Positions 1 to 64,000 of a DNA stretch of 64,000 bases are shown in pieces (the stretch's first letter is position 1; each line of letters starts with the position of its first letter). The stretch lies in NCBI RefSeq assembly GCF_002095575.1, contig NZ_MLJJ01000023.1, positions 1 to 64,000 on the forward strand, given 5' to 3'. The notes under the pieces are model-generated. The model worked only from the letters and a program-made list of their open reading frames with translations, did no database searches and was not told the origin of the DNA. A program made the position numbers and the translations under genes. Source of the stretch: Pantoea septica. GTDB taxonomy: Bacteria > Pseudomonadota > Gammaproteobacteria > Enterobacterales > Enterobacteriaceae.

Positions 1-413
1 CCCTGTCGGAGGATGCGTTATTCAGCGTGCCCGCGGCGCTGGGGCAGGGGTCGCTGGCGCTGGGCGCCACGCCGTGGCAGACCCTGACGCGCGTGGTGCT
101 GCCGGGGGCGTCGGCGGGGATTTTCGCCGCGCTGATGATTGGCTTTGGCCGCGCGGTCGGCGAAACCATGATTGTGCTGATGGCGACCGGCAACACGCCG
201 CAGAGTCAGGGCGGTCTCTTTTCCGGGCTGCGCGCGCTTTCCGCTAATATCGCTATCGAGATGCCGGAAGCTGCGGCAGGGAGCGCGCACTACCGAATAC
301 TTTTTCTCAGCGCGCTGATGCTGCTGATCTTTACCCTGATTATCAACACGCTGGCCGAGCTGATTCGCCAGCGCCTGCGCCAGCGATACGGGCAGCATGA
401 GGGCCAGGCATGA
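1..413 (+). CDS. pstC: Phosphate-type ABC transporter permease, PstC-like (5' end outside window)
   Basis: The frame is open from base 3, so this is the C-terminal part (about 136 residues) of a longer gene that begins upstream. It carries the permease EAA-type loop (LGQGSLALGATPWQTL) followed by membrane segments, as in PstC inner-membrane subunits. Such a subunit would pair with the next permease and the PstB-like ATPase to import phosphate. Its stop overlaps the start of the next gene (ATGA at 410-413), which implies translational coupling. No PstS or PhoU gene is visible in the window, so this looks like a second, partial or split Pst system. The phosphate substrate is inferred from family and from the neighbouring PstB. 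Confidence 0.8.
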   Translation, partial: LSEDALFSVPAALGQGSLALGATPWQTLTRVVLPGASAGIFAALMIGFGRAVGETMIVLMATGNTPQSQGGLFSGLRALSANIAIEMPEAAAGSAHYRILFLSALMLLIFTLIINTLAELIRQRLRQRYGQHEGQA

Positions 414-2050
414 AGACGATGCGACAAAACGATCGCTGGCGCTGGCTGACCGCAGGCGCGGTCGCCGTCTGCCTGCTGGCCTTTACCCTGCTGATTGCGC
501 TGCTGGCGTGGCAGGGAATGCGCGCCTTCTGGCCGCAGCGCGTCGATCTCTACCAGCTGACGCAGCCGGAAGGGCAGACCACGGCGCTGCTGGGCGAAAC
601 CCTCGAGCATCAGCCGCACTTCCCCGCGCCCGCGGCGGAAGGGGAGGCGTCGCCGCCGGTCAGTCAGGTTCACCGCTACCTGATCAAAACCGGCAACCGC
701 GACTGGGATGCGCCCGATTTTCGCGTGATCTATGCGCGCGAGGCGCTCAGGGTCAGCCAGCCGAAAGAGGTGATGGTGCTGCAGCGGCGCAGCGGCGGCA
801 ACGCCTACGGTTGGTTCGCCGGCCTGCGCGAAGATAACGAGGCGCTGACGGCGCGCGATCCCGATGCGCTCCTGCATCAGCGGCTGGGTCAGGTGCGCGA
901 GCTGCTGCATAAAATTCATCGCATTCGCCATGTCGATCTGACGCGGCTCAACGATCAGCTGGCGGCGCTGGATGCGCGCGCCGATCGGCTGCGGCAGCAG
1001 CAGCAGTTCGATACGCGCGCGCTGTCAGAGTTCGAGGCGAACCAGGCGGCGTTGCAGCGCCGCTTCGCCCGGCTCAGCAGCCGGCTGGCCGATCTGCAGC
1101 GCGAGAGCCAGCGCGACGTGGTGATCCTGCGCGACGCGCAGCATCGCGAGCACGCCATTCCGCTGGCGCAGGTGGTTGAAGCCTGGCGTCCTAACGCCAT
1201 GAACACGCAGCAGAAGCTGACCCACGTGCTGCGTCAGATCTGGCATTTCGTCAGCGATTCGCCTGCGAACGGCGAGAGCGACAGCGGCGCGTTTCCGGCG
1301 ATTTTCGGCACCGTGCTGATGGTGCTGCTGATGTCGCTGGTAGTGATGCCGTTGGGCGTTATCGCCGCCATCTGGCTGCATGAGTATGCCGGGCGCAACG
1401 CCCTGACGCGGCTGGTGCGCATTGCGGTGGTCAACCTGGCGGGCGTGCCGTCGATCGTGTATGGCGTGTTCGGGCTGGGCTTTTTCGTCTGGCTGGCAGG
1501 CGGCACGCTCGATCAGCTCTTCTTTTCCCGCGCGTTGCCCAATCCCACTTTCGGCACGCCGGGACTGCTGTGGGCATCGCTGACGCTGGCGCTGCTGACG
1601 CTGCCGGTGGTGATCGTCGCCACCGAAGAGGGGCTGTCGCGCATCCCTGACTCGCTGCGTCAGGGCTCGCTGGCGCTGGGCGCCACCCAGGCGGAGACGC
1701 TATGGCACGTGGTGCTGCCGATGGCGGTGCCGGCGATGCTCACCGGCCTGATTCTGGCGGTAGCGCGCGCTGCGGGAGAGACCGCGCCGCTCATGCTGGT
1801 GGGCGTCGTGAAGATGGTGCCGGAGCTGCCGGTCGACGCGGTCTTTCCCTGGCTGCATCTTGACCGCAAATTTATGCACCTCGGCTTCCAGATTTACGAT
1901 CTCGCCTTTCAGAGTCCCAACGTCGAGGCGGATCGCCCGCTGGTCTACGCCACGGCGCTGCTGCTGGTGACGATTATTCTGTCGCTCAATCTGCTGGCGA
2001 TGGCGCTGCGCCATCGGCTGCGCGAACGCTACCGGCTGATGACCCAATAA
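410..2050 (+). CDS. pstA: PstA-like phosphate ABC transporter permease with a large periplasmic insert
   Basis: This is an inner-membrane permease of 546 aa, far longer than a canonical PstA (about 300 aa). A first membrane helix lies near residues 13-35. A soluble region of about 250 residues follows, including a Gln/Arg-rich predicted coiled coil (roughly 160-235). The standard permease domain occupies about 295-540, with an EAA loop near 415-437 (RQGSLALGATQAETLWHVVLP begins it; the LGA..ET..HVVLP pattern is typical). It overlaps the preceding permease by 4 bp and ends 3 bp before the ATPase start, so the three form one operon. Phosphate as substrate is inferred from homology; what the insert does is unknown. 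Confidence 0.82.
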   Translation: MKTMRQNDRWRWLTAGAVAVCLLAFTLLIALLAWQGMRAFWPQRVDLYQLTQPEGQTTALLGETLEHQPHFPAPAAEGEASPPVSQVHRYLIKTGNRDWDAPDFRVIYAREALRVSQPKEVMVLQRRSGGNAYGWFAGLREDNEALTARDPDALLHQRLGQVRELLHKIHRIRHVDLTRLNDQLAALDARADRLRQQQQFDTRALSEFEANQAALQRRFARLSSRLADLQRESQRDVVILRDAQHREHAIPLAQVVEAWRPNAMNTQQKLTHVLRQIWHFVSDSPANGESDSGAFPAIFGTVLMVLLMSLVVMPLGVIAAIWLHEYAGRNALTRLVRIAVVNLAGVPSIVYGVFGLGFFVWLAGGTLDQLFFSRALPNPTFGTPGLLWASLTLALLTLPVVIVATEEGLSRIPDSLRQGSLALGATQAETLWHVVLPMAVPAMLTGLILAVARAAGETAPLMLVGVVKMVPELPVDAVFPWLHLDRKFMHLGFQIYDLAFQSPNVEADRPLVYATALLLVTIILSLNLLAMALRHRLRERYRLMTQ

Positions 2051-2053
2051 AAG

Positions 2054-2830
2054 ATGATGACTATGATGCCCGATACCGAAACGGCGCTGACGCTAAACCA
2101 CCTTTCGTTATGGTATGGCGAACGTCAGGCGCTGCATGATATTTCGCTGCGCATTCCCGAGAAGCGCATTACCGCGCTGATTGGGCCTTCCGGCTGCGGC
2201 AAATCGACGCTGCTGCACTGTTTTAATCGCATGAACGACGTGGTGGACAGCTGCCGTATCGAAGGTGACATTCTGCTGGGCAGCCACGATATTATGCAGC
2301 CGGCGCAGGATCTCTCGGCGCTGCGCCGCCGGATCGGCATGGTGTTTCAGCGGCCCAATCCGTTTCCCAAGTCGATTTATGAAAATGTGGTGTACGGCCT
2401 GCGGCTGCAGGGCGTGCGCGACAGGCGAGTCCTGAACGAGGCGTGCGAACGTGCGCTGCGTGCCGCGGCGCTGTGGGGCGAGGTGAAAGATCAGCTGGGG
2501 CAGAACGCGCTCACGCTCTCCAGCGGCCAGCAGCAGCGGCTGGTCATCGCGCGCGCCATCGCTATCGAACCGGAAGTCCTGCTGCTGGACGAGCCGACGT
2601 CGGCGCTCGATCCTATCTCAACGCTGGTGATTGAAGAGCTGATGACCACGCTGAAGCAACATTTTACGCTGGTGTTGGTCACCCACAATATGCAGCAGGC
2701 GTCGCGCGTCTCCGACTACACCGCCTTTATGCATCAGGGCGCGGTGGTGGAATTCGATGAAACGGACCGCATCTTTACCTCGCCGCGCAACCGGCGCACC
2801 GAGGATTATATTACCGGGCGCTACGGCTGA
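2054..2830 (+). CDS. pstB: Phosphate ABC transporter ATP-binding protein PstB
   Basis: This is the cytoplasmic ATPase that powers the two permeases just upstream. Walker A (GPSGCGKST) lies at about 45-53, the signature LSSGQQQRL at about 154, Walker B with [12 protein letters not shown] at about 173-187, and the H-loop in VTHNMQQ near 208. The C-terminus ends [10 protein letters not shown], as in PstB. The signature has LSSGQ rather than the common LSGGQ, so the second signature residue differs from the housekeeping enzyme. The start is 3 bp after the preceding stop; several ATGs (2054, 2057, 2066) are in frame, so the exact start is uncertain by a few residues. Length (258 aa) is normal for PstB. 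Confidence 0.9.
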
Positions 2831-3010
2831 GGTAGCGGTACTTGTGCTCACAGGCAGCTAACAAAGTCAAAACGTAGCGGGCATGGGCAGAAGAGCAAAG
2901 CGTCCTGCGCCAGGGACGGCGTAGGCCGAGCGCGTATGGATACCTTGAGCGGCGTTGCGATCGGTCCATGCCATCTATGTAAGCACGGATGAATCAAACA
3001 GCGTTATGCC
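2831..3010. other. Intergenic region between convergent pstB and purN with short inverted repeats
   Basis: This 180-bp gap separates two converging genes. I see no T-tailed intrinsic terminator. It has a weak hairpin (CGTCC 2901-2905 with GGACG 2914-2918) and an imperfect inverted repeat around ATGGATACC / GGTCCAT (2935-2980). It could be a dispersed intergenic repeat, but only a genome-wide comparison could show that. Confidence 0.3.
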
Positions 3011-3649
3011 TTAGTCGTACGCGTAGCCCTGCGGCGGCAGCGGCTGATTATCCAGCCAGGCCTTGCCTTCGCGCATCGCTAACCGGCCCTCGACAAACCA
3101 GCTAATCACCAGCGGATAGATCGCATGCTCCTGATGCTGCACGCGCGCGGTCACCTCGTCTTCATTGTCGTCAGGAAAGATCGGCACGCGAGCCTGCAGT
3201 ATCACCGGGCCGCCGTCCAGTTCGTCGGTCACGAAATGCACCGACGTGCCATGTTCGGCGTCGCCGTTCGCCAGCGCCTGACGATGGGTGTGCAGGCCAG
3301 GGTATTTCGGCAGCAGGGAAGGGTGAATATTGAGCAGGCGATCCTGATAATGCGCGACAAAGGCGCTGCTCAGGATGCGCATATAGCCCGCCAGCACCAC
3401 CAGATCGGGCGCGTACGCGTCGATCTCCCGCATCAGCTGACGATCAAAGGCTTCGCGATCGGGGAAGTCGCCCGCCGCCAGCGCATGGGCCGGCACGCCC
3501 GCGTCGCGCGCGCGCGTCAGTCCCCAGGCGGTCGATTTATTACTGAAAACGGCAGCGACGCTGCCGTTAATCCGCCCGCTTGCGCAGGCGTCGAGGATGG
3601 ACTGAAGATTGCTTCCGTTGCCGGAGATCAGCACAACCAGCTTTTTCAT
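3011..3649 (-). CDS. purN: Phosphoribosylglycinamide formyltransferase 1 (GART)
   Basis: PurN transfers a formyl group from 10-formyltetrahydrofolate to glycinamide ribonucleotide, the third step of purine synthesis, in the cytoplasm. The 212-aa protein matches E. coli PurN in length. It has the catalytic Asn107 and His109 in [14 protein letters not shown] and the conserved Asp in TDELDGGPV (near 145). The N-terminal nucleotide-binding segment SGNGSNLQ is intact. It follows purM on the same strand with a 4-bp ATGA overlap, so the two are co-transcribed and translationally coupled. Expression should follow the PurR site ahead of purM. Confidence 0.97.
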
Positions 3650-4686
3650 GCGTTGATAACCACGCGCTCTTCCGCATCTGACGCCTTGATCACGCCGATC
3701 TTCCAGGCTTTTTCGCCCGCGGCGCGCATCAGCTCTACCGCCTTGTCGGCTTCGGCGGCGCTCAGGGCGATCACCATGCCGACACCGCAGTTAAAGGTGC
3801 GGTACATCTCGTGGCGGCTGACGTTGCCTGCCTGCTGCAGCCAGTCAAAGACAGCGGGCCATTCCCAGCTCTTCTCGTCGATCACCGCCTGAGTATGATC
3901 CGGCAGCACGCGCGGAATATTTTCCCAGAAGCCGCCGCCGGTCAGATGCGCAATCGCATGCACGTCCACCTGCTCGATCAGGCTAAGGATATTTTTCACG
4001 TAGATGCGGGTCGGTTCCAGCAGATGATCCGCCAGCGGGCGGCCGTCCAGCTGTTTCGTCAGCGGGTCGGTCTGGCTTACTTCGAGGATTTTGCGCACCA
4101 GCGAATAGCCGTTAGAGTGCGGGCCGCTGGAGCCCAGCGCGATCAGCACGTCGCCGTCCTGCACTTTTGAGCCGTCGATAATTTCTGATTTCTCAACCAC
4201 GCCGACGCAAAAGCCGGCCACGTCGTAATCTTCGCCGTGGTACATGCCCGGCATTTCAGCGGTTTCGCCGCCTACCAGCGCGCAGCCAGACTGCAGACAG
4301 CCCTCGGCGATGCCGGTGATAACAGAAGAGGCGGTCTCGACGTCCAGCTTGCCGGTGGCGTAATAGTCGAGGAAAAAGAGCGGCTCCGCGCCCTGAACCA
4401 CCAGGTCGTTCACGCACATGGCGACCAGATCGATGCCGATAGCGTCATGGCGCTTCAGATCCATCGCCAGACGCAGCTTGGTGCCGACGCCGTCGGTTCC
4501 GGAGACCAGCACCGGCTCGCGATATTTCTGCGGCAGCGCGCAAAGGGCGCCGAAACCGCCCAGCCCACCCATCACTTCCGGGCGACGGGTCTTTTTCACT
4601 ACGCCTTTAATACGATCAACCAGAGCATTACCAGCATCGATATCTACGCCGGCGTCTTTGTAGCTGAGAGAGGTCTTGTCGGTCAC
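3646..4686 (-). CDS. purM: Phosphoribosylformylglycinamidine cyclo-ligase (AIR synthetase)
   Basis: PurM closes the imidazole ring of FGAM with ATP to give AIR, step five of purine synthesis. The frame extends to 4827, but the start is placed at GTG 4686. From there the protein begins [17 protein letters not shown] as in E. coli, also initiated at GTG, and is 346 aa, the family length. A GGGGA Shine-Dalgarno lies just upstream. Conserved segments include the Gly-rich [10 protein letters not shown], the [10 protein letters not shown] loop and the [12 protein letters not shown] region. It overlaps purN by 4 bp. A PurR operator lies 63-78 bp upstream of the start. Confidence 0.96.
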
Positions 4687-4735
4687 TGCGGAATCCCCAC
4701 GCGATTGCGGTTGGTGGTTAACAAAAAGCGCGGCA

Positions 4736-4764
4736 ATTCTAACAGCGCAGGCAAACGTTTGCGA
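4736..4764 (-). promoter_or_regulatory. PurR box and putative -10 for purMN
   Basis: The 16 bases at 4749-4764 read AGGCAAACGTTTGCGA, which differs from the PurR consensus ACGCAAACGTTTGCGT only at the edges and is palindromic. A minus-strand -10-like hexamer TAGAAT lies at 4741-4736, placing the box over the -35 region of the purM promoter, where PurR with hypoxanthine or guanine would block transcription. Assignment rests on sequence match and gene context. Confidence 0.85.
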
Positions 4765-4876
4765 GCCCCATTGCCTGGTCAAATTGCGCGCCGGACGATT
4801 TTCATCAATCCTTGAAGGACGGATCAAAACTTAGCCTCTTTGCGCAACGACATATGGCGCGCTTGCGAAAAGGCGG

Positions 4877-4898
4877 TATAATCCCGCGATTTTTTTTT
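4877..4898 (+). promoter_or_regulatory. upp promoter -10 and initially transcribed T-tract (UTP-sensing)
   Basis: A perfect TATAAT lies at 4877-4882 with no good -35. The likely start G4888-A4889 is followed by nine T residues (4890-4898). In E. coli upp, a GA followed by a T-run at the transcription start causes UTP-dependent reiterative (slippage) initiation, which lowers upp expression when UTP is high. The same arrangement is visible here, so the control is probably conserved. Confidence 0.8.
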
Positions 4899-4925
4899 AG
4901 CTCAACTCATTCCGGGAGAACACCA

Positions 4926-5552
4926 ATGAAGATCGTGGAAGTCAAACACCCGCTGGTCAAACATAAACTGGGCTTGATGCGTGAGCACGATATCAGTACC
5001 AAGCGCTTCCGCGAGCTGGCATCGGAAGTCGGCAGCCTGCTGACCTACGAAGCCACCGCCGACCTGGAAACCGAGCGCGTCACCATCGAAGGCTGGAACG
5101 GCCCGGTGGAAATCGATCAAATCAAAGGTAAAAAAATCACCGTCGTGCCGATTCTGCGCGCCGGTCTGGGGATGATGGAAGGGGTGCTGGAGCATGTGCC
5201 GAGCGCGCGCATCAGCGTGGTCGGGGTCTACCGTGACGAAGAGACGCTGGAGCCGGTGCCCTATTTCCAGAAGCTGGTCTCCAATATCGAAGAGCGCCTG
5301 GCGCTGGTGGTCGACCCGATGCTGGCCACGGGCGGTTCGATGATCGCCACCATCGATCTGCTGAAAAAAGCGGGCTGCAGCAGCATCAAGGTGCTGGTTC
5401 TGGTCGCCGCGCCGGAAGGCATCGCCGCGCTGGAGAAGGCGCATCCGGACGTTGAACTCTACACCGCATCGGTGGATCGCGGCCTGAATGAGAAAGGGTA
5501 TATCATTCCAGGGCTGGGCGATGCCGGCGACAAGATTTTCGGAACGAAGTAA
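4926..5552 (+). CDS. upp: Uracil phosphoribosyltransferase
   Basis: Upp joins uracil to PRPP to make UMP, the pyrimidine salvage step, in the cytoplasm. The start is set at ATG 4926, 114 bases inside the longest frame, because the protein then begins [20 protein letters not shown] and is 208 aa, as in E. coli. A GGGAG Shine-Dalgarno precedes it. The PRPP-binding motif DPMLATGGS lies near 130-138, and the uracil-binding [12 protein letters not shown] is near the C-terminus. It is followed by an intrinsic terminator and then the uracil permease gene uraA, so uptake and salvage are adjacent. Confidence 0.98.
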
Positions 5553-5560
5553 CTGAATCA

Positions 5561-5586
5561 GCCGACCAGAGAGTCGGCTTTTTTTT
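5561..5586 (+). terminator. Intrinsic terminator between upp and uraA
   Basis: GCCGAC and GTCGGC pair around a six-base loop, followed by eight Ts. Some readthrough into uraA is expected, as the next gene starts only about 30 bp later and has no obvious strong promoter of its own. Confidence 0.88.
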
Positions 5587-5616
5587 GGCATAAATAAACG
5601 TTGAAGGGGATAAATG

Positions 5617-6900
5617 ATGACTCGTCGCGCCATTGGCGTCAGCGAACGCCCGCCGCTACTGCAAACCATACCGCTCAGCCTGCAACATCTGTTCGCCATG
5701 TTCGGCGCAACGGTGCTGGTGCCGATCCTGTTTCATATCAACCCGGCGACGGTGCTGCTGTTCAACGGCGTCGGCACGCTGCTTTACCTTTTTATCTGCA
5801 AAGGCAAAATTCCCGCCTATCTCGGCTCCAGCTTCGCCTTTATCTCGCCTGTGCTGCTACTCTTGCCGCTCGGCTATGAGCTGGCGCTGGGCGGCTTTAT
5901 CCTGTGCGGCGTGCTGTTCTGCATCGTGGCGCTGATTGTGAAAAAGGCCGGCACCGGCTGGATCGACGTAATGTTTCCGCCGGCGGCGATGGGCGCTATC
6001 GTGGCGGTAATCGGTCTGGAGCTGGCGGGCGTGGCGGCTAATATGGCGGGGCTGCTGCCGGCAGAAGGCGCGAGTCCCGACAGCGCCACCATTACCATCT
6101 CGCTGGTGACGCTGGGCGTGACGGTGTTCGGCTCGGTGCTGTTCCGTGGCTTTCTCGCCATTATCCCTATTCTGGTGGGCGTGGTGGCAGGCTACGCGCT
6201 CTCGTTCGTGATGGGCATCGTCGACTGGACGCCGGTCTACAACGCGCCCTGGTTCGCGCTGCCGACTTTCTATACGCCGCGCTTCGAGTGGGCGGCGATG
6301 CTGACCATTCTGCCCGCCGCGCTGGTGGTGATCGCCGAGCATGTCGGTCATTTGGTGGTGACCGCCAATATCGTGAAAAAAGATCTGATCCGCGATCCCG
6401 GCCTGCATCGCTCGATGTTCGCTAACGGCCTTTCCACCGTGATTTCCGGATTTTTCGGCTCGACGCCGAACACCACCTACGGCGAAAACATCGGCGTCAT
6501 GGCGATTACCCGCGTCTACAGCACCTGGGTGATCGGCGGCGCGGCGATCATCGCGATCCTGCTGTCGTGCGTCGGCAAGCTGGCGGCGGCGATTCAGGCG
6601 ATCCCGGTGCCGGTAATGGGCGGCGTGTCGCTGCTGCTCTATGGCGTCATCGGCGCATCAGGTATCCGCGTGCTGATCGAATCCAAAGTGGATTACAGCA
6701 AGGCGCAAAATCTGATCCTCACCTCGGTTATCCTCATCATCGGCGTTAGCGGAGCGAAAGTGCACATTGGCGCCGCGGAGCTGAAAGGCATGGCGCTGGC
6801 GACGCTGGTCGGCGTGCTGCTGGCGCTGATCTTTCGCGTTATCTCGCTGTTGCGCCCGGAAGAATTGGTGCTGGACGCTAAAGAGAAGGGCGGCCACTAA
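5617..6900 (+). CDS. uraA: Uracil:proton symporter
   Basis: UraA is an inner-membrane nucleobase permease of the NAT/NCS2 family that imports uracil with a proton. The 427-aa sequence matches E. coli UraA almost residue for residue. It includes the substrate- and proton-coupling Glu in [11 protein letters not shown] (near 241) and in [11 protein letters not shown] (near 290), within a 14-helix fold. ATG codons lie at 5614 and 5617; 5617 is preferred because E. coli starts [10 protein letters not shown] and because the AGGGGA Shine-Dalgarno is better spaced. It lies directly behind upp, the enzyme that uses the imported uracil. Confidence 0.97.
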
Positions 6901-6991
6901 ACCCCGCGCGGGCAGGGACGCCCGTTATCCTCACCCGGTAAAAACTGTGGTAGACTTGCCCCGTTTTTTGCCTGTTCCTTTTGAGGTGCTT

Positions 6992-7693
6992 CTGAACACG
7001 CCGGCACAACTGTCACTGCCACTTTACTTACCGGACGACGAGACGTTCGCCAGCTTTTGGCCGGGGGAAAATCCGTCGCTTATTGCCGCGCTGAAAGGCG
7101 CCCTCAGTCAGCAACACGGCAGCTATCTCTATTTCTGGTCGCGCGAAGGCGGCGGCCGCAGCCACCTGCTACACGCGGCGTGCGCGGAGATGTCGGCGCG
7201 CGGCGAAGCGGTCGGCTATGTGCCGCTGGATAAACGCACCTGGTTTGTGCCGGACGTGCTGGACGGCATGGAGCATCTGGCGCTGGTCTGCATCGATAAT
7301 ATCGAGTGCATCGCCGGCGAAGAGGCGTGGGAAATGGCGATCTTCGATCTCTATAACCGCATCCTGGAAACCGGCAAAACCCGGCTCTTTATCACCGGCG
7401 ATCGGCCGCCGCGCCAGCTCAACCTCAACCTGCCCGATCTGGCGTCGCGTCTCGACTGGGGGCAGATCTATCGTCTGCAGCCGTTGAGCGACGAAGATAA
7501 GCTGCAGGCGCTGCAGCTGCGCGCCGGTATGCGGGGCTTTGAACTGCCGGAAGATGTCGGCCGTTTCCTGCTGAAACGCCTCGATCGCGAAATGCGCACG
7601 CTGTTCGAAACCCTGGATCGCCTCGATCACGCTTCGATCAGCGCGCAGCGCAAGCTCACTATTCCTTTCGTAAAAGAGACGCTCGGGCTTTAA
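6992..7693 (+). CDS. hda: DnaA regulatory inactivator Hda (CTG start)
   Basis: Hda is an AAA+ protein that, bound to the DNA-loaded beta clamp, triggers hydrolysis of DnaA-ATP and prevents over-initiation. The frame runs back to 6947, but homology begins at [15 protein letters not shown]. The codon before it is CTG at 6992, with a GAGGTG Shine-Dalgarno a few bases upstream. This gives 233 aa, identical to E. coli Hda, for which a CUG start is established. The clamp-binding motif QLSLPL lies at residues 6-11, and the AAA+ box VII arginine is in SRLDWGQIY. Its 3' end overlaps the converging yfgD by 4 bp. Confidence 0.93.
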
Positions 7694-8031
7694 AGGATTT
7701 CCAGCACCGCTTCCGGCGGCCGGCCAATGCGCGCCCGATCGCCGTTGATCACTACCGGCCGCTCCAGCAGCCCCGGATGCGCCGTCAGCGCGTCAAGCAG
7801 CTGCGCTTCGTCGGCATCGTCCAGCCGCAGCGTTTTATAAAGCTCCTCTTTGGTGCGCATCAGCTGCCGGACGCTGCTCATGCCGAGTTTTTGCAGCAGA
7901 ATTTGCAGCGTCTCGCGATCCGGCGGCGTCTCAAGATAGCGGACGATTTCTGGCTTCACGCCGTTCGCCTCCAGCAGCGCCAGGGTTTCGCGGCTCTTGC
8001 TGCAGCGCGGATTATGATAAATGGTGACCAT
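7690..8031 (-). CDS. yfgD: ArsC-family thioredoxin-fold protein YfgD
   Basis: This 113-aa protein belongs to the arsenate reductase (ArsC/Spx) fold. The active-site-type cysteine is in [12 protein letters not shown] (residue 10), and the basic segment [17 protein letters not shown] near residues 90-107 corresponds to the ArsC arsenate/glutathione-contacting loop. Position between hda and bepA matches yfgD of E. coli, whose substrate is not firmly established. There is no arsenite pump or ArsR nearby, so an arsenic role should not be assumed. It lies 6 bp downstream of bepA on the same strand, suggesting co-transcription. Confidence 0.88.
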
Positions 8032-8037
8032 GCTGGA

Positions 8038-9501
8038 TTATCCTTTTTGATACTGCTTGAAGCGGGTTTGCAGCTGACGAAGCTGGTCAATACGCGCGTC
8101 GTAGCGCGCCTGTTTCAGGCTGCCGACCGGCACCTGCGCACTGGCGCTGCTTAGCGTGGTAATCGCCTGATCAAGCTGGCCGTTAAGCGCCAGCGTTTCG
8201 GCGCGCGCCGACATCTCTTCATCATTCAGTCCCTGCTGCGCCGACGCCTGCGCCAGCAGCTCCCAGCCGTTAACATCGTCCGGATGCGACCAGGTATAGC
8301 GGTTCAGAATGCGGCTAGCGTTAGCCGGCTGTTTCGTCTCGACGTAGGCGTTCGCCAGGTTTAGCTGCACCACCGGGCTGTTTTTGGCCGCGCCTGCGGC
8401 ATTCAGCCGGGCGATCGCCTGCTGCGGCTGATTCAGGCCGATATCGATATCGGTCATGATGTCGAGATACCAGACGTTATCGGGCTGCTTCGCCAGCAGC
8501 GGCTCGATAATCTTTTTCGCGTTGGCGAAACTCTTCGCCTGTAAAAACTGCACCGCTTTGCCATACTGCGCCGCCTGCTGCTCGCGGCTGTTGCCGTGGC
8601 TGTAGCTATCCAGCAGCTCGTCGGTCAGCTGGTTGCGGCCGGTGGCGTACATGCCAAGCGCGCGCACTTTCGCCATGTAATAATCCTGGGATGACTGCAC
8701 CACCACTGGACGCATCTGGTTGGCGCGGTTGCGTGCGTCCGCCAGGCGGCTATCTGGCAGGGGGTGCGTCAGGAGAATCTCCGGCGGCTTCGACGAGAAG
8801 CGGCTCTGATCGGCCAGCTTCTGTAAAAAATTGGGCATCGCCTCGGGATCGAATCCGGCGCGCTGCAGCACCTGAATGCCGATACGATCCGCCTCCTGCT
8901 CGTTGCCCTGGGTAAAGCTGATAATACCCTGCTGGGTGCCCGCCAGCGTGCCGGTCAGCGCCGCCATGCCCGCCTGAGGACTGGCCATCGCCAGCAGAAT
9001 CGATCCCAGCGCCCCGACCCAGGTCAACGGCGCGTTGCGCTTTTGATCTTCCATCGCGCGCGCCAGATGGCGCTGGGTAACGTGCGAGATCTCATGTGCC
9101 ATCACCGACGCCAGCTGGCTCTCATTTTCGGTAAAGCGGAACAGCGAGGCGTGCAGCACCACATTGCCGCCGAAAAAGGCGAAGGCGTTGAGCTCGTCGT
9201 TCTGGATCAGGAAAAAGTGGAAGGGCGTCTTCACCGAGTCGGCATGAGCGACCAGACGCTGGCCGAGCTGGTTGATGTACTCATTAAGCAGCGGGTCGTT
9301 GATCAGCGGCGCGCTGGCGCGCAGCTGACGCACGTAAAAATCGCCCATCTGCATCTCCTGGCCGATAGAGAGCGTCGAGCCTGCGGTCGTGCCCATATCG
9401 GGCAGCGAGTCGCTGACGTCGGCCCAGGCGGACGCGTGCGGCATCAGCATCAGCGTTGGAATCAGCGCGGCGAGTAGCGTTTTCTTTAACCGGTTCAACA
9501 T
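8038..9501 (-). CDS. bepA: Beta-barrel assembly-enhancing protease BepA
   Basis: BepA is a periplasmic zinc metallopeptidase (M48) that both helps LptD and other outer-membrane proteins assemble and degrades those that stall at the BAM complex. The start is set at 9501 ([10 protein letters not shown]), giving 487 aa as in E. coli, with a signal peptide ending near residue 27. The zinc motif HEISH lies at 136-140, the third-ligand segment NEQEADRIG near 201, and the edge-loop His in LTHPLPDSR near 246. The C-terminal third is a tetratricopeptide-repeat domain. The frame is open 14 codons further upstream, but no homology supports that extension. Confidence 0.95.
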
Positions 9502-10235
9502 GCCTGGATCCTGTAGAGAAACTCTGAGGCCTGGAAAGTACATTGTGCTTTTTCAGGGTAAAAGACGCGTCGCGCCTATCTTAACCAGAGCCTTAAAAGA
9601 AAGAAACGGTCTGATCTGCTATTAACCTGTGCGATGGCGGCGCTTTTGCAGCAAAAAATTGAACGTTGCGGGCGGGCGCGCTTTCGTTGAAAAACCAAAC
9701 GCGCATTTATTTCATCAACAGGAAACGGCGCTACAGCAGCGCTGCAACAGGCGCCGCTTTTTTAAGCGAACCGGCCAGAATAGCTAAAGTGGTCTAAGGC
9801 TAAGGTAGCTAACACGCTTTTTAATTAAAGATATGTAAATTTACTCAAAAAAACTGAATGTGGCATGTTTTTTTCCAGGCTTACTCTGAAAAAACTGCCC
9901 TTAACAGCCTGAACGAGCGAAAGCGAAAATCAATAATTTTTATTGTGACACCCGCATCGCTTCGCCGGGAAATATAAATAGCTGGTACGTTATTCAGGCC
10001 ATTAAAATTTATTTAACGCCACTCTCTTCTTCTATATCGATCCACTTTAAAGCTGACCAATATGCGCCGCGCCATCGAAAGCGTTCATCACTTAGCTTTG
10101 TTAATAGTTCCCTTTGCAATTAACGCGCCACGGGCGGTCAGCGCCGCGCCCTTTTGCCGCGCCGGGGCTGTGGTATAGATAGCTCACCCAATTCGGGATG
10201 TGAACCAGCGCTACGCTGTTGTCCGGAGATAATTT
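9502..10235. other. 734-bp intergenic region with a terminator-like hairpin (9726-9763)
   Basis: No coding frame here looks real. The region is AT-richer than its surroundings, especially 9800-10060. CGGCGC (9726-9731) and GCGCCG (9751-9756) flank an inner palindrome GCAGCGCTGC and are followed by six Ts (9758-9763). This forms a plus-strand intrinsic terminator with no gene in front of it, hence possibly the 3' end of a small RNA. A weak -10-like TATAGAT (10174) and the GGAG ribosome site for the next gene (10225) lie at the right end. E. coli has perM on the bepA/bcp interval; no trace of it is seen here. Confidence 0.4.
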
Positions 10236-10841
10236 ATGCGTTCAGCTGTATCTTACGCGCTCATCGCCATTATTGGCGGTGCTGTTGGCGCGGGCGTTAC
10301 CCAGAGCGGCGCGCTCTATCAAAAAGTTGTTAACCATTTTGCCGCCAAACCCAGCGATCCAGACGGTTTCTGGAGCACGCCGGCCGTCGACGGCTACGGC
10401 AAGATCCATTACGAACCAGACGCGGCCTTTAAACCGGTCGCGGGCCTGAGCAATAAGATCGTTTTCCAGATTACCCGCAGCGACGGGGCGATGACCGACG
10501 TCAACCTCGGCCTGGAGCGCGTGGCGCGCGTGGTCAATCTTTATGTCGCCTCCGGCGTGCCGGCCGCAGACCTGAAATTCGTGGTCTCGGTAACGGGCGA
10601 CGCGACGCCCGCGATGCTGGATAACGCCCACTTCAAACAGTTCTACGGCGTAGACAATCCCAACCTCAAACTTATCAACCAACTCGATAAGCTGGGCGTG
10701 AAGGTCTCCGTCTGCGATCAGTCGGTGGCTTTCCACCATTACCCCAACGACTGGATCGATAAATCGGTCGTCCATGCGCTCTCCAGCCCCACCACGGTTT
10801 CAACCCTGGAAAATCAGGGCTACGCATGGCTACAGATGTAA
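10236..10841 (+). CDS. Membrane-anchored DsrE-like protein, copy 1
   Basis: The 201-aa product starts with a hydrophobic segment (about 5-25) that reads as an uncleaved anchor or signal. A DsrE/DsrF-type alpha/beta domain follows (about 65-200), with a conserved cysteine in SVCDQSVAFHH near 163 where DsrE-like proteins carry their sulfur-handling cysteine. The conserved sequences FWSTPAVDGYGKIHY and GLERVARVVNLY are shared with the next gene. GGAG lies ten bases before the start. The neighbour is a close paralogue (roughly 60% identical by eye), so this is a tandem duplication. Function unknown; a periplasmic small-molecule or sulfur-related role is only a guess from the fold. Confidence 0.75.
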   Translation: MRSAVSYALIAIIGGAVGAGVTQSGALYQKVVNHFAAKPSDPDGFWSTPAVDGYGKIHYEPDAAFKPVAGLSNKIVFQITRSDGAMTDVNLGLERVARVVNLYVASGVPAADLKFVVSVTGDATPAMLDNAHFKQFYGVDNPNLKLINQLDKLGVKVSVCDQSVAFHHYPNDWIDKSVVHALSSPTTVSTLENQGYAWLQM

Positions 10842-10875
10842 TCACACTTCAAAAATAACAAGCAGGAGAATAACG

Positions 10876-11484
10876 ATGCGTCCAGCGGCCTATATTGTGG
10901 TGGCAGCGATAGCCGGTTTTATTGGCGGCAATGTGTTACAGCTGCCGGAATTATATGACAAGGTGAGCGGCAAATTTGCCGGCAACACCACACAGCCAGC
11001 GGATTTCTGGAGTACGCCTGCGATTGAAGGCTTCGGCAAAATTCACTATGTCGACACGCCCGCTTTTAAACCAGGCACCGTGCCGGGCCTGAGCAATAAA
11101 ATCGTTTTCCAGATTAACCGTAATGAAGGCGATATTCGTCAGCCGAATCTCGGCCTGGAGCGCGTCGCCCGCGTGACCAACCTTTATTACGCCGCAGGCG
11201 TGCCGCTGGATCAGCTGAAATTCGTGGTGTCGATCAATAGCGATGCGGTGCCAGCGGCGCTGAATAACGATCAGTTCCATAAAGCCTACGGCGTGGATAA
11301 CCCTAACCTGAAGCTGATCGACGAGCTGAAAAAGGCGGGCGTGCAGGTCTCTATCTGCGACCAGTCGGTGGCTTTCCACAATCTGCAGCGCGACTGGATC
11401 GATCAGCGCGTGACCCACACCATCTCCAGCGGCACCACGGTGGCGACGCTGCAAAACGAAGGCTACGCCTTCCTGATGCTGTAA
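10876..11484 (+). CDS. Membrane-anchored DsrE-like protein, copy 2 (paralogue of 10236-10841)
   Basis: This 202-aa product has the same layout as the preceding one: an N-terminal hydrophobic anchor, then FWSTPAIEGFGKIHY, GLSNKIVFQI and GLERVARVTNLYYA. The cysteine is again in SICDQSVAFHN. The open frame extends to 10774 inside copy 1, but the start at 10876 is chosen for its AGGAGA ribosome site and because the two proteins then align from their first residues. The 34-bp gap makes an operon with copy 1 likely. A strong hairpin lies just after the stop. Both copies keep the cysteine and core motifs, so neither looks like a decaying duplicate. Confidence 0.75.
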   Translation: MRPAAYIVVAAIAGFIGGNVLQLPELYDKVSGKFAGNTTQPADFWSTPAIEGFGKIHYVDTPAFKPGTVPGLSNKIVFQINRNEGDIRQPNLGLERVARVTNLYYAAGVPLDQLKFVVSINSDAVPAALNNDQFHKAYGVDNPNLKLIDELKKAGVQVSICDQSVAFHNLQRDWIDQRVTHTISSGTTVATLQNEGYAFLML

Positions 11485-11494
11485 ACCCTCTCCC

Positions 11495-11517
11495 GACAGC
11501 GGCCGCGCGCCGCTGTC
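11495..11517 (+). terminator. Hairpin after the DsrE-like pair
   Basis: GACAGCGGC (11495-11503) pairs perfectly with GCCGCTGTC (11509-11517) around a five-base loop. No proper T-run follows (ATCTGTTC), so it may end transcription weakly or protect the mRNA 3' end. Confidence 0.55.
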
Positions 11518-11577
11518 ATCTGTTCGTCATTCCGCTGCGATTGTTCTGTCATACAACCCCTTTACTTTGAGCGCCAG

Positions 11578-11591
11578 TGAGATCGTTCTCA
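11578..11591. promoter_or_regulatory. Candidate LacI-family operator ahead of the regulator-ABC operon
   Basis: TGAGATCGTTCTCA is a 14-base palindrome with one mismatched pair and a central CG, the usual shape of LacI-family operators. It lies 22-35 bp before the LacI-type gene, where binding would give autoregulation and control of the whole operon. It is inferred from position and symmetry only. Confidence 0.5.
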
Positions 11592-11612
11592 TTAGTCTGT
11601 AGGGGGAGAAAC

Positions 11613-12650
11613 ATGACGGATTTAGTCAGCGTAGCGAAACTGGCGGGCGTTTCGCGCGCCACGGCGGCGCGCGCCTTCTCCGATCCGCATCTGCTGAAAA
11701 AGAGCACGCTGCAGCGCGTGCTAGCGGCGTCAGACCAGCTCGGCTTCCGTCCGAACCATATTGCGCGTCAGCTGCGCACCCAGAACTCCACCACCCTCGG
11801 CGTGCTGCTGCCTTCGCTGCTCAATCCGGTGTTCGCCCAGCAGCTACAGGCGATGGAGCGCCAGGCGCGGTTGGCCGGTTTCGGGCTGCTGGTGGCCACC
11901 AGCGACTATCAGGCCGAACGCGAGGCGGCGATTGTCGAGCATATGCTGCGTCAGCGCGTCGCCGGGCTGGTGCTGACGGTAGCCGACGCGGACCGCAGCG
12001 CCGTGCTGCCGACGCTGGCCGCCGCGCAGATGCCCTTCGTGCTGGCGCACAACGTGCCGCAGAGCGCCAGCTGGCCGAGCGTGTGCGTCGATAACCGCCG
12101 CGCGATGGCCGAAGCCGCCGGACACCTGCTGGCGCTGGGCCACTGCCATATCGGCATGGTGACCGGGCCGGTCTGGCAGTCCGATCGCGCTCAGCAACGC
12201 TTCCTCGGCTACTGCGATGCCATGCAGCAGGCCGGACTGAAACCCTTTCCGCTGATTGAGATGCCGAGCCACACGCGCTCCGACTTTCAGCAGCTGCGGC
12301 CGCGCCTGCAGGGCGCGAACCCGCTGACCGCGGTGATCTGCAGCAACGACCTGCTGGCCATCAGCCTGATGGGCGCTGCCGCACGCGCGGGCGTTCAGGT
12401 GCCGACGCAGCTTTCCATTATGGGCTTCGACGGTATTGAGACCGGCGAGCATCTGACGCCGTCGCTCGCCTCGGTGGTGCAGCCCAGCGATCTGCTCGGT
12501 GCCTGCGCCATCGATATGCTTTTACAACACGCCAGCGGTGGATCCCGCGTGCTGGCGCACCACCTGCGGTTGGGCGAAAGCATCGCGCCCGCGCCGCGCT
12601 CCACCTTTGCCAACACCAGGGAATCCACATGTCATCGCACAACAGAATAA
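11613..12650 (+). CDS. LacI-family transcriptional regulator of the ABC/phosphoesterase operon
   Basis: This 345-aa DNA-binding repressor-type protein has a helix-turn-helix at about residues 5-25 (VSVAKLAGVSRATAARAFSD) and a hinge. A periplasmic-binding-like effector domain follows to the C-terminus (LGVLLPSLLNPVF, then SIMGFDGIETGEHLTPSL). The start at 11613 follows AGGGGGAG; an upstream ATG-equivalent at 11577 lacks homology. Its 3' end overlaps the next gene by 22 bp, so it is the first gene of the operon it probably controls. The effector is unknown and presumably related to the transported substrate. Confidence 0.88.
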   Translation: MTDLVSVAKLAGVSRATAARAFSDPHLLKKSTLQRVLAASDQLGFRPNHIARQLRTQNSTTLGVLLPSLLNPVFAQQLQAMERQARLAGFGLLVATSDYQAEREAAIVEHMLRQRVAGLVLTVADADRSAVLPTLAAAQMPFVLAHNVPQSASWPSVCVDNRRAMAEAAGHLLALGHCHIGMVTGPVWQSDRAQQRFLGYCDAMQQAGLKPFPLIEMPSHTRSDFQQLRPRLQGANPLTAVICSNDLLAISLMGAAARAGVQVPTQLSIMGFDGIETGEHLTPSLASVVQPSDLLGACAIDMLLQHASGGSRVLAHHLRLGESIAPAPRSTFANTRESTCHRTTE

Positions 12651-13651
12651 AGAAATTAACCGCCGCGGCGCTGCTGGCTGCATGCGGTATGGCGAGCCAT
12701 GCCGCCTACGCGGCGGAAAGCGCCATCTGCTACAACTGCCCGCCGGAGTGGGCGGACTGGGGAACGCAGCTGAAAGCCATCGCGCGCGACACCGGCATCC
12801 AGGTGCCGCAGGACAACAAAAATTCCGGCCAGGCGCTGGCGCAGATGGTCGCCGAGCAGGGCAATCCGGTTGCCGACGTGGTCTATTACGGCGTCAGCTT
12901 CGGCATCCAGGCGGCGGGCGCCGGCGTTGTCGCCGACTATAAACCGGCGCACTGGGATGAGGTGCCAACAGGCATGAAGGATCCTGACGGCAAGTGGGTG
13001 GCGCTACACTCCGGCACCATGGGCTTTATGGTCAATGTCGATGCGCTGGGCGGCGCGCCGCTGCCGACATCCTGGGATGACCTGCTGAAGCCGGAGTATA
13101 AAGGCATGGTGGGCTATCTCGATCCCTCCAGCGCCTTCGTCGGCTACGTCGCCGCCGTGGCGGTTAACCAGGCAAAAGGCGGCACCCTGCAGAATTTCGC
13201 GCCGGCGTTGAGCTGGTTCAAAAAGCTGCAGGCCAACCAGCCGATCGTGCCGAAGCAGACCGCCTACGCGCGCCTGATTTCTGGCGAGATCCCCATTCTG
13301 CTCGACTACGACTTCAACGCCTACCGCGCGAAGTACAAAGACCACGCCAACGTCGCTTTCGTGATCCCGCAAGAGGGCACGGTCACGGTGCCGTACGTCA
13401 TTAGTCTGGTGAAGAACGCGCCGCACGCCGCCAACGGCAAAAAAGTGATCGATTACGTGCTCTCGGATAAAGGTCAGGCTATCTGGGCCAACGCTTATCT
13501 GCGTCCGGTGCGCCCGACGGCGATGTCCGCCGAGGCAAAGGCGAAGTTCCTGCCTGACAGCGATTATGCTCGCGCCACGACGGTGGATTACCAGCAGATG
13601 GCCGATGCGCAGAAGGCTTTTTCCGCCCGCTACCTGAGCGAGATCCGTTAA
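12629..13651 (+). CDS. ABC transporter periplasmic substrate-binding protein (family 1, iron/phosphonate-type)
   Basis: The 340-aa protein has a signal peptide of about 28 residues ending SHAAYA. A bacterial extracellular solute-binding fold of the group that contains ferric-iron, putrescine and 2-aminoethylphosphonate binders follows. Automatic annotation often calls such proteins iron transporters. However, I see no tyrosine-rich iron site I could defend, and the operon ends in a phosphoesterase, so a phosphorylated or phosphodiester substrate is the better guess. It overlaps the LacI gene at its start and its stop overlaps the next start by one base (TAATG). Confidence 0.85.
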   Translation: MSSHNRIKKLTAAALLAACGMASHAAYAAESAICYNCPPEWADWGTQLKAIARDTGIQVPQDNKNSGQALAQMVAEQGNPVADVVYYGVSFGIQAAGAGVVADYKPAHWDEVPTGMKDPDGKWVALHSGTMGFMVNVDALGGAPLPTSWDDLLKPEYKGMVGYLDPSSAFVGYVAAVAVNQAKGGTLQNFAPALSWFKKLQANQPIVPKQTAYARLISGEIPILLDYDFNAYRAKYKDHANVAFVIPQEGTVTVPYVISLVKNAPHAANGKKVIDYVLSDKGQAIWANAYLRPVRPTAMSAEAKAKFLPDSDYARATTVDYQQMADAQKAFSARYLSEIR

Positions 13652-14523
13652 TGTCGCTGCTGGAAACCCGCGGCCGCGCGCCGATCGCACTGCGCCGTCG
13701 GGCGCATCAGGGCGCACGCTGGCCCTGGATGCTGCTGCCTGCGCTGCTATTTCTCGCCGCCTTCTGGCTGCTGCCTTTCGGGCGGCTGCTGCAGACTGGC
13801 CTCTCGCCGGATCGCACCACACAGAGGAGCGGCTACTGGACGGTGGTAAGCCAGCCGCAGTATCTGCAAAGCCTGCTCAATACCCTGCTGCTGTCGCTGG
13901 CGGTGACGCTGGTAACGCTGCTGATCGCCACCGTGGTCGGCTGTTTCCTGGCGCGTCAGCGCTTCGCCGGACGCGGCACGCTGCTGGCGCTGCTGACCTT
14001 TCCGCTCGCCTTTCCCGGCGTGGTTGTGGGGTTTCTGGTGGTAATGCTGGCGGGGCGACAGGGGGTGCTGGCGCAGCTGAGCATGAGCCTGTTCCACGAG
14101 CGCTGGACGCTCGCCTATTCGCTCAGCGGCCTCTTTATCGGCTATCTCTACTTCTCCCTGCCGCGCGCCATCGTCACCCTGGTGGCGGCCAGCGAAAAGC
14201 TGGATCGCTCGCTGGAGGAGGCGGCGCGCTCGCTGGGCGCCAGCCAGTGGCGCATCATCTGGGACGTTATCGTGCCGGGACTCAAGCCGGCGCTGCTCTC
14301 CAGCGGCGCGCTCTGCTTCGCCACCAGCATGGGCGCCTTCGGCACCGCCTTTACCCTCGGCACCAGCCTTAGCGTGCTGCCGCTGACTATTTACGGCGAG
14401 TTCACTAACTATGCCAATTTCGCCACCGCGGCGGCGCTGTCGGTGGCGATGGGCGCGGTCGCCTGGCTCGGCCTGATGCTGGCGCGCGCGCTGACGCACG
14501 CTGGAGGAGAGCGACCATCATGA
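13651..14523 (+). CDS. ABC transporter permease (first of pair)
   Basis: This inner-membrane permease has 290 aa and about six helices. The ATPase-contacting EAA loop is at EEAARSLGASQWRIIWDVIVPGLKP (about 190-214; read as EEAARSLGA..W followed by VIVPGLKP). It belongs to the binding-protein-dependent transport permease family and would form a heterodimer with the following permease. Stop and start of the two overlap by 4 bp (ATGA), indicating coupled synthesis. Its amino-terminal tail of about 25 residues is basic (RAPIALRRRAHQGAR), consistent with a cytoplasmic N-terminus. Substrate specificity cannot be read from the permease itself. Confidence 0.87.
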   Translation: MSLLETRGRAPIALRRRAHQGARWPWMLLPALLFLAAFWLLPFGRLLQTGLSPDRTTQRSGYWTVVSQPQYLQSLLNTLLLSLAVTLVTLLIATVVGCFLARQRFAGRGTLLALLTFPLAFPGVVVGFLVVMLAGRQGVLAQLSMSLFHERWTLAYSLSGLFIGYLYFSLPRAIVTLVAASEKLDRSLEEAARSLGASQWRIIWDVIVPGLKPALLSSGALCFATSMGAFGTAFTLGTSLSVLPLTIYGEFTNYANFATAAALSVAMGAVAWLGLMLARALTHAGGERPS

Positions 14524-15331
14524 AACGTCGCGCGCTGTTCTGGCTGCAGGTCGGCGTTACCGCGCTGACGGCGCTGTTTATGATCGTGCCGGTGGTGCTG
14601 TCGATGCTGGCGGGCGTCACGGAGAATTACTTTATCGGCCTGCGCAGCGGCCTGACGCTGAAGTGGGTCGGTCAGGTGTGGGCGCTCTACGCCGACACCT
14701 TCTGGCTGTCGCTGCTTATTGCGGTCTGCTGCCTGGCGATTACCGTCGCGATCGGGCTGCCCGCCGCCTGGGGGCTGCTGAAGGCGCCGCCGCGCTGGGC
14801 TGCCCGAATCGAGGAGTGCCTGATGCTGCCGGTGGCGCTGCCGGGCCTCGCCACCGCGCTCGGCATTATTCTGCTTTACGGCCGGTTTAGCGGCCTGCGC
14901 GACAGCTGGCTGTTTATCCTGATCGGCCATGTGCTCTTTACGCTGCCCTTTATGATCCGTCCGGTACTGGCGGTGATGCAGGCGATTCAGCTGCCGCGCC
15001 TCGAAGAGGCGGCCGCCAGCCTCGGCGCCGGTTTCTGGCGCCGCTTTTTCACCGTGGTGGTGCCGAACTGCCGCAACGGCATTCTGGCGGGGGCGTTTAT
15101 GGTGATTACGCTGTCGGTAGGCGAGTTCAATATTACCTGGATGCTGCATACGCCGCTGACCAAAACCCTGCCGGTCGGGCTGGCGGACAGCTACGCCTCG
15201 ATGCGGCTGGAAGTGGGATCGGCCTATACGCTGATTTTTATCGTCATGATTTTACCGCTGTTGCTGATGCTCAACGCCTGCAATCACTGGCTGACGCGCC
15301 AGGCGACGCGGAACGCCCTTAAGGAGCTGGC

Positions 15332-15335
<4 letters not shown>
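14520..15335 (+). CDS. ABC transporter permease (second of pair)
   Basis: The 271-aa membrane protein has about six hydrophobic helices and an EAA-type loop EEAAASLGAGFWRRFFTVVV (about 160-180). It is predicted to complete the transmembrane channel with the product of the preceding gene. It overlaps both neighbours by 4 bp, as expected for a tightly coupled transporter operon. Family membership is clear (binding-protein-dependent transport inner-membrane component); the substrate is inferred only from the operon context (binding protein upstream, metallophosphoesterase downstream). Confidence 0.87.
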
Positions 15336-16321
<986 letters not shown>

Positions 16322-16331
16322 GGAGAGCTCT

Positions 16332-17162
16332 GTGTCCGACAACCCGACGCTGATTGCGCAGATCAGCGACCTGCATATCAAGGCGAACGGTCGCCTGTCC
16401 TATAAAAAAGTCGATACCCGGGCCGCGCTGCTGCGCGCCATCGACACCCTTAACGCCCTGCGGCCGCGGCCGGATATGGTGGTGATCACTGGCGATCTGG
16501 TCGATTTCGGCACGGTTGAGGAGTATGAGACGCTGCGGCTGGCGCTGCGTCTTCTGCAGCTGCCGTTCCGCCTGATGCCGGGCAACCATGACGATCGCCA
16601 GGCGCTGCGCGCGGTGTTTGCCGATCACGCCTACCTTCAGCATGGCGCCACCCTGAACTGGCAGCTAAAGGTCGGGCCGCTGCAGCTGCTTGCGCTCGAC
16701 TCCAGCGTGCCGCAGCAGCCCTGGGGCTATGTCGATGAGCATCAGGTGACGTGGCTGGAGCAAAACCTGGCGCGTGAGCCCGCCGCGCCGACGCTGGTGA
16801 TGCTGCATCATCCCCCCTTTATCTGCGGCATCGACCATATGGATCGCCAGCGGCTGCGCAACCCCGACGCGCTGGCGGCGGTAATCGCCCGGCATCCGCA
16901 GGTTGAGCGCGTGCTGTGCGGCCATCTGCATCGCAGCCTGCAAACGCGCTTCGCCGGTACGCTGGCGGTGTGCGCGCCGGGCCTCTCTCACCAGGTGGCC
17001 TTTGACCTGCAGCCCGACGGTCCGGCTCATTTCGTGCTGGAGCCGCCGGGTTTTTTGCTGCACCGCTGGCAGCCGGAGCAGGGCATGGTGACGCACCTGT
17101 GCGCCATAGGCGATTATTCCGGCCCCTGGCCCTTCTACGATCGGCACGGATTGATCGACTAG
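16332..17162 (+). CDS. Metallophosphoesterase, GpdQ/CpdA-like phosphodiesterase
   Basis: This is a cytoplasmic two-metal phosphoesterase of 276 aa starting at GTG 16332 after AGGAGAG. All five metal-site motifs are present: D13-x-H15 in QISDLH, D55 in TGDLVD, N85-H86 in PGNHDD, H159-H160 in MLHHPP and H198-x-H200 in CGHLH. Length and motif spacing match the GpdQ glycerophosphodiesterase and CpdA families. As the last gene of an ABC import operon, it most simply hydrolyses the imported compound, pointing to a phosphodiester substrate such as a glycerophosphodiester. cAMP hydrolysis is the alternative. Confidence 0.85.
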   Translation: MSDNPTLIAQISDLHIKANGRLSYKKVDTRAALLRAIDTLNALRPRPDMVVITGDLVDFGTVEEYETLRLALRLLQLPFRLMPGNHDDRQALRAVFADHAYLQHGATLNWQLKVGPLQLLALDSSVPQQPWGYVDEHQVTWLEQNLAREPAAPTLVMLHHPPFICGIDHMDRQRLRNPDALAAVIARHPQVERVLCGHLHRSLQTRFAGTLAVCAPGLSHQVAFDLQPDGPAHFVLEPPGFLLHRWQPEQGMVTHLCAIGDYSGPWPFYDRHGLID

Positions 17163-17327
17163 CGCCAGGCGTAAAGAAAGGGTTTCTGAGAATGTCGCGG
17201 TGGGAAGGTGCTCAGAAGGGCGACAGCGTGTACACTTGGCGATTGCCTCACCAGGGCGGATAATCTCCAACAATAACGACATTTTCAGGCCTTTCAGCAT
17301 GTACTTATCTTTTGCGGCGGGCGCGCG

Positions 17328-18927
17328 ATGTTAATGCGCCTGCGTCCCCGAACCGATCTGCGTACGCTTATCGCGTTGCTCGCTATCGTCAGCATCGTGG
17401 TTACGCTGACCAACACGCTCTATGCCACCTGGCGCGTGCAGCGTATGGCGCTGATCGACAGCACGCTGGAGGCGAACCGCGCCTATGCCACCAAGCTCGC
17501 CTCCACCACCGAAATCTTTTTCCAGCTGGCGCAGTCGCAGCTGCACTACAGCGCCAGGCTGCTGGGCGAAAACTTTGACGATCCCGCGCTGCTGCGTCAG
17601 GAGGTCGATCGCCTGCGCGAGCAGACCAGCAGCTTTAACTCGGTGGCGGTCGTCGACGCCAGCGGTGTGGTAAAAGCTATCTCGCCGGAGTCCCTGATGT
17701 TGCAGGGCATGCACCTGACCAGCGATGCGTCGCGCGAAGCGCTAAGCGCGCGGCAACCCGCCATCAGCAAGCCGACCATTTCGGCGGCGAACAACCTGAT
17801 TATTTTCGTCTCCTGGCCGATCTGGAGCCGCGAGGGGCACTATCTCGGCTACGTTGGCGGCACCATCTACCTGAAGAAGAAAAGCATCTTAAATACGCTG
17901 CTCGGCGAGCAGTACTATCGCGACGGCACCAGCGTCTACGTGCTCGACAGCGCCAGTCAGGTGCTCTATCACCAGAACGGACAGCTGATTGGCAAAACCC
18001 TGCCCGCGCTGCTGAGCGGCCGCGACGAAAACAGCAACGGCTCGCTGCAGCTGCAGCGGCTCGCTGCAGCTGCAGTCGGCGGGGGAACCGCCACGCCTTG
18101 CCGGATATGCCGTGGTGCCGACCACCGGCTGGACGGTGGTGGCGCTGAAGCCGACCGCGGTAACGCTGGAGCCGCTCACCGGTCTGCTGATGCAGGTGCT
18201 GAAGCACTCGGTGCCTTTCGCGCTGCTGACGTTGCTGGTGGCGGTCGTGCTGGCGCGGCTGATCGCGCTGCCGCTCTGGCAGCTGGCGCGTAAGGCGCGC
18301 CAGATGGATGCGCCCGGCGTCTCGCTGGAGCTCGGCATGATCCATGCCTGGTACTTCGAGGCGGCGCAGGTGAAGCGCGCGCTGCTGACCGGCATCGGGC
18401 TGGTGCAGGACAAGATCGGCCGCCTGAAGTCAGAGGTGCAGACCGATCCGCTGACGCAGCTTCTCAACCGGCGCGGCCTCAGCGCGGTGCTCGACTTCTA
18501 TCAGACGATGCGTCAGCCGTTCGCCGTGCTGGCGCTCGATATCGACCACTTTAAGCGGGTCAATGATAGCTGGGGACACGATGTCGGCGATCGCGTGATC
18601 AAGCAGGTAGCGCAGACCTTAAGCGCCAGCGCGCGTCAGAGCGACGTGGTGTGCCGCAGCGGCGGAGAGGAGTTTCTGATGCTGCTGCCAGTGACCGATA
18701 TTGACGAGGCGAGCCGCCTTGCCGAGCGCATACGCGCCAGCATCGCCGCCGCGTCCATAGCCGACGTCGGCGCCATTACCCTTTCCGTCGGCGTCGCGGC
18801 CTGGCAGGATGAGGCGATGCCGCTGGAGCAGAGTTTGAAACAGGCTGACGCCGCGCTCTATCAGGCCAAGCATGACGGGCGCAACTGCGTGCGGGTGGCG
18901 GAGGCGTCGCAGAGCCTGACGCCGTAA
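17328..18927 (+). pseudogene. Membrane diguanylate cyclase (Cache-type sensor + GGDEF), broken by a 19-bp tandem duplication
   Basis: Two frames together encode one protein. The first (from 17328) has a membrane helix at about 13-35, then a periplasmic Cache-like sensor. The second (read from about 18077) continues the sensor, a second helix, a linker and a complete GGDEF domain with active site SGGEEF. An RxxD inhibitory site (RQSD) lies five residues before it. The break falls on an exact 19-bp direct repeat at 18038-18075. Deleting one copy joins the frames as SLQLQSAGEPPRLAGYAVV and gives 526 aa. With both copies the first frame runs on to 18293 and lacks the catalytic domain. Cyclic-di-GMP synthesis is therefore lost unless the repeat slips back or the second part is translated alone. 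Confidence 0.88.
18038..18075 (+). repeat. Exact 19-bp tandem duplication inside the diguanylate cyclase gene
   Basis: CGGCTCGCTGCAGCTGCAG occurs at 18038-18056 and again at 18057-18075 without mismatch. Nineteen is not a multiple of three, so the second copy shifts the frame by one. Each copy contains the smaller palindrome CTGCAGCTGCAG, which could favour strand slippage. Confidence 0.97.
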
Positions 18928-18940
18928 AGAGAAGAGGGCG

Positions 18941-18963
18941 GGATGCGGCGCAGGGCCGCATCC
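18941..18963. terminator. Hairpin between convergent diguanylate cyclase gene and bcp
   Basis: GGATGCGGC (18941-18949) pairs with GCCGCATCC (18955-18963) around a five-base loop. Neither side has a long T-run, so termination strength is uncertain, but the position between converging genes fits a shared terminator. Confidence 0.5.
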
Positions 18964-18971
18964 GCGCCGCG

Positions 18972-19439
18972 TTACGCCGACTTCAGATAATCCATCACGA
19001 TGTCGTGATGGTTAGAGGTTTTGAAGTCGTCGAACACTTTTTCGATAGTGCCATCGACGCCCACCAGGAAGCTGATACGGTGGATGCCGTCATAGGTTTT
19101 GCCCATAAAGGTCTTTTCGCCCCAGACGCCGAAGGCGGAGCAGACCTGATGATCTTCGTCAGAGAGCAGCGTAAAGTTCAGCAGCTCTTTTTCGGCGAAG
19201 CGCGACAGCTTTTCAGGTTTGTCGGTGCTGATGCCGAGCACTTCCACGCCCGCTTTCTTCAGCTCATCCATATTGTCGCGCAGGCCGCAGGCCTGCACGG
19301 TGCATCCCGGCGTCATCGCTTTCGGGTAGAAATAGACCAGAACGCGCTGTCCCTGGAAGTCGGTTAAATTTACCTGTTCGCCATCCTGGTCGGGCAAGCT
19401 AAATTTCGGTGCGGTATCACCGGCTTTCAGTGGATTCAT
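18972..19439 (-). CDS. bcp: Thiol peroxidase Bcp (peroxiredoxin Q)
   Basis: Bcp reduces hydrogen and organic peroxides in the cytoplasm using thioredoxin. The start at 19439 (MNPLKAGDTAPKFSLPDQDG) gives 155 aa, close to 156 in E. coli; the frame is open 35 codons further but without homology. The peroxidatic Cys46 and resolving Cys51 lie in MTPGCTVQACGLRDN. It follows gcvR on the same strand, with a gap of about 140 bp, as in E. coli. The 3' end faces the diguanylate cyclase remnant. Compared with E. coli, perM and bepA no longer sit directly beside it. Confidence 0.96.
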   Translation of the reverse strand: MNPLKAGDTAPKFSLPDQDGEQVNLTDFQGQRVLVYFYPKAMTPGCTVQACGLRDNMDELKKAGVEVLGISTDKPEKLSRFAEKELLNFTLLSDEDHQVCSAFGVWGEKTFMGKTYDGIHRISFLVGVDGTIEKVFDDFKTSNHHDIVMDYLKSA

Positions 19440-19581
19440 CACTACTCTCCATTTTTTCTTTATGCTGTGGGCGACCTGACGTCTGACGAACCGCGTCAGG
19501 CGAGAAGCCGCCATCAGGGGATATTGCGCCACATAGCCAGACAACAGTGATGTGGAGGAATAGCCCCGGTTTGTTTACAGC

Positions 19582-20160
19582 TTAGCGTGAGCCCTGCAGC
19601 GTCGCCGCATCGTCGTCGGCCAGGCTGTAGAAACGCAGCGTGCCGTCGGCGTTGAGTTCGCGGCACAGGGCGTAAAACGCCTGCTCAAACTGAGAGTCGC
19701 CGACGCCCGCCGGGCTGTGCGCGGTAATTTGAATATAGAGCGTCGGCGTCTGATCTGCATGACCCGGCTTAATGCGCGAACCCAGTTCAGCGATGTTCAT
19801 CGCATGTTTGTCGAACAGATCGGTAAAGCGCTCGATCAGGTGGGGCGAGTCCGGCACCTCAACCTGTACCCACACCGTCGCCGGCATCGGCGGACGCATC
19901 CTGGCGCTGGTGCGCTTCATGACGATCAGCAGTTCCAGCTCCGCGCCTTTCAGCGGCAGCGTCGATTCAATCAGCGCGATGGCGTTCCAGCTGCCGGATA
20001 GCAGCATAATAAAGGTGAACTCATCCCCGAGCATGGCGAGACGGCTGTCTTCGATATTGCATCCGCAGCTGCTGACGTGACGGGTAATGGTATTGACGAT
20101 ACCCGGACGGTCAACACCCAGTGCGGTGATCACCAAATGGTGGGGCTGAGACTGCGGCAA
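19582..20160 (-). CDS. gcvR: Glycine cleavage system transcriptional repressor GcvR
   Basis: GcvR binds GcvA and, when glycine is scarce, turns it into a repressor of the gcvTHP operon; glycine binding releases it. The 192-aa protein has two ACT domains: the first at about 8-85 (HLVITALGVDRPGIVNTITRHV), the second at about 95-170 (VWVQVEVPDSPHLIERFTDLF). These match E. coli GcvR throughout, apart from the variable C-terminus. It is divergent from dapA, 143 bp away, and upstream of bcp, exactly as in E. coli. No DNA-binding domain is present, as expected for a protein that acts through GcvA. Confidence 0.95.
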   Translation of the reverse strand: MPQSQPHHLVITALGVDRPGIVNTITRHVSSCGCNIEDSRLAMLGDEFTFIMLLSGSWNAIALIESTLPLKGAELELLIVMKRTSARMRPPMPATVWVQVEVPDSPHLIERFTDLFDKHAMNIAELGSRIKPGHADQTPTLYIQITAHSPAGVGDSQFEQAFYALCRELNADGTLRFYSLADDDAATLQGSR

Positions 20161-20303
20161 TGTGGGATTTCCTGTTCATTCGCTAATAACTATAAGGTAA
20201 ACATAAAAAAAACTGCTGACAAGCGCAGGAGGGGCGTGGCCTGCTTGCTTTTCAACAGAAGTAAAACGTACCATGAAGCACTTGTTTGTCGAGGGGATCG
20301 CCA

Positions 20304-21182
20304 ATGTTCACGGGAAGTATTGTTGCACTCGTTACGCCAATGGATGACAAAGGTAATGTCTGCCGTGCGAGTCTGAAAAAACTAATTGATTATCACGTCG
20401 CCAGCGGCACCGCAGCGATCGTCTCCGTCGGCACCACCGGCGAATCCGCGACCCTGAGCCATGAAGAGCATGGCGACGTAGTGATGCTGACGCTCGATCT
20501 GGCCGATGGCCGTATTCCGGTGATCGCCGGCACCGGCGCCAACGCCACCGCAGAAGGCATCTCTCTCACCAAACGCTTCGAAAACAGCGGCGTAGTTGGC
20601 TGCCTGACCGTGACGCCTTACTATAACCGTCCGACGCAGGAAGGGCTGTTCCAGCACTTTAAAGCGATCGCGGAAAGCACGGCGCTGCCGCAAATGTTAT
20701 ACAACGTCCCCTCACGCACCGGCTGCGACATGCTGCCGGAAACCGTCGCGCGCCTTGCTGAAATCAAAAATATTATCGGAATCAAAGAGGCGACCGGGAA
20801 CTTATCGCGCGTTAGCCAGATCCAAGCACTGGTCGATGAGGCCTTTATAATCGTCAGTGGCGACGACGCCAGCGCGCTGGACCTGATGCAGCTGGGCGGC
20901 AAGGGCGTTATCTCGGTCACGGCCAACATCGCGGCACGTGAAATGGCTGAGCTGTGCGCGCTGGCGCAACAGGGCAACTTCGTCGAGGCGCGTCGCCTGA
21001 ATCAGCGTCTGATGCATCTGCACCAGACGCTTTTCTGCGAACCCAATCCGATCCCAGTGAAATGGGCGGCGAAACAGTTAGGATTAATCGCCAGTGACAC
21101 GCTGCGTCTGCCGATGACGCCGCTGAGTTCAGCGGCCATACCAAAAGTCGAGCAGGCGCTGATTAAAGCGGGTTTGCGATAA
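20304..21182 (+). CDS. dapA: 4-Hydroxy-tetrahydrodipicolinate synthase
   Basis: DapA condenses pyruvate with aspartate semialdehyde, the first committed step of lysine and diaminopimelate synthesis. The start at 20304 ([20 protein letters not shown]) after GAGGGG gives 292 aa, as in E. coli. The Schiff-base lysine is in [10 protein letters not shown] (position 161), and Tyr133 and the following Arg are in VTPYYNRPT. The GTTGES loop near 43-48 is intact. bamC follows after 14 bp, so the known dapA-bamC operon is kept. The lysine feedback site is presumed from family. Confidence 0.98.
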
Positions 21183-21196
21183 GTTAGGGAGTTTCA

Positions 21197-22228
21197 ATGA
21201 ATCATTCTGTAAAGCGCTCAACGGTTGCGACCGTTGTCGCGCTGTCTACTGCGATGCTGTTAACGGCGTGCTCTAGCGATCAGCGTTATAAACGTCAGGT
21301 AAGCGGTGACGAGTCCTATTTACAGGCCAGCGAACTGCACGATCTGCAGGCGCCCGCCGGTATGATCCTGCCGGTGGCGCACGGCGATTACGACGTGCCG
21401 CACACCGCTGCCAGCGGCAACGTCGGCAAGCAGCTCGACATTCGTCCGCCGGCTCAGCCGCTGGCGCTGGTTAACGGCGCGCGCGCGCAGTTCACCGGCA
21501 ACACCGGCGTGCTGATGCTGGAAAACAGCCGCGGCGCGGTCTGGTCGCAGGTGACCAAAGTCGTTGAGTCGAACAATTTCCCTATTGCGCAGCGCAACGA
21601 TGCGCGTCAGCAGCTGACCACCGACTGGGTGCAGTGGAACCGCGCCGACGAAGATAATCAGTACCGCGGCCGCTATGAGATCAGCGTGCAGTCGCAGAGC
21701 TACCAGCAAATGCTGACGGTGCGTCTGCTTGAGCTGCAGCAGCAGGATAAAGCGGTCACCGCGCCGGTGCAGATCCAGCGCTACACCGCGCAGATGCTCA
21801 ACGCCATCAGCGCAGGCCTGGATAAAATCGACGTCGCCAGCGAAAATGCGGCGGCCGGTCGCGTCAGCGGCAGCATTGACGTTCAGAGCGGCGCGGACGA
21901 TACCGGCCTGCCGATGCTGGTGCTGCGCACGCCGTTCAGCGTCGCCTGGCAGCGTCTGCCGCAGGCGATGCAGCGCGTCGGCATGGAAGTGACCGACAGC
22001 AATCGCCCGCAGGGCAGCATGAACGTCACCTACAAGTCGCCGGGCAGCGGCGCGTGGGATGAGGTCGGCGCGAAAGATCCGGAACTGCCGAACGGCGACT
22101 ATAAAGTGCAGGTCGGCGATCTCGATAACCGCAGCAGCCTGCAGTTTATCGATCCGAAGGGGCATGTGCTCACCCAGTCGCAGAACGATGCTCTGGTAGC
22201 CGTGTTCCAGGCGGCTCTCAACAAATAA
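21197..22228 (+). CDS. bamC: Outer membrane protein assembly factor BamC (lipoprotein)
   Basis: BamC is a lipoprotein of the BAM complex that inserts beta-barrel proteins into the outer membrane. A lipoprotein signal peptide ends at the lipobox LLTAC with the acylated Cys25. The long unstructured segment that contacts BamD follows ([18 protein letters not shown]). Two helix-grip domains make up the rest; the end [25 protein letters not shown] is nearly the same as E. coli (the first 18 residues of that stretch suffice to identify it). Length is 343 aa against 344. It is co-transcribed with dapA and ends before a strong intrinsic terminator. Confidence 0.97.
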
Positions 22229-22238
22229 ATCGCCTCAG

Positions 22239-22266
22239 GGCCGGAGATTCTCCGGCCTTTTTTTTT
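22239..22266 (+). terminator. Intrinsic terminator of dapA-bamC
   Basis: GGCCGGAG and (C)TCCGGCC form a near-perfect stem with a three-base loop, followed by a run of nine Ts. It ends the dapA-bamC transcript before purC. Confidence 0.92.
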
Positions 22267-22275
22267 CGTCTCTGG

Positions 22276-22308
22276 CATAATAGCGCGCGGCGAAGTAAAC
22301 GATTGCGT
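22276..22308 (+). promoter_or_regulatory. purC promoter -10 and PurR box
   Basis: A -10-like CATAAT lies at 22276-22281. AAGTAAACGATTGCGT at 22293-22308 matches the PurR consensus ACGCAAACGTTTGCGT at 13 of 16 positions, placing the operator just downstream of the expected transcription start. The -35 region is weak and overlaps the bamC terminator. Confidence 0.75.
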
Positions 22309-22374
22309 CGCGGCAATCCCCCAGCGGCCCGCCGTCGCAGAACACCCGAAATTTTCAAGTCTGGAGTTAACAAG

Positions 22375-23088
22375 ATGCAAAAGCGAGCTGAGTTGTATCG
22401 CGGTAAAGCGAAAACCGTATACAGCACCGACAATCCGGATCTGCTGGTACTCGAGTTCCGCAACGATACGTCAGCAGGCGACGGAGCCCGAATCGAGCAG
22501 TTCGATCGCAAAGGAATGGTAAATAACAAGTTCAACCATTTTATCATGACCAAACTGCAGGAAGCGGGCATTCCGACCCAGATGGAAGCGCTGCTCTCCG
22601 ACAACGAAGCGCTGGTGAAAAAGCTGGAGATGGTGCCGGTAGAGTGCGTGGTGCGCAACCGCGCGGCCGGCTCGCTGGTAAAACGTCTCGGCGTGGAAGA
22701 GGGCATGATCCTCAATCCGCCGCTGTTCGATCTGTTCCTTAAAGACGACGCGAAGCACGACCCGATGGTTAATGAATCCTACTGCGAAACCTTCGGCTGG
22801 GTAAGCAAAGCGAACCTCGCGCGTATGCAGGAGCTGACCTTTAAAGCCAACGAAGTGCTGAGCAAACTGTTTGACGACGCGGGCCTGATCCTGGTCGATT
22901 TCAAACTGGAGTTCGGCCTGTTTAAAGGCGAAGTGGTGCTGGGCGACGAATTTTCGCCAGACGGCGCGCGCCTGTGGGACAAGCAGACGATGGATAAAAT
23001 GGACAAAGATCGTTTTCGCCAGAGCCTGGGCGGTTTGATCGAGGCCTATGAAGAGGTGGCGCAGCGTCTGGGCGTTAAGCTCGACTAG
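22375..23088 (+). CDS. purC: Phosphoribosylaminoimidazole-succinocarboxamide synthase (SAICAR synthetase)
   Basis: PurC ligates aspartate to CAIR with ATP in purine synthesis. The start at 22375 after CTGGAG gives 237 aa beginning [17 protein letters not shown], the same length as E. coli; the frame continues 24 codons upstream without homology. Signature segments are [33 protein letters not shown] and [11 protein letters not shown]. The gene stands alone between two intrinsic terminators, with its own PurR-controlled promoter. Confidence 0.98.
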
Positions 23089-23111
23089 GCTAATCGCTTG
23101 CCAGACAGAGA

Positions 23112-23137
23112 AAGGAGAGCCGCGGCTCTCCTTTTTT
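23112..23137 (+). terminator. Intrinsic terminator of purC
   Basis: The palindrome GGAGAGCCGCGGCTCTCC, extended by AA/TT pairs, is followed by six Ts. It closes the single-gene purC transcript. Confidence 0.9.
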
Positions 23138-23213
23138 CATTTGGCCGCAAGGCTGGTAGTTGTCTCCTCGCGCAACTAAAATCACGGGAAACTATCTCAA
23201 TCAGGAGCAGGTT

Positions 23214-24074
23214 ATGCGCTGGCAAGGACGTCGCGAGAGCGACAATGTAGAAGACCGTCGAGATCAAAGCCCAGCTTACGGTGGCGGCGGACGTCAGATT
23301 CGTATTCCACGCGGAAAGGGCGGCATTATTCTGTTAGTCGTGGTCGCGGTGGCCGGCTATTACGGTTACGACCTGACGGGGCTGCTGACCGGCGGTGACG
23401 TCGCCCCCACCAGCCAGCAGCAGCGCGTCAGCGCCAATGACGACGAAGCGGCGAAATTCACCCGCGTTATCCTGGCCTCCACGGAAGATACCTGGAGCAA
23501 ACTGTTCCAGCAGATGGGCAAAGAATACACCGCGCCGACGCTGGTGATGTACCGCGGCGCGACCCAGACCCGCTGCGGCACCGGCCAGACGGCGATGGGC
23601 CCTTTCTACTGCCCGGCGGATCGGCGCGTCTATATCGATCTCTCCTTCTACGATGAGATGAAAAACAAGCTTGGCGCGGGCGGTGAGTTCGCGCAGGGTT
23701 ACGTGGTGGCGCATGAGGTGGGACACCACGTGCAGAATCTGCTCGGCATTGAACCGAAAGTGCGCGAAATGCAGCAGGGCGCAAGCCAGACGCAAATCAA
23801 CCATCTGTCGGTGAAAATGGAACTGCAGGCGGACTGCTTCGCCGGCGTCTGGGGCCACTACGTCAGCAAAGATAACTGGCTGGAAGCCGGCGACCTGCAG
23901 CAGGCGCTGGATGCGGCGCAGGCGATCGGCGATGACCGTCTGCAGCAGCGCAGTCAGGGACGCGTGGTGCCCGACAGCTTTACCCACGGCACCTCGGAGC
24001 AGCGCTACACCTGGTTTAAACGCGGATTCGACAGCGGCGATCCGGGACAGTGCAACACTTTCGCTGCTAACTGA
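23214..24074 (+). CDS. ypfJ: YpfJ-family putative neutral zinc metallopeptidase
   Basis: The start at 23214 ([16 protein letters not shown]) follows CAGGAGCAGG and gives 286 aa, as in E. coli YpfJ. One membrane helix lies near residues 37-54 after a Gly-rich cytoplasmic tail. The remainder is a predicted periplasmic domain with a zinc-type HEVGHH motif near 166-171 and a second conserved segment [14 protein letters not shown] near 205. The family is annotated as neutral zinc metallopeptidase by sequence; a substrate has not been established. Its stop overlaps the tmcA start by one base (TGATG), so the two are probably co-translated. Confidence 0.93.
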
Positions 24075-26044
24075 TGTCGCCCGATCAGCTCAGCCGCCAG
24101 ATGCAGCAGGCAGGCATCAGGCGGCTTTGCGCCATCAGCGGCGACGCAGCCTGGTCTATGGCGCGCGCCGCCGAGTGGCGCGCCGCCTTGCCGGGCGACT
24201 GGCTGGTCGTAGGCGACGCGCCGATCGAGGGGCTGCCGCACTGCGCGCCGTCGGCGCTGCGCACGCTGCTGGGCCGCGAATTCACCCATGCTATTTTTGA
24301 CGCGCGCCGCGGTTTCCACGCCGAGGCGTTCGCCGCGCTGGCGGGTACGCTGCGCGCCGGAAGCTGGCTGCTGCTGCTGACGCCGCCGTGGCCGCGCTGG
24401 GCGCAACAGCCCGACGAGGACAGCCTGCGCTGGGCCGACGTGGCTGAACCGCTCCCGACGCCGCACTTTGTGCGCCATTTGCAGGCGAGTTTGCTAGCCG
24501 ATCCCGCCGTGGCGCTGCTGCGTCAGGACGCGCCGCCGCGTATCTCGCCGCTGGCGCCGCTGCCGCGCTGGCAGTGTCGCGCGCCGGAGCAGCAGCAGGC
24601 GATTGTCCATCAGCTGCTGACGATGACGTCAGGCGTCGCGGTGCTCACCGCGCCGCGGGGGCGCGGCAAATCGGCGCTGGCAGGCATGCTGGCGCGGCAG
24701 ATCCCGCGCGCGCTGATCACCGCCCCGGCGAAGGCCGCCACCGACGTGCTGACGCGCTTCGCGCAGGACCACTTCTACTTTATGGCGCCCGACGCCATTC
24801 TCGCCCAGCCAGATCTGCCCGCCGTCGACTGGCTAATCGTCGATGAGGCCGCAGCGATCCCCACGCCGATACTGACGCAGCTGGTGGCGCGCTTTCCGCG
24901 CGTGCTGCTGACAACCACGGTGCAGGGCTACGAAGGCACCGGCCGCGGCTTTATCCTGAAGTTCTGCGCCGGGCTGGAACAGGTGCGCTACTTCACGCTG
25001 GATGAGCCGCTGCGCTGGTCGCGGCACGACCCGCTGGAGGCCTGGCTTAATCAGGCGCTGCTGTTTGAGGACGCCGCGCCTGCGCCGCGCTCCTCGGCCG
25101 GCGCGCCGCGTCGTATGCCTGACGACGCCTGGCGGCGCGATCCCGCGCAGCCGGCGGCTGCCTGGCGCCTGCTTGCCAGCGCTCACTACCGCACCTCGCC
25201 GCTCGATCTGCGACGCTTAATGGACGCGCCTGGCATGACCCTGTGGCTGAGCGGCGACGCGCCTGCGCTGCAGGGCGCGCTCTGGCTGGTCGAGGAGGGC
25301 GGCTTAACGCCCGAACTGGCGCAGGCGGTCTGGGCGGGCAGGCGACGTCCGCGCGGCAACCTGGTGGCGCAGTCGCTGGCGGCGCACGCCGGATTCGTCG
25401 AGGCGGCGACGCTGCGCTCCAGACGTATCAGCCGTATCGCGGTGGCGGCGGAACAGCGCAGGCAGGGTGTTGGCCAGGCGTTGGTCGCTGCCGTCCAGCG
25501 TCAGCAGGATGTGGATTTTCTCTCGGTCAGCTTCGGCTACACAGAGGCGCTATGGGCCTTCTGGCGCGCCTGCGGCTTTAGCCTGGCGCGCATCGGCACT
25601 CAGCGCGAAGCGAGCAGCGGCTGCTATGCGGCGATGGCGATTCTGGCGCTGACGCCCGCAGGCAAGGCGTTACAGCAGCGCGCCGCGACGCGGCTGGCAC
25701 GCGACTGGCCGCAGCTGCGCCAGCAGATTGCCGAGTCGATCGCGCTGCCGGAGGCGCCGCTGACGTTTACTGATGAAGATGCCTGGCTGGCGGCGGGGTT
25801 CGCCTGGGCGCAGCGGCCGCTGGAGGCGAGCCTGCCGGTTTTATTTCGGCTCGCGGCCTGCGCCGCTGTGCCGCCGCTGTTGCAGGCGGCGCTGCAACCC
25901 CAGGCGGACCCGGTCGCGCTCGCGCAGCAGGCGGGGCTGAGCGGGCGCAAGGCGCTGATCGCCCGGCTACGGCTTGAGGCCGCTGCCGCTCTGACCGCGC
26001 TGGACGCCGCGCGCGCCGATCGGCTGCGTCGGCAAGTAGAATAA
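24074..26044 (+). CDS. tmcA: tRNA(Met) cytidine acetyltransferase
   Basis: TmcA uses acetyl-CoA and ATP to make N4-acetylcytidine at the wobble base of elongator tRNA-Met. The 656-aa protein has an N-terminal region and then an RNA-helicase-like module with Walker A APRGRGKSALAG near 193-204 and Walker B WLIVDEAAAIP near 254. A GNAT acetyltransferase domain follows at about 370-520, with acetyl-CoA loop RRQGVGQALV, and then a tRNA-binding C-terminal tail. The strongly conserved VQGYEGTGRGF is present. It is slightly shorter than in E. coli (671 aa), mainly in the variable linker segments. It overlaps ypfJ by one base. Confidence 0.96.
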   Translation: MSPDQLSRQMQQAGIRRLCAISGDAAWSMARAAEWRAALPGDWLVVGDAPIEGLPHCAPSALRTLLGREFTHAIFDARRGFHAEAFAALAGTLRAGSWLLLLTPPWPRWAQQPDEDSLRWADVAEPLPTPHFVRHLQASLLADPAVALLRQDAPPRISPLAPLPRWQCRAPEQQQAIVHQLLTMTSGVAVLTAPRGRGKSALAGMLARQIPRALITAPAKAATDVLTRFAQDHFYFMAPDAILAQPDLPAVDWLIVDEAAAIPTPILTQLVARFPRVLLTTTVQGYEGTGRGFILKFCAGLEQVRYFTLDEPLRWSRHDPLEAWLNQALLFEDAAPAPRSSAGAPRRMPDDAWRRDPAQPAAAWRLLASAHYRTSPLDLRRLMDAPGMTLWLSGDAPALQGALWLVEEGGLTPELAQAVWAGRRRPRGNLVAQSLAAHAGFVEAATLRSRRISRIAVAAEQRRQGVGQALVAAVQRQQDVDFLSVSFGYTEALWAFWRACGFSLARIGTQREASSGCYAAMAILALTPAGKALQQRAATRLARDWPQLRQQIAESIALPEAPLTFTDEDAWLAAGFAWAQRPLEASLPVLFRLAACAAVPPLLQAALQPQADPVALAQQAGLSGRKALIARLRLEAAAALTALDAARADRLRRQVE

Positions 26045-26117
26045 ATCCACAGACTTGTTCAAATATTCCCAATAGCGCTCTGCGCAGGGCGGCGTATAGT
26101 GATGAGAGGAGGTCATT

Positions 26118-26801
26118 ATGACACTGCAATATGTAATTGTTCAGCAGCCGAGCGCGGAAGCGCAACAGCTGTTCCTGCTCTATCACGGCGTCGGCGACAA
26201 TCCCCATTCTATGGCGCAGCTGGGCAGCTGGTTTGCGCGCGAGTTCCCGCAGGCGCAGGTGGTGGCGGTAGGCGCGCCGTCCCCGGGCCACTACTGGTTC
26301 AGCGAAACCGCGCAGCACGATCAGAGCGAGCAGCAGCGGGTTAACGCCGTGCTGCCGCAGTTCGTCGACTCGGTGCGGCACTGGCAAGAGCAAAGCGGCG
26401 TGCGCGCCGACGCGACCGCGCTGGTGGGCTTTTCGCAGGGCAGCACCATGGTGCTGGAGGGCGTGAAGGCGCAGCCGGATCTGGCGGGCCGGGTGGTGGC
26501 GTTCAGCGGCCGCTATGCGACGCTGCCGGAGCACGCCTCGACGCGCACCACTATCCATCTGATCCACGGCGAGTATGACGAACAGATACCGATGCAGCAC
26601 GCCGAACAGGCGGCGCAGCGGCTGACCGCGCTGGGCGGTGACGTGACGCTCGATATTGTTGAAGATCTGCCGCACGCGGTCGACGACCGCAGCATGGCGC
26701 TGGCGCTGAAGCATCTGCACTATACCGTGCCAAAGCGCTATTTCGATGAGGCGCTAAGCGGCGCGAAACCCGGCGACGATGACGTCATTATGATGATGTA
26801 A
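26118..26801 (+). CDS. ypfH: Alpha/beta-hydrolase esterase YpfH
   Basis: This 227-aa cytoplasmic carboxylesterase of the phospholipase/carboxylesterase group has a complete catalytic triad: Ser106 in GFSQGS, Asp154 in HGEYDEQIP and His186 in DLPHAVDD. The oxyanion-region LYHGVGDN is near residue 22. Length and neighbours (tmcA upstream, ypfN downstream on the other strand) match E. coli, where the product hydrolyses short-chain esters in vitro but has no defined physiological role. A GAGGAGG ribosome site lies at 26105-26112. Confidence 0.92.
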   Translation: MTLQYVIVQQPSAEAQQLFLLYHGVGDNPHSMAQLGSWFAREFPQAQVVAVGAPSPGHYWFSETAQHDQSEQQRVNAVLPQFVDSVRHWQEQSGVRADATALVGFSQGSTMVLEGVKAQPDLAGRVVAFSGRYATLPEHASTRTTIHLIHGEYDEQIPMQHAEQAAQRLTALGGDVTLDIVEDLPHAVDDRSMALALKHLHYTVPKRYFDEALSGAKPGDDDVIMMM

Positions 26802-26803
26802 AA

Positions 26804-26832
26804 ACGCCCTCGCGCAGGCGAGGGCGTCTCAG
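26804..26832. terminator. Bidirectional terminator between ypfH and ypfN
   Basis: ACGCCCTCGC (26804-26813) pairs with GCGAGGGCGT (26818-26827) around GCAG. The minus-strand reading is followed by a run of Ts, so it terminates ypfN best; it may also slow ypfH transcripts. Confidence 0.8.
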
Positions 26833-26858
26833 GACGATGGCGCGACCAAAAAGGCCTG

Positions 26859-27047
26859 TTACTTCTTCTTCGGCCAGTCGTCTTCATCGTCCCATTTATC
26901 GTTAAAGTCGCGATGCGGCGGCAGGTCGGGCTTGTTCGCCATATATTTTTTATGATCGATGCGCTTCAGATCTTTGTAAACGTTCATCAACACGCCGACC
27001 AGCAACAGGATCACAAGGATCCACCAGTAATCTTTAATAAATTCCAT
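26859..27047 (-). CDS. ypfN: Small inner-membrane protein YpfN
   Basis: The 62-aa protein has a single membrane helix at about residues 6-25 ([20 protein letters not shown] minus its ends). A conserved cytoplasmic-type tail follows, rich in charge ([19 protein letters not shown]). Start 27047 is chosen because GAGGAGCAGG precedes it and E. coli YpfN (66 aa) aligns from there; the frame runs to 27143 inside dapE without support. Function unknown. It lies 23 bp after dapE on the same strand and so belongs to the yffB-dapE-ypfN operon. Confidence 0.93.
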
Positions 27048-27070
27048 TTGCCTGCTCCTCTCGATCGCGA

Positions 27071-28198
27071 TCAGGCGACCAGCTGTTCCATAATGCGCTG
27101 ATACATGCGGCTCAGCGTCTGCAGATCGGCTGCCTTCACGCACTCATTGATTTTGTGAATGGTGGCATTCACCGGGCCGAGCTCTACCACCTGCGCGCCC
27201 ATCCGCGCGATAAAGCGCCCGTCTGAGGTGCCGCCGGTGGTCAATAGCTGCGGCTTAATTTCATTATAGTGCGATACCGCCCTGATAACGGCGTCGACCA
27301 GCTTGCCGCGCGAGGTCAGGAAGGGTTGGCCAGAAACGTTCCATTCCAGCGTATAGCGCAGCTGATAGCTGTCGAGCAGCGCCGTCACGCGCTCTTTAAT
27401 CATTTGATCGGTGAGCTCGGTGCTGAAGCGGAAATTAAACTGCACGAAAAATTCGCCGGGGATGACGTTGTTGCTGCCGGTGCCCGCCTGCACGTTAGCG
27501 ATCTGCATGCTGGTCGGCGGGAAAAAGGCGTTGCCGCTGTCCCACTCGGTGGCGACCAGCGCGTTGAGCGCCGGCATCGCGCGATGTACCGGATTATCTG
27601 CCAGATGCGGATAGGCGACATGTCCCTGCACGCCGTGGATGGTCAGGTTCGCGGTCATCGAGCCGCGACGACCGTTTTTCACCACGTCGCCCACCACTTC
27701 GGTACTGGACGGCTCGCCCACCAGGCAGTAATCCACGCGCTCATTGCGCGCCATCAGACGCTCGACCACTTTTACCGTACCGTTTTTGGCGCTCGCCTCT
27801 TCGTCTGAGGTGATCAAAAACGCCAGGCGGCCTTTATGGTTGGGGTGCGCGGCGACGAAGCGCTCCGCCGCAACCACCATCGCCGCCAGCGAACCTTTCA
27901 TGTCCGCCGCGCCGCGGCCAAACAGCATGCCGTCGCGGATCGTGGGCTCAAAAGGGGGATTGATCCAGCGGCTGGCGTCGCCGGGCGGCACCACGTCGGT
28001 ATGGCCCGCAAACGCCAGGGTTTCGCCCTGACCACGCGTGGCCCAGAAGTTGAGCGTATCGTCGATAAGCATCGGCTCGACCTGAAAGCCGATCGCCTCC
28101 AGACGCGCAATCAGCAGCGCCTGACAGCCCGCGTCATCCGGGCTGAGCGAAGGGCGGCGGATAAGCTGCTGCGCCAGTTCGATGACAGGACAGAACAT
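27071..28198 (-). CDS. dapE: Succinyl-diaminopimelate desuccinylase
   Basis: DapE hydrolyses N-succinyl-LL-diaminopimelate to LL-diaminopimelate and succinate, on the lysine and peptidoglycan path. Start 28198 gives 375 aa, the same as E. coli. The dinuclear zinc site is complete: His in [12 protein letters not shown], bridging Asp in GRGAADMKG, catalytic and bridging Glu pair in TSDEEASA, Glu in VGEPSS and the C-terminal His in NATIHKINE. It lies one base after yffB and before ypfN. Together with dapA at 20304, two steps of the same pathway lie within 8 kb. Confidence 0.98.
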
Positions 28199-28199
28199 A

Positions 28200-28568
28200 T
28201 TATGATTTCTCCTGGATAAACGCCTGGTAAGCGGCTTCGCTGAAGCCGACAAGCTGCGCGCCGTCCGGCGCGCGCAGTACGGGCCGCTTGATGACGGCGG
28301 GGTGCGCCAGCATCAGCGCTTTCGCGCTCTCAGCATCGATAACGGCGTCGCGTTCGGCGTCCGTCAGTTTGCGCCAGGTGGTACCGCGGGTGTTAAGCAG
28401 CGTCTGATAGCCGGACCGATCGATAAGCTGCGACAGCAGCGCATCGCTCAGCCCGCTGGCGCGGTAGTCATGGAATTCAACGTTGATGTCGGCGGCTTCT
28501 AAATAGCGGCGCGCTTTTTTTATGGTGTCGCAATTTTTTATGCCGTACATCACCCACTGCGCTGTCAT
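28200..28568 (-). CDS. yffB: ArsC-family reductase YffB
   Basis: This 122-aa Spx/ArsC-fold protein has the cysteine in [12 protein letters not shown] and the conserved [10 protein letters not shown] segment with the RP loop [11 protein letters not shown] further on. It matches E. coli YffB, a GSH-dependent thiol reductase-like protein of uncertain substrate. It is the first gene of the minus-strand operon with dapE (stop and start one base apart). It is a second ArsC-type protein in the window besides yfgD at 7690, and the two are only distantly alike. Confidence 0.92.
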
Positions 28569-28949
28569 CAGGATTCCTCGTCTGAAAATGAGGCGGTCAG
28601 TTTAACACAGAGAGCCGGGGTGCTAAGCGGTGGGAAGAGAAAAGCAGGGAAATAACCGGAATAAAATCATTAGGATTTGTCTTAGTAACCGCTTTCATTT
28701 TAGAGGTGATTGTCACGATGTTTATCATGAGGCTGTTAAGAATTATCTTAGTGCGTATCCAGACCAGCTGGTCCGAATGTTTTCCCTCTTTCTTTCACGT
28801 TTATAGTAAGTTGCTGAAATGTGCGTCAGCTAGCAGAACAAAAAACTACAGTAATTAATCGATTCTGCCGATAGTGAAAAGTGGTGTAACCGTATTCACA
28901 TGGCGAAAATTTATGCGTAAAATCGTCAGCACAATAAGAGAGGGTTTAT
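28569..28949. other. 381-bp divergent control region between yffB and ypfM with two palindromes
   Basis: No coding frame of note. Two symmetric elements stand out: TCACGAT/ATCATGA (28713-28719 and 28724-28730, one mismatch) and the perfect 12-base palindrome GACCAGCTGGTC (28762-28773). Both look like protein-binding sites, but I cannot name the factor. A -10-like TATAGT lies at 28802. The ypfM promoter is at the right end. Confidence 0.4.
28895..28923 (+). promoter_or_regulatory. Sigma-70 promoter for ypfM
   Basis: TTCACA (28895-28900) and TAAAAT (28918-28923) are separated by exactly 17 bp, each matching the consensus at five of six bases. Transcription would start near 28930, about 20 bases before the ypfM start codon. 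Confidence 0.7.
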
Positions 28950-29012
28950 ATGATTGACGCTGAAATGGGGAACTGGAAAGAATTCATCGCGGCGATGTTA
29001 CGCAACAAGTAA
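28950..29012 (+). CDS. ypfM: Very small protein YpfM (20 aa)
   Basis: This 20-codon gene encodes a peptide reading MIDAEMGNWKEFIAAMLRNK. The E. coli small protein YpfM (19 aa) has the same GNWK-(D/E)-FI core and MLR(N)K end, and it sits at the same place between yffB and acrD. An AGAGGG ribosome site lies just before the ATG, a good promoter lies 27 bp further up and an intrinsic terminator follows. It is amphipathic rather than clearly membrane-spanning. Function is unknown. Conservation of sequence and position in a different genus argues that it is a real gene. Confidence 0.88.
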   Translation: MIDAEMGNWKEFIAAMLRNK

Positions 29013-29072
29013 CGCGCGGCGGAAAAGGCAGGAAATATCCCCCTTGCTCTGATTCCGACCACACATAGCAAT

Positions 29073-29107
29073 AAGGCAGCCACTTCGGTGGCTGCCTTTA
29101 CTTTTTT
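29073..29107. terminator. Terminator between ypfM and acrD
   Basis: AAGGCAGCCAC and GTGGCTGCCTT form an 11-bp perfect stem closed by a TTCG tetraloop. TTTACTTTTTTC follows on the plus strand. It ends ypfM and probably also acrD, which converges from the other side. Confidence 0.92.
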
Positions 29108-29110
29108 CAC

Positions 29111-32100
29111 TCAGTCATGCGGCTTCGCCTTTAACGGGAAGCGTCGGCGCACCAGCACGAAGAACAGCGGCACAAAAAAGATCGCCAGCAGCGTGGCGGA
29201 GATCATGCCGCCCATTACGCCGGTGCCGACCGCGTGCTGGCTGCCGGAACCGGCGCCGGCGCTGATGGCCATCGGCAGCACGCCGAAGATAAAGGCCAGC
29301 GAGGTCATCAGGATCGGGCGCAGACGCTGACGCGACGCGGAGAGCGTGGCCCCGACCAGTTCGCCGCCTTTGCTGTTGATCTCGTTGGCAAACTCCACAA
29401 TCAGTATGGCGTTCTTCGCCGACAGGCCTACCACCGTCAGCAGCCCCACCTGGAAGTAGACGTCGTTCTCCAGCCCGCGCAGCCAGGTAGCGACCAGCGC
29501 GCCAACTACGCCGAGCGGCACCACCAGCATCACCGAGAAGGGAATCGACCAGCTCTCATAGAGCGCCGCCAGGCAGAGAAACACCACCAGCAGCGAAATG
29601 GCGTAGAGCGCCGGCGCCTGCGAGCCGGACAGCCGCTCCTGATAAGAGGCGCCGGTCCACTGGAAGCCAACGCCGAGCGGCAGCTGCGCGACCAGGCGCT
29701 CCATGGCGTCCATCGCCGCGCCGCTGCTGACGCCCTGCGCCGCCTCGCCGACGATCTCGATCGACGAGTAGCCGTTATAGCGCTCCAGGCGCGGCGAGCC
29801 GGTCTCCCAGCGGCTGGTGGCGAAGGCAGAGAAGGGCACCATGCCGCCGCTACTGTTGCGCACGTACCACTTATTGATGTCGTCCGGCAGCATGCGGAAG
29901 GCCGGCGCGGCCTGCACGTAAACTTTTTTCACGCGTCCGCGGTCGAGGAAGTCGTTAACGTAGGTCGATCCCCACGCGGTAGTGAGGGTATCGTTGATCG
30001 TGTCGATCGAGACGCCCAGCGCCTGCGCTTTGCGCTGATCGACATCGATCTGCAGCTGCGGGCTGTCGTCCAGGCCGTTGTGGCGCACGCGCGACAGCGC
30101 CGGATCCGCCTCCGCCATCTCCAGCAGCTTATCGCGCATCGCCATCAGCGAGGCGTGGCCGATACCGGCGTGATCCTGCAGCTCCAGATCAAAACCAGAG
30201 GAGCTGCCCATGCCGGTAATCGCTGGCGGGCTGCTGGCAATAACGCGTCCCTCTTTGATGTCGCGGAACGCTTTGGTGGCGCGTTCGATAATGGCGAAAG
30301 AGGTGCGATCCGCGCCGGGGCGCGCCTCCCAGTCTTTCAGCCGTACGAACAGGCGCGCCACGTTCTGACCGTTGCCGCCCGGTCCCGATCCGATAGTGGA
30401 GAACACCGACAGCACGTTCTCTTTCTCCTGGGTCATATAGTAGCGCTCAACCTTCGCCACCACGTCGGAGGTTTGCTGCAGCGTCGCGCCCGGCGGCAGC
30501 TGCACCTGCGTCAGAAAGACGCCGCGATCTTCAAGCGGCAGAAACGAGGTGGGCAGACGGATAAACAGAAACGCCATCAGGCCGATAATCGCGAGGTAGA
30601 GCAGCAGCCAGCGGCCGCCTTTGCGCAAAATGCGCGCGACGCCGCGCTCGTAGCGGTCGGCGTTGCGGTTGAAGTGGCGGTTGAACCAGCCGAAAAAGCC
30701 GCGGCGGCCGTGATGTTCTCCCTGCGCCAGCGGCTTCAGCAGCGTGGCGCACAGGGCGGGCGTCAGGATCATCGCCACCAGCACCGACAGCACCATCGCC
30801 GATACGATGGTAATGGAGAACTGACGGTAGATCGCGCCGACCGTGCCGCCGAAAAAGGCCATCGGCACGAAAACCGCCGACAGCACCAGCGCGATCCCCA
30901 CCAGCGCGCCCTGAATTTGCCCCATCGACTTACGCGTCGCCGCGCGCGGCGAGAGGCCTTCTTCGCTCATAATCCGCTCGACGTTCTCCACCACGACGAT
31001 GGCGTCGTCCACCAGCAGGCCGATAGCAAGCACCATGGCGAACATGGTAAGGGTATTGATGCTGAAACCGCAGGCGTAGAGCACGGAAAAGGTGCCGAGC
31101 AGCACCACCGGCACGGCGATAGTCGGGATCAGGGTGGCGCGAAAATTCTGCATAAACAGATACATCACGCCGAACACCAGCACGATCGCTTCCAGCAGCG
31201 TTTTCACCACGTCGGTAATCGAGGCTTTGACGAAGGGCGTGGTTTCATAGGCAATTTTGGCTTCCAGCCCGTGCGGGAAAAAGTGCGACAGCTCTTCCAC
31301 GCGCTGACGCACCAGCTTATCGGTGTTCATCTCGTTGGCGCCGGAGGCGAGCTTGATGCCCAGGCCCGACGCTGGCTGGCCGTTATAGCGGCTCAGATAA
31401 TCATATTTCTCCGCGCCCAGCGCCACCTGCGCCACGTCGCTCAGCGTCACCACCGAGCCGTCGGGATTGGTCTTCAGGGTAATGGCCTTGAACTGTTCCG
31501 GCGTCTGCAGCAGCGACTGCGCGTTGACCGTTGCGTTCAGCGCCTGCTTGTCCACCGCGGGCAGGCCGCCGACCTGACCGACGGCGACCTGCGCGTTTTG
31601 CGCCTCAATGGCGCTGACCACGTCGTCAGTGGTAAGCGAGTAGGCGATAAGCCTGGCGGGATCGAGCCAGATACGCATCGCATACTGCGAGCCATAGGCG
31701 TCGACCTGGCCGACGCCGTCGATGCGGCTCAGGGGATCCTGAATATTACTGGCGACATAGTCTGCAATATCCTGTTTATCCATACTGCCGTCGGTGGAGA
31801 CGAAAGCGATCATCAGGATATTGCTGTCGCCGGTTTTATTGACCGTCACGCCCTGCGACTGCACCGCCTGCGGCAGCTTGCGCAGCGCCGACTGCAGCTG
31901 GTTCTGCACCTGCTGGCGCGCTTCGTCGGGGTTGGTGCCGGCCGAGAAGGTGAGGGTGATCTGCGCCTGGCCGGTATTGCTGCTGTTGGACGACATATAC
32001 ATCAGATTGTCGATACCGGTCATGTTCTGCTCGATAACCTGAGTGACGGTATTTTCCAGGGTTTCGGCCGAGGCGCCCGGATAGTTGGCGGTAATGCGCA

Positions 32101-32227
32101 CGTTCGGCGGCGCCAGGTCGGGATATTGCTCAATGGGCAGGGAAATAATCGCCAGCGTGCCGCACAGGCTGATTAAAATCGCCAGCACCCAGGCAAAAAC
32201 GGGGCGGTCGATGAAAAAATTCGACAT
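29111..32227 (-). CDS. acrD: Multidrug efflux RND permease AcrD
   Basis: AcrD is the inner-membrane proton-driven pump that, with AcrA and TolC, expels aminoglycosides and other polar or anionic drugs. The 1038-aa sequence matches E. coli AcrD (1037 aa) throughout. It begins [18 protein letters not shown] and contains the proton-relay pair in [16 protein letters not shown] (407/408) and the partner Lys in [15 protein letters not shown]. Segments such as [18 protein letters not shown] are shared with AcrD rather than AcrB. No membrane-fusion partner gene is adjacent, as in E. coli, where AcrA is supplied from elsewhere. Confidence 0.96.
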
Positions 32228-32275
32228 CGAATCGACACTCCTCAGCAGCGTTTCGCTTTTATTATCTGAATGCGG

Positions 32276-32292
32276 CCCGCGCTTTGCGCGGG
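32276..32292. other. Perfect hairpin between narP and acrD
   Basis: CCCGCGC (32276-32282) pairs with GCGCGGG (32286-32292) around TTT. It lies between the end of narP and the start of acrD on the same strand. There is no T-run, so it may be a weak terminator or part of the acrD leader. Confidence 0.4.
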
Positions 32293-32397
32293 TCGTGCGG
32301 GCAGGGAAAAGTCACTTTTTCGCTGAAACTTACTCTACGTGCTGCAAATTAGGAAATCGTGGAGAAATTGTGGAGAAAGTGTAAAACCCCCGTCAGG

Positions 32398-33030
32398 TCA
32401 GCTATGGCGGTTTTCCAGCCACATGATGGTTGCGGCGACGCGCGAGCGCACGTCGAGTTTTTTCAGCAGATTGCGGATATGCACTTTTACCGTCTCTTCT
32501 GAAATGTGCAGCGCGGCGGCGATCTCTTTATTCGACAGGCCGCGCGCTACCTCCTGCAGCACGTCCCGTTCGCGTTCGGTGAGCTGGCGAAACGGACTGG
32601 CGCTGTGCTGGCGCGTAGCGAGATAATCGCGCACCGCGTCGCTGAATATTTTTTCGCCGCTTGCCGCCTGCAGGATCTGACCGGGCAGCAGTTCCGGATC
32701 GCTGTCTTTGAGCAGATAGCCGTCCGCGCCGGCATCGACCATCGCGTCGATATCGCTGCGCGCATCCGACACGGTAAAGATCAAAATGCGCGAACTGATC
32801 CCTTCATGGCGCAGCGCCTTCAACGTATCAAGTCCCGACATGCCTTTCATATTGAGATCGAGCAGAATGATATCTGGCGCCAGGCGGCGGGCCTCGGCCA
32901 GCGCTTCGGTGCCGTTGTTCGCTTCGGCAATGACTTCCAGCCGAGGCTCCAGCGCCAGCAGTTGGCGAATACCGCGGCGCATTAGCGGATGGTCGTCCAC
33001 AATCATGACCGTCAGCGTAGGTTGTTGCAT
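32398..33030 (-). CDS. narP: Nitrate/nitrite response regulator NarP
   Basis: NarP is a cytoplasmic response regulator that controls anaerobic respiration genes once phosphorylated by NarQ. The 210-aa protein has a receiver domain with phospho-acceptor Asp58 in IILLDLNMKGMSGLDTL and the switch Lys in GYLLKDSDPE. A LuxR/NarL-type helix-turn-helix lies at about 148-205 (LTERERDVLQEVARGLSNKE; later ISEETVKVHIRNLL). The receiver resembles NarP more than NarL. It lies 75 bp downstream of narQ on the same strand, whereas in E. coli narP and narQ are unlinked. Confidence 0.92.
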   Translation of the reverse strand: MQQPTLTVMIVDDHPLMRRGIRQLLALEPRLEVIAEANNGTEALAEARRLAPDIILLDLNMKGMSGLDTLKALRHEGISSRILIFTVSDARSDIDAMVDAGADGYLLKDSDPELLPGQILQAASGEKIFSDAVRDYLATRQHSASPFRQLTERERDVLQEVARGLSNKEIAAALHISEETVKVHIRNLLKKLDVRSRVAATIMWLENRHS

Positions 33031-33105
33031 ATTGACTCCCGGCGAAAACGCAAAAAGCGCGTCTGAAAAAGTGAAAAAAGGGCGTTGCGCGTCAACGCGA
33101 TGGTA

Positions 33106-34794
33106 TTACGTCAGCGGCGTGTCGGGCCGCGGCGGAAAACGCAGCGCGACCTGCGTGCCGCGCGCCTGCGCCTGAATCTTCAGCTCGCCCGCCAGCCGCG
33201 CGGCGCGCTCCGACATGGTGGTGAGGCCGTAGTGGCCCTGCGGCTCCTCGGTGCTGGCGATGCCGACGCCGTCGTCCGTCACCGTAAGTAAATGCTCACC
33301 TTCCGCATTGCGCTCATAGCGTACGCTGATGTTTGCGGCGTCGGCGTGGCGAATGGCGTTCAACACCGCCTCGCGGGCAATCTGCAGCAGATGAACCTGC
33401 TGCTGCGCGTCCAGCGTTTCCAGCCCGGGCTGGAAGCTAAAGCTAATTTTAGCCGTAACCTGCTCCTGCAACGAAGCAATCATCGCCTGCATCGCCGCCA
33501 CCAGATCGGCCTGCTCAATGGTCAGGCGGAAGGTCGCCAGCAGTTCGCGCAGCTGGCGGTAAGCGTCGGAAAGCGTGCGGTCGACGTCGGCGATAATGCT
33601 TTGCGCCTCCGCGCTGGAGGCGCCGAGCGTACGGCGCAGCAGCGTAAACTGAATACGCATAAAAGAGAGCGCCTGCGCCAGCGAATCGTGCAGCTCACGG
33701 GCGATAGTGGCGCGCTCTTCGATCAACAGCATCTGCTGAACCTGCTTTTGCGTCTGCCAGATCCAGACGGCGCGCGACAGCATATTGCCCAGGCTCTGCA
33801 TGAGCGCCTGACGCGGCCGCGGCTGATCGCTTTGCCAGCGCAGCGCGCCGGCCTGTTCGTCGTCCTGCTGCAGCGTGACGCCATGCCAGCTTAGCGCCAC
33901 GTCGCTTTCCCCAACGCTGAAGCGGCCATGCTCGCTCTCCAGCACCAGCGCGCGCAGGTTTTCGCGCTCGCGCACCTGCGCCATCACGCTTTCAAACAGC
34001 GCCGCATTGAGCGGACGGGCGGTCAGCATCTGCGAGCTTTCATACAGCAGCGACAGCGTGCGGTTCGCTTCCTGTAAATCGCGCGTCTTCTCTTCTACCG
34101 CGCTGGCCAGCGCCTGATGGTGCGAATGCAGACGCGCCGCCATGGCGCTAAAGGTCTGCGCCAGCACCCGCAGTTCATTATTCTGCTCCACCACCAGCGG
34201 CGGAAAGGCGAAGTTGCCGCTTTCAACGTAGCGGCTGGCGGTGACCAGCGCATTGAGCGGACGCACCACCTGGCGACGGCTGAAGCGAATCGTGCCCAGC
34301 GCCAGCGCCACAATCAACACCACGCCCAGCAGGCTGCTGGCCGCCACCAGCTCCATTTTTCTTTCGCTGTAGCGCTGTAGCCCCATGACAAAGCGATCGA
34401 TCTCGCGGACGTAGTTCGCCACCTGCTGCTGATAGAGCGCTGCCTCGCCGCGCTGCAGCTGCTGTTGCAGCGCGGGCCAGGCGGTACGCAGATGGCGATA
34501 GCGGTTGACTACCTCCTGCGGCACCCAAGGACGATCGAGGTCGCGCAGCGCAGGTTTATTGAGCGTCTCTTCATATTCCAGCAGATGCTGACGAAGCTGC
34601 TGCGGCGCGCTGGCGCTGTCCCAGGCCAGCCGGTAACTCTGCATGCGCAGCGAACCTGCCAGGTTGATCGCCTCGGCGTCGCGCAGGCTGCTGGAGAGCG
34701 TCATCAGCGCCAGCCCGGTCGTCAGCAGCGCCAGCAGCACGATGGCGCTCAGCGCCTGGGCGATACTGCGGGTTACGGAACGTTTAACAATCAC
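33106..34794 (-). CDS. narQ: Nitrate/nitrite sensor histidine kinase NarQ
   Basis: NarQ is an inner-membrane sensor of nitrate and nitrite. The 562-aa protein begins MIVKRSVTRSIAQAL. It has helix 1 with the ligand-binding P-box (SLRDAEAINLAGSLRMQSYR), a periplasmic sensor, helix 2 near 147-170, a HAMP segment and a cysteine-free central region. The HPK7-type kinase core has its phospho-acceptor His in IARELHDSLAQALSF, followed by an N-box HLLQIAREAVLNAIRHA and the ATP G-box DDGVGI. It pairs with narP just downstream. Sequence and length agree with E. coli NarQ (566 aa). Confidence 0.95.
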   Translation of the reverse strand: MIVKRSVTRSIAQALSAIVLLALLTTGLALMTLSSSLRDAEAINLAGSLRMQSYRLAWDSASAPQQLRQHLLEYEETLNKPALRDLDRPWVPQEVVNRYRHLRTAWPALQQQLQRGEAALYQQQVANYVREIDRFVMGLQRYSERKMELVAASSLLGVVLIVALALGTIRFSRRQVVRPLNALVTASRYVESGNFAFPPLVVEQNNELRVLAQTFSAMAARLHSHHQALASAVEEKTRDLQEANRTLSLLYESSQMLTARPLNAALFESVMAQVRERENLRALVLESEHGRFSVGESDVALSWHGVTLQQDDEQAGALRWQSDQPRPRQALMQSLGNMLSRAVWIWQTQKQVQQMLLIEERATIARELHDSLAQALSFMRIQFTLLRRTLGASSAEAQSIIADVDRTLSDAYRQLRELLATFRLTIEQADLVAAMQAMIASLQEQVTAKISFSFQPGLETLDAQQQVHLLQIAREAVLNAIRHADAANISVRYERNAEGEHLLTVTDDGVGIASTEEPQGHYGLTTMSERAARLAGELKIQAQARGTQVALRFPPRPDTPLT

Positions 34795-35049
34795 GGCAAT
34801 ATCCCTGTTTTTGGTGCGGGCATTATAAAGGAGAGGGCTTCAGGCTGCCAGGGCCAGACAAATTATCGACACGTCGGGTTACATTCTGCACAAAAAATAA
34901 ACTCTGCTGACATAACCCAGGAGATCGTACCGCGTGGCGTTTAAAAAGCAGACAGGTTTACATCGGCCAGATGTAGGCTTTCATTACGGCGCTAATAATT
35001 CTTAGCAGAATTAAATAACTCACCTGCAACCCCCTCGAAGGAGCATGCT

Positions 35050-35322
35050 ATGAAAAAAGGTATTTTGATTCTGGCCGGCGCCCTGTTGGCAACCGCTTCG
35101 TTCACTGCGCTGGCGGCCACGCCGGTAGATCAGGATCAGGCACAGGGTCTGCAAAGCATCGGCAGCGTTTCCGTTTCGAACGCGCGCGGCTCGCTGGATG
35201 ACGCCACGCGCCAGCTGTCGCAAAAAGCAGAAGAGATGGGCGCAAGCCACTATCGCGTTATCGGCGTCGAAAACCCGGGCGACTCCAGCCTGTGGCGCGG
35301 CACCGCAGAGATTTATCGCTAG
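35050..35322 (+). CDS. YdgH/BhsA/McbA-like small periplasmic protein (DUF1471)
   Basis: The 90-aa precursor has a typical signal peptide cleaved near residue 23 (ASFTALA). The short mature domain has the family pattern: an early IGSVSVSNARGSLDD strand-turn, a helix with Gln/Lys (QLSQKAEEMGASHYRVIG) and a final TAEIYR strand. Relatives in enterobacteria are stress-induced and affect biofilm or surface properties, but there are many paralogues and I cannot assign which one. A CGAAGGAG ribosome site precedes the start and an intrinsic terminator follows, so it is a single-gene unit. Confidence 0.85.
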   Translation: MKKGILILAGALLATASFTALAATPVDQDQAQGLQSIGSVSVSNARGSLDDATRQLSQKAEEMGASHYRVIGVENPGDSSLWRGTAEIYR

Positions 35323-35356
35323 CCCTCAGCCATACCCTTCCATCCCTGTAGCACTT

Positions 35357-35383
35357 ACCGGCCTGCCAATGGCCGGTTTTTTT
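35357..35383 (+). terminator. Terminator after the BhsA-like gene
   Basis: ACCGGCC (35357-35363) pairs with GGCCGGT (35371-35377), followed by a run of Ts. Confidence 0.88.
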
Positions 35384-35596
35384 GTGCAACAAACCCGATT
35401 CTTACAAAACACTTTGTGCGCTTCGCCGGTATCTTTTGCTTCGTTCACGCAGAACGGGTAGGATTCATCGCCGTAATTTCCCCTGCCTTTTTACTAATAA
35501 CTCACAGGCAGATAACCGGGTGATTACCCCATTTCGCATGGCGTACGCAATCGTTTGTGATCGCCGTGATTGATGGTCAGGACAAACAGGAAGGCT

Positions 35597-37090
35597 ATGA
35601 AATCTACTAAAAAAACCGCAGCCGAAATGCGTGCTGCGAAAAGACGCTGGCTGAACTCACATGACACCGGCTACCACAAGGCGATGGGCAATCGTCACGT
35701 TCAGATGATTGCCATCGGCGGCGCCATCGGCACCGGCTTATTCCTCGGCGCAGGCGGACGGCTGCAGGCGGCGGGACCGGCGCTGGCGTTAATCTATCTG
35801 GTGTGCGGCATCTTCTCGTTCTTTATTCTGCGGGCGCTGGGCGAACTGGTGCTGCACCGTCCCTCCAGCGGCAGCTTCGTTTCTTACGCGCGCGAATTCC
35901 TCGGGGAAAAAGCCGCCTACGTCGCGGGCTGGATGTACTTCGTTAACTGGGCGATGACCGGCATCGTCGATATCACCGCCGTCGCGCTTTATATGCACTA
36001 CTGGGGTGCGTTCGGCGATGTGCCGCAGTGGGTCTTCGCGCTCGGCGCGCTGGCCATTGTCGGCACCATGAACATGATCGGCGTGAAGTGGTTCGCCGAG
36101 ATGGAGTTCTGGTTCGCGCTGGTGAAAGTGCTGGCGATCGTCATCTTCCTGGTGGTGGGCGTGGTGTTTCTTGGCACCGGCAAACCGCTGGACGGCAACG
36201 CCACCGGCTTCCATTTAGTCACCGATAACGGCGGCCTGTTCCCGCACGGTCTGCTGGCGGCGCTGGTGCTGGTGCAGGGCGTGGTGTTCGCTTTCGCTTC
36301 TATCGAACTGGTAGGCACCGCCGCAGGCGAATGTAAAGATCCCGCCACCATGCTGCCGAAAGCGATCAACAGCGTGATCTGGCGTATCGGCCTGTTTTAC
36401 GTCGGTTCGGTGGTGCTGCTGGTGCTGCTGCTGCCGTGGAACGCCTATCAGGCGGGCCAGAGCCCGTTCGTGACCTTCTTCTCAAAGCTGGGCGTGCCTT
36501 ACGTCGGCAGCATCATGAACATCGTGGTGCTGAGCGCGGCGCTCTCCAGTCTGAACTCCGGCCTCTACTCTACCGGCCGTATTCTGCGTTCGATGGCGAT
36601 GGGCGGTTCGGCGCCGAAGTTTATGGCGAAAATGAACGGCCAGCAGGTGCCTTACGCCGGTATTCTGGTCACCATCGCGGTCTATGTCATTGGCGTGGTA
36701 CTCAACTACTACGTGCCTTCGCAGGTCTTCGAGATCGTGCTGAACGTCGCGTCGCTGGGCATTATCGCCTCATGGGGCTTTATCGTGATCTGCCAGATGC
36801 GTCTGCGCAAAGCGATCAAGGAAGGCAAAGCGGACGACGTCAGCTTTAAGCTGCCGGGCGCGCCGGTCACCTCCTGGCTGACGCTGCTGTTCTTGCTGAG
36901 CGTGCTGGTGCTGATGGCGTTCGATTACCCGAACGGTACCTATACCATCGCCGCTATCCCGATTCTGGCGGTGATTCTGGTGCTGGGCTGGTTCGGCGTG
37001 CGCAAGCGCGTGGCCGCCGTCGCGCAGACCGAGCACGATCACCTGAACGACGAGAAGCCGCACGCGCTGGCGGATGACGCCGCGCGCTAA
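35597..37090 (+). CDS. ansP: L-asparagine permease AnsP
   Basis: AnsP is a 12-helix amino acid:proton symporter of the amino acid-polyamine-organocation superfamily in the inner membrane. The 497-aa sequence is very close to E. coli AnsP: KRRWLNSHDTGYHKAMGNRH, then the substrate-site segment AIGGAIGTGLFLGAGGRL, HRPSSGSFVSYAREFLGEK and ELVGTAAGECKDP. The start at 35597 follows CAGGAAGG; the frame is open nine codons further up. The first 25 residues and the last 30 diverge from E. coli, which is usual for these cytoplasmic tails. It forms a monocistronic unit ending in a terminator. Confidence 0.94.
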   Translation: MKSTKKTAAEMRAAKRRWLNSHDTGYHKAMGNRHVQMIAIGGAIGTGLFLGAGGRLQAAGPALALIYLVCGIFSFFILRALGELVLHRPSSGSFVSYAREFLGEKAAYVAGWMYFVNWAMTGIVDITAVALYMHYWGAFGDVPQWVFALGALAIVGTMNMIGVKWFAEMEFWFALVKVLAIVIFLVVGVVFLGTGKPLDGNATGFHLVTDNGGLFPHGLLAALVLVQGVVFAFASIELVGTAAGECKDPATMLPKAINSVIWRIGLFYVGSVVLLVLLLPWNAYQAGQSPFVTFFSKLGVPYVGSIMNIVVLSAALSSLNSGLYSTGRILRSMAMGGSAPKFMAKMNGQQVPYAGILVTIAVYVIGVVLNYYVPSQVFEIVLNVASLGIIASWGFIVICQMRLRKAIKEGKADDVSFKLPGAPVTSWLTLLFLLSVLVLMAFDYPNGTYTIAAIPILAVILVLGWFGVRKRVAAVAQTEHDHLNDEKPHALADDAAR

Positions 37091-37110
37091 GCGTAAGCGT
37101 CCATACTGAA

Positions 37111-37140
37111 AAGCCTGCCCGCTAACGGCAGGCTTTTTTT
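37111..37140 (+). terminator. Terminator of ansP
   Basis: AAGCCTGCC (37111-37119) pairs with GGCAGGCTT (37127-37135) and is followed by seven Ts. Confidence 0.92.
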
Positions 37141-37216
37141 ATTCCCGCCGCTTATAGTTTTCCCGCGCGCTTCCCCCTATGATGGCAGGCTCCCCTAAAT
37201 CGGCAGTGGAGCCATC

Positions 37217-37795
37217 ATGTCGTTCAAGATCAATATCATCAAAGACAAACTTCTCTCCGAAAACTATTTTATCCTGCGCAACTTCACCTACGAACTCGCC
37301 ACCAAAAGCGGCGAGGTGGTGCGCCACAAGCGCGAAGTGTATGACCGCGGCAACGGCGCCACTATCCTGCTCTATAACCGCGAGAAAAACAGCGTCGTGC
37401 TGACCCGCCAGTTTCGTATCGCCACGTTCGTCAACGGCAACGCCAGCGGCATGCTGATCGAGGCCTGCGCCGGGCTGCTGGATAATGACACCCCGGAAGT
37501 CTGCATTCGCAAAGAGGCGATCGAAGAGACGGGCTATGCGGTGGGCGAGGTAGAAAAACTCTATGAAGCCTATATGTCGCCAGGCGGCGTCACCGAGCTG
37601 ATTCACTTTTTCGCCGCTGAATATAACGAGTCGCTGCGTGATAACGCCGGCGGCGGCGTAGAGGATGAGGATATCGACGTGCTGGAGCTCCCGTTCCCGG
37701 AAGCGCTGGCGATGGTGAAAGATGGCCGCATCCGCGATGGCAAAACCATTATGCTGCTGCAGCATGCTCAGCTTGCGGGCTGGCTGAAGGCCTGA
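37217..37795 (+). CDS. nudK: GDP-mannose pyrophosphatase NudK
   Basis: NudK is a Nudix hydrolase splitting GDP-mannose to GMP and mannose 1-phosphate. The 192-aa protein matches E. coli NudK (191 aa): [35 protein letters not shown] and a Nudix box running from GLLDNDTPE to [15 protein letters not shown] (about 95-115). The family-specific [13 protein letters not shown] and GGGVEDEDI segments follow. It lies after the ansP terminator with its own start. In E. coli it is also found in this arc (as yffH), near maeB, tktB and talA. Confidence 0.94.
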
Positions 37796-38038
37796 CGAAG
37801 GGGATGACGCGCGGGGCGGGGCGACGCGTCGCCGCGCATAGTCCGATAAATCCGATTGAGATAAACCTGTGCGCTCCCGATGATGAAAAAGGTGATTTCT
37901 GTGGCGCCGTATCGCATTATCGTATGCTTTTTCAGCAGTTAAGTGCGCTTTCCGGACGTGGTCACAGTTTAGGTCCACCTGATGTCCGGTCGTTGCGCTA
38001 TCATCTCCACTCTGAGATTTTGGGGACCGTTTTTCCTG

Positions 38039-39100
38039 ATGCCGACCTGGACGAAGTCACTGCTGGTATTGCCATTCTTTTTCATTGCCTGCGTTAAAGC
38101 CGATCCACTGCAGAAGTCGTTTTCCGACTGGCAGGTGACCTGCAATAACGCCGCGTTCTGCGTGGCGCGCAATATACCTGGCGACAAAGGACTGGTGATG
38201 ACGATCGCGCGCCATGCCGGCGTCAACGATCGCCCGCTGCTGCGTATCGACTATGGCAGCGCCTACAGCGGCGAGCTTCCCGGCGGGCCGCTACAGGATA
38301 ATTTGCTGCTCGATCAGCGCCGTCTGCGTCCCGACTTCAAACACTGGACGGTTGAGCCGCACCACCTCGCCACCAGCAACGCTATCGCCATTGACGAATT
38401 TCTCGCGCAAATCCTCGACGCGGACGCGATCCAGCTTACCTATAACGCTCAGGCGACTATTTCGCTGCACGGTCTGAAAGCGGCGCTGCTGCTAGTGGAT
38501 GACGTGCAGGGGAGGGTCAACGGCATGAGCGCGTGGATAAAACGCGGTTCGCGCGCGCTGTGGGACGTGCCGCCCCAGCCGGCGTTGCCGCAGCTGCCCG
38601 ACATGGGCGCGCCGCCTGCCGCGCTGACGCGCGAGGAGACCAGCGGACTGCTCGATTACGGCACCTGGCGGCTCAACAGCGACGCCTGCTCGCTCGACCC
38701 AATGCGGCGCGAGGTCAACGTCGCGCCGCTGACCGACAGCAAAGCGCTGCTGATGGTGAGCTGCGAGATGGGAGCTTATAACGTGATCGATCTGGCCTTC
38801 GAAGTAACACGCGCCGCGCCCTATGTCGCACGCGGCATCAGCCTGACGCTGCCGTTTACGCCGCCGCGCGGCGAGCGTCAGCTGGAGCTGATCAACGCCG
38901 ACTATGACGCCAGCACCGGCCAGCTTTACACCTTCAGCAAGGGACGGGGGCTGGGCGACTGCGGCGCCGCCACGCGCTGGCGCTTTAACGGCACCGACTT
39001 CACGCTGGCGGAATATGCCGAAGAGTCTACCTGCGACGCCTGGCACAGCAGCGACGACTGGCCGACCCTGTGGGTCTCCCAGCCGCCGCCCGCGCCTTAG
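38039..39100 (+). CDS. DUF1176 family secreted protein
   Basis: A 353-aa protein if started at 38039 (MPTWTKSLLVLPFFF), which gives a clean signal peptide ending FIACVKA before DPLQKSFSDWQVTCNN. The frame stays open to an ATG at 37982, which would add 19 residues and spoil the signal. The mature part has the family's opening SFSDWQVTCNNAAFCVAR. It also has several cysteines that could pair (NNAAFC, SDACSLD, LMVSCE, GDCGA, ESTCDAW), which suggests an oxidised periplasmic protein. No enzymatic motif is visible and the family has no established role. It converges with ampH with 4 bp of 3' overlap (39097-39100). Confidence 0.8.
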   Translation: MPTWTKSLLVLPFFFIACVKADPLQKSFSDWQVTCNNAAFCVARNIPGDKGLVMTIARHAGVNDRPLLRIDYGSAYSGELPGGPLQDNLLLDQRRLRPDFKHWTVEPHHLATSNAIAIDEFLAQILDADAIQLTYNAQATISLHGLKAALLLVDDVQGRVNGMSAWIKRGSRALWDVPPQPALPQLPDMGAPPAALTREETSGLLDYGTWRLNSDACSLDPMRREVNVAPLTDSKALLMVSCEMGAYNVIDLAFEVTRAAPYVARGISLTLPFTPPRGERQLELINADYDASTGQLYTFSKGRGLGDCGAATRWRFNGTDFTLAEYAEESTCDAWHSSDDWPTLWVSQPPPAP

Positions 39101-40266
39101 CGAATCGCCTGCACCATCATCGGCGATCCGTTTTGGTTGCCGACCAGCTCCGCCAGCATATCGTTAACGCCGTCGCTCATGGCGGTAAAGCGCGTCAGCG
39201 GCGAGCGGGTGATCACCACAAATACCCCGACGTTATGCTGCGGCACCATCGCCATGTAGGTGATGAATCCGCCGCCGCCGCCGGTTTTCTGAATAATGCC
39301 GGGGCGACCGTTTTTCGGCCCCATATAGACCCAGCCCATGCCAATCGCGTCGGCTCTGCCCGGCACGTCCATGCCTTCTACCTTCGCCAGCTGATCGCGG
39401 CGATAGATCAGCGTCTGCATACGGTCCACCTGCGGCGAACGCGGGCTGACGGCCGAATCGAGGAACTGCTGCATCCAGCGGCCCATATCATCCGGCGTCG
39501 AGTAGACGCCGCCGCTGCCGATAGCGGCGAGCGTATTATTGCAGGGGCTGGCGCCTTTCTCCGCCACCATCAGGCGATCGCACTGCTCAGGCGAAGGCGT
39601 AAAGGTGGTGTCTTTCATGCCAAGCGGGCGGGTAATCAGCTGCTGAAGCAGCGCCGGATAGGGCATGCCGGCGGCGCGCGCCAGCGCATCGCCCAGCAGG
39701 TCATAGCCCAGATTCGAATAGGACGCGTCGGTGCCAGGCGCGGCTTTCAGCTTCGCGCCGGCCAGCCACTGCCAGCGATCGCTGCGCGTCGGCCAGACAA
39801 ACACCGGACGATGCGGCTTGCCGCCAGGCTGCTCGCGCGGCAGGCCGCTGGTGTGGGTCGAAAGATTGATCAGGCGGATAGGCTGCCCGGCGTAGCTCGG
39901 CACGCGCGCGCCCGCCGGTGCATATTTGCTCAGCGGATCGTCAAGGCGAATTTGCCCGCGTTCCGCCATCTTCACCATCACTTCGCTGGTCAGCAGCTTG
40001 CTGAGCGAGGCGATGCGGATCAGGGAATCTTTCTGCGGCCGCACGTTATTACCGGGACGCGTTTCGCCAAAGCTGGCGAAAACGCGCTGGTTGCCGTCGA
40101 TAGCGACCAGCGCCATGCCGGTGGCGCCGCTGCCGTAAAAAATGTGTTCAGCGTAGCGATCGACGATCTGGGACGAGAGCAGCGGATCGGGCGCGATCTG
40201 CGCCTTGCCTGCGAATGGCATCAGCGAAACCATTAAGGCGAGTAAATAGGGCGTACGTTTTTTCAA
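39097..40266 (-). CDS. ampH: D-alanyl-D-alanine carboxypeptidase/endopeptidase AmpH
   Basis: AmpH is a periplasmic class C penicillin-binding protein involved in peptidoglycan recycling. The 389-aa protein carries a signal peptide (about 1-22), the catalytic SLSK tetrad (Ser87, Lys90), YSN in ASYSNLGYD and the KTG box in IIQKTGGGGGF. Long stretches equal E. coli AmpH (for example ADHIFYGSGATG-type and EKGASPCNNTLAAIGSGGVY). In E. coli the gene lies in another part of the chromosome, so its place here between a DUF1176 gene and transketolase is a rearrangement. A beta-lactamase function is unlikely to be strong in this family. Confidence 0.94.
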   Translation of the reverse strand: MKKRTPYLLALMVSLMPFAGKAQIAPDPLLSSQIVDRYAEHIFYGSGATGMALVAIDGNQRVFASFGETRPGNNVRPQKDSLIRIASLSKLLTSEVMVKMAERGQIRLDDPLSKYAPAGARVPSYAGQPIRLINLSTHTSGLPREQPGGKPHRPVFVWPTRSDRWQWLAGAKLKAAPGTDASYSNLGYDLLGDALARAAGMPYPALLQQLITRPLGMKDTTFTPSPEQCDRLMVAEKGASPCNNTLAAIGSGGVYSTPDDMGRWMQQFLDSAVSPRSPQVDRMQTLIYRRDQLAKVEGMDVPGRADAIGMGWVYMGPKNGRPGIIQKTGGGGGFITYMAMVPQHNVGVFVVITRSPLTRFTAMSDGVNDMLAELVGNQNGSPMMVQAIR

Positions 40267-40378
40267 CGGAAAAGCATCCAGCGAGAGGAATAAGGGAAAG
40301 ATCCTATAGTAATGGGTTTACGCAAGCGGTGAAGGGGGCGAGGGGGATTTTTTTCTGTTTCAGGCTGTGAGACAGAGC

Positions 40379-40405
40379 GGCCCTTCCCGCAGAAGAGGAA
40401 GGGCC
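40379..40405 (-). terminator. Hairpin after transketolase
   Basis: GGCCCTTCC (40379-40387) pairs perfectly with GGAAGGGCC (40397-40405), just past the tkt stop codon. The T-run on the minus strand is poor, so it may act as a weak terminator or 3' stabiliser. Confidence 0.6.
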
Positions 40406-40412
40406 TGAAGCA

Positions 40413-42413
40413 TTACGCTGGCTTGAGTAACGACTCCGCCTGCGCCACGATGTTTTCCACCGTGAAGCCGAAAGCAGGGAAGAGCTTGCCTGCCGGCGCG
40501 GATTCGCCGAAGGTGGTCATGCCGACGATTTTGCCGTCGATGCCGACATATTTGTACCAGTAGTCGGCGATGCCCGCCTCAACCGCGACGCGCGCGCGCA
40601 CCGTCGACGGCAGCACCGATTCGCGCCAGGCGATATCCTGCTTGTCGAACACGTCGGTGCTCGGCAGCGACACCACGCGCACTTTGTGGCCGTCGGCGGT
40701 CAGCTTCTCCGCCGCGCCCAGCGTGATCTCCACTTCGGAACCGGTGGCAATCAGAATGATATCCGGCGTGCCGTCGCTGTCCTTCAGCACGTAGCCGCCG
40801 CGCGCGATATTCTCGACCTGCTCCGGACTACGTTCCGGCTGCAGCAGGTTCTGGCGCGACAGGATCAGCGCGGTCGGACCTTGATGGCGCTCAATCGCGG
40901 CTTTCCACGCCACCGCCGTCTCAACCTGGTCGCAGGGCCGCCAGGTGCTGAAGTTCGGCGTCAGGCGCAGGCTGGCGAGCTGTTCGACCGGCTGGTGCGT
41001 CGGGCCGTCTTCGCCGAGGCCGATGGAGTCATGGGTATAGACCATAATCTGCCGCGCTTTCATCAGCGCCGCCATACGCGCGGCGTTGCGCGCATACTCC
41101 ACGAACATCAGGAAGGTGGCGGTGTAGGGCACGAAGCCGCCGTGATGGGCGATACCGTTGGCGATAGCGGTCATGCCGAACTCGCGCACGCCGTAGTGAA
41201 TATAGTTGCCCGCCGGATCTTCTTTAATCGGCTTCGAACCTGACCAGATGGTAAGGTTGCTCGGCGCGAGGTCCGCCGATCCGCCCAGCAGTTCCGGCAG
41301 CAGCGAGCCGAGATGCTCCAGCGTATTTTGCGACGCTTTGCGGCTGGCGATCTTCTGCGGATTGGCCTGCAGGTCGGTAATGAACTTATGGGTCTCGCTC
41401 TCCCACGTCGACGGCATTTCGCCGTTCATGCGGCGCTGGTACTCCTCAGCCAGCTCCGGATGCGCCTGCTTATAGGCGGCCAGCTTGTCGTTCCAGGCGC
41501 GCTCGCGCTCGGCGCCCGCCTCTTTGGCGTCCCACTGCTGATAGATCTCCTGCGGGATTTCAAACGGCGGCGAGGTCCAGCCCAGCTCTTTACGCGCCAG
41601 CGCCACTTCCGCGTCGCCCAGCGCCGCGCCGTGCGACTCCTCTTTACCGGCTTTGTTCGGCGAACCGAAACCGATAACGGTGCGGCAGATAATCAGCGAC
41701 GGCTTGTCGGTGACGCTCTGCGCCTCTTTAATCGCGCGGCTCACCGCCTCGGCGTCGTGGCCGTCGATCTCGCCGACGACGTGCCAGTTGTAGGCTTCGA
41801 AACGCTTATGGGTGTCGTCGGTAAACCAGCCTTCTGTTTCGCCGTCGATAGAGATGCCGTTGTGGTCATAGAAACCGATCAGCTTGCCGAGGCCGAGCGT
41901 GCCCGCCAGCGAGCAAACTTCATGGGAGATCCCCTCCATCAGGCAGCCGTCGCCCATAAACACATAGGTAAAGTGGTCGACGATATCGTGACCCGGACGG
42001 TTGAACTGCGCGCCCAGCGTGCGTTCGGCGATCGCCAGGCCTACGGCGTTGGCCAGCCCCTGGCCCAGCGGACCGGTGGTGGTTTCTACGCCCGGCGTGT
42101 AGCCGATTTCCGGGTGGCCCGGCGTTTTAGAGTGCAGCTGACGGAAGTTCTTCAGCTCTTCCATCGGCAGATCGTAGCCGGTGAGGTGCAGCAGGCTATA
42201 GAGCAGCATCGAGCCGTGGCCGTTGGAAAGAATAAAACGGTCGCGGTCGGCCCATGCGGGGTTAGTCGGGTTATGTTTCAGGTAGTCGCGCCACAGCACT
42301 TCGGCGATGTCCGCCATGCCCATCGGCATGCCCGGGTGACCTGAGTTCGCTTTTTGTACCGCATCCATACTTAACGCACGAATCGCGTTCGCCAGCTCTC
42401 TGCGTGATGACAT
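40413..42413 (-). CDS. tktB: Transketolase (TktB type)
   Basis: Transketolase moves two-carbon units between sugar phosphates using thiamine diphosphate, linking the pentose phosphate path with glycolysis; erythrose 4-phosphate is one of its substrates. Start 42413 ([20 protein letters not shown]) gives 666 aa, as for E. coli TktB (667). The thiamine site [19 protein letters not shown], the catalytic His in [12 protein letters not shown] and the C-terminal [16 protein letters not shown] are present. It follows talA on the same strand, the talA-tktB arrangement of E. coli. Its identity as TktB rather than TktA rests on that linkage and residues such as [11 protein letters not shown]. Confidence 0.95.
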
Positions 42414-42441
42414 AGGGTTCTCCCTTCGTTGAGCAGAAGTG

Positions 42442-42460
42442 CGGGCGGGAAACCCGCCCG
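42442..42460 (-). other. Perfect stem-loop between talA and tktB
   Basis: CGGGCGGG (42442-42449) and CCCGCCCG (42453-42460) form an eight-pair GC stem with an AAA loop. It sits in the 67-bp gap between the co-directional talA and tktB. With no T-run, it is more likely an mRNA-processing or stability element than a terminator. Confidence 0.55.
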
Positions 42461-42480
42461 ACAAAATTAACAGGCAGAAA

Positions 42481-43431
42481 CTACAGGCGCGCGGCCAGCA
42501 CGTCTTCGAGTTTCTGCTGATCGACGGCAAACTGACGGATGCCGTCGGAAAGTTTTTCTACCGCCATCGGATCCTGGTTGTGCTCCCAGCGGAACTCCGC
42601 TTCAGAGAGCGACGCAGGCTGGTGGAAACCTTCGGTCGACGGCTCCAGCTTGCGCTCAACCGGCGCGTCGCTGTTCTGCAGCTCTTCCAGCAGGTTCGGA
42701 GAGATAGTCAGGCGGTCGCAGCCCGCCAGCGCAATAATCTGCTCTACTTTACGGAAGCTCGCGCCCATGATGATGGTGCTGTAGCGGTGCTTTTTGTAGT
42801 AGTCGTAGATGCGACGTACCGATTTCACGCCCGGATCTTCGTCGACCACATACGGGTCGAGCGGCTTGCGGCTGTTGTACCAGTCATAGATACGGCCGAC
42901 GAACGGCGAAATCAGGAAGACGCCCGCTTCGGCGCAGGCGCGCGCCTGGGCGAAGGAGAAGAGCAGCGTCAGGTTGCAGTGGATGCCGTTTTTCTCCAGC
43001 TCCTCGGCCGCTTTGATGCCTTCCCAGGTGGACGCCAGCTTGATCAGAATGCGCGAGCGGTCGATGCCGTGCTCTTCATACAGGCGAACCAGTTTTTCCG
43101 CTTTGGTCACGCACATGCCACGATCGAAAGAGAGGCGCGCATCTACTTCGGTCGAAACACGGCCCGGTACGCTTTTCAGGATTTCCATACCGAGGTTAAT
43201 GGCGACTTTATCGCTGGCGTTGATAATCTGCGTCTCTTTGCTGCCGCCCTGCTTTTTCGCATAGTCGATAGCATCGTCGATCAGGTGCTTGTAGCCTTCG
43301 AGACCGGCAGCTTTCAGGATCAGAGAAGGGTTGGTGGTCGCGTCTTCAGGATGGTAGTTGCGAATGGATTCGATATCGCCGCTGTCCGCCACGACGGTAG
43401 TAAACTGTTTTAATGCCTCTAGCTGGTTCAT
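42481..43431 (-). CDS. talA: Transaldolase A
   Basis: Transaldolase transfers a dihydroxyacetone unit between sedoheptulose 7-phosphate and glyceraldehyde 3-phosphate, producing or using erythrose 4-phosphate. The 316-aa protein has the Schiff-base Lys131 in [16 protein letters not shown], the [10 protein letters not shown] and DATTNPSL segments, and the phosphate-binding Arg in [12 protein letters not shown]. Length and sequence match E. coli TalA. It precedes tktB. The apionate cluster beginning 275 bp away makes D-erythrose 4-phosphate, the metabolite these two enzymes share. Confidence 0.95.
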
Positions 43432-43707
43432 CTTTTAACTCCTTGATGAGCAATTCTTTATTGCGAATGATTTCACCCTGCAACACAGTGCATCAGGCGT
43501 TCGATGATGAAAATACTCTTTTTCTGATTATTGCGATGGGTTGAACTCATCGGGGCCCCGCACGGCGAAAAGCGCGTGACGTCAAACAGGGAGAGCGTGC
43601 TGCAACATCCTGTCAGCGAGCCGGGGGGCGAAAATCGCGCATCACAAAGGTTAGCAGAACTGACAGGTTCTGCCGGATGAACCGCATTTTCCGCCCTGTC
43701 AGGTGTT

Positions 43708-44172
43708 TTAGCGGCAGGCGTTTTGCGCCGTCTGCTCGTAGAAGCCAATCTTTTCCACTTTTTCCGTCGATCCGCCGCCTTCAAACTCCGACGCCAGCCA
43801 GGCGTTGACGATCGATTTCGCCAGTTCAGGCCCGACGACGCGCGCGCCCAGCGTCATCACCTGCGCATTGTTGCTTTTGCGCGCGCGTTCGGCGGAGTAG
43901 GTGTCGTGGCACTGCGCCGCACGAATGCCCGGCACCTTGTTAGCGACGATCGCCATACCAATACCGGTGCCGCATACCAGAATGCCGCGGGCGAACTTGC
44001 CGTCGCTGATGGCGTTCGCCAGGCTCCAGGCGATGTCGGGATAGATCGGCAGGTCGTGGCGCGCATCGTTGCTGTAATCCACCACTTCGTAGTGCAGCGA
44101 TTCAAGGTGACGTTTAATCAGGTTTTTCAGTTCCAGCGCCGCGTCATCGGCGCCAATCGCAATGGTGCTCAT
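43708..44172 (-). CDS. derI: D-erythrulose 4-phosphate isomerase (RpiB/LacAB family)
   Basis: This 154-aa RpiB-fold isomerase has the active-site Cys67 in GILVCGTGIGMAIVANKVPG and the closing Arg segments (GIRAAQCHDTYSAERARKSN). The RpiB-type opening G-C-D-H is G-A-D-D here, so it is not a plain ribose 5-phosphate isomerase. In described tetritol and apionate pathways a homologue (DerI/EryI) converts D-erythrulose 4-phosphate to D-erythrose 4-phosphate. Divergent placement beside kinase and TIM-like isomerase genes supports this role. The substrate is inferred from context. GGAG precedes the start. Confidence 0.72.
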   Translation of the reverse strand: MSTIAIGADDAALELKNLIKRHLESLHYEVVDYSNDARHDLPIYPDIAWSLANAISDGKFARGILVCGTGIGMAIVANKVPGIRAAQCHDTYSAERARKSNNAQVMTLGARVVGPELAKSIVNAWLASEFEGGGSTEKVEKIGFYEQTAQNACR

Positions 44173-44248
44173 CCGGTTTTCTCCAGGTATTTAACAGGGC
44201 CCGCAAGCCGGGCGGAAAGTCATGCTCGATTTCAGCCTGCCATACTTT

Positions 44249-44263
44249 TGTTCATATGTTCAA
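44249..44263. promoter_or_regulatory. Operator-like repeat near derI (TGTTCAT pair)
   Basis: TGTTCAT and TGTTCAA start 8 bp apart (44249 and 44257). They sit inside a wider inverted repeat CATACTT / AAGTATG (44241-44247, 44262-44268). The same pair recurs at 44432-44446 before the divergent operon, so one regulator probably binds both promoters. Confidence 0.55.
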
Positions 44264-44369
44264 GTATGTTTCATTTGTTTTTGGCGAGGCAGGCAAAGGT
44301 GGCGCGATATTAATCGCTGCAAACCGGCACCCGGACGGGCATTTTTCTTAATTGTTGTGGAAAAACGTT

Positions 44370-44391
44370 TCGTTTGAGAGCGATCACATTT
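44370..44391. promoter_or_regulatory. Candidate CRP site in the apionate divergent promoter
   Basis: TTTGA-N6-TCACA within a 22-base window ending TCACATTT matches one CRP half-site fully and the other at four of five bases. Position between the divergent genes suits catabolite control of a carbon-source operon. Confidence 0.5.
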
Positions 44392-44412
44392 TTGCAAACT
44401 GCGCTTGAGGGA

Positions 44413-44446
44413 TGTTCATTTAATCGTTTAGTGTTCATTTGTTCAT
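44413..44446. promoter_or_regulatory. Operator-like TGTTCAT repeats before the transporter operon
   Basis: TGTTCAT occurs at 44413, 44432 and 44440, the last two 8 bp apart exactly like the pair at 44249. The spacing and sharing by both divergent promoters suggest a site for the SorC-type regulator encoded at the end of the operon. Confidence 0.55.
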
Positions 44447-44483
44447 GTGGGCGGCAACAATAAGATCCTTCGAGGTGACCGCC

Positions 44484-44570
44484 ATGACACTTACCGACCC
44501 GACTGCGCGCCCTGCGGCGCGCTTACCAGGAAACCAGCGCGCCTCGTCGCGCTGTGGAGGCGCAATATGA
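44484..44570 (+). CDS. Putative 28-aa leader ORF coupled to the transporter gene
   Basis: An ATG at 44484 follows GAGGTGACC and opens a 28-codon frame (MTLTDPTARPAARL...). Its TGA at 44568-44570 overlaps the transporter ATG at 44567 as ATGA. The transporter's own Shine-Dalgarno (GTGGAGG) lies inside this frame. The peptide is Ala/Arg/Pro-rich and resembles nothing I know. It could be a coupling leader, or chance; the well-placed ribosome site and the exact overlap are the only support. Confidence 0.4.
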   Translation: MTLTDPTARPAARLPGNQRASSRCGGAI

Positions 44571-45898
44571 CGCAACAGACGCAGGCGCAGATCGAACAGT
44601 CCACCATTCGCAAAATCTCATGGCGACTGGTGCCGTTCGTGGCGCTGATGTTCTTCATCAACTTTCTTGACCGTACCGCCATTTCCTTCGCCGGGCCGAA
44701 CGGCATGACGCAGGATCTGGGGCTGAGCGCCGCGCAATTTGGGCTCGCCTCGGGCATCTTTTTTATTGGCTATATTCTGCTGGAGGTGCCGAGCAATCTT
44801 GCGCTGCACCGCTTCGGCGCGCGTAAATGGCTGGCGCGCATTATGGTGAGCTGGGGCGTGGTGTCGCTGCTGTTCGCCTGGGTAAGCAGCGTCGAGGGTC
44901 TCTATACGCTGCGCCTGCTGCTTGGCATTGCGGAGGCGGGCTTCTTTCCCGGCGCGATTCTCTATCTCAGCCTGTGGGTGCCAGCACGCCATCGCAGCAA
45001 AATCCTTTCGCTGTTCTACCTGGCGCAGCCGCTGACTGTGGTCTTCGGCGCACCGCTGGCGGCAGGCATGATCGAGCAGCACGGCCTGTTTGGCATGGAG
45101 GGCTGGCGTCTGATGTTTATCGGCGTATCGATTCCCGCCATCCTGATCGGCGTCGTGACGTTATTTTGGCTGGTGGATGCGCCGCGCGACGCGCGCTGGC
45201 TTACTGGCGAAGAGAAACAGTGGCTGACGCGCGAGCTGGAGAGCGAGCACGCCGCCAAGCAAAACGCGCATCCTGGCGTGCGCACCGTGCTGAGCAACGG
45301 CCGCGTCTGGCTGCTCTGCCTGATCTACTTCGGCTTCATCTATGGCCTTTACGCGCTCGCCTTTTTCCTGCCGACCATCATCGGTGGTTTTCAGCAGCAG
45401 TTCGGCACCACCTTTAACGTGATGCAAAAAGGGCTGATCACCGGCGCGCCCTATCTGGTGGCAGCCGTGGTGATGTTTTTCTGGTCGCGCGACGCCTCGC
45501 GCCGCGGCTGTAAAACCTGGCATATCGCTCTGCCTGCGCTAGCGGGCGGCATCAGCGTGCCGCTGGCGCTCTATATGAACTCGCCGCTCAGCACCATGTT
45601 GGTTATCGCCGTTACCGCCAGCTCTATCTTTGCCGCGCTGCCCAACTTCTGGACCCTGCCGACGCAGTTTCTGTCCGGCGCCTCTGCCGCCGCCGCCATC
45701 GCCCTGATCAATACGCTCGGCAACGTGGCGGGCTTCTCGGCAGGCTACATCACCGGCGCGCTGCACGACGCCACGCAAAGTTACACGCTGCCGATGATGG
45801 TGGTGGGCGGCTTTATGCTGCTGTCAGCCCTGCTGATGCTGCTGCTGAACCGCCGCCGCGCTGAACCGCTGGCCTCCTCACTTGCTCAGGAGCATTAA
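44567..45898 (+). CDS. MFS transporter, anion:cation symporter type (probable D-apionate uptake)
   Basis: A 12-helix inner-membrane carrier of 443 aa. The start at 44567 follows GTGGAGG; the frame continues to 44447 without support. Family features include the N-terminal FINFLDRTAISFAGPNGM, the loop HRFGARKWLARIM between helices 2 and 3, and a long central loop (about 195-235). The sequence type is that of carriers for organic and sugar acids (tartrate, glucarate, phthalate relatives). As first gene of the operon it most likely imports the substrate, a sugar acid such as D-apionate. Specificity is inferred. Confidence 0.82.
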   Translation: MTQQTQAQIEQSTIRKISWRLVPFVALMFFINFLDRTAISFAGPNGMTQDLGLSAAQFGLASGIFFIGYILLEVPSNLALHRFGARKWLARIMVSWGVVSLLFAWVSSVEGLYTLRLLLGIAEAGFFPGAILYLSLWVPARHRSKILSLFYLAQPLTVVFGAPLAAGMIEQHGLFGMEGWRLMFIGVSIPAILIGVVTLFWLVDAPRDARWLTGEEKQWLTRELESEHAAKQNAHPGVRTVLSNGRVWLLCLIYFGFIYGLYALAFFLPTIIGGFQQQFGTTFNVMQKGLITGAPYLVAAVVMFFWSRDASRRGCKTWHIALPALAGGISVPLALYMNSPLSTMLVIAVTASSIFAALPNFWTLPTQFLSGASAAAAIALINTLGNVAGFSAGYITGALHDATQSYTLPMMVVGGFMLLSALLMLLLNRRRAEPLASSLAQEH

Positions 45899-45900
45899 TC

Positions 45901-47646
45901 ATGACGTATCTCTATAACCAGCCCTCTGCCTTTGCGGCGGAGCTGATCGAAGGTTTTGTCGCGGCCAACGCGGATAAAGTCCGCCAGGTGCCTGGCGGCG
46001 TGGTGCGCAGCACGCGCAGCCAGCCCGGCACGGTGGCGGTGGTGGTGGGCGGCGGCTCTGGCCACTATCCCGCCTTCGCCGGACTGGTAGGCCAGGGCAT
46101 GGCGCACGGCGCCGCCATGGGCAATCTGTTCGCTTCGCCGTCGGCGCAGCAAATAGTTAACGTGGCGCGCGCGGCGCACAACGGCGGCGGCGTGCTGCTC
46201 ACCTTTGGCAACTACGCCGGCGACGTGCTGCATTTCGGTCAGGCGTGCGAGCGCCTGAGGGCCGAAGGCATCGCCTGCGAGGTGGTGACGGTCACCGATG
46301 ATATCTCCAGCGCCAGTCTGGAAGAGATTGAAAAGCGCCGCGGCGTCGCAGGAGATTTAACCGTATTCAAAGTCGCCAGCGCCGCCGCCGAAGCGGGCCA
46401 CAGCCTGGCGCAGGTGGCCGCGCTGGCGCGTCATGCCAACCAGCGCACGCGTTCTTTTGGCGTCGCGTTCTCCGGCTGTACCTTGCCTGGGGCGACGCAG
46501 CCGCTGTTCAGCATCGACGCCGGGCGCATGGCGCTCGGCATGGGTATTCACGGCGAGCCAGGCATCAGCGAAAGCGACGTGCCGCGCGCCGACGTGCTGG
46601 CGGAAATCTTCGTCGACAACCTGCTGAGCGAGCTGCCGGCGGGCGTCAAACTGCAGCCAGGCACGCGCGTGGCGGCGGTCCTCAACGGCCTGGGATCGGT
46701 GAAATATGAAGAGCTGTTCGTGGTCTATCGCCGCGTTGCGCAGCTGCTGCGCGAACAGCAGCTGGAGATTGTCGAGCCTGAAGTGGGCGAATTCGTCACC
46801 AGCTTTAATATGGCAGGCGCATCGCTGACGCTGATGTGGCTGGATGAGGCGTTGGAACAGTGCTGGCGCGCCCCGGCCAACGCGCCGGCTTTTCGCAAAG
46901 GCAGCGTGATCGTCGCCGAACCGCTGGAGGCCAGCGAGTGCCAGCAGGCGACGCAGAACGCAATTCCCGCCGCCAGCGTCGCGTCGCAGCAGAGCGCGCA
47001 GCGCGTGCTGGCGATACTCGACGCCATCGCCGTCGTGATACAACGCAATGCTGAACAGCTGGGGCGCATCGACGCCGTTGCCGGCGACGGTGACCACGGC
47101 ATCGGCATGGAGCGCGGCGTACTGGGCGCGCTGGCGCAGGCGCGTGACGTTGCGGCGCAGGGCGCGGGCGCGGGCACGCTGCTGTGCCAGGCCGCCGACG
47201 CCTGGGCGGATAAGGCGGGCGGCACTTCGGGCGCGCTGTGGGGCGTGGCGCTGACCGCCATCGGTACCGCGCTCGGCGACGAAAGCAAGCCCGACGCGCA
47301 GCGTGTCGCTGAAGGGGTGAAGCAGGCTAAAGAGGGCATTATGCACTTCGGCAAAGCCCAACCCGGTGACAAAACCATGGTGGATGTGCTGGTGCCGTTC
47401 AGCGACAGCCTGAGCGCGGCGGTCGCGCGAGGGGAGGCGCTGCCTGACGCCTGGCAGCTGGCGGCCGAAACGGCGCAGGCCGCTGCGCAGGCCACCGCAC
47501 AGCTGCTGCCGAAGATGGGCCGCGCCCGTCCGCTGGCGGAGAAAAGCCTGGGCACGCCGGACGCCGGCGCGGTGTCGCTGGCGCTGATTGTCGCCACGGT
47601 GGCAGAGCGTCTACGCGCACTCCAGCCGCAGGGAGCCTCAGTATGA
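45901..47646 (+). CDS. lerK: L-erythrulose kinase-type DhaKL fusion protein
   Basis: This 581-aa ATP-dependent ketose kinase of the dihydroxyacetone kinase family has the two domains fused. DhaK (about 1-330) has GGGSGHYPAFAGLVGQGMAHG and the substrate-binding His217 in GMGIHGEPG. DhaL (about 355-580) has the Mg-ATP site GDGDHGIGMERG, GGTSGALWG and PGDKTMVDVL. In the apionate and tetritol pathways this family member (LerK) phosphorylates L-erythrulose at C1. The TIM-like isomerase gene that would take the product follows with a 4-bp overlap. A dihydroxyacetone kinase role is the alternative. Confidence 0.8.
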   Translation: MTYLYNQPSAFAAELIEGFVAANADKVRQVPGGVVRSTRSQPGTVAVVVGGGSGHYPAFAGLVGQGMAHGAAMGNLFASPSAQQIVNVARAAHNGGGVLLTFGNYAGDVLHFGQACERLRAEGIACEVVTVTDDISSASLEEIEKRRGVAGDLTVFKVASAAAEAGHSLAQVAALARHANQRTRSFGVAFSGCTLPGATQPLFSIDAGRMALGMGIHGEPGISESDVPRADVLAEIFVDNLLSELPAGVKLQPGTRVAAVLNGLGSVKYEELFVVYRRVAQLLREQQLEIVEPEVGEFVTSFNMAGASLTLMWLDEALEQCWRAPANAPAFRKGSVIVAEPLEASECQQATQNAIPAASVASQQSAQRVLAILDAIAVVIQRNAEQLGRIDAVAGDGDHGIGMERGVLGALAQARDVAAQGAGAGTLLCQAADAWADKAGGTSGALWGVALTAIGTALGDESKPDAQRVAEGVKQAKEGIMHFGKAQPGDKTMVDVLVPFSDSLSAAVARGEALPDAWQLAAETAQAAAQATAQLLPKMGRARPLAEKSLGTPDAGAVSLALIVATVAERLRALQPQGASV

Positions 47647-48416
47647 CGCAGCCCGCTATCTGGCTGGGAACCAGCCTGAAAATGTATTTCAGCTACGCGC
47701 AGACGCTGGCATGGTGCCGCGCGGTCGCGCAGATTGCGCGCCAGCATCCTGCGGTGCGCGACGGACGCGTCGGCCTGTTTGTGCTGCCCGCTTTTCCGGC
47801 GCTACCGGCGGTAAAAGCGCTGTTTGCCGATACGCCGGTGCGCGTCGGCGCGCAAAATATCGCGCCCGCCGCCAGCGGCGCCTGGACCGGCGAGGTGAGC
47901 GCCAGCATGGTGCAGGAGCTGGGCGGAACGCTGGCGGAGATAGGCCATGCGGAACGCCGCCGTCACTTTGCGGAAAACGATGCGCAGATCTCTGCAAAAG
48001 TCGCGCTGGCGTTGCAGTCCCATCTGACGCCTGTGCTGTGCATCGGCGAGGCGCAGCAGGATACGCCCGACGCGGCGGCAGAGGCGTGCGCCATACAGCT
48101 TAGGCGCGCGCTGGCCGAGGCGCAGTCGCTGCACGGCAGCCTGCTGCTGGCCTACGAGCCGCAGTGGGCGATCGGCGCGCCGCAGCCCGCGCCGGAAGGC
48201 CATATTCGCGCGGTGTGCCGCGCCTTGCGCCAGCAGCCGCTGCCGCCAGGCATCACGCTGCAGGTGATCTACGGCGGCAGCGCCGGCCCTGGCCTGCTGA
48301 GTCGGCTGGAAGAGAGCGTCGACGGCTTGTTTCTCGGCCGCTTCGCCCACGATCCCGCCGCGCTGGCGCAGATAGTTGACGAAGCCGACGCGCTGCTGGC
48401 GAGGGAGAGCGTATGA
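47643..48416 (+). CDS. lerI: L-erythrulose 1-phosphate isomerase (triosephosphate-isomerase-like)
   Basis: A 257-aa TIM-barrel enzyme with all three catalytic residues of the triosephosphate isomerase family: Lys13 (GTSLKMYF), His102 (EIGHAERR) and Glu172 (AYEPQWAIGA), plus the phosphate-binding YGGSAGPG. The opening differs from the usual NWKMN of housekeeping TpiA, as in the LerI/EryH group. That group turns L-erythrulose 1-phosphate into D-erythrulose 4-phosphate. Location between the kinase and the other pathway genes, with 4-bp overlaps on both sides, supports this. The role is inferred from family and operon. Confidence 0.78.
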   Translation: MTQPAIWLGTSLKMYFSYAQTLAWCRAVAQIARQHPAVRDGRVGLFVLPAFPALPAVKALFADTPVRVGAQNIAPAASGAWTGEVSASMVQELGGTLAEIGHAERRRHFAENDAQISAKVALALQSHLTPVLCIGEAQQDTPDAAAEACAIQLRRALAEAQSLHGSLLLAYEPQWAIGAPQPAPEGHIRAVCRALRQQPLPPGITLQVIYGGSAGPGLLSRLEESVDGLFLGRFAHDPAALAQIVDEADALLARESV

Positions 48417-49222
48417 GCCGGATTGGATTAAGCACCTACGCCTTTTTCTGGCGCCTGTCGGAACGCGCCCCGCAGCCGCTGACGCTGGCGCAAATGCTGC
48501 AGCAGACCGCCGACCTCGACGTGCCGGTGTTTCAGATTTGCGACTACCCGGCGATTGAAAGCTGGAGCGACGCGCAATTGGGCGCCCTGAAGCAGCAGGC
48601 CGACGCCCTCGGCATCACGCTGGAGCTGGGCACGCGCGGCCTCGCCACCGCCCATCTGCAGCGCTATCTGCATATGGCGGCGCTGCTGGAAGCGAAAGTC
48701 ATCCGCTCAATGTGCTTTACCGCCAGCCATCGTCCGTCGCCTGCCGAGGCGCAGCAGCTTATCGCCGATGTGCTGCCCGCTTTCGAACGTCAGCAGGTCA
48801 AACTCTGCCTGGAAATCTATGAGCAAATCTCCAGCGCCGATCTGATGGCACTTATCGACCTTTTCCCTTCGCCATGGCTGGCGGTCTGTCTCGATCCGGC
48901 CAACTGCGTGGCGGGACTGGAGCTGCCGCAGCAGGTCATCGCCAACACCGTCGCGCGCGTCGGCAACCTGCACATCAAAGATTTCGCCTTTTCGCGCCGC
49001 GACGGCTGGGTCGGCTTTACCCTGGCGGGCGTGCCGCTCGGCGAAGGGCTGCTGGATTACGACGCGCTGATCGCCAGCGTGCGGCCAGCCGAAAAAGGCA
49101 TTAACCAGATTATCGAGCACTGGCTGCCGTGGCAGGAGAGCGCAGAGCGCACCTGCCAGCTGGAAGCGCAGTGGACGCAGCGCTGCGTCGAATTCTTACG
49201 TCGTAAACAAGATCAGGAGTAA
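48413..49222 (+). CDS. oiaC: 3-Oxo-isoapionate decarboxylase-type TIM-barrel enzyme
   Basis: This 269-aa protein of the xylose isomerase-like / AP endonuclease 2 superfamily has the metal ligands in order: Glu134 (LCLEIYE), Asp161 (VCLDPANC), His187 (NLHIKDF) and Glu235 (IIEHWLP). In the described D-apionate route the family member OiaC decarboxylates 3-oxo-isoapionate to L-erythrulose. The neighbours here (ApnO-like oxidoreductase after it, erythrulose kinase before it) are what that route needs. A plain sugar-phosphate epimerase is the alternative. Overlaps lerI by 4 bp and is 4 bp from the next gene. Confidence 0.7.
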   Translation: MSRIGLSTYAFFWRLSERAPQPLTLAQMLQQTADLDVPVFQICDYPAIESWSDAQLGALKQQADALGITLELGTRGLATAHLQRYLHMAALLEAKVIRSMCFTASHRPSPAEAQQLIADVLPAFERQQVKLCLEIYEQISSADLMALIDLFPSPWLAVCLDPANCVAGLELPQQVIANTVARVGNLHIKDFAFSRRDGWVGFTLAGVPLGEGLLDYDALIASVRPAEKGINQIIEHWLPWQESAERTCQLEAQWTQRCVEFLRRKQDQE

Positions 49223-49226
49223 CACC

Positions 49227-50084
49227 ATGAGCAATCAACTGAAAACCATTACTGTTATTGGCGCAGGCGGCAAAATGGGCATGCGCATCTCCGCCAACCT
49301 GCAGCGCAGCGACTATCAGGTCTTCTACTGCGAAAACTCGCCGCAGGCGCAGGCGCAGATCGGCGCTCAGGGTCGCGAAATTTCCGACGCCGCCTCGGTG
49401 GTGCCGCTGAGCGACGTGGTCATTCTGGCGGTGCCCGATATCGTACTGGGCAAGGTCTCGGAAACGGTGGTGCCGCAAATGAAGCGCGATGCGGTGCTGC
49501 TGACGCTCGATCCGGCGGCGGCCTACGCCAATCTTATCGCCCAGCGTGACGATATCGAGTATGCGGTGGCGCACCCCTGCCATCCGTCGGTATTCCTGCA
49601 GCGCTACACCAAAGAGGAGCATGAGGATGCCTTTGGCGGCGTGGCGGCGATCCAGCATATCGCGGCGGCGTGGGAGAACGGCAGCGACGCGCAGAGGGCG
49701 GAGCTGGCGAAGGTGATCAACGTGATGTATGGCCCGGTGGATCAGGTGCACTGGGTGACGGTGACGCAGCTCGCCTATCTGGAGCCGACGCTGGTGGAAA
49801 CCGTCGCCTGCATGGTCGGCGCCTTTATGAAAGAGGCGCTGGATGAGACGGTAAAACACAGCGGCGTGCCGGAAGAGGCGGCGAAGGCGATGCTTTACGG
49901 CCATATCCAGATCGCGCTGGCGGTCGCCTTCCGCGCCACCAACCCTTTCTCGGACGCTTGCATGATCGCCATGGAGTATGGCCGCGAGAAGATCGTCAAG
50001 CCGGACTGGAAGCAGATCTTCGATCAAAAAGAGCTGGATATCGTGATTGCGCGCATGCTGAAAATTGACGCCATCCGCCGCTGA
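49227..50084 (+). CDS. apnO: D-apionate oxidoisomerase-type NAD-dependent dehydrogenase
   Basis: The 285-aa protein starts with a Rossmann nucleotide-binding loop GAGGKMG at residues 12-18 and keeps a 6-phosphogluconate dehydrogenase-like N-domain (SDVVILAVPDIVLGKVSE). An all-helical C-terminal half follows (about 165-285). Conserved AHPCHPSVF near residue 113 marks the subgroup. ApnO of the apionate route oxidises and rearranges D-apionate to 3-oxo-isoapionate with NAD+. The presence of every later enzyme of that route in the same operon is the main support. GATCAGGAG precedes the start. An unrelated hydroxyacid dehydrogenase remains possible. Confidence 0.7.
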   Translation: MSNQLKTITVIGAGGKMGMRISANLQRSDYQVFYCENSPQAQAQIGAQGREISDAASVVPLSDVVILAVPDIVLGKVSETVVPQMKRDAVLLTLDPAAAYANLIAQRDDIEYAVAHPCHPSVFLQRYTKEEHEDAFGGVAAIQHIAAAWENGSDAQRAELAKVINVMYGPVDQVHWVTVTQLAYLEPTLVETVACMVGAFMKEALDETVKHSGVPEEAAKAMLYGHIQIALAVAFRATNPFSDACMIAMEYGREKIVKPDWKQIFDQKELDIVIARMLKIDAIRR

Positions 50085-50185
50085 TATGTGATGATGAAAG
50101 CGGCTCACGGGCGCTTGCCTGGCTAAGTGAGCCGCATCAGTGTTATAAATCCTGGCAGTTAACGGCAACGCTCAATCAGGTCACG

Positions 50186-51152
50186 ATGGAAAAACATACC
50201 CTCGCTCCGGACACGGAACTGCTGACGGAAATCGCCGTCGCTTACTATCAGGATGAGATCACACAGGAAGAGATCGCGCGCAAGTTCGGCATCTCGCGCA
50301 TCAAAGTCGGACGACTGCTGAAACGGGCGAAAGAAGAGGGCATTGTCGAGATCAATGTTCGCTACCATCCGGTATTCAGTACCCGACTGGAGCAGCAGCT
50401 GCTGGATCGCTTTCCGCAGCTGCAGCGCGCGCTGATCGCGCTTGACCAGCAGGATGGCGACGAGCAGCGTCGTCAGGTGGCGGCGCTGGTCTCGGCGCAT
50501 CTGGCGCAAAAATCTCAAAGAGAACACCGTGGTGGCGGTAGGACAGGGGCGTAACGTCGCGGCGGTGGCCGATCATCCCGGCGCGGTGCCGCTGCGCAAC
50601 TGTCACTTTATCTGCGGTATTGGCGGCACCCATCGCCCGGGCGACGCCATCAACGCCGATCATATCAGCCGCCGGCTGGCGAAAAAGTTCGGCGGCTTTA
50701 GCGAAACGCTCTATGCGCCCGCCTATGTGGAAAACCGTGCGCTGAAAGAGGCGTTTATGCAGAACGGCACCATTAAAGAGACGCTGGATCGCGCGCGCAA
50801 AGCGGATATCGCTCTGGTGGGCATCGGCGATATGAATGAAAACAGCTATATGGTCAAACTCGGCTGGTTTACGCCGCATGAAATTATCGATGCCAGCGTC
50901 AATCAGGGCGTCACCGGCGACGTGGCGGGCTACGACTTTTTCAACGCTCAGGGCCAACACGTGGACACGGTGATGAACGATCGCGTCATCGGTCTGAGCA
51001 TCGACGAGCTGCGTAAAATTCCCTGCGTTATCGCCATCGCTGCGGAAAACACCAAAGCGATGGCGCTGCTCGGCGCGCTGCGCACCGGCGCTATCGATAT
51101 CGTCGCCACCTCTGCGCAGAACATCCGGACCATCCTCAGTATGACGCAGTAG
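50186..51152 (+). pseudogene. SorC/DeoR-type transcriptional regulator with a one-base frameshift
   Basis: The first frame (50186-50554) encodes a helix-turn-helix (TQEEIARKFGISRIKVGRLL, about residues 25-45) and the start of a sugar-binding domain. A second frame continues it to 51152 from NLKENTVVAVGQGRNVAAVAD, through DHISRRLAKKFGG, to NTKAMALLGALRTGAIDIV. They join if one A is removed from the A5 run at 50508-50512, giving 321 aa, the normal SorC length. As sequenced, the product is truncated to 122 aa, with DNA binding but no effector domain. It ends the apionate operon and presumably controlled it. A homopolymer sequencing error is a serious alternative. Confidence 0.82.
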
Positions 51153-51268
51153 CGTGCAAAACGGTGTCGCCAGCGGCACCGAACGCCCCGATCGCGATCG
51201 CTCCGAGGTTTTCCCTGTCGTCAGCCTTTTATACTGCCAGCGCACCGAAGCTGAAAAAGGAACCGACA

Positions 51269-55344
<4,076 letters not shown>

Positions 55345-55554
55345 GGGCTGGTCCATTAGCGGATAGTGTGCACAGTGTTATATCGTAACAGTTTGTCCGC
55401 CGCGAGGGCGGAACCCTTTCAGCGCTTTACTTTGTATGTCAGGTTGCTAACAGAAAAAATGCCGGTTTTTGTTCCAGGCTGCGCTAACCGGGCTTGCACG
55501 CGGCGGCGAATGCGTGATAATCAGCGAATTGTGCTTATTTGCAAGGTAAAGAAG

Positions 55555-55980
55555 ATGGAAATCCGCGCCTTCCGCCAGGAAGATTTTGAAGAGGTGATCA
55601 CGCTCTGGGAGCGTTGCGATTTGTTACGTCCATGGAACGATCCGGAGCTGGATATCGAACGCAAGATGAACCATGACGCGGACCTCTTTCTGGTTGCGGA
55701 AGTCGGCGGCGAGGTGGTTGGCACGCTGATGGGCGGCTACGACGGCCATCGCGGCTCCGCCTACTATCTGGCGGTGCATCCCGACTACCAGGGCCGCGGC
55801 TTCGCCAACGCGCTGATGAACCGGCTGGAGAAGAAGCTGATCGCGCGCGGCTGTCCCAAGATCAACCTGATGGTGCGCGAAGAGAACGATCAGGTGGTGG
55901 CGTTCTACGAGAAGCTGGAGTACGAACCGGTGGATTCGGTACTGCTCGGCAAGCGGCTGATTGAAGATCGGGAGTATTGA
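55555..55980 (+). CDS. ypeA: GNAT-family acetyltransferase YpeA
   Basis: The 141-aa protein matches E. coli YpeA from MEIR(A)[16 protein letters not shown], including [30 protein letters not shown], the acetyl-CoA loop [20 protein letters not shown] and the end [10 protein letters not shown]. The start at 55555 follows AAGGTAAAGAAG; the frame stays open to 55366 without homology. The substrate is unknown. It is divergent from amiA and followed at once by yfeZ, whose start lies 4 bp beyond its stop, so the two are likely co-transcribed. Confidence 0.95.
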
Positions 55981-55984
55981 TGCG

Positions 55985-56437
55985 GTGAAATATCTGCCGG
56001 ATGAATATGATGCGAAAGGGCAGCTACGGCTGCCGTTTCTTTTTTGGCTGCTGCTGCTGCTGCTGGCGCGCACCTGGATCCTGCTGATGATGGCGGGCGC
56101 GTCGCGCCAGCAGGGCAGCGATCTGCTGGGGCTGTTCTATCCCGATCGGCAGGCGTTCTGGCTCGGGCTGGCGCTCGGCGCCCCCGCGCTGATCGGCCTG
56201 CTGCTGACCGGCTATCGCGCGCGCTGGCCGCGGCTGTGGCAGGCGTGGCGCTGGGTGCTGGCGCTGTCGCTGGCGGTCAATCTGGCATGGCAGGGCGCTA
56301 CGTTCGCGTCTGGCGATCTGCTTGCGTCGCCCTGGCCGCTGCTGCTGACGCTGTTCGACGGTCTGGCGCTGCTGTGGCTGCTGGCTAACGTCAGGCTGCG
56401 CGACTGCTTTCTGCCGGAACATCAGCTGGCGGAATAA
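55985..56437 (+). CDS. yfeZ: Inner-membrane protein YfeZ (GTG start)
   Basis: A 150-aa membrane protein with about four hydrophobic helices (near 15-37, 55-75, 85-105, 115-140). Matches to E. coli YfeZ are LRLPFLFWLLLLLLARTWIL (trimmed), MAGASRQQG and LFYPDRQAFWLGL. The GTG at 55985 is chosen for length (151 aa in E. coli) and for a GGGAG ribosome site ten bases upstream. An in-frame TTG at 55961 would overlap ypeA by 20 bp and is less likely. Function is unknown. Neighbours ypeA and yfeY keep the E. coli order. Confidence 0.82.
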   Translation: MKYLPDEYDAKGQLRLPFLFWLLLLLLARTWILLMMAGASRQQGSDLLGLFYPDRQAFWLGLALGAPALIGLLLTGYRARWPRLWQAWRWVLALSLAVNLAWQGATFASGDLLASPWPLLLTLFDGLALLWLLANVRLRDCFLPEHQLAE

Positions 56438-56501
56438 ACTTTTTTGCCGCTGGCGACTCCAATGAGTTCTGCCGTTTGGCACAGTGTTAACAGGAGTTTT
56501 C

Positions 56502-57119
56502 ATGAAAGCTTTACCCATTTCGCTGCTGGTTGCCGCCGCGCTGCTAAGCGGCTGCGCCAGTTCGGGTTCCGGTTCCGCCTCTGCGTCCGACGTAAGCTGG
56601 TATAACCCGCTGAGCTACCACTGGTCGTCGGCGCTGCCGTGGAACTGGTTTGGTTCATCGCTGACGGTCACCGAACAGGGCGTCGGCGGCGTCGGCGGCG
56701 CCACCGCAATGAGCGAAGGCGCCATCAGCGACGGCCTGAAAGACAACTATAAGCTGCGGCAGGGCATGCGCAGCGAAAACGGCGACGTTATCGCTTTCTG
56801 GCAGGCGCTGGACGACGGCAAAGTGAAGTTGCAGATCAGCGGCTCCAGCAGCGTAGAGCGTATTGAGGTGATGGACAGCGACGTCGCCGCGCAGGACGGT
56901 GCGAAAATCGGCGACGCCTTTAGCGACAGATTTAGCAAAGCCTTTAATAACTGCAGGCTGGCGGGTGGCGCGGGCAGTCACGACGTCGAATGCCGCGCGC
57001 CGGGCAGCCAGCATATCTCCTATGTTTACAGCGGCGACTGGCACGGCCCGGACGGTCTGATGCCGTCGGATGACGTATTGAAAAGCTGGAAGCTAAGCAA
57101 AATCATCTGGCAGCGTTAA
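56502..57119 (+). CDS. yfeY: RpoE-regulon-type lipoprotein YfeY
   Basis: The 205-aa precursor has a lipoprotein signal ending at LLSGC (Cys about 18), a Ser/Gly-rich linker and then a DUF1131 domain. The domain shows PWNWFGSSLTVTEQGVGGVG, LRQGMRSENG, GSQHISYVYSGDWHGPDGLM and the end SWKLSKIIWQR. Start 56502 follows CAGGAG; an upstream frame to 56484 adds six residues. E. coli YfeY (191 aa) is a sigma-E-controlled lipoprotein of unknown function. The insertion of a Ser-rich stretch accounts for the extra length. yfeX, which follows in E. coli, is absent here. Confidence 0.92.
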   Translation: MKALPISLLVAAALLSGCASSGSGSASASDVSWYNPLSYHWSSALPWNWFGSSLTVTEQGVGGVGGATAMSEGAISDGLKDNYKLRQGMRSENGDVIAFWQALDDGKVKLQISGSSSVERIEVMDSDVAAQDGAKIGDAFSDRFSKAFNNCRLAGGAGSHDVECRAPGSQHISYVYSGDWHGPDGLMPSDDVLKSWKLSKIIWQR

Positions 57120-57297
57120 AGCCTTTAGCGTCAGCGCCATTCCCGCCTGACGCATAAACTCTTCCGCCCGCTTATGCCATTTTCGACTTTGAAATCATCA
57201 AACGATATATAAAACCGCTACAGCTTTTCATGGGGTTATAAATACACTGGGCGAACGGCTGGCATAAGCCGGATCTCTTGTTTTCTCAGGGTGCCCC
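57120..57297 (+). promoter_or_regulatory. cysPTWA promoter region
   Basis: A TATAAA -10 lies at 57237-57242 with no good -35 seventeen bases upstream (ACCGCT), the pattern of an activator-dependent promoter. The AT-rich stretch AAACGATATATAAAACCG (57200-57217) is where a CysB site would be expected. CysB control is inferred from the operon's known regulation, not from a clear consensus. Confidence 0.45.
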
Positions 57298-58314
57298 ATG
57301 ACCAAAAGAACGATGAAAAATATCGTCGGCGGTATCGCCTTGTCGCTTAGCCTGGCGGGCGCGGCCAGTGCCACCGAACTGCTCAACAGCTCGTACGACG
57401 TCGCGCGCGAGCTGTTTGTCGCCCTGAATGCGCCGTTCGAAAAACAGTGGGATGCCAGCCATCCCGATGACAAACTCACCATCAAGATGTCGCACGCCGG
57501 TTCGTCTAAGCAAGCGCTGGCGATCCTGCAGGGGCTGCGCGCCGATGTGGTCACCTATAACCAGGTCACCGACGTGCAGGTGCTGCACGATAAAGGCAAC
57601 CTGGTCGCGGCCGACTGGCAAAGCCGTCTGCCGAACAACAGCTCGCCGTTTTACTCCACCATGGCGTTTCTGGTGCGCAAGGGCAATCCAAAACAGATTC
57701 ACGACTGGGCCGACCTTGGCCGCGACGGCGTGAAGCTGGTCTTTCCCAATCCGAAAACCTCCGGCAACGGGCGCTACACCTGGCTGGCTGCCTGGGGCGC
57801 CACCAGCAAAGCTAACGGCGGAGACGAAACGAAAACCCGCGCCTTTATGACGCAGTTCCTTAAGAACGTCGAGGTGTTCGATACCGGCGGGCGCGGCGCA
57901 ACCACCACCTTCGCCGAGCGCGGCCTGGGCGACGTGCTGATCAGCTTTGAATCGGAAGTGAACAATATCCGTAATCAGTACGGCAAAGACGAGTATGAAG
58001 TCGTGGTGCCGAAAACGGATATTCTCGCCGAGTTCCCGGTCGCCTGGGTGGATAAAAACGTCGAGCACAGTCACACCGCGGACGCGGCGAAAGCCTACCT
58101 CAACTATCTCTATACGCCGCAGGCGCAGCAAATCGTTACCGATTTCTATTACCGCGTGAACAACCCGCAGCTGATGAGCGAGCATAAAGATCGCTTCCCG
58201 CAGACGCAGCTGTTCCGCGTGGAAGATCAGTTCGGCGGCTGGGATAAAGCGATGAAAACCCACTTCGCCAGCGGCGGTGAGCTGGATCAACTGTTATCAG
58301 CGGGGCGTGGATAA
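57298..58314 (+). CDS. cysP: Thiosulfate/sulfate-binding periplasmic protein CysP
   Basis: CysP captures thiosulfate (and sulfate) for the CysTWA importer. The 338-aa protein, equal in length to E. coli CysP, has a signal peptide ending near residue 25 (GAASA). The family's [22 protein letters not shown]-like [26 protein letters not shown] and [11 protein letters not shown] segments follow; the latter contain the sulfate-binding serines and glycines. [20 protein letters not shown] is also conserved. The stop overlaps the cysT start by one base (TAATG). It is the first gene of the cysPTWA operon. Confidence 0.97.
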
Positions 58315-59150
58315 TGTTTGCCTTAGGTCAGAAACGCGTTCTGCCTGGCTTCGGCCTGAGTCTGGGCACCAGCCTGCTGTTTACCTGTCTGATTCTGCTG
58401 CTGCCGATCAGCGCGCTGCTGATGCAGCTGTCGCAGATGACGCTGGCGCAGTACTGGCAGGTGATCAGCAATCCGCAAATGGTGGCGGCCTATAAAGTGA
58501 CGCTGCTGTCGGCGGCCGTCGCTTCGCTGTTTAATGCGGTGTTCGGCATGATTATGGCGTGGATCCTGACGCGCTATCGCTTTCCCGGCCGCACGCTGCT
58601 GGACGGCCTGGTGGATCTGCCGTTCGCGCTGCCAACCGCGGTGGCGGGCCTGACGCTGGCCGGTCTCTTCTCGATGAACGGCTGGTACGGCGAGTGGATC
58701 TACAACGCCTTCGGCGTAAAAGTTTCCTATACCTGGCTCGGCATCGCCGTCGCCATGGCTTTTACCAGTATTCCCTTCGTGGTGCGTACCGTACAGCCGG
58801 TACTGGAAGAGCTGGGGCCCGAGTATGAAGAGGCGGCGCAGACGCTGGGCGCGACGCCCTGGCAGAGCTTTCGCCGCGTGGTGCTGCCGGAAGTCGCGCC
58901 TGCGCTGCTGGCGGGCACCGCGCTCTCCTTTACCCGCAGCATCGGCGAGTTCGGCGCGGTGATCTTTATCGCCGGCAATATCGCCTGGAAAACCGAGGTC
59001 ACCTCACTGATGATTTTCGTGCGTTTGCAGGAGTTCGACTACCCGGCCGCCAGCGCTATCGCCTCGGTGATCCTGGCCGCGTCGCTGGTGCTGCTGTTTG
59101 CGATTAACACCCTGCAGAGCCGCTTCGGCCGCCGACTGGGAGGTCACTAA
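58314..59150 (+). CDS. cysT: Sulfate/thiosulfate ABC permease CysT (CysU)
   Basis: This inner-membrane permease has 278 aa (277 in E. coli). It carries about six helices, the membrane segment LPFALPTAVAGLTLAGLF, and an EAA loop EEAAQTLGATPWQSFRRVVL (near 172-191). The C-terminus LQEFDYPAASAIASVILAAS also matches. It forms the channel together with CysW. It is translated from an ATG overlapping the cysP stop and its own stop overlaps the cysW start by one base, so the two permeases should be made in equal amounts. Confidence 0.97.
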   Translation: MFALGQKRVLPGFGLSLGTSLLFTCLILLLPISALLMQLSQMTLAQYWQVISNPQMVAAYKVTLLSAAVASLFNAVFGMIMAWILTRYRFPGRTLLDGLVDLPFALPTAVAGLTLAGLFSMNGWYGEWIYNAFGVKVSYTWLGIAVAMAFTSIPFVVRTVQPVLEELGPEYEEAAQTLGATPWQSFRRVVLPEVAPALLAGTALSFTRSIGEFGAVIFIAGNIAWKTEVTSLMIFVRLQEFDYPAASAIASVILAASLVLLFAINTLQSRFGRRLGGH

Positions 59151-60014
59151 TGGCGGATATTTCCCACATCAATGCTACCGAGCGCCAGCCGGTCAACTGG
59201 GGCAAATGGCTGCTGATCGGCATCGGCGTGCTGGTGTCGCTGCTGCTGCTGGTGGTGCCGATGATCTCTATCTTCTACGAAGCGCTGAAGATGGGGCTGG
59301 GCGTCGCCTTTCAGAATCTCGGCGACAGCGACATGCTGCACGCCATCTGGCTAACGGTGCTGGTCGCGCTGATTACCGTGCCGGTTAATCTGGTGTTCGG
59401 CACGCTGCTCGCCTGGCTGGTGACGCGCTTTAACTTTCCCGGCCGCCAGCTGCTGCTGACGCTGTTCGACATTCCGTTCGCCGTGTCGCCGGTGGTGGCT
59501 GGCCTGATGTATCTGCTGTTCTGGGGCGTCAACGGCACCGCAGGCAGCTGGCTGGACGCGCATAACATTCAGGTGATGTTCGCCTGGCCTGGCATGGTGC
59601 TGGCCACCGTCTTCGTGACCTGTCCCTTCGTGGTGCGCGAACTGGTGCCGGTGATGCTGAGCCAGGGCAGCCACGAAGATGAGGCGGCGGTCCTGCTTGG
59701 CGCCTCTGGCTGGCAGATGTTCCGCCGCGTAACGCTACCGAACATCCGCTGGGCGATGCTCTATGGCGTGGTACTGACCAACGCCCGCACCCTGGGCGAG
59801 TTCGGCGCGGTCTCGGTGGTATCGGGATCGATTCGCGGCGAAACCTACACGCTGCCGCTGCAAATTGAATTACTGCATCAGGATTACAACGTGGTGGGCG
59901 CGTTTACCGCTGCCGCGCTGCTGACGCTGATGGCAATTGTGACGCTGTTTCTGAAAAGCATGTTGCAGTGGCGTTTAGAGCAACAGCAGCATCGCCTGCA
60001 ACAGGAGGAAAATC

Positions 60015-60025
<11 letters not shown>
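59150..60025 (+). CDS. cysW: Sulfate/thiosulfate ABC permease CysW
   Basis: The second permease of the sulfate/thiosulfate importer, 291 aa, as in E. coli. It has about six helices and the EAA loop [20 protein letters not shown] (near 180-199). The conserved [20 protein letters not shown] and the periplasmic-side [16 protein letters not shown] also match. The last 30 residues are Gln-rich ([15 protein letters not shown]). The gene overlaps cysT by one base and cysA by 11 bp. Membership is certain from sequence and position. Confidence 0.97.
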
Positions 60026-61103
<1,078 letters not shown>

Positions 61104-61122
61104 TATTTTCTCACGCGACAGC

Positions 61123-61149
61123 GGGCGGGAGCGATCCCGCCCTTTTTTT
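61123..61149 (+). terminator. Terminator of cysPTWA
   Basis: GGGCGGGA (61123-61130) pairs with TCCCGCCC (61135-61142) around GCGA and is followed by seven Ts. Readthrough into cysM is possible. Confidence 0.92.
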
Positions 61150-61178
61150 GTTCGCTTAGCTTCGCCGGGAAACGCAAC

Positions 61179-62060
61179 TTGACCACTCTGCAAAACACCA
61201 TCGGCAATACGCCGCTGATCAAACTCCAGCGCCTGACGCCTGCCAACGGCAGCGAAATCTGGCTCAAGCTGGAAGGCAACAACCCTGCCGGCTCCGTCAA
61301 GGATCGCGCCGCCTGGTCGATGATCCACCAGGCAGAGCTGCGCGGCGAGATCGCGCCCGGCGACCGCCTGATTGAGGCGACCAGCGGCAATACCGGCATC
61401 GCGCTGGCGATGATCGCCGCCATGAAGGGCTACGCGCTGCGCTTGCTGATGCCTGAAAATATGAGCCAGGAGCGACAGGACGCGATGCGCGCCTACGGCG
61501 CCGAGCTGGTGCTGGTGAGCCGCGAGCAGGGCATGGAAGGCGCGCGCGATATGGCGCTGGCGATGATGGCGCGCGGGGAAGGGCATGTGCTCGATCAGTT
61601 CAATAATCCCGATAATCCGCTTGGCCACTACCAGACCACCGGTCCGGAGATCTGGCAGCAGAGCGCCGGACGCCTGACCCATTTCGTCTCCAGCATGGGC
61701 ACCACCGGCACCATTACCGGCGTCGGGCGCTACCTGAAAGAGCAAAGCGATAGCGTGGCCATTATCGGCCTGCAGCCGGAAGAGGGCAGCGCCATACCCG
61801 GCATTCGTCGCTGGCCGCAGGCTTATCTGCCGGGCATCTATCGGCCCGAGCTGGTGGACGAGGTGATGGATATGGGACAGGCCGAGGCGGAAGAGACGAT
61901 GCGCTCGCTGGCGCGCCGCGAAGGCATCTTCTGCGGCGTCAGCTCCGGCGGCGCGGTGGCAGGCGCATTGCGCATCGCTCAGGCGCGGCCCGGCAGCGTT
62001 ATCGTCGCTATCGTCTGCGATCGCGGCGACCGCTATCTCTCGACCGGCGTATACCGCTAG
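61179..62060 (+). CDS. cysM: O-acetylserine sulfhydrylase B (cysteine synthase B, TTG start)
   Basis: CysM makes cysteine from O-acetylserine and sulfide, or S-sulfocysteine with thiosulfate, using pyridoxal phosphate. The 293-aa protein (303 in E. coli) has the cofactor Lys41 in NPAGSVKDRAA, the TSGNTGIALAMIAAMKGY substrate loop, phosphate-binding GTTGTITGVG and the C-terminal CGVSSGGAVAGAL. A TTG at 61179 gives the E. coli-like N-terminus (TTLQNTIGNTPLIKLQRL); no ATG or GTG is available nearby in that frame. It lacks the last ten residues of the E. coli protein. Its position behind the thiosulfate importer fits its use of thiosulfate. Confidence 0.94.
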   Translation: MTTLQNTIGNTPLIKLQRLTPANGSEIWLKLEGNNPAGSVKDRAAWSMIHQAELRGEIAPGDRLIEATSGNTGIALAMIAAMKGYALRLLMPENMSQERQDAMRAYGAELVLVSREQGMEGARDMALAMMARGEGHVLDQFNNPDNPLGHYQTTGPEIWQQSAGRLTHFVSSMGTTGTITGVGRYLKEQSDSVAIIGLQPEEGSAIPGIRRWPQAYLPGIYRPELVDEVMDMGQAEAEETMRSLARREGIFCGVSSGGAVAGALRIAQARPGSVIVAIVCDRGDRYLSTGVYR

Positions 62061-62070
62061 CCTCTCTGCG

Positions 62071-62114
62071 AAACGGCCCGGTTGCGCCTGCCTGGTGCAG
62101 CCGGGCCGTTTTTG
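62071..62114 (+). terminator. Terminator of cysM
   Basis: AAACGGCCCGG (62071-62081) pairs perfectly with CCGGGCCGTTT (62101-62111), followed by further Ts. The loop is long (19 bases). Confidence 0.88.
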
Positions 62115-62227
62115 TCTATAGTCATCCTGAGCATCGTCTGACGTCGGATCTGTAAGGAACGCGTAAAATCTGCTGCGTCCGGCGCCCGCTCAGGACAAAA
62201 TAGCGGCAATTCAGGCGAGAGACCCCT

Positions 62228-62908
62228 ATGAAAATTTTGTTAGTTGACGACGATGTGGAGCTGGGCACCATGCTCAGCCAGTACCTTATTGCCGAAGGCT
62301 TTGAAACTCAGCTGGTATTAACCGGCAGCGCCGGTATCGAAGGCGCGCTTTCCGGCCACTACACCGCGATGATCCTCGATATTATGCTGCCCGATATGAG
62401 CGGCATCGACGTGCTGCGTCAGGTACGGCAGAACAGCCGCCTGCCGGTGATCATGCTGACCGCCAAAGGGGACAACATCGATCGCGTGATCGGGCTGGAG
62501 ATGGGCGCGGACGACTATATGCCGAAGCCCTGCTACCCGCGCGAACTGGTGGCGCGGCTGCGCGCCGTGCTGCGCCGCTTCGAAGAGCAGGCGCCGCTGC
62601 CGGATAAAAAAGAGCTGCTGCGCTGGGGCGAACTGACGCTCAATCCCGCCACGCGCATGACCGAGTGGCAGGGCAAAGCCTTCGATCTCACCGCTTCGGA
62701 ATTCAATCTGCTGGATCTGCTGATGCGCTCGCCGGACCGCGTGGTATCGAAAGATGAGCTGTCGGAAAAAGGGCTGGGCCGCCCGCGCGAAGCCTACGAT
62801 CGCAGCGTTGACGTGCATATCAGCAATATCCGTCAGAAGCTGGCGGCGCTCACCGCCGACAGCGTCAATATCGAAACGGTGCGCAGCATCGGCTACCGCA
62901 TTCGATGA
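62228..62908 (+). CDS. OmpR/CpxR-family response regulator
   Basis: This cytoplasmic transcription factor of 226 aa has a receiver domain with the acidic pocket DDD at 7-9, phospho-acceptor Asp51 in AMILDIMLPDMSGIDVL and switch Lys in DYMPKPCYPRE. An OmpR-type winged-helix domain (about 130-226) has LTASEFNLLDLLMRSPDRVV and the end VRSIGYRIR. The receiver resembles CpxR more than other family members (VIMLTAKGDNIDRVIGLEMG), but it is not the cpxR locus. The stop overlaps the kinase start by 4 bp (ATGA). Targets are unknown. The E. coli arc has no two-component pair at this place after cysM. Confidence 0.9.
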   Translation: MKILLVDDDVELGTMLSQYLIAEGFETQLVLTGSAGIEGALSGHYTAMILDIMLPDMSGIDVLRQVRQNSRLPVIMLTAKGDNIDRVIGLEMGADDYMPKPCYPRELVARLRAVLRRFEEQAPLPDKKELLRWGELTLNPATRMTEWQGKAFDLTASEFNLLDLLMRSPDRVVSKDELSEKGLGRPREAYDRSVDVHISNIRQKLAALTADSVNIETVRSIGYRIR

Positions 62909-64000
62909 AGCAAAACTACCGCGGGCGCATGTTCTGGAAGATTTTAATCGGCTTCTGGATCGTATTCGTTATTATCAGCCAGCTGCTCTGGCTCGGCTTC
63001 AGCATTGCCGGCAATCGCCACGAGCCGCCGGAAATTATCGCCACGCGCCGCATCGTCAACTTGCAGATGGCCTCTGCGGTTTCAGTGCTGGAGCGCGGCG
63101 GGCTCGGCTCGCTGAACGATATGATGGCGGACTGGGAGCCTAACGATCGTCAGTTCTTTTCCGTCATCCAGCATGCCCGACCCGTTCATTCCGAACCGCT
63201 GCCGGAAACCTTCAATCCGCCGTTTCAGGGCAAGTTCCCCGACGTGATCGTGCGCTGGGTAAAAGGGGCGGACGGCAAAGAGTATGAGCTGCGCTATAAC
63301 GTCAAAGGCCTGCGCGAAGACAGCTCGATGGGCATGGACGGGCCGCGCCGCATTCTCAATATCCCCGAGCCGATGTTTCTTTTCGCCGGCTCGGTCGGGC
63401 TGTTATTTAGCCTGCTGCTGGCGTGGAACCTGACGCGGCCGATGCGCCAGCTGCGCGAGGGCTTTTCACGCGTGTCGAACGGCGATCTCAGCGTGCGGCT
63501 CTACCCCATGATGCGCAAACGCCACGATGAGCTCTCTAACGTGGCGGAGGCGTTCGACGCCATGGTGGAGCGGCTCGATACTCTGGTGCGCGCGCGCGAG
63601 GAGCTGCTGCATGATATTTCGCACGAGCTGCGTTCGCCGCTGGCGCGTCTGCAACTCGCCACGGGCTTAGCGCGTCAGACGCCAGCCAGCGTTAACGCCT
63701 CTCTGGATCGCATCGACGAAGAGGCGCGGCGGCTGGATAAGATGATTGGCGAGCTGTTGACGCTGTCGCGCGCCGAGCATGAGAGCATGCCTGACGAACA
63801 ATATTTCGATCTGACCGGCCTGGTGCACGCGGTAGTCACCGATGTGCGCTACGAGGCGCAAATCCCCGGCGTGCAGGTTGACTTCCTGGTTGATGAAAAC
63901 GCCGATTACACCGTGCGCGGCAACGCCGAGCTGATTCGCCGAGGTATCGAGAACGTGCTGCGCAACGCGCTGCGTTTCTCGCTGCCCGGTCAGCATATTC
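62905..64000 (+). CDS. CpxA-like sensor histidine kinase (3' end outside window)
   Basis: The frame starts at ATG 62905, overlapping the response-regulator stop, and stays open to the window edge (365 residues read). The order is: membrane helix about 11-33, periplasmic sensor about 35-150, second helix about 155-172, and a HAMP domain (RPMRQLREGFSRVSNGDLS). The dimerisation domain has phospho-acceptor His240 in HDISHELRSPLARLQLA, and the first part of the ATPase domain has the N-box IENVLRNALRFS. The His-box form SHELRSPLARL is that of CpxA. The ligand is unknown. It should phosphorylate the regulator encoded just before it. Confidence 0.9.
   Translation, partial: MKQNYRGRMFWKILIGFWIVFVIISQLLWLGFSIAGNRHEPPEIIATRRIVNLQMASAVSVLERGGLGSLNDMMADWEPNDRQFFSVIQHARPVHSEPLPETFNPPFQGKFPDVIVRWVKGADGKEYELRYNVKGLREDSSMGMDGPRRILNIPEPMFLFAGSVGLLFSLLLAWNLTRPMRQLREGFSRVSNGDLSVRLYPMMRKRHDELSNVAEAFDAMVERLDTLVRAREELLHDISHELRSPLARLQLATGLARQTPASVNASLDRIDEEARRLDKMIGELLTLSRAEHESMPDEQYFDLTGLVHAVVTDVRYEAQIPGVQVDFLVDENADYTVRGNAELIRRGIENVLRNALRFSLPGQHI

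Follow-up and report, generated by a model that had tools for sequence, protein, structure and literature searches.

The gene cluster at positions 43708-51152 of a Pantoea septica contig is probably a regulated D-apionate catabolic unit of two modules, one of which (module A) is predicted to import and decarboxylate D-apionate, while the other (module B) would convert the resulting tetrulose to D-erythrose 4-phosphate. The window, i.e., the whole stretch of DNA that was analysed, is 64,000 nucleotides long. The pathway type is already described: a D-apionate route proceeding through ApnO, OiaC, LerK, LerI and DerI was reportedly laid out by Carter et al. in 2018 (Nat Chem Biol 14:696). The predicted on/off switch, the split layout and the missing first steps are worth testing.

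Gene content and proposed reactions

All six structural genes at 43708-50084 were found intact, each in one open frame with a single terminal stop; their Pfam domains agree with the six gene calls, and their products show 94-99% identity to P. latae proteins. The initial annotation had described a complete, divergent seven-gene unit, and these six genes are indeed placed as it stated; the seventh, however, encoding the SorC-type regulator, lies in two frames, which makes "complete" too strong a word. The features are as follows.

40413-42530, minus strand: tktB, transketolase (ORF as listed; the true start is probably near 42416)
42481-43431, minus strand: talA, transaldolase, neighbour of the insertion site and user of erythrose 4-phosphate
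43708-44172, minus strand: derI candidate, RpiB/LacA/LacB-family isomerase (PF02502; CGTGIG motif)
44173-44566: divergent regulatory region between the derI candidate and the MFS gene
44249-44262, plus strand: predicted SorC operator copy 1, TGTTCATATGTTCA
44373-44391, plus strand: site with a TGA-N6-TCACA core that the alignment shows to be conserved; we take it to be CRP-like
44432-44445, plus strand: predicted SorC operator copy 2, TGTTCATTTGTTCA
44567-45898, plus strand: MFS carrier, proposed apionate importer (PF07690)
45901-47646, plus strand: lerK candidate, fused DhaK-DhaL kinase (PF02733 and PF02734)
47643-48416, plus strand: lerI candidate, TIM-like isomerase (PF00121)
48413-49222, plus strand: oiaC candidate, xylose-isomerase-like TIM barrel (PF01261)
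49227-50084, plus strand: apnO candidate, Rossmann oxidoisomerase (PF16896 and KARI_N)
50186-50554, plus strand: SorC-type regulator, HTH part (DeoR model NF053881)
50442-51152, plus strand: sugar-binding part of the SorC-type regulator, out of frame with the HTH part (PF04198)
51269-53548, plus strand: maeB, bordering the insertion site on its other side (the listed ORF starts at 51164)

The five enzyme families presumably match the ApnO-OiaC-LerK-LerI-DerI route one to one. Gene content, conservation, modular structure, the conserved 14-mer described below and the linkage to ApnL and OiaK are observations, whereas every substrate is inferred. In module A, the MFS carrier would import D-apionate, the ApnO-like enzyme would oxidise and rearrange this acid into 3-oxo-isoapionate, from which decarboxylation by the OiaC-like metal enzyme would yield L-erythrulose. 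In module B, the DhaKL-like kinase (LerK) would then form L-erythrulose 1-phosphate. The TIM-like enzyme (LerI) would convert this to D-erythrulose 4-phosphate, from which the RpiB-like enzyme (DerI) would make D-erythrose 4-phosphate, a product that transaldolase and transketolase could consume.

The profile and sequence searches place the proteins with differing precision. The RpiB-like protein scored above the cut-off of the rpiB model TIGR01120 (142.8 bits; cut-off 138.65) but below that of the DerI model NF051858 (177.8 bits; cut-off 240) in the NCBIfam search. A second RpiB-family match is located at C3 of the genome. The kinase reached 759.5 bits with PRK14479 (cut-off 492), and its 380.1 bits with the glycerone kinase model are below the cut-off of 574.95. 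For the TIM-like protein, the best PDB relative by sequence is 11ef, an L-erythrulose-1-phosphate isomerase (LerI), at 130.2 bits, followed by a putative TIM (124.6) and a TIM (112). A plain housekeeping triosephosphate isomerase was considered for this gene and rejected, since another TIM, at C11 of the genome, scores 327.5 bits with PF00121 as against 174 for the cluster protein. The putative metal ligands of the OiaC-like protein (E134, D161, H187 and E235) are invariant in all 17 aligned sequences, and no PDB relative of this protein was found by sequence search. The ApnO-like protein was matched at the family level by PF16896/KARI_N. No cluster protein passed an NCBIfam equivalog for ApnO, OiaC, LerK or LerI.

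The pathway assignment made initially rests on genomic context, which supports it well, but falls short of proof for each enzyme, given the equivalog results and the DerI score. This context consists of the association of ApnO relatives with OiaK and ApnL, the retention of the unit from Enterobacterales to a Streptomyces, and an operator shared with ApnL. A threonate/erythronate pathway was also considered and rejected, as no PdxA2- or OtnK-type domain occurs among the cluster proteins.

Predicted operator and linkage to ApnL and OiaK

The predicted operator is a 14-mer that, with up to two mismatches allowed, has only two matches in the 64 kb, compared with 0.24 expected. Both copies are perfect, and copy 1 is followed by an A, giving TTGAACA on the opposite strand; a half-operator of the TTGAACA type belonging to SorC/DeoR-type systems is thus present in the divergent promoter. 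The DeoR half-operator is given as TTGAACAAAATTCAA in PMC11229326. Across the loci compared, the operator-like 14-mer was found in 34 of 34 rpiB-MFS divergent gaps (3.96 per kb versus 0.011 per kb outside), a count that is largely circular because 22 of these gaps were also among the 25 used for deriving the motif; ten of the 34 carry a single copy. The core in G143, in which the TIM relative is only 35% identical, has one site with two mismatches, and neither module of G042 (L067 and L116) has the 14-mer, even though the gaps behind the motif included that of L116.

A result free of this circularity comes from ApnL. This gene is present in three of the 61 genus genomes, and in all three the 14-mer precedes the MFS2-ApnL gene pair, with one mismatch each in G438 and G439 and two sites of two mismatches each in Pantoea sp. 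A4. Upstream of the ApnL pair in G064, the sole ApnL genome outside the genus, the 14-mer is absent. The ApnL relatives scored 557-600 bits, below the cut-off of 750. Linkage was also seen outside the enterobacteria: in 11 loci hand-picked among the 40 matches listed of 251 matching records, the ApnO relative is adjoined by OiaK in eight and by ApnL in nine, and all 11 have one or both of these genes beside it; the OiaK of Cupriavidus necator scored 767.8 bits against a cut-off of 700. No OiaC relative was detected in these 11 loci at an E-value of 1e-20, nor in six of them at 1e-4.

These data bear on whether the same chemistry (oxidation, decarboxylation to a tetrulose, phosphorylation and isomerisation to erythrose 4-phosphate) might serve another branched or linear sugar acid. 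We consider this improbable: the ApnO-like protein is only 38-41% identical to the ApnO of the OiaK/ApnL loci and most genus genomes have no ApnL, but the MFS carrier is 66-67% identical to the ApnO-adjacent carriers of two OiaK loci, those of C. necator (L006) and Caballeronia (L134), the 14-mer is shared with ApnL wherever the genus has it, and ApnL directly adjoins the cluster in Pantoea sp. A4.

Under the preferred D-apionate reading, the first steps from apiose are missing. The absence of apiose dehydrogenase and apionolactonase genes from the window, pointed out in the initial annotation, holds for the rest of the genome too, within the scope of the searches: no ApnL match was found, and only relatives with 24-30% identity to one ApsD were detected, so that the enzyme pair of a complete D-apiose pathway is not present in what was found. 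The genome also contains three PQQ membrane dehydrogenases. The predicted operator offers a way to seek the missing upstream steps.

The SorC-type regulator and its frameshift

A SorC/DeoR-type regulator is predicted to bind the divergent promoter at its TTGAACA-type operators; in relatives, it would bind before ApnL as well. In the P. septica gene, the HTH part (60.6 bits with NF053881, below cut-off) and the sugar-binding part are both present but in different frames; the gene and its P. latae counterpart, at 96% identity, differ in length by one base. Among 81 retrieved loci with both parts, 79 have them in a single frame; these 79 come from other genomes, several counted more than once, and the two exceptions (L041 and L085) are the P. 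septica genome itself. The break may be a real mutation or an assembly error. If it is real, and if SorC is a repressor, expression would be constitutive, and the frameshift thus predicts a constitutive strain. Because SorC is encoded together with module B, we infer that its effector is probably a phosphorylated C4 intermediate.

The frameshift, together with the fragmented cluster copies of Pantoea sp. Eser (L036) and G466/G469, could be read as decay of a cluster that no longer works in this strain. This is unlikely, given that the six structural genes are open and close to their P. latae counterparts, that both 14-mers are perfect, and that the pathway may well keep working without a repressor.

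Modules, related systems and insertion site

The kinase, TIM-like, OiaC-like and ApnO-like genes occur together in 30 loci (L002, L003 and L008-L035), also with rpiB and the MFS gene unless the contig ends before; the hosts include Pantoea, Erwinia, Mixta, Izhakiella, Rouxiella, Serratia, others and Streptomyces mutabilis. Of the 61 genus genomes searched, 33 have ApnO (two of them as visibly broken copies), which suggests that apionate use may be common in the genus. In E. coli, a query with 46300-50100 returned one short 75% match among 5426 genomes. The MFS-OiaC-ApnO module stands alone in three genomes, two of which carry the RpiB/DhaKL-TIM-SorC module elsewhere. A role mainly in tetrose/tetritol salvage from L-erythrulose to erythrose 4-phosphate, with ApnO and OiaC dispensable, is very improbable: module B does occur alone with SorC (L115 and L116), and PMC10733421 describes LerK/LerI/DerI as enzymes of tetritol catabolism that function in E. 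coli, but the kinase and TIM-like genes accompany OiaC and ApnO in the 30 loci, and module A is also present in the two genomes whose module B stands apart.

For this enterobacterial lineage, we tentatively raise the possibility that apiose is oxidised outside the cytoplasm, with PQQ membrane dehydrogenases forming apionolactone in the periplasm, and that a dedicated MFS2-ApnL pair takes up and opens the lactone in some species while others, the P. septica strain among them, import apionate itself. A single SorC-type repressor that senses a phosphorylated C4 sugar, produced by module B only, might then govern both import/decarboxylation and the opening of the lactone by way of one operator, including cases where the parts lie hundreds of kb apart.

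Plant cell walls and many plant glycosides contain apiose, and plants are a habitat of Pantoea-like bacteria; our literature search found no paper naming both apiose and Pantoea. Compared with the ApnO-OiaC-LerK-LerI-DerI route, the P. septica cluster adds the MFS carrier, the SorC-type regulator and the predicted operators, is located between maeB and talA, and comes without a lactonase or, as far as found, a close apiose dehydrogenase. The RuBisCO-like route (ApnO-OiaK-OiaX; C. necator N-1, L006, and Paracoccus, L132) has the ApnO family in common, and its C. necator locus a carrier 66% identical to that of P. septica, whereas the kinase OiaK and a RuBisCO-like decarboxylase replace OiaC and the tetrulose steps. 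The LerK/LerI/DerI tetritol module, used in E. coli (PMC10733421), shares the last three steps to erythrose 4-phosphate but is fed by a tetritol dehydrogenase instead of apionate decarboxylation. The AptA/AptB transketolase pathway for D-apiose (Pectobacterium and E. coli ST131) is likewise enterobacterial, and its gene set, as described in PMC13001218, differs from this cluster; it was rejected here because the cluster has no split transketolase.

The talA gene starts 276 bp from the rpiB stop and is followed by tktB. This proximity to the derI candidate, noted initially, is real, but we reject it as direct evidence that the pathways are coupled, because E. coli K-12 has the order maeB-talA-tktB too; the adjacency is therefore the insertion site, and the maeB-cluster-talA arrangement looks ancestral. 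Better support for the use of erythrose 4-phosphate comes from clusters located elsewhere, which often have their own tkt or tal: one of these genes adjoins rpiB in 31 of 38 rows, a recurrent pairing that records, in natural genomes, where the carbon ends up.

Structural genes, regulator and enzyme assignments

The candidate D-apionate cluster is a divergent unit, with the RpiB-like gene on the minus strand and the five other structural genes on the plus strand.

Genes of the cluster
43708-44172, minus strand: RpiB-like gene, a single open frame with the expected Pfam domain
44567-50084, plus strand: in gene order, MFS carrier, fused DhaK-DhaL kinase, TIM-like, xylose-isomerase-like (OiaC-like) and ApnO-like oxidoreductase genes
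50186-50554: SorC/DeoR-type regulator, HTH part, in a different frame from the sugar-binding part
50442-51152: the same regulator, sugar-binding part, in a different frame from the HTH part

Each of the six structural genes consists of one open frame whose sole stop is terminal, and each encodes the expected Pfam domain. The seventh gene is broken, its HTH and sugar-binding parts being out of frame with each other. These parts share one frame in 79 of the 81 fetched loci holding both (several genomes enter this count more than once), and the remaining two are from the genome of the window itself. The regulator copy of Pantoea latae, the closest named relative seen (93.3% nucleotide identity across 16 kb), is 96% identical and differs in length by one base. 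The seven-gene cluster of the initial annotation stands in outline, with six intact genes, but "complete" was an overstatement, as the split of the SorC regulator over two frames had been missed. The window, contig C23 of a 4.3 Mb genome in 89 contigs, yielded no tRNA genes and no Rfam families at gathering score.

The described OiaC is a xylose isomerase family member, and the OiaC-like protein belongs to this fold family, which makes it an OiaC candidate at family level. Its residues E134, D161, H187 and E235, which we take from the fold family to be metal ligands, are invariant in all 17 aligned proteins. No cluster protein passed the cut-off of the NCBIfam equivalogs for ApnO, OiaC, LerK or LerI. 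For the RpiB-like protein, the DerI model gave 177.8 bits, short of its cut-off of 240, and the rpiB model gave 142.8 bits, above its cut-off of 138.65. For the TIM-like protein, the top solved relative was the L-erythrulose-1-phosphate isomerase 11ef (130.2 bits), with a putative TIM close behind (124.6); another TIM, encoded outside the cluster in the same genome, has a far better PF00121 score. LerI and DerI function in E. coli without tktAB, according to PMC10733421. Overall, the cluster is a real, conserved member of an already known pathway type.

Link to apionate and the probable feedstock

ApnO relatives were sampled at 11 plasmid loci, hand-picked among the 40 matches listed of 251 and excluding two Erwiniaceae records. 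OiaK, an enzyme of the other apionate route, was found inside the fetched flanks at 8/11 loci, the apionolactonase ApnL at 9/11, and one or both at all 11. The two query proteins were themselves drawn from two loci of this set and named by their NCBIfam matches: OiaK of C. necator scored 767.8 bits, above the cut-off of 700, and ApnL of Salipiger 632.8 bits, below the cut-off of 750. The gene order in C. necator is MFS, ApnO, RuBisCO-like protein and OiaK, with an MFS protein 66% identical to that of the window, while in Paracoccus an annotated OiaX lies two genes away from ApnO. These neighbours and the C. necator gene order tie the ApnO family and the MFS carrier of the window to apionate. 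No OiaC relative was found at these 11 loci at E 1e-20, nor at E 1e-4 in six of them. According to PMC11747546, D-apiose supports growth of a marine strain whose genes include ApnO, OiaK, a decarboxylase, a dehydrogenase and a lactonase. A Shinella locus (L128, 6000-15971) carries a LerK-like kinase (52%) adjoining ApnO, ApsD (apiose dehydrogenase) and ApnL relatives; searches for OiaC, OiaK and a RuBisCO-like protein in its fetched 16.8 kb gave no match that would account for the decarboxylation step there.

The initial annotation had placed any apiose dehydrogenase and apionolactonase outside the window. Our searches of the genome found no ApnL and only distant ApsD relatives, together with three membrane PQQ dehydrogenases above cut-off; the feedstock is therefore likely to be either apionate or the product of periplasmic apiose oxidation. 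In the family sample, ApnL had one strong match (G064) and one weak match among 149 genomes. A literature search outside subscription journals found no papers joining apiose with Pantoea, and apparently nothing on topic for apiose with a SorC operon or with periplasmic glucose dehydrogenase. A different apiose pathway is described for E. coli ST131 in PMC13001218.

Distribution, modules and chromosomal site

A scan of genome contigs with the OiaC-like protein, which detects close relatives only, returned 29 loci in Pantoea, Erwinia, Mixta, Izhakiella, Rouxiella, Serratia, some genomes labelled Enterobacter, and Streptomyces mutabilis (54%). The Streptomyces locus (L035, 3574-9661) holds all six genes on the same strand, 45-65% identical, and no SorC gene was found in the fetched stretch; the apionate route thus reaches Actinomycetota. 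Erwinia sp. E602 and Pantoea sp. At-9b also have the cluster, in unchanged gene order, on plasmids. ApnO was present in 33/61 genus genomes (the G466 and G469 copies are broken by coordinates), and OiaC at E 1e-20 in 11/149 family and 4/295 order genomes, two overlapping samples whose OiaC counts include the genome of the window. In the stink-bug symbiont Pantoea sp. Eser (L036, 6439-9337), the cluster is fragmented, as if undergoing loss.

The cluster separates into two modules. Three genomes carry MFS-OiaC-ApnO without kinase, TIM-like or rpiB genes (L065, L066 and L067; 17-18 kb fetched), and two of the three have, at another locus, a unit composed of the RpiB, DhaKL, TIM-like and SorC genes (L115, L116). 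The third (G143) has only 35-36% TIM relatives, with separate DhaK and DhaL relatives near one of them. SorC travels with the kinase module (RpiB-DhaKL-TIM-like), which would fit a phosphorylated intermediate as its effector; the SorC-family repressors CggR and DeoR respond to sugar phosphates, as PMC11229326 states.

The initial annotation had drawn support from the neighbouring talA-tktB. This argument was overstated, since maeB, talA and tktB are consecutive in E. coli K-12 without the cluster. The cluster lies between maeB and talA in the genome of the window and in 12 of the 38 rows compared (10 distinct genomes). In a tree of ApnO, OiaC and TIM-like proteins (33 taxa, Streptomyces root; L020, L021, L036 and repeat rows omitted), the deep branches are all at this site, except Serratia sp. 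M24T3 at the talA side. The other sites arise inside one Pantoea/Erwinia/Mixta group (support 0.67), within which CwR94, at the maeB-talA site, also nests. A tal or tkt gene adjoins rpiB on the same strand in 31/38 rows and is missing in six, and L019 has no sequence there. Seventeen of the 31 stand off the maeB-talA site, and in 13 of these a gap of 30-41 bp separates tkt from the point where the rpiB alignment ends; tkt is present only as a fragment in L126 and is split over two frames in L025. L118 (G471 C2, 8563-17316), which may be a mixed case in this count, is a second, different cluster with ApnO (81%), DhaKL (68%), MFS (61%), RpiB, tal and tkt, no OiaC or TIM-like match, and HAD-like and metallo-beta-lactamase-like ORFs (labelled by eye) close by.

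Predicted operator and candidate regulon members

Alignment of 25 rpiB-side gaps yielded a 14-mer, TGTTCATWTGTTCA, as the predicted SorC operator. The window holds two exact copies, both inside the rpiB-MFS gap; with up to two mismatches allowed, 0.24 matches would be expected. At least one copy occurs in all 34 loci with a divergent gap and at least two in 24 of them, although 22 of the 34 served motif derivation and L073 and L074 duplicate other rows; the density is 61 sites per 15.4 kb of gap versus 6 sites per 556 kb outside. Copy 1 reads TTGAACATATGAAC on the reverse strand, and PMC11229326 gives TTGAACAAAATTCAA as a DeoR half-operator.

The sequence upstream of ApnL pairs served as a non-circular test. 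ApnL relatives occur in 3/61 genus genomes (557-569 bits, below the cut-off of 750), in every case as a pair with another MFS gene, and the 14-mer precedes the pair in all three, with one mismatch in L125 and L127 and as two sites of two mismatches each in L029. The pair lies about 16 kb from the cluster in G438 and about 380 kb in G439, and directly adjoins it in Pantoea sp. A4. Outside the genus, the ApnL pair of G064 has no 14-mer upstream, which counts against the operator reading. The chance of finding the motif at three of four pairs at the background rate is roughly 1e-7, with two of the six background sites being those of Pantoea sp. A4. Among the stand-alone cores, that of G027 has two 2-mismatch sites in the preceding gap and that of G143 one; in G042 the 14-mer is absent from both modules, though its L116 gap was among the 25 deriving it. 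It is also absent from the fetched flanks of all three PQQ dehydrogenases.

In 4/4 genomes examined (L029, L125, L127 and L037/L063), the D-apionate lactonase relative has a second MFS gene as its partner, possibly a lactone carrier. In L115 (G027), a 1-mismatch 14-mer at 13516 precedes another MFS gene (13626-14951), a possible further member of the regulon.
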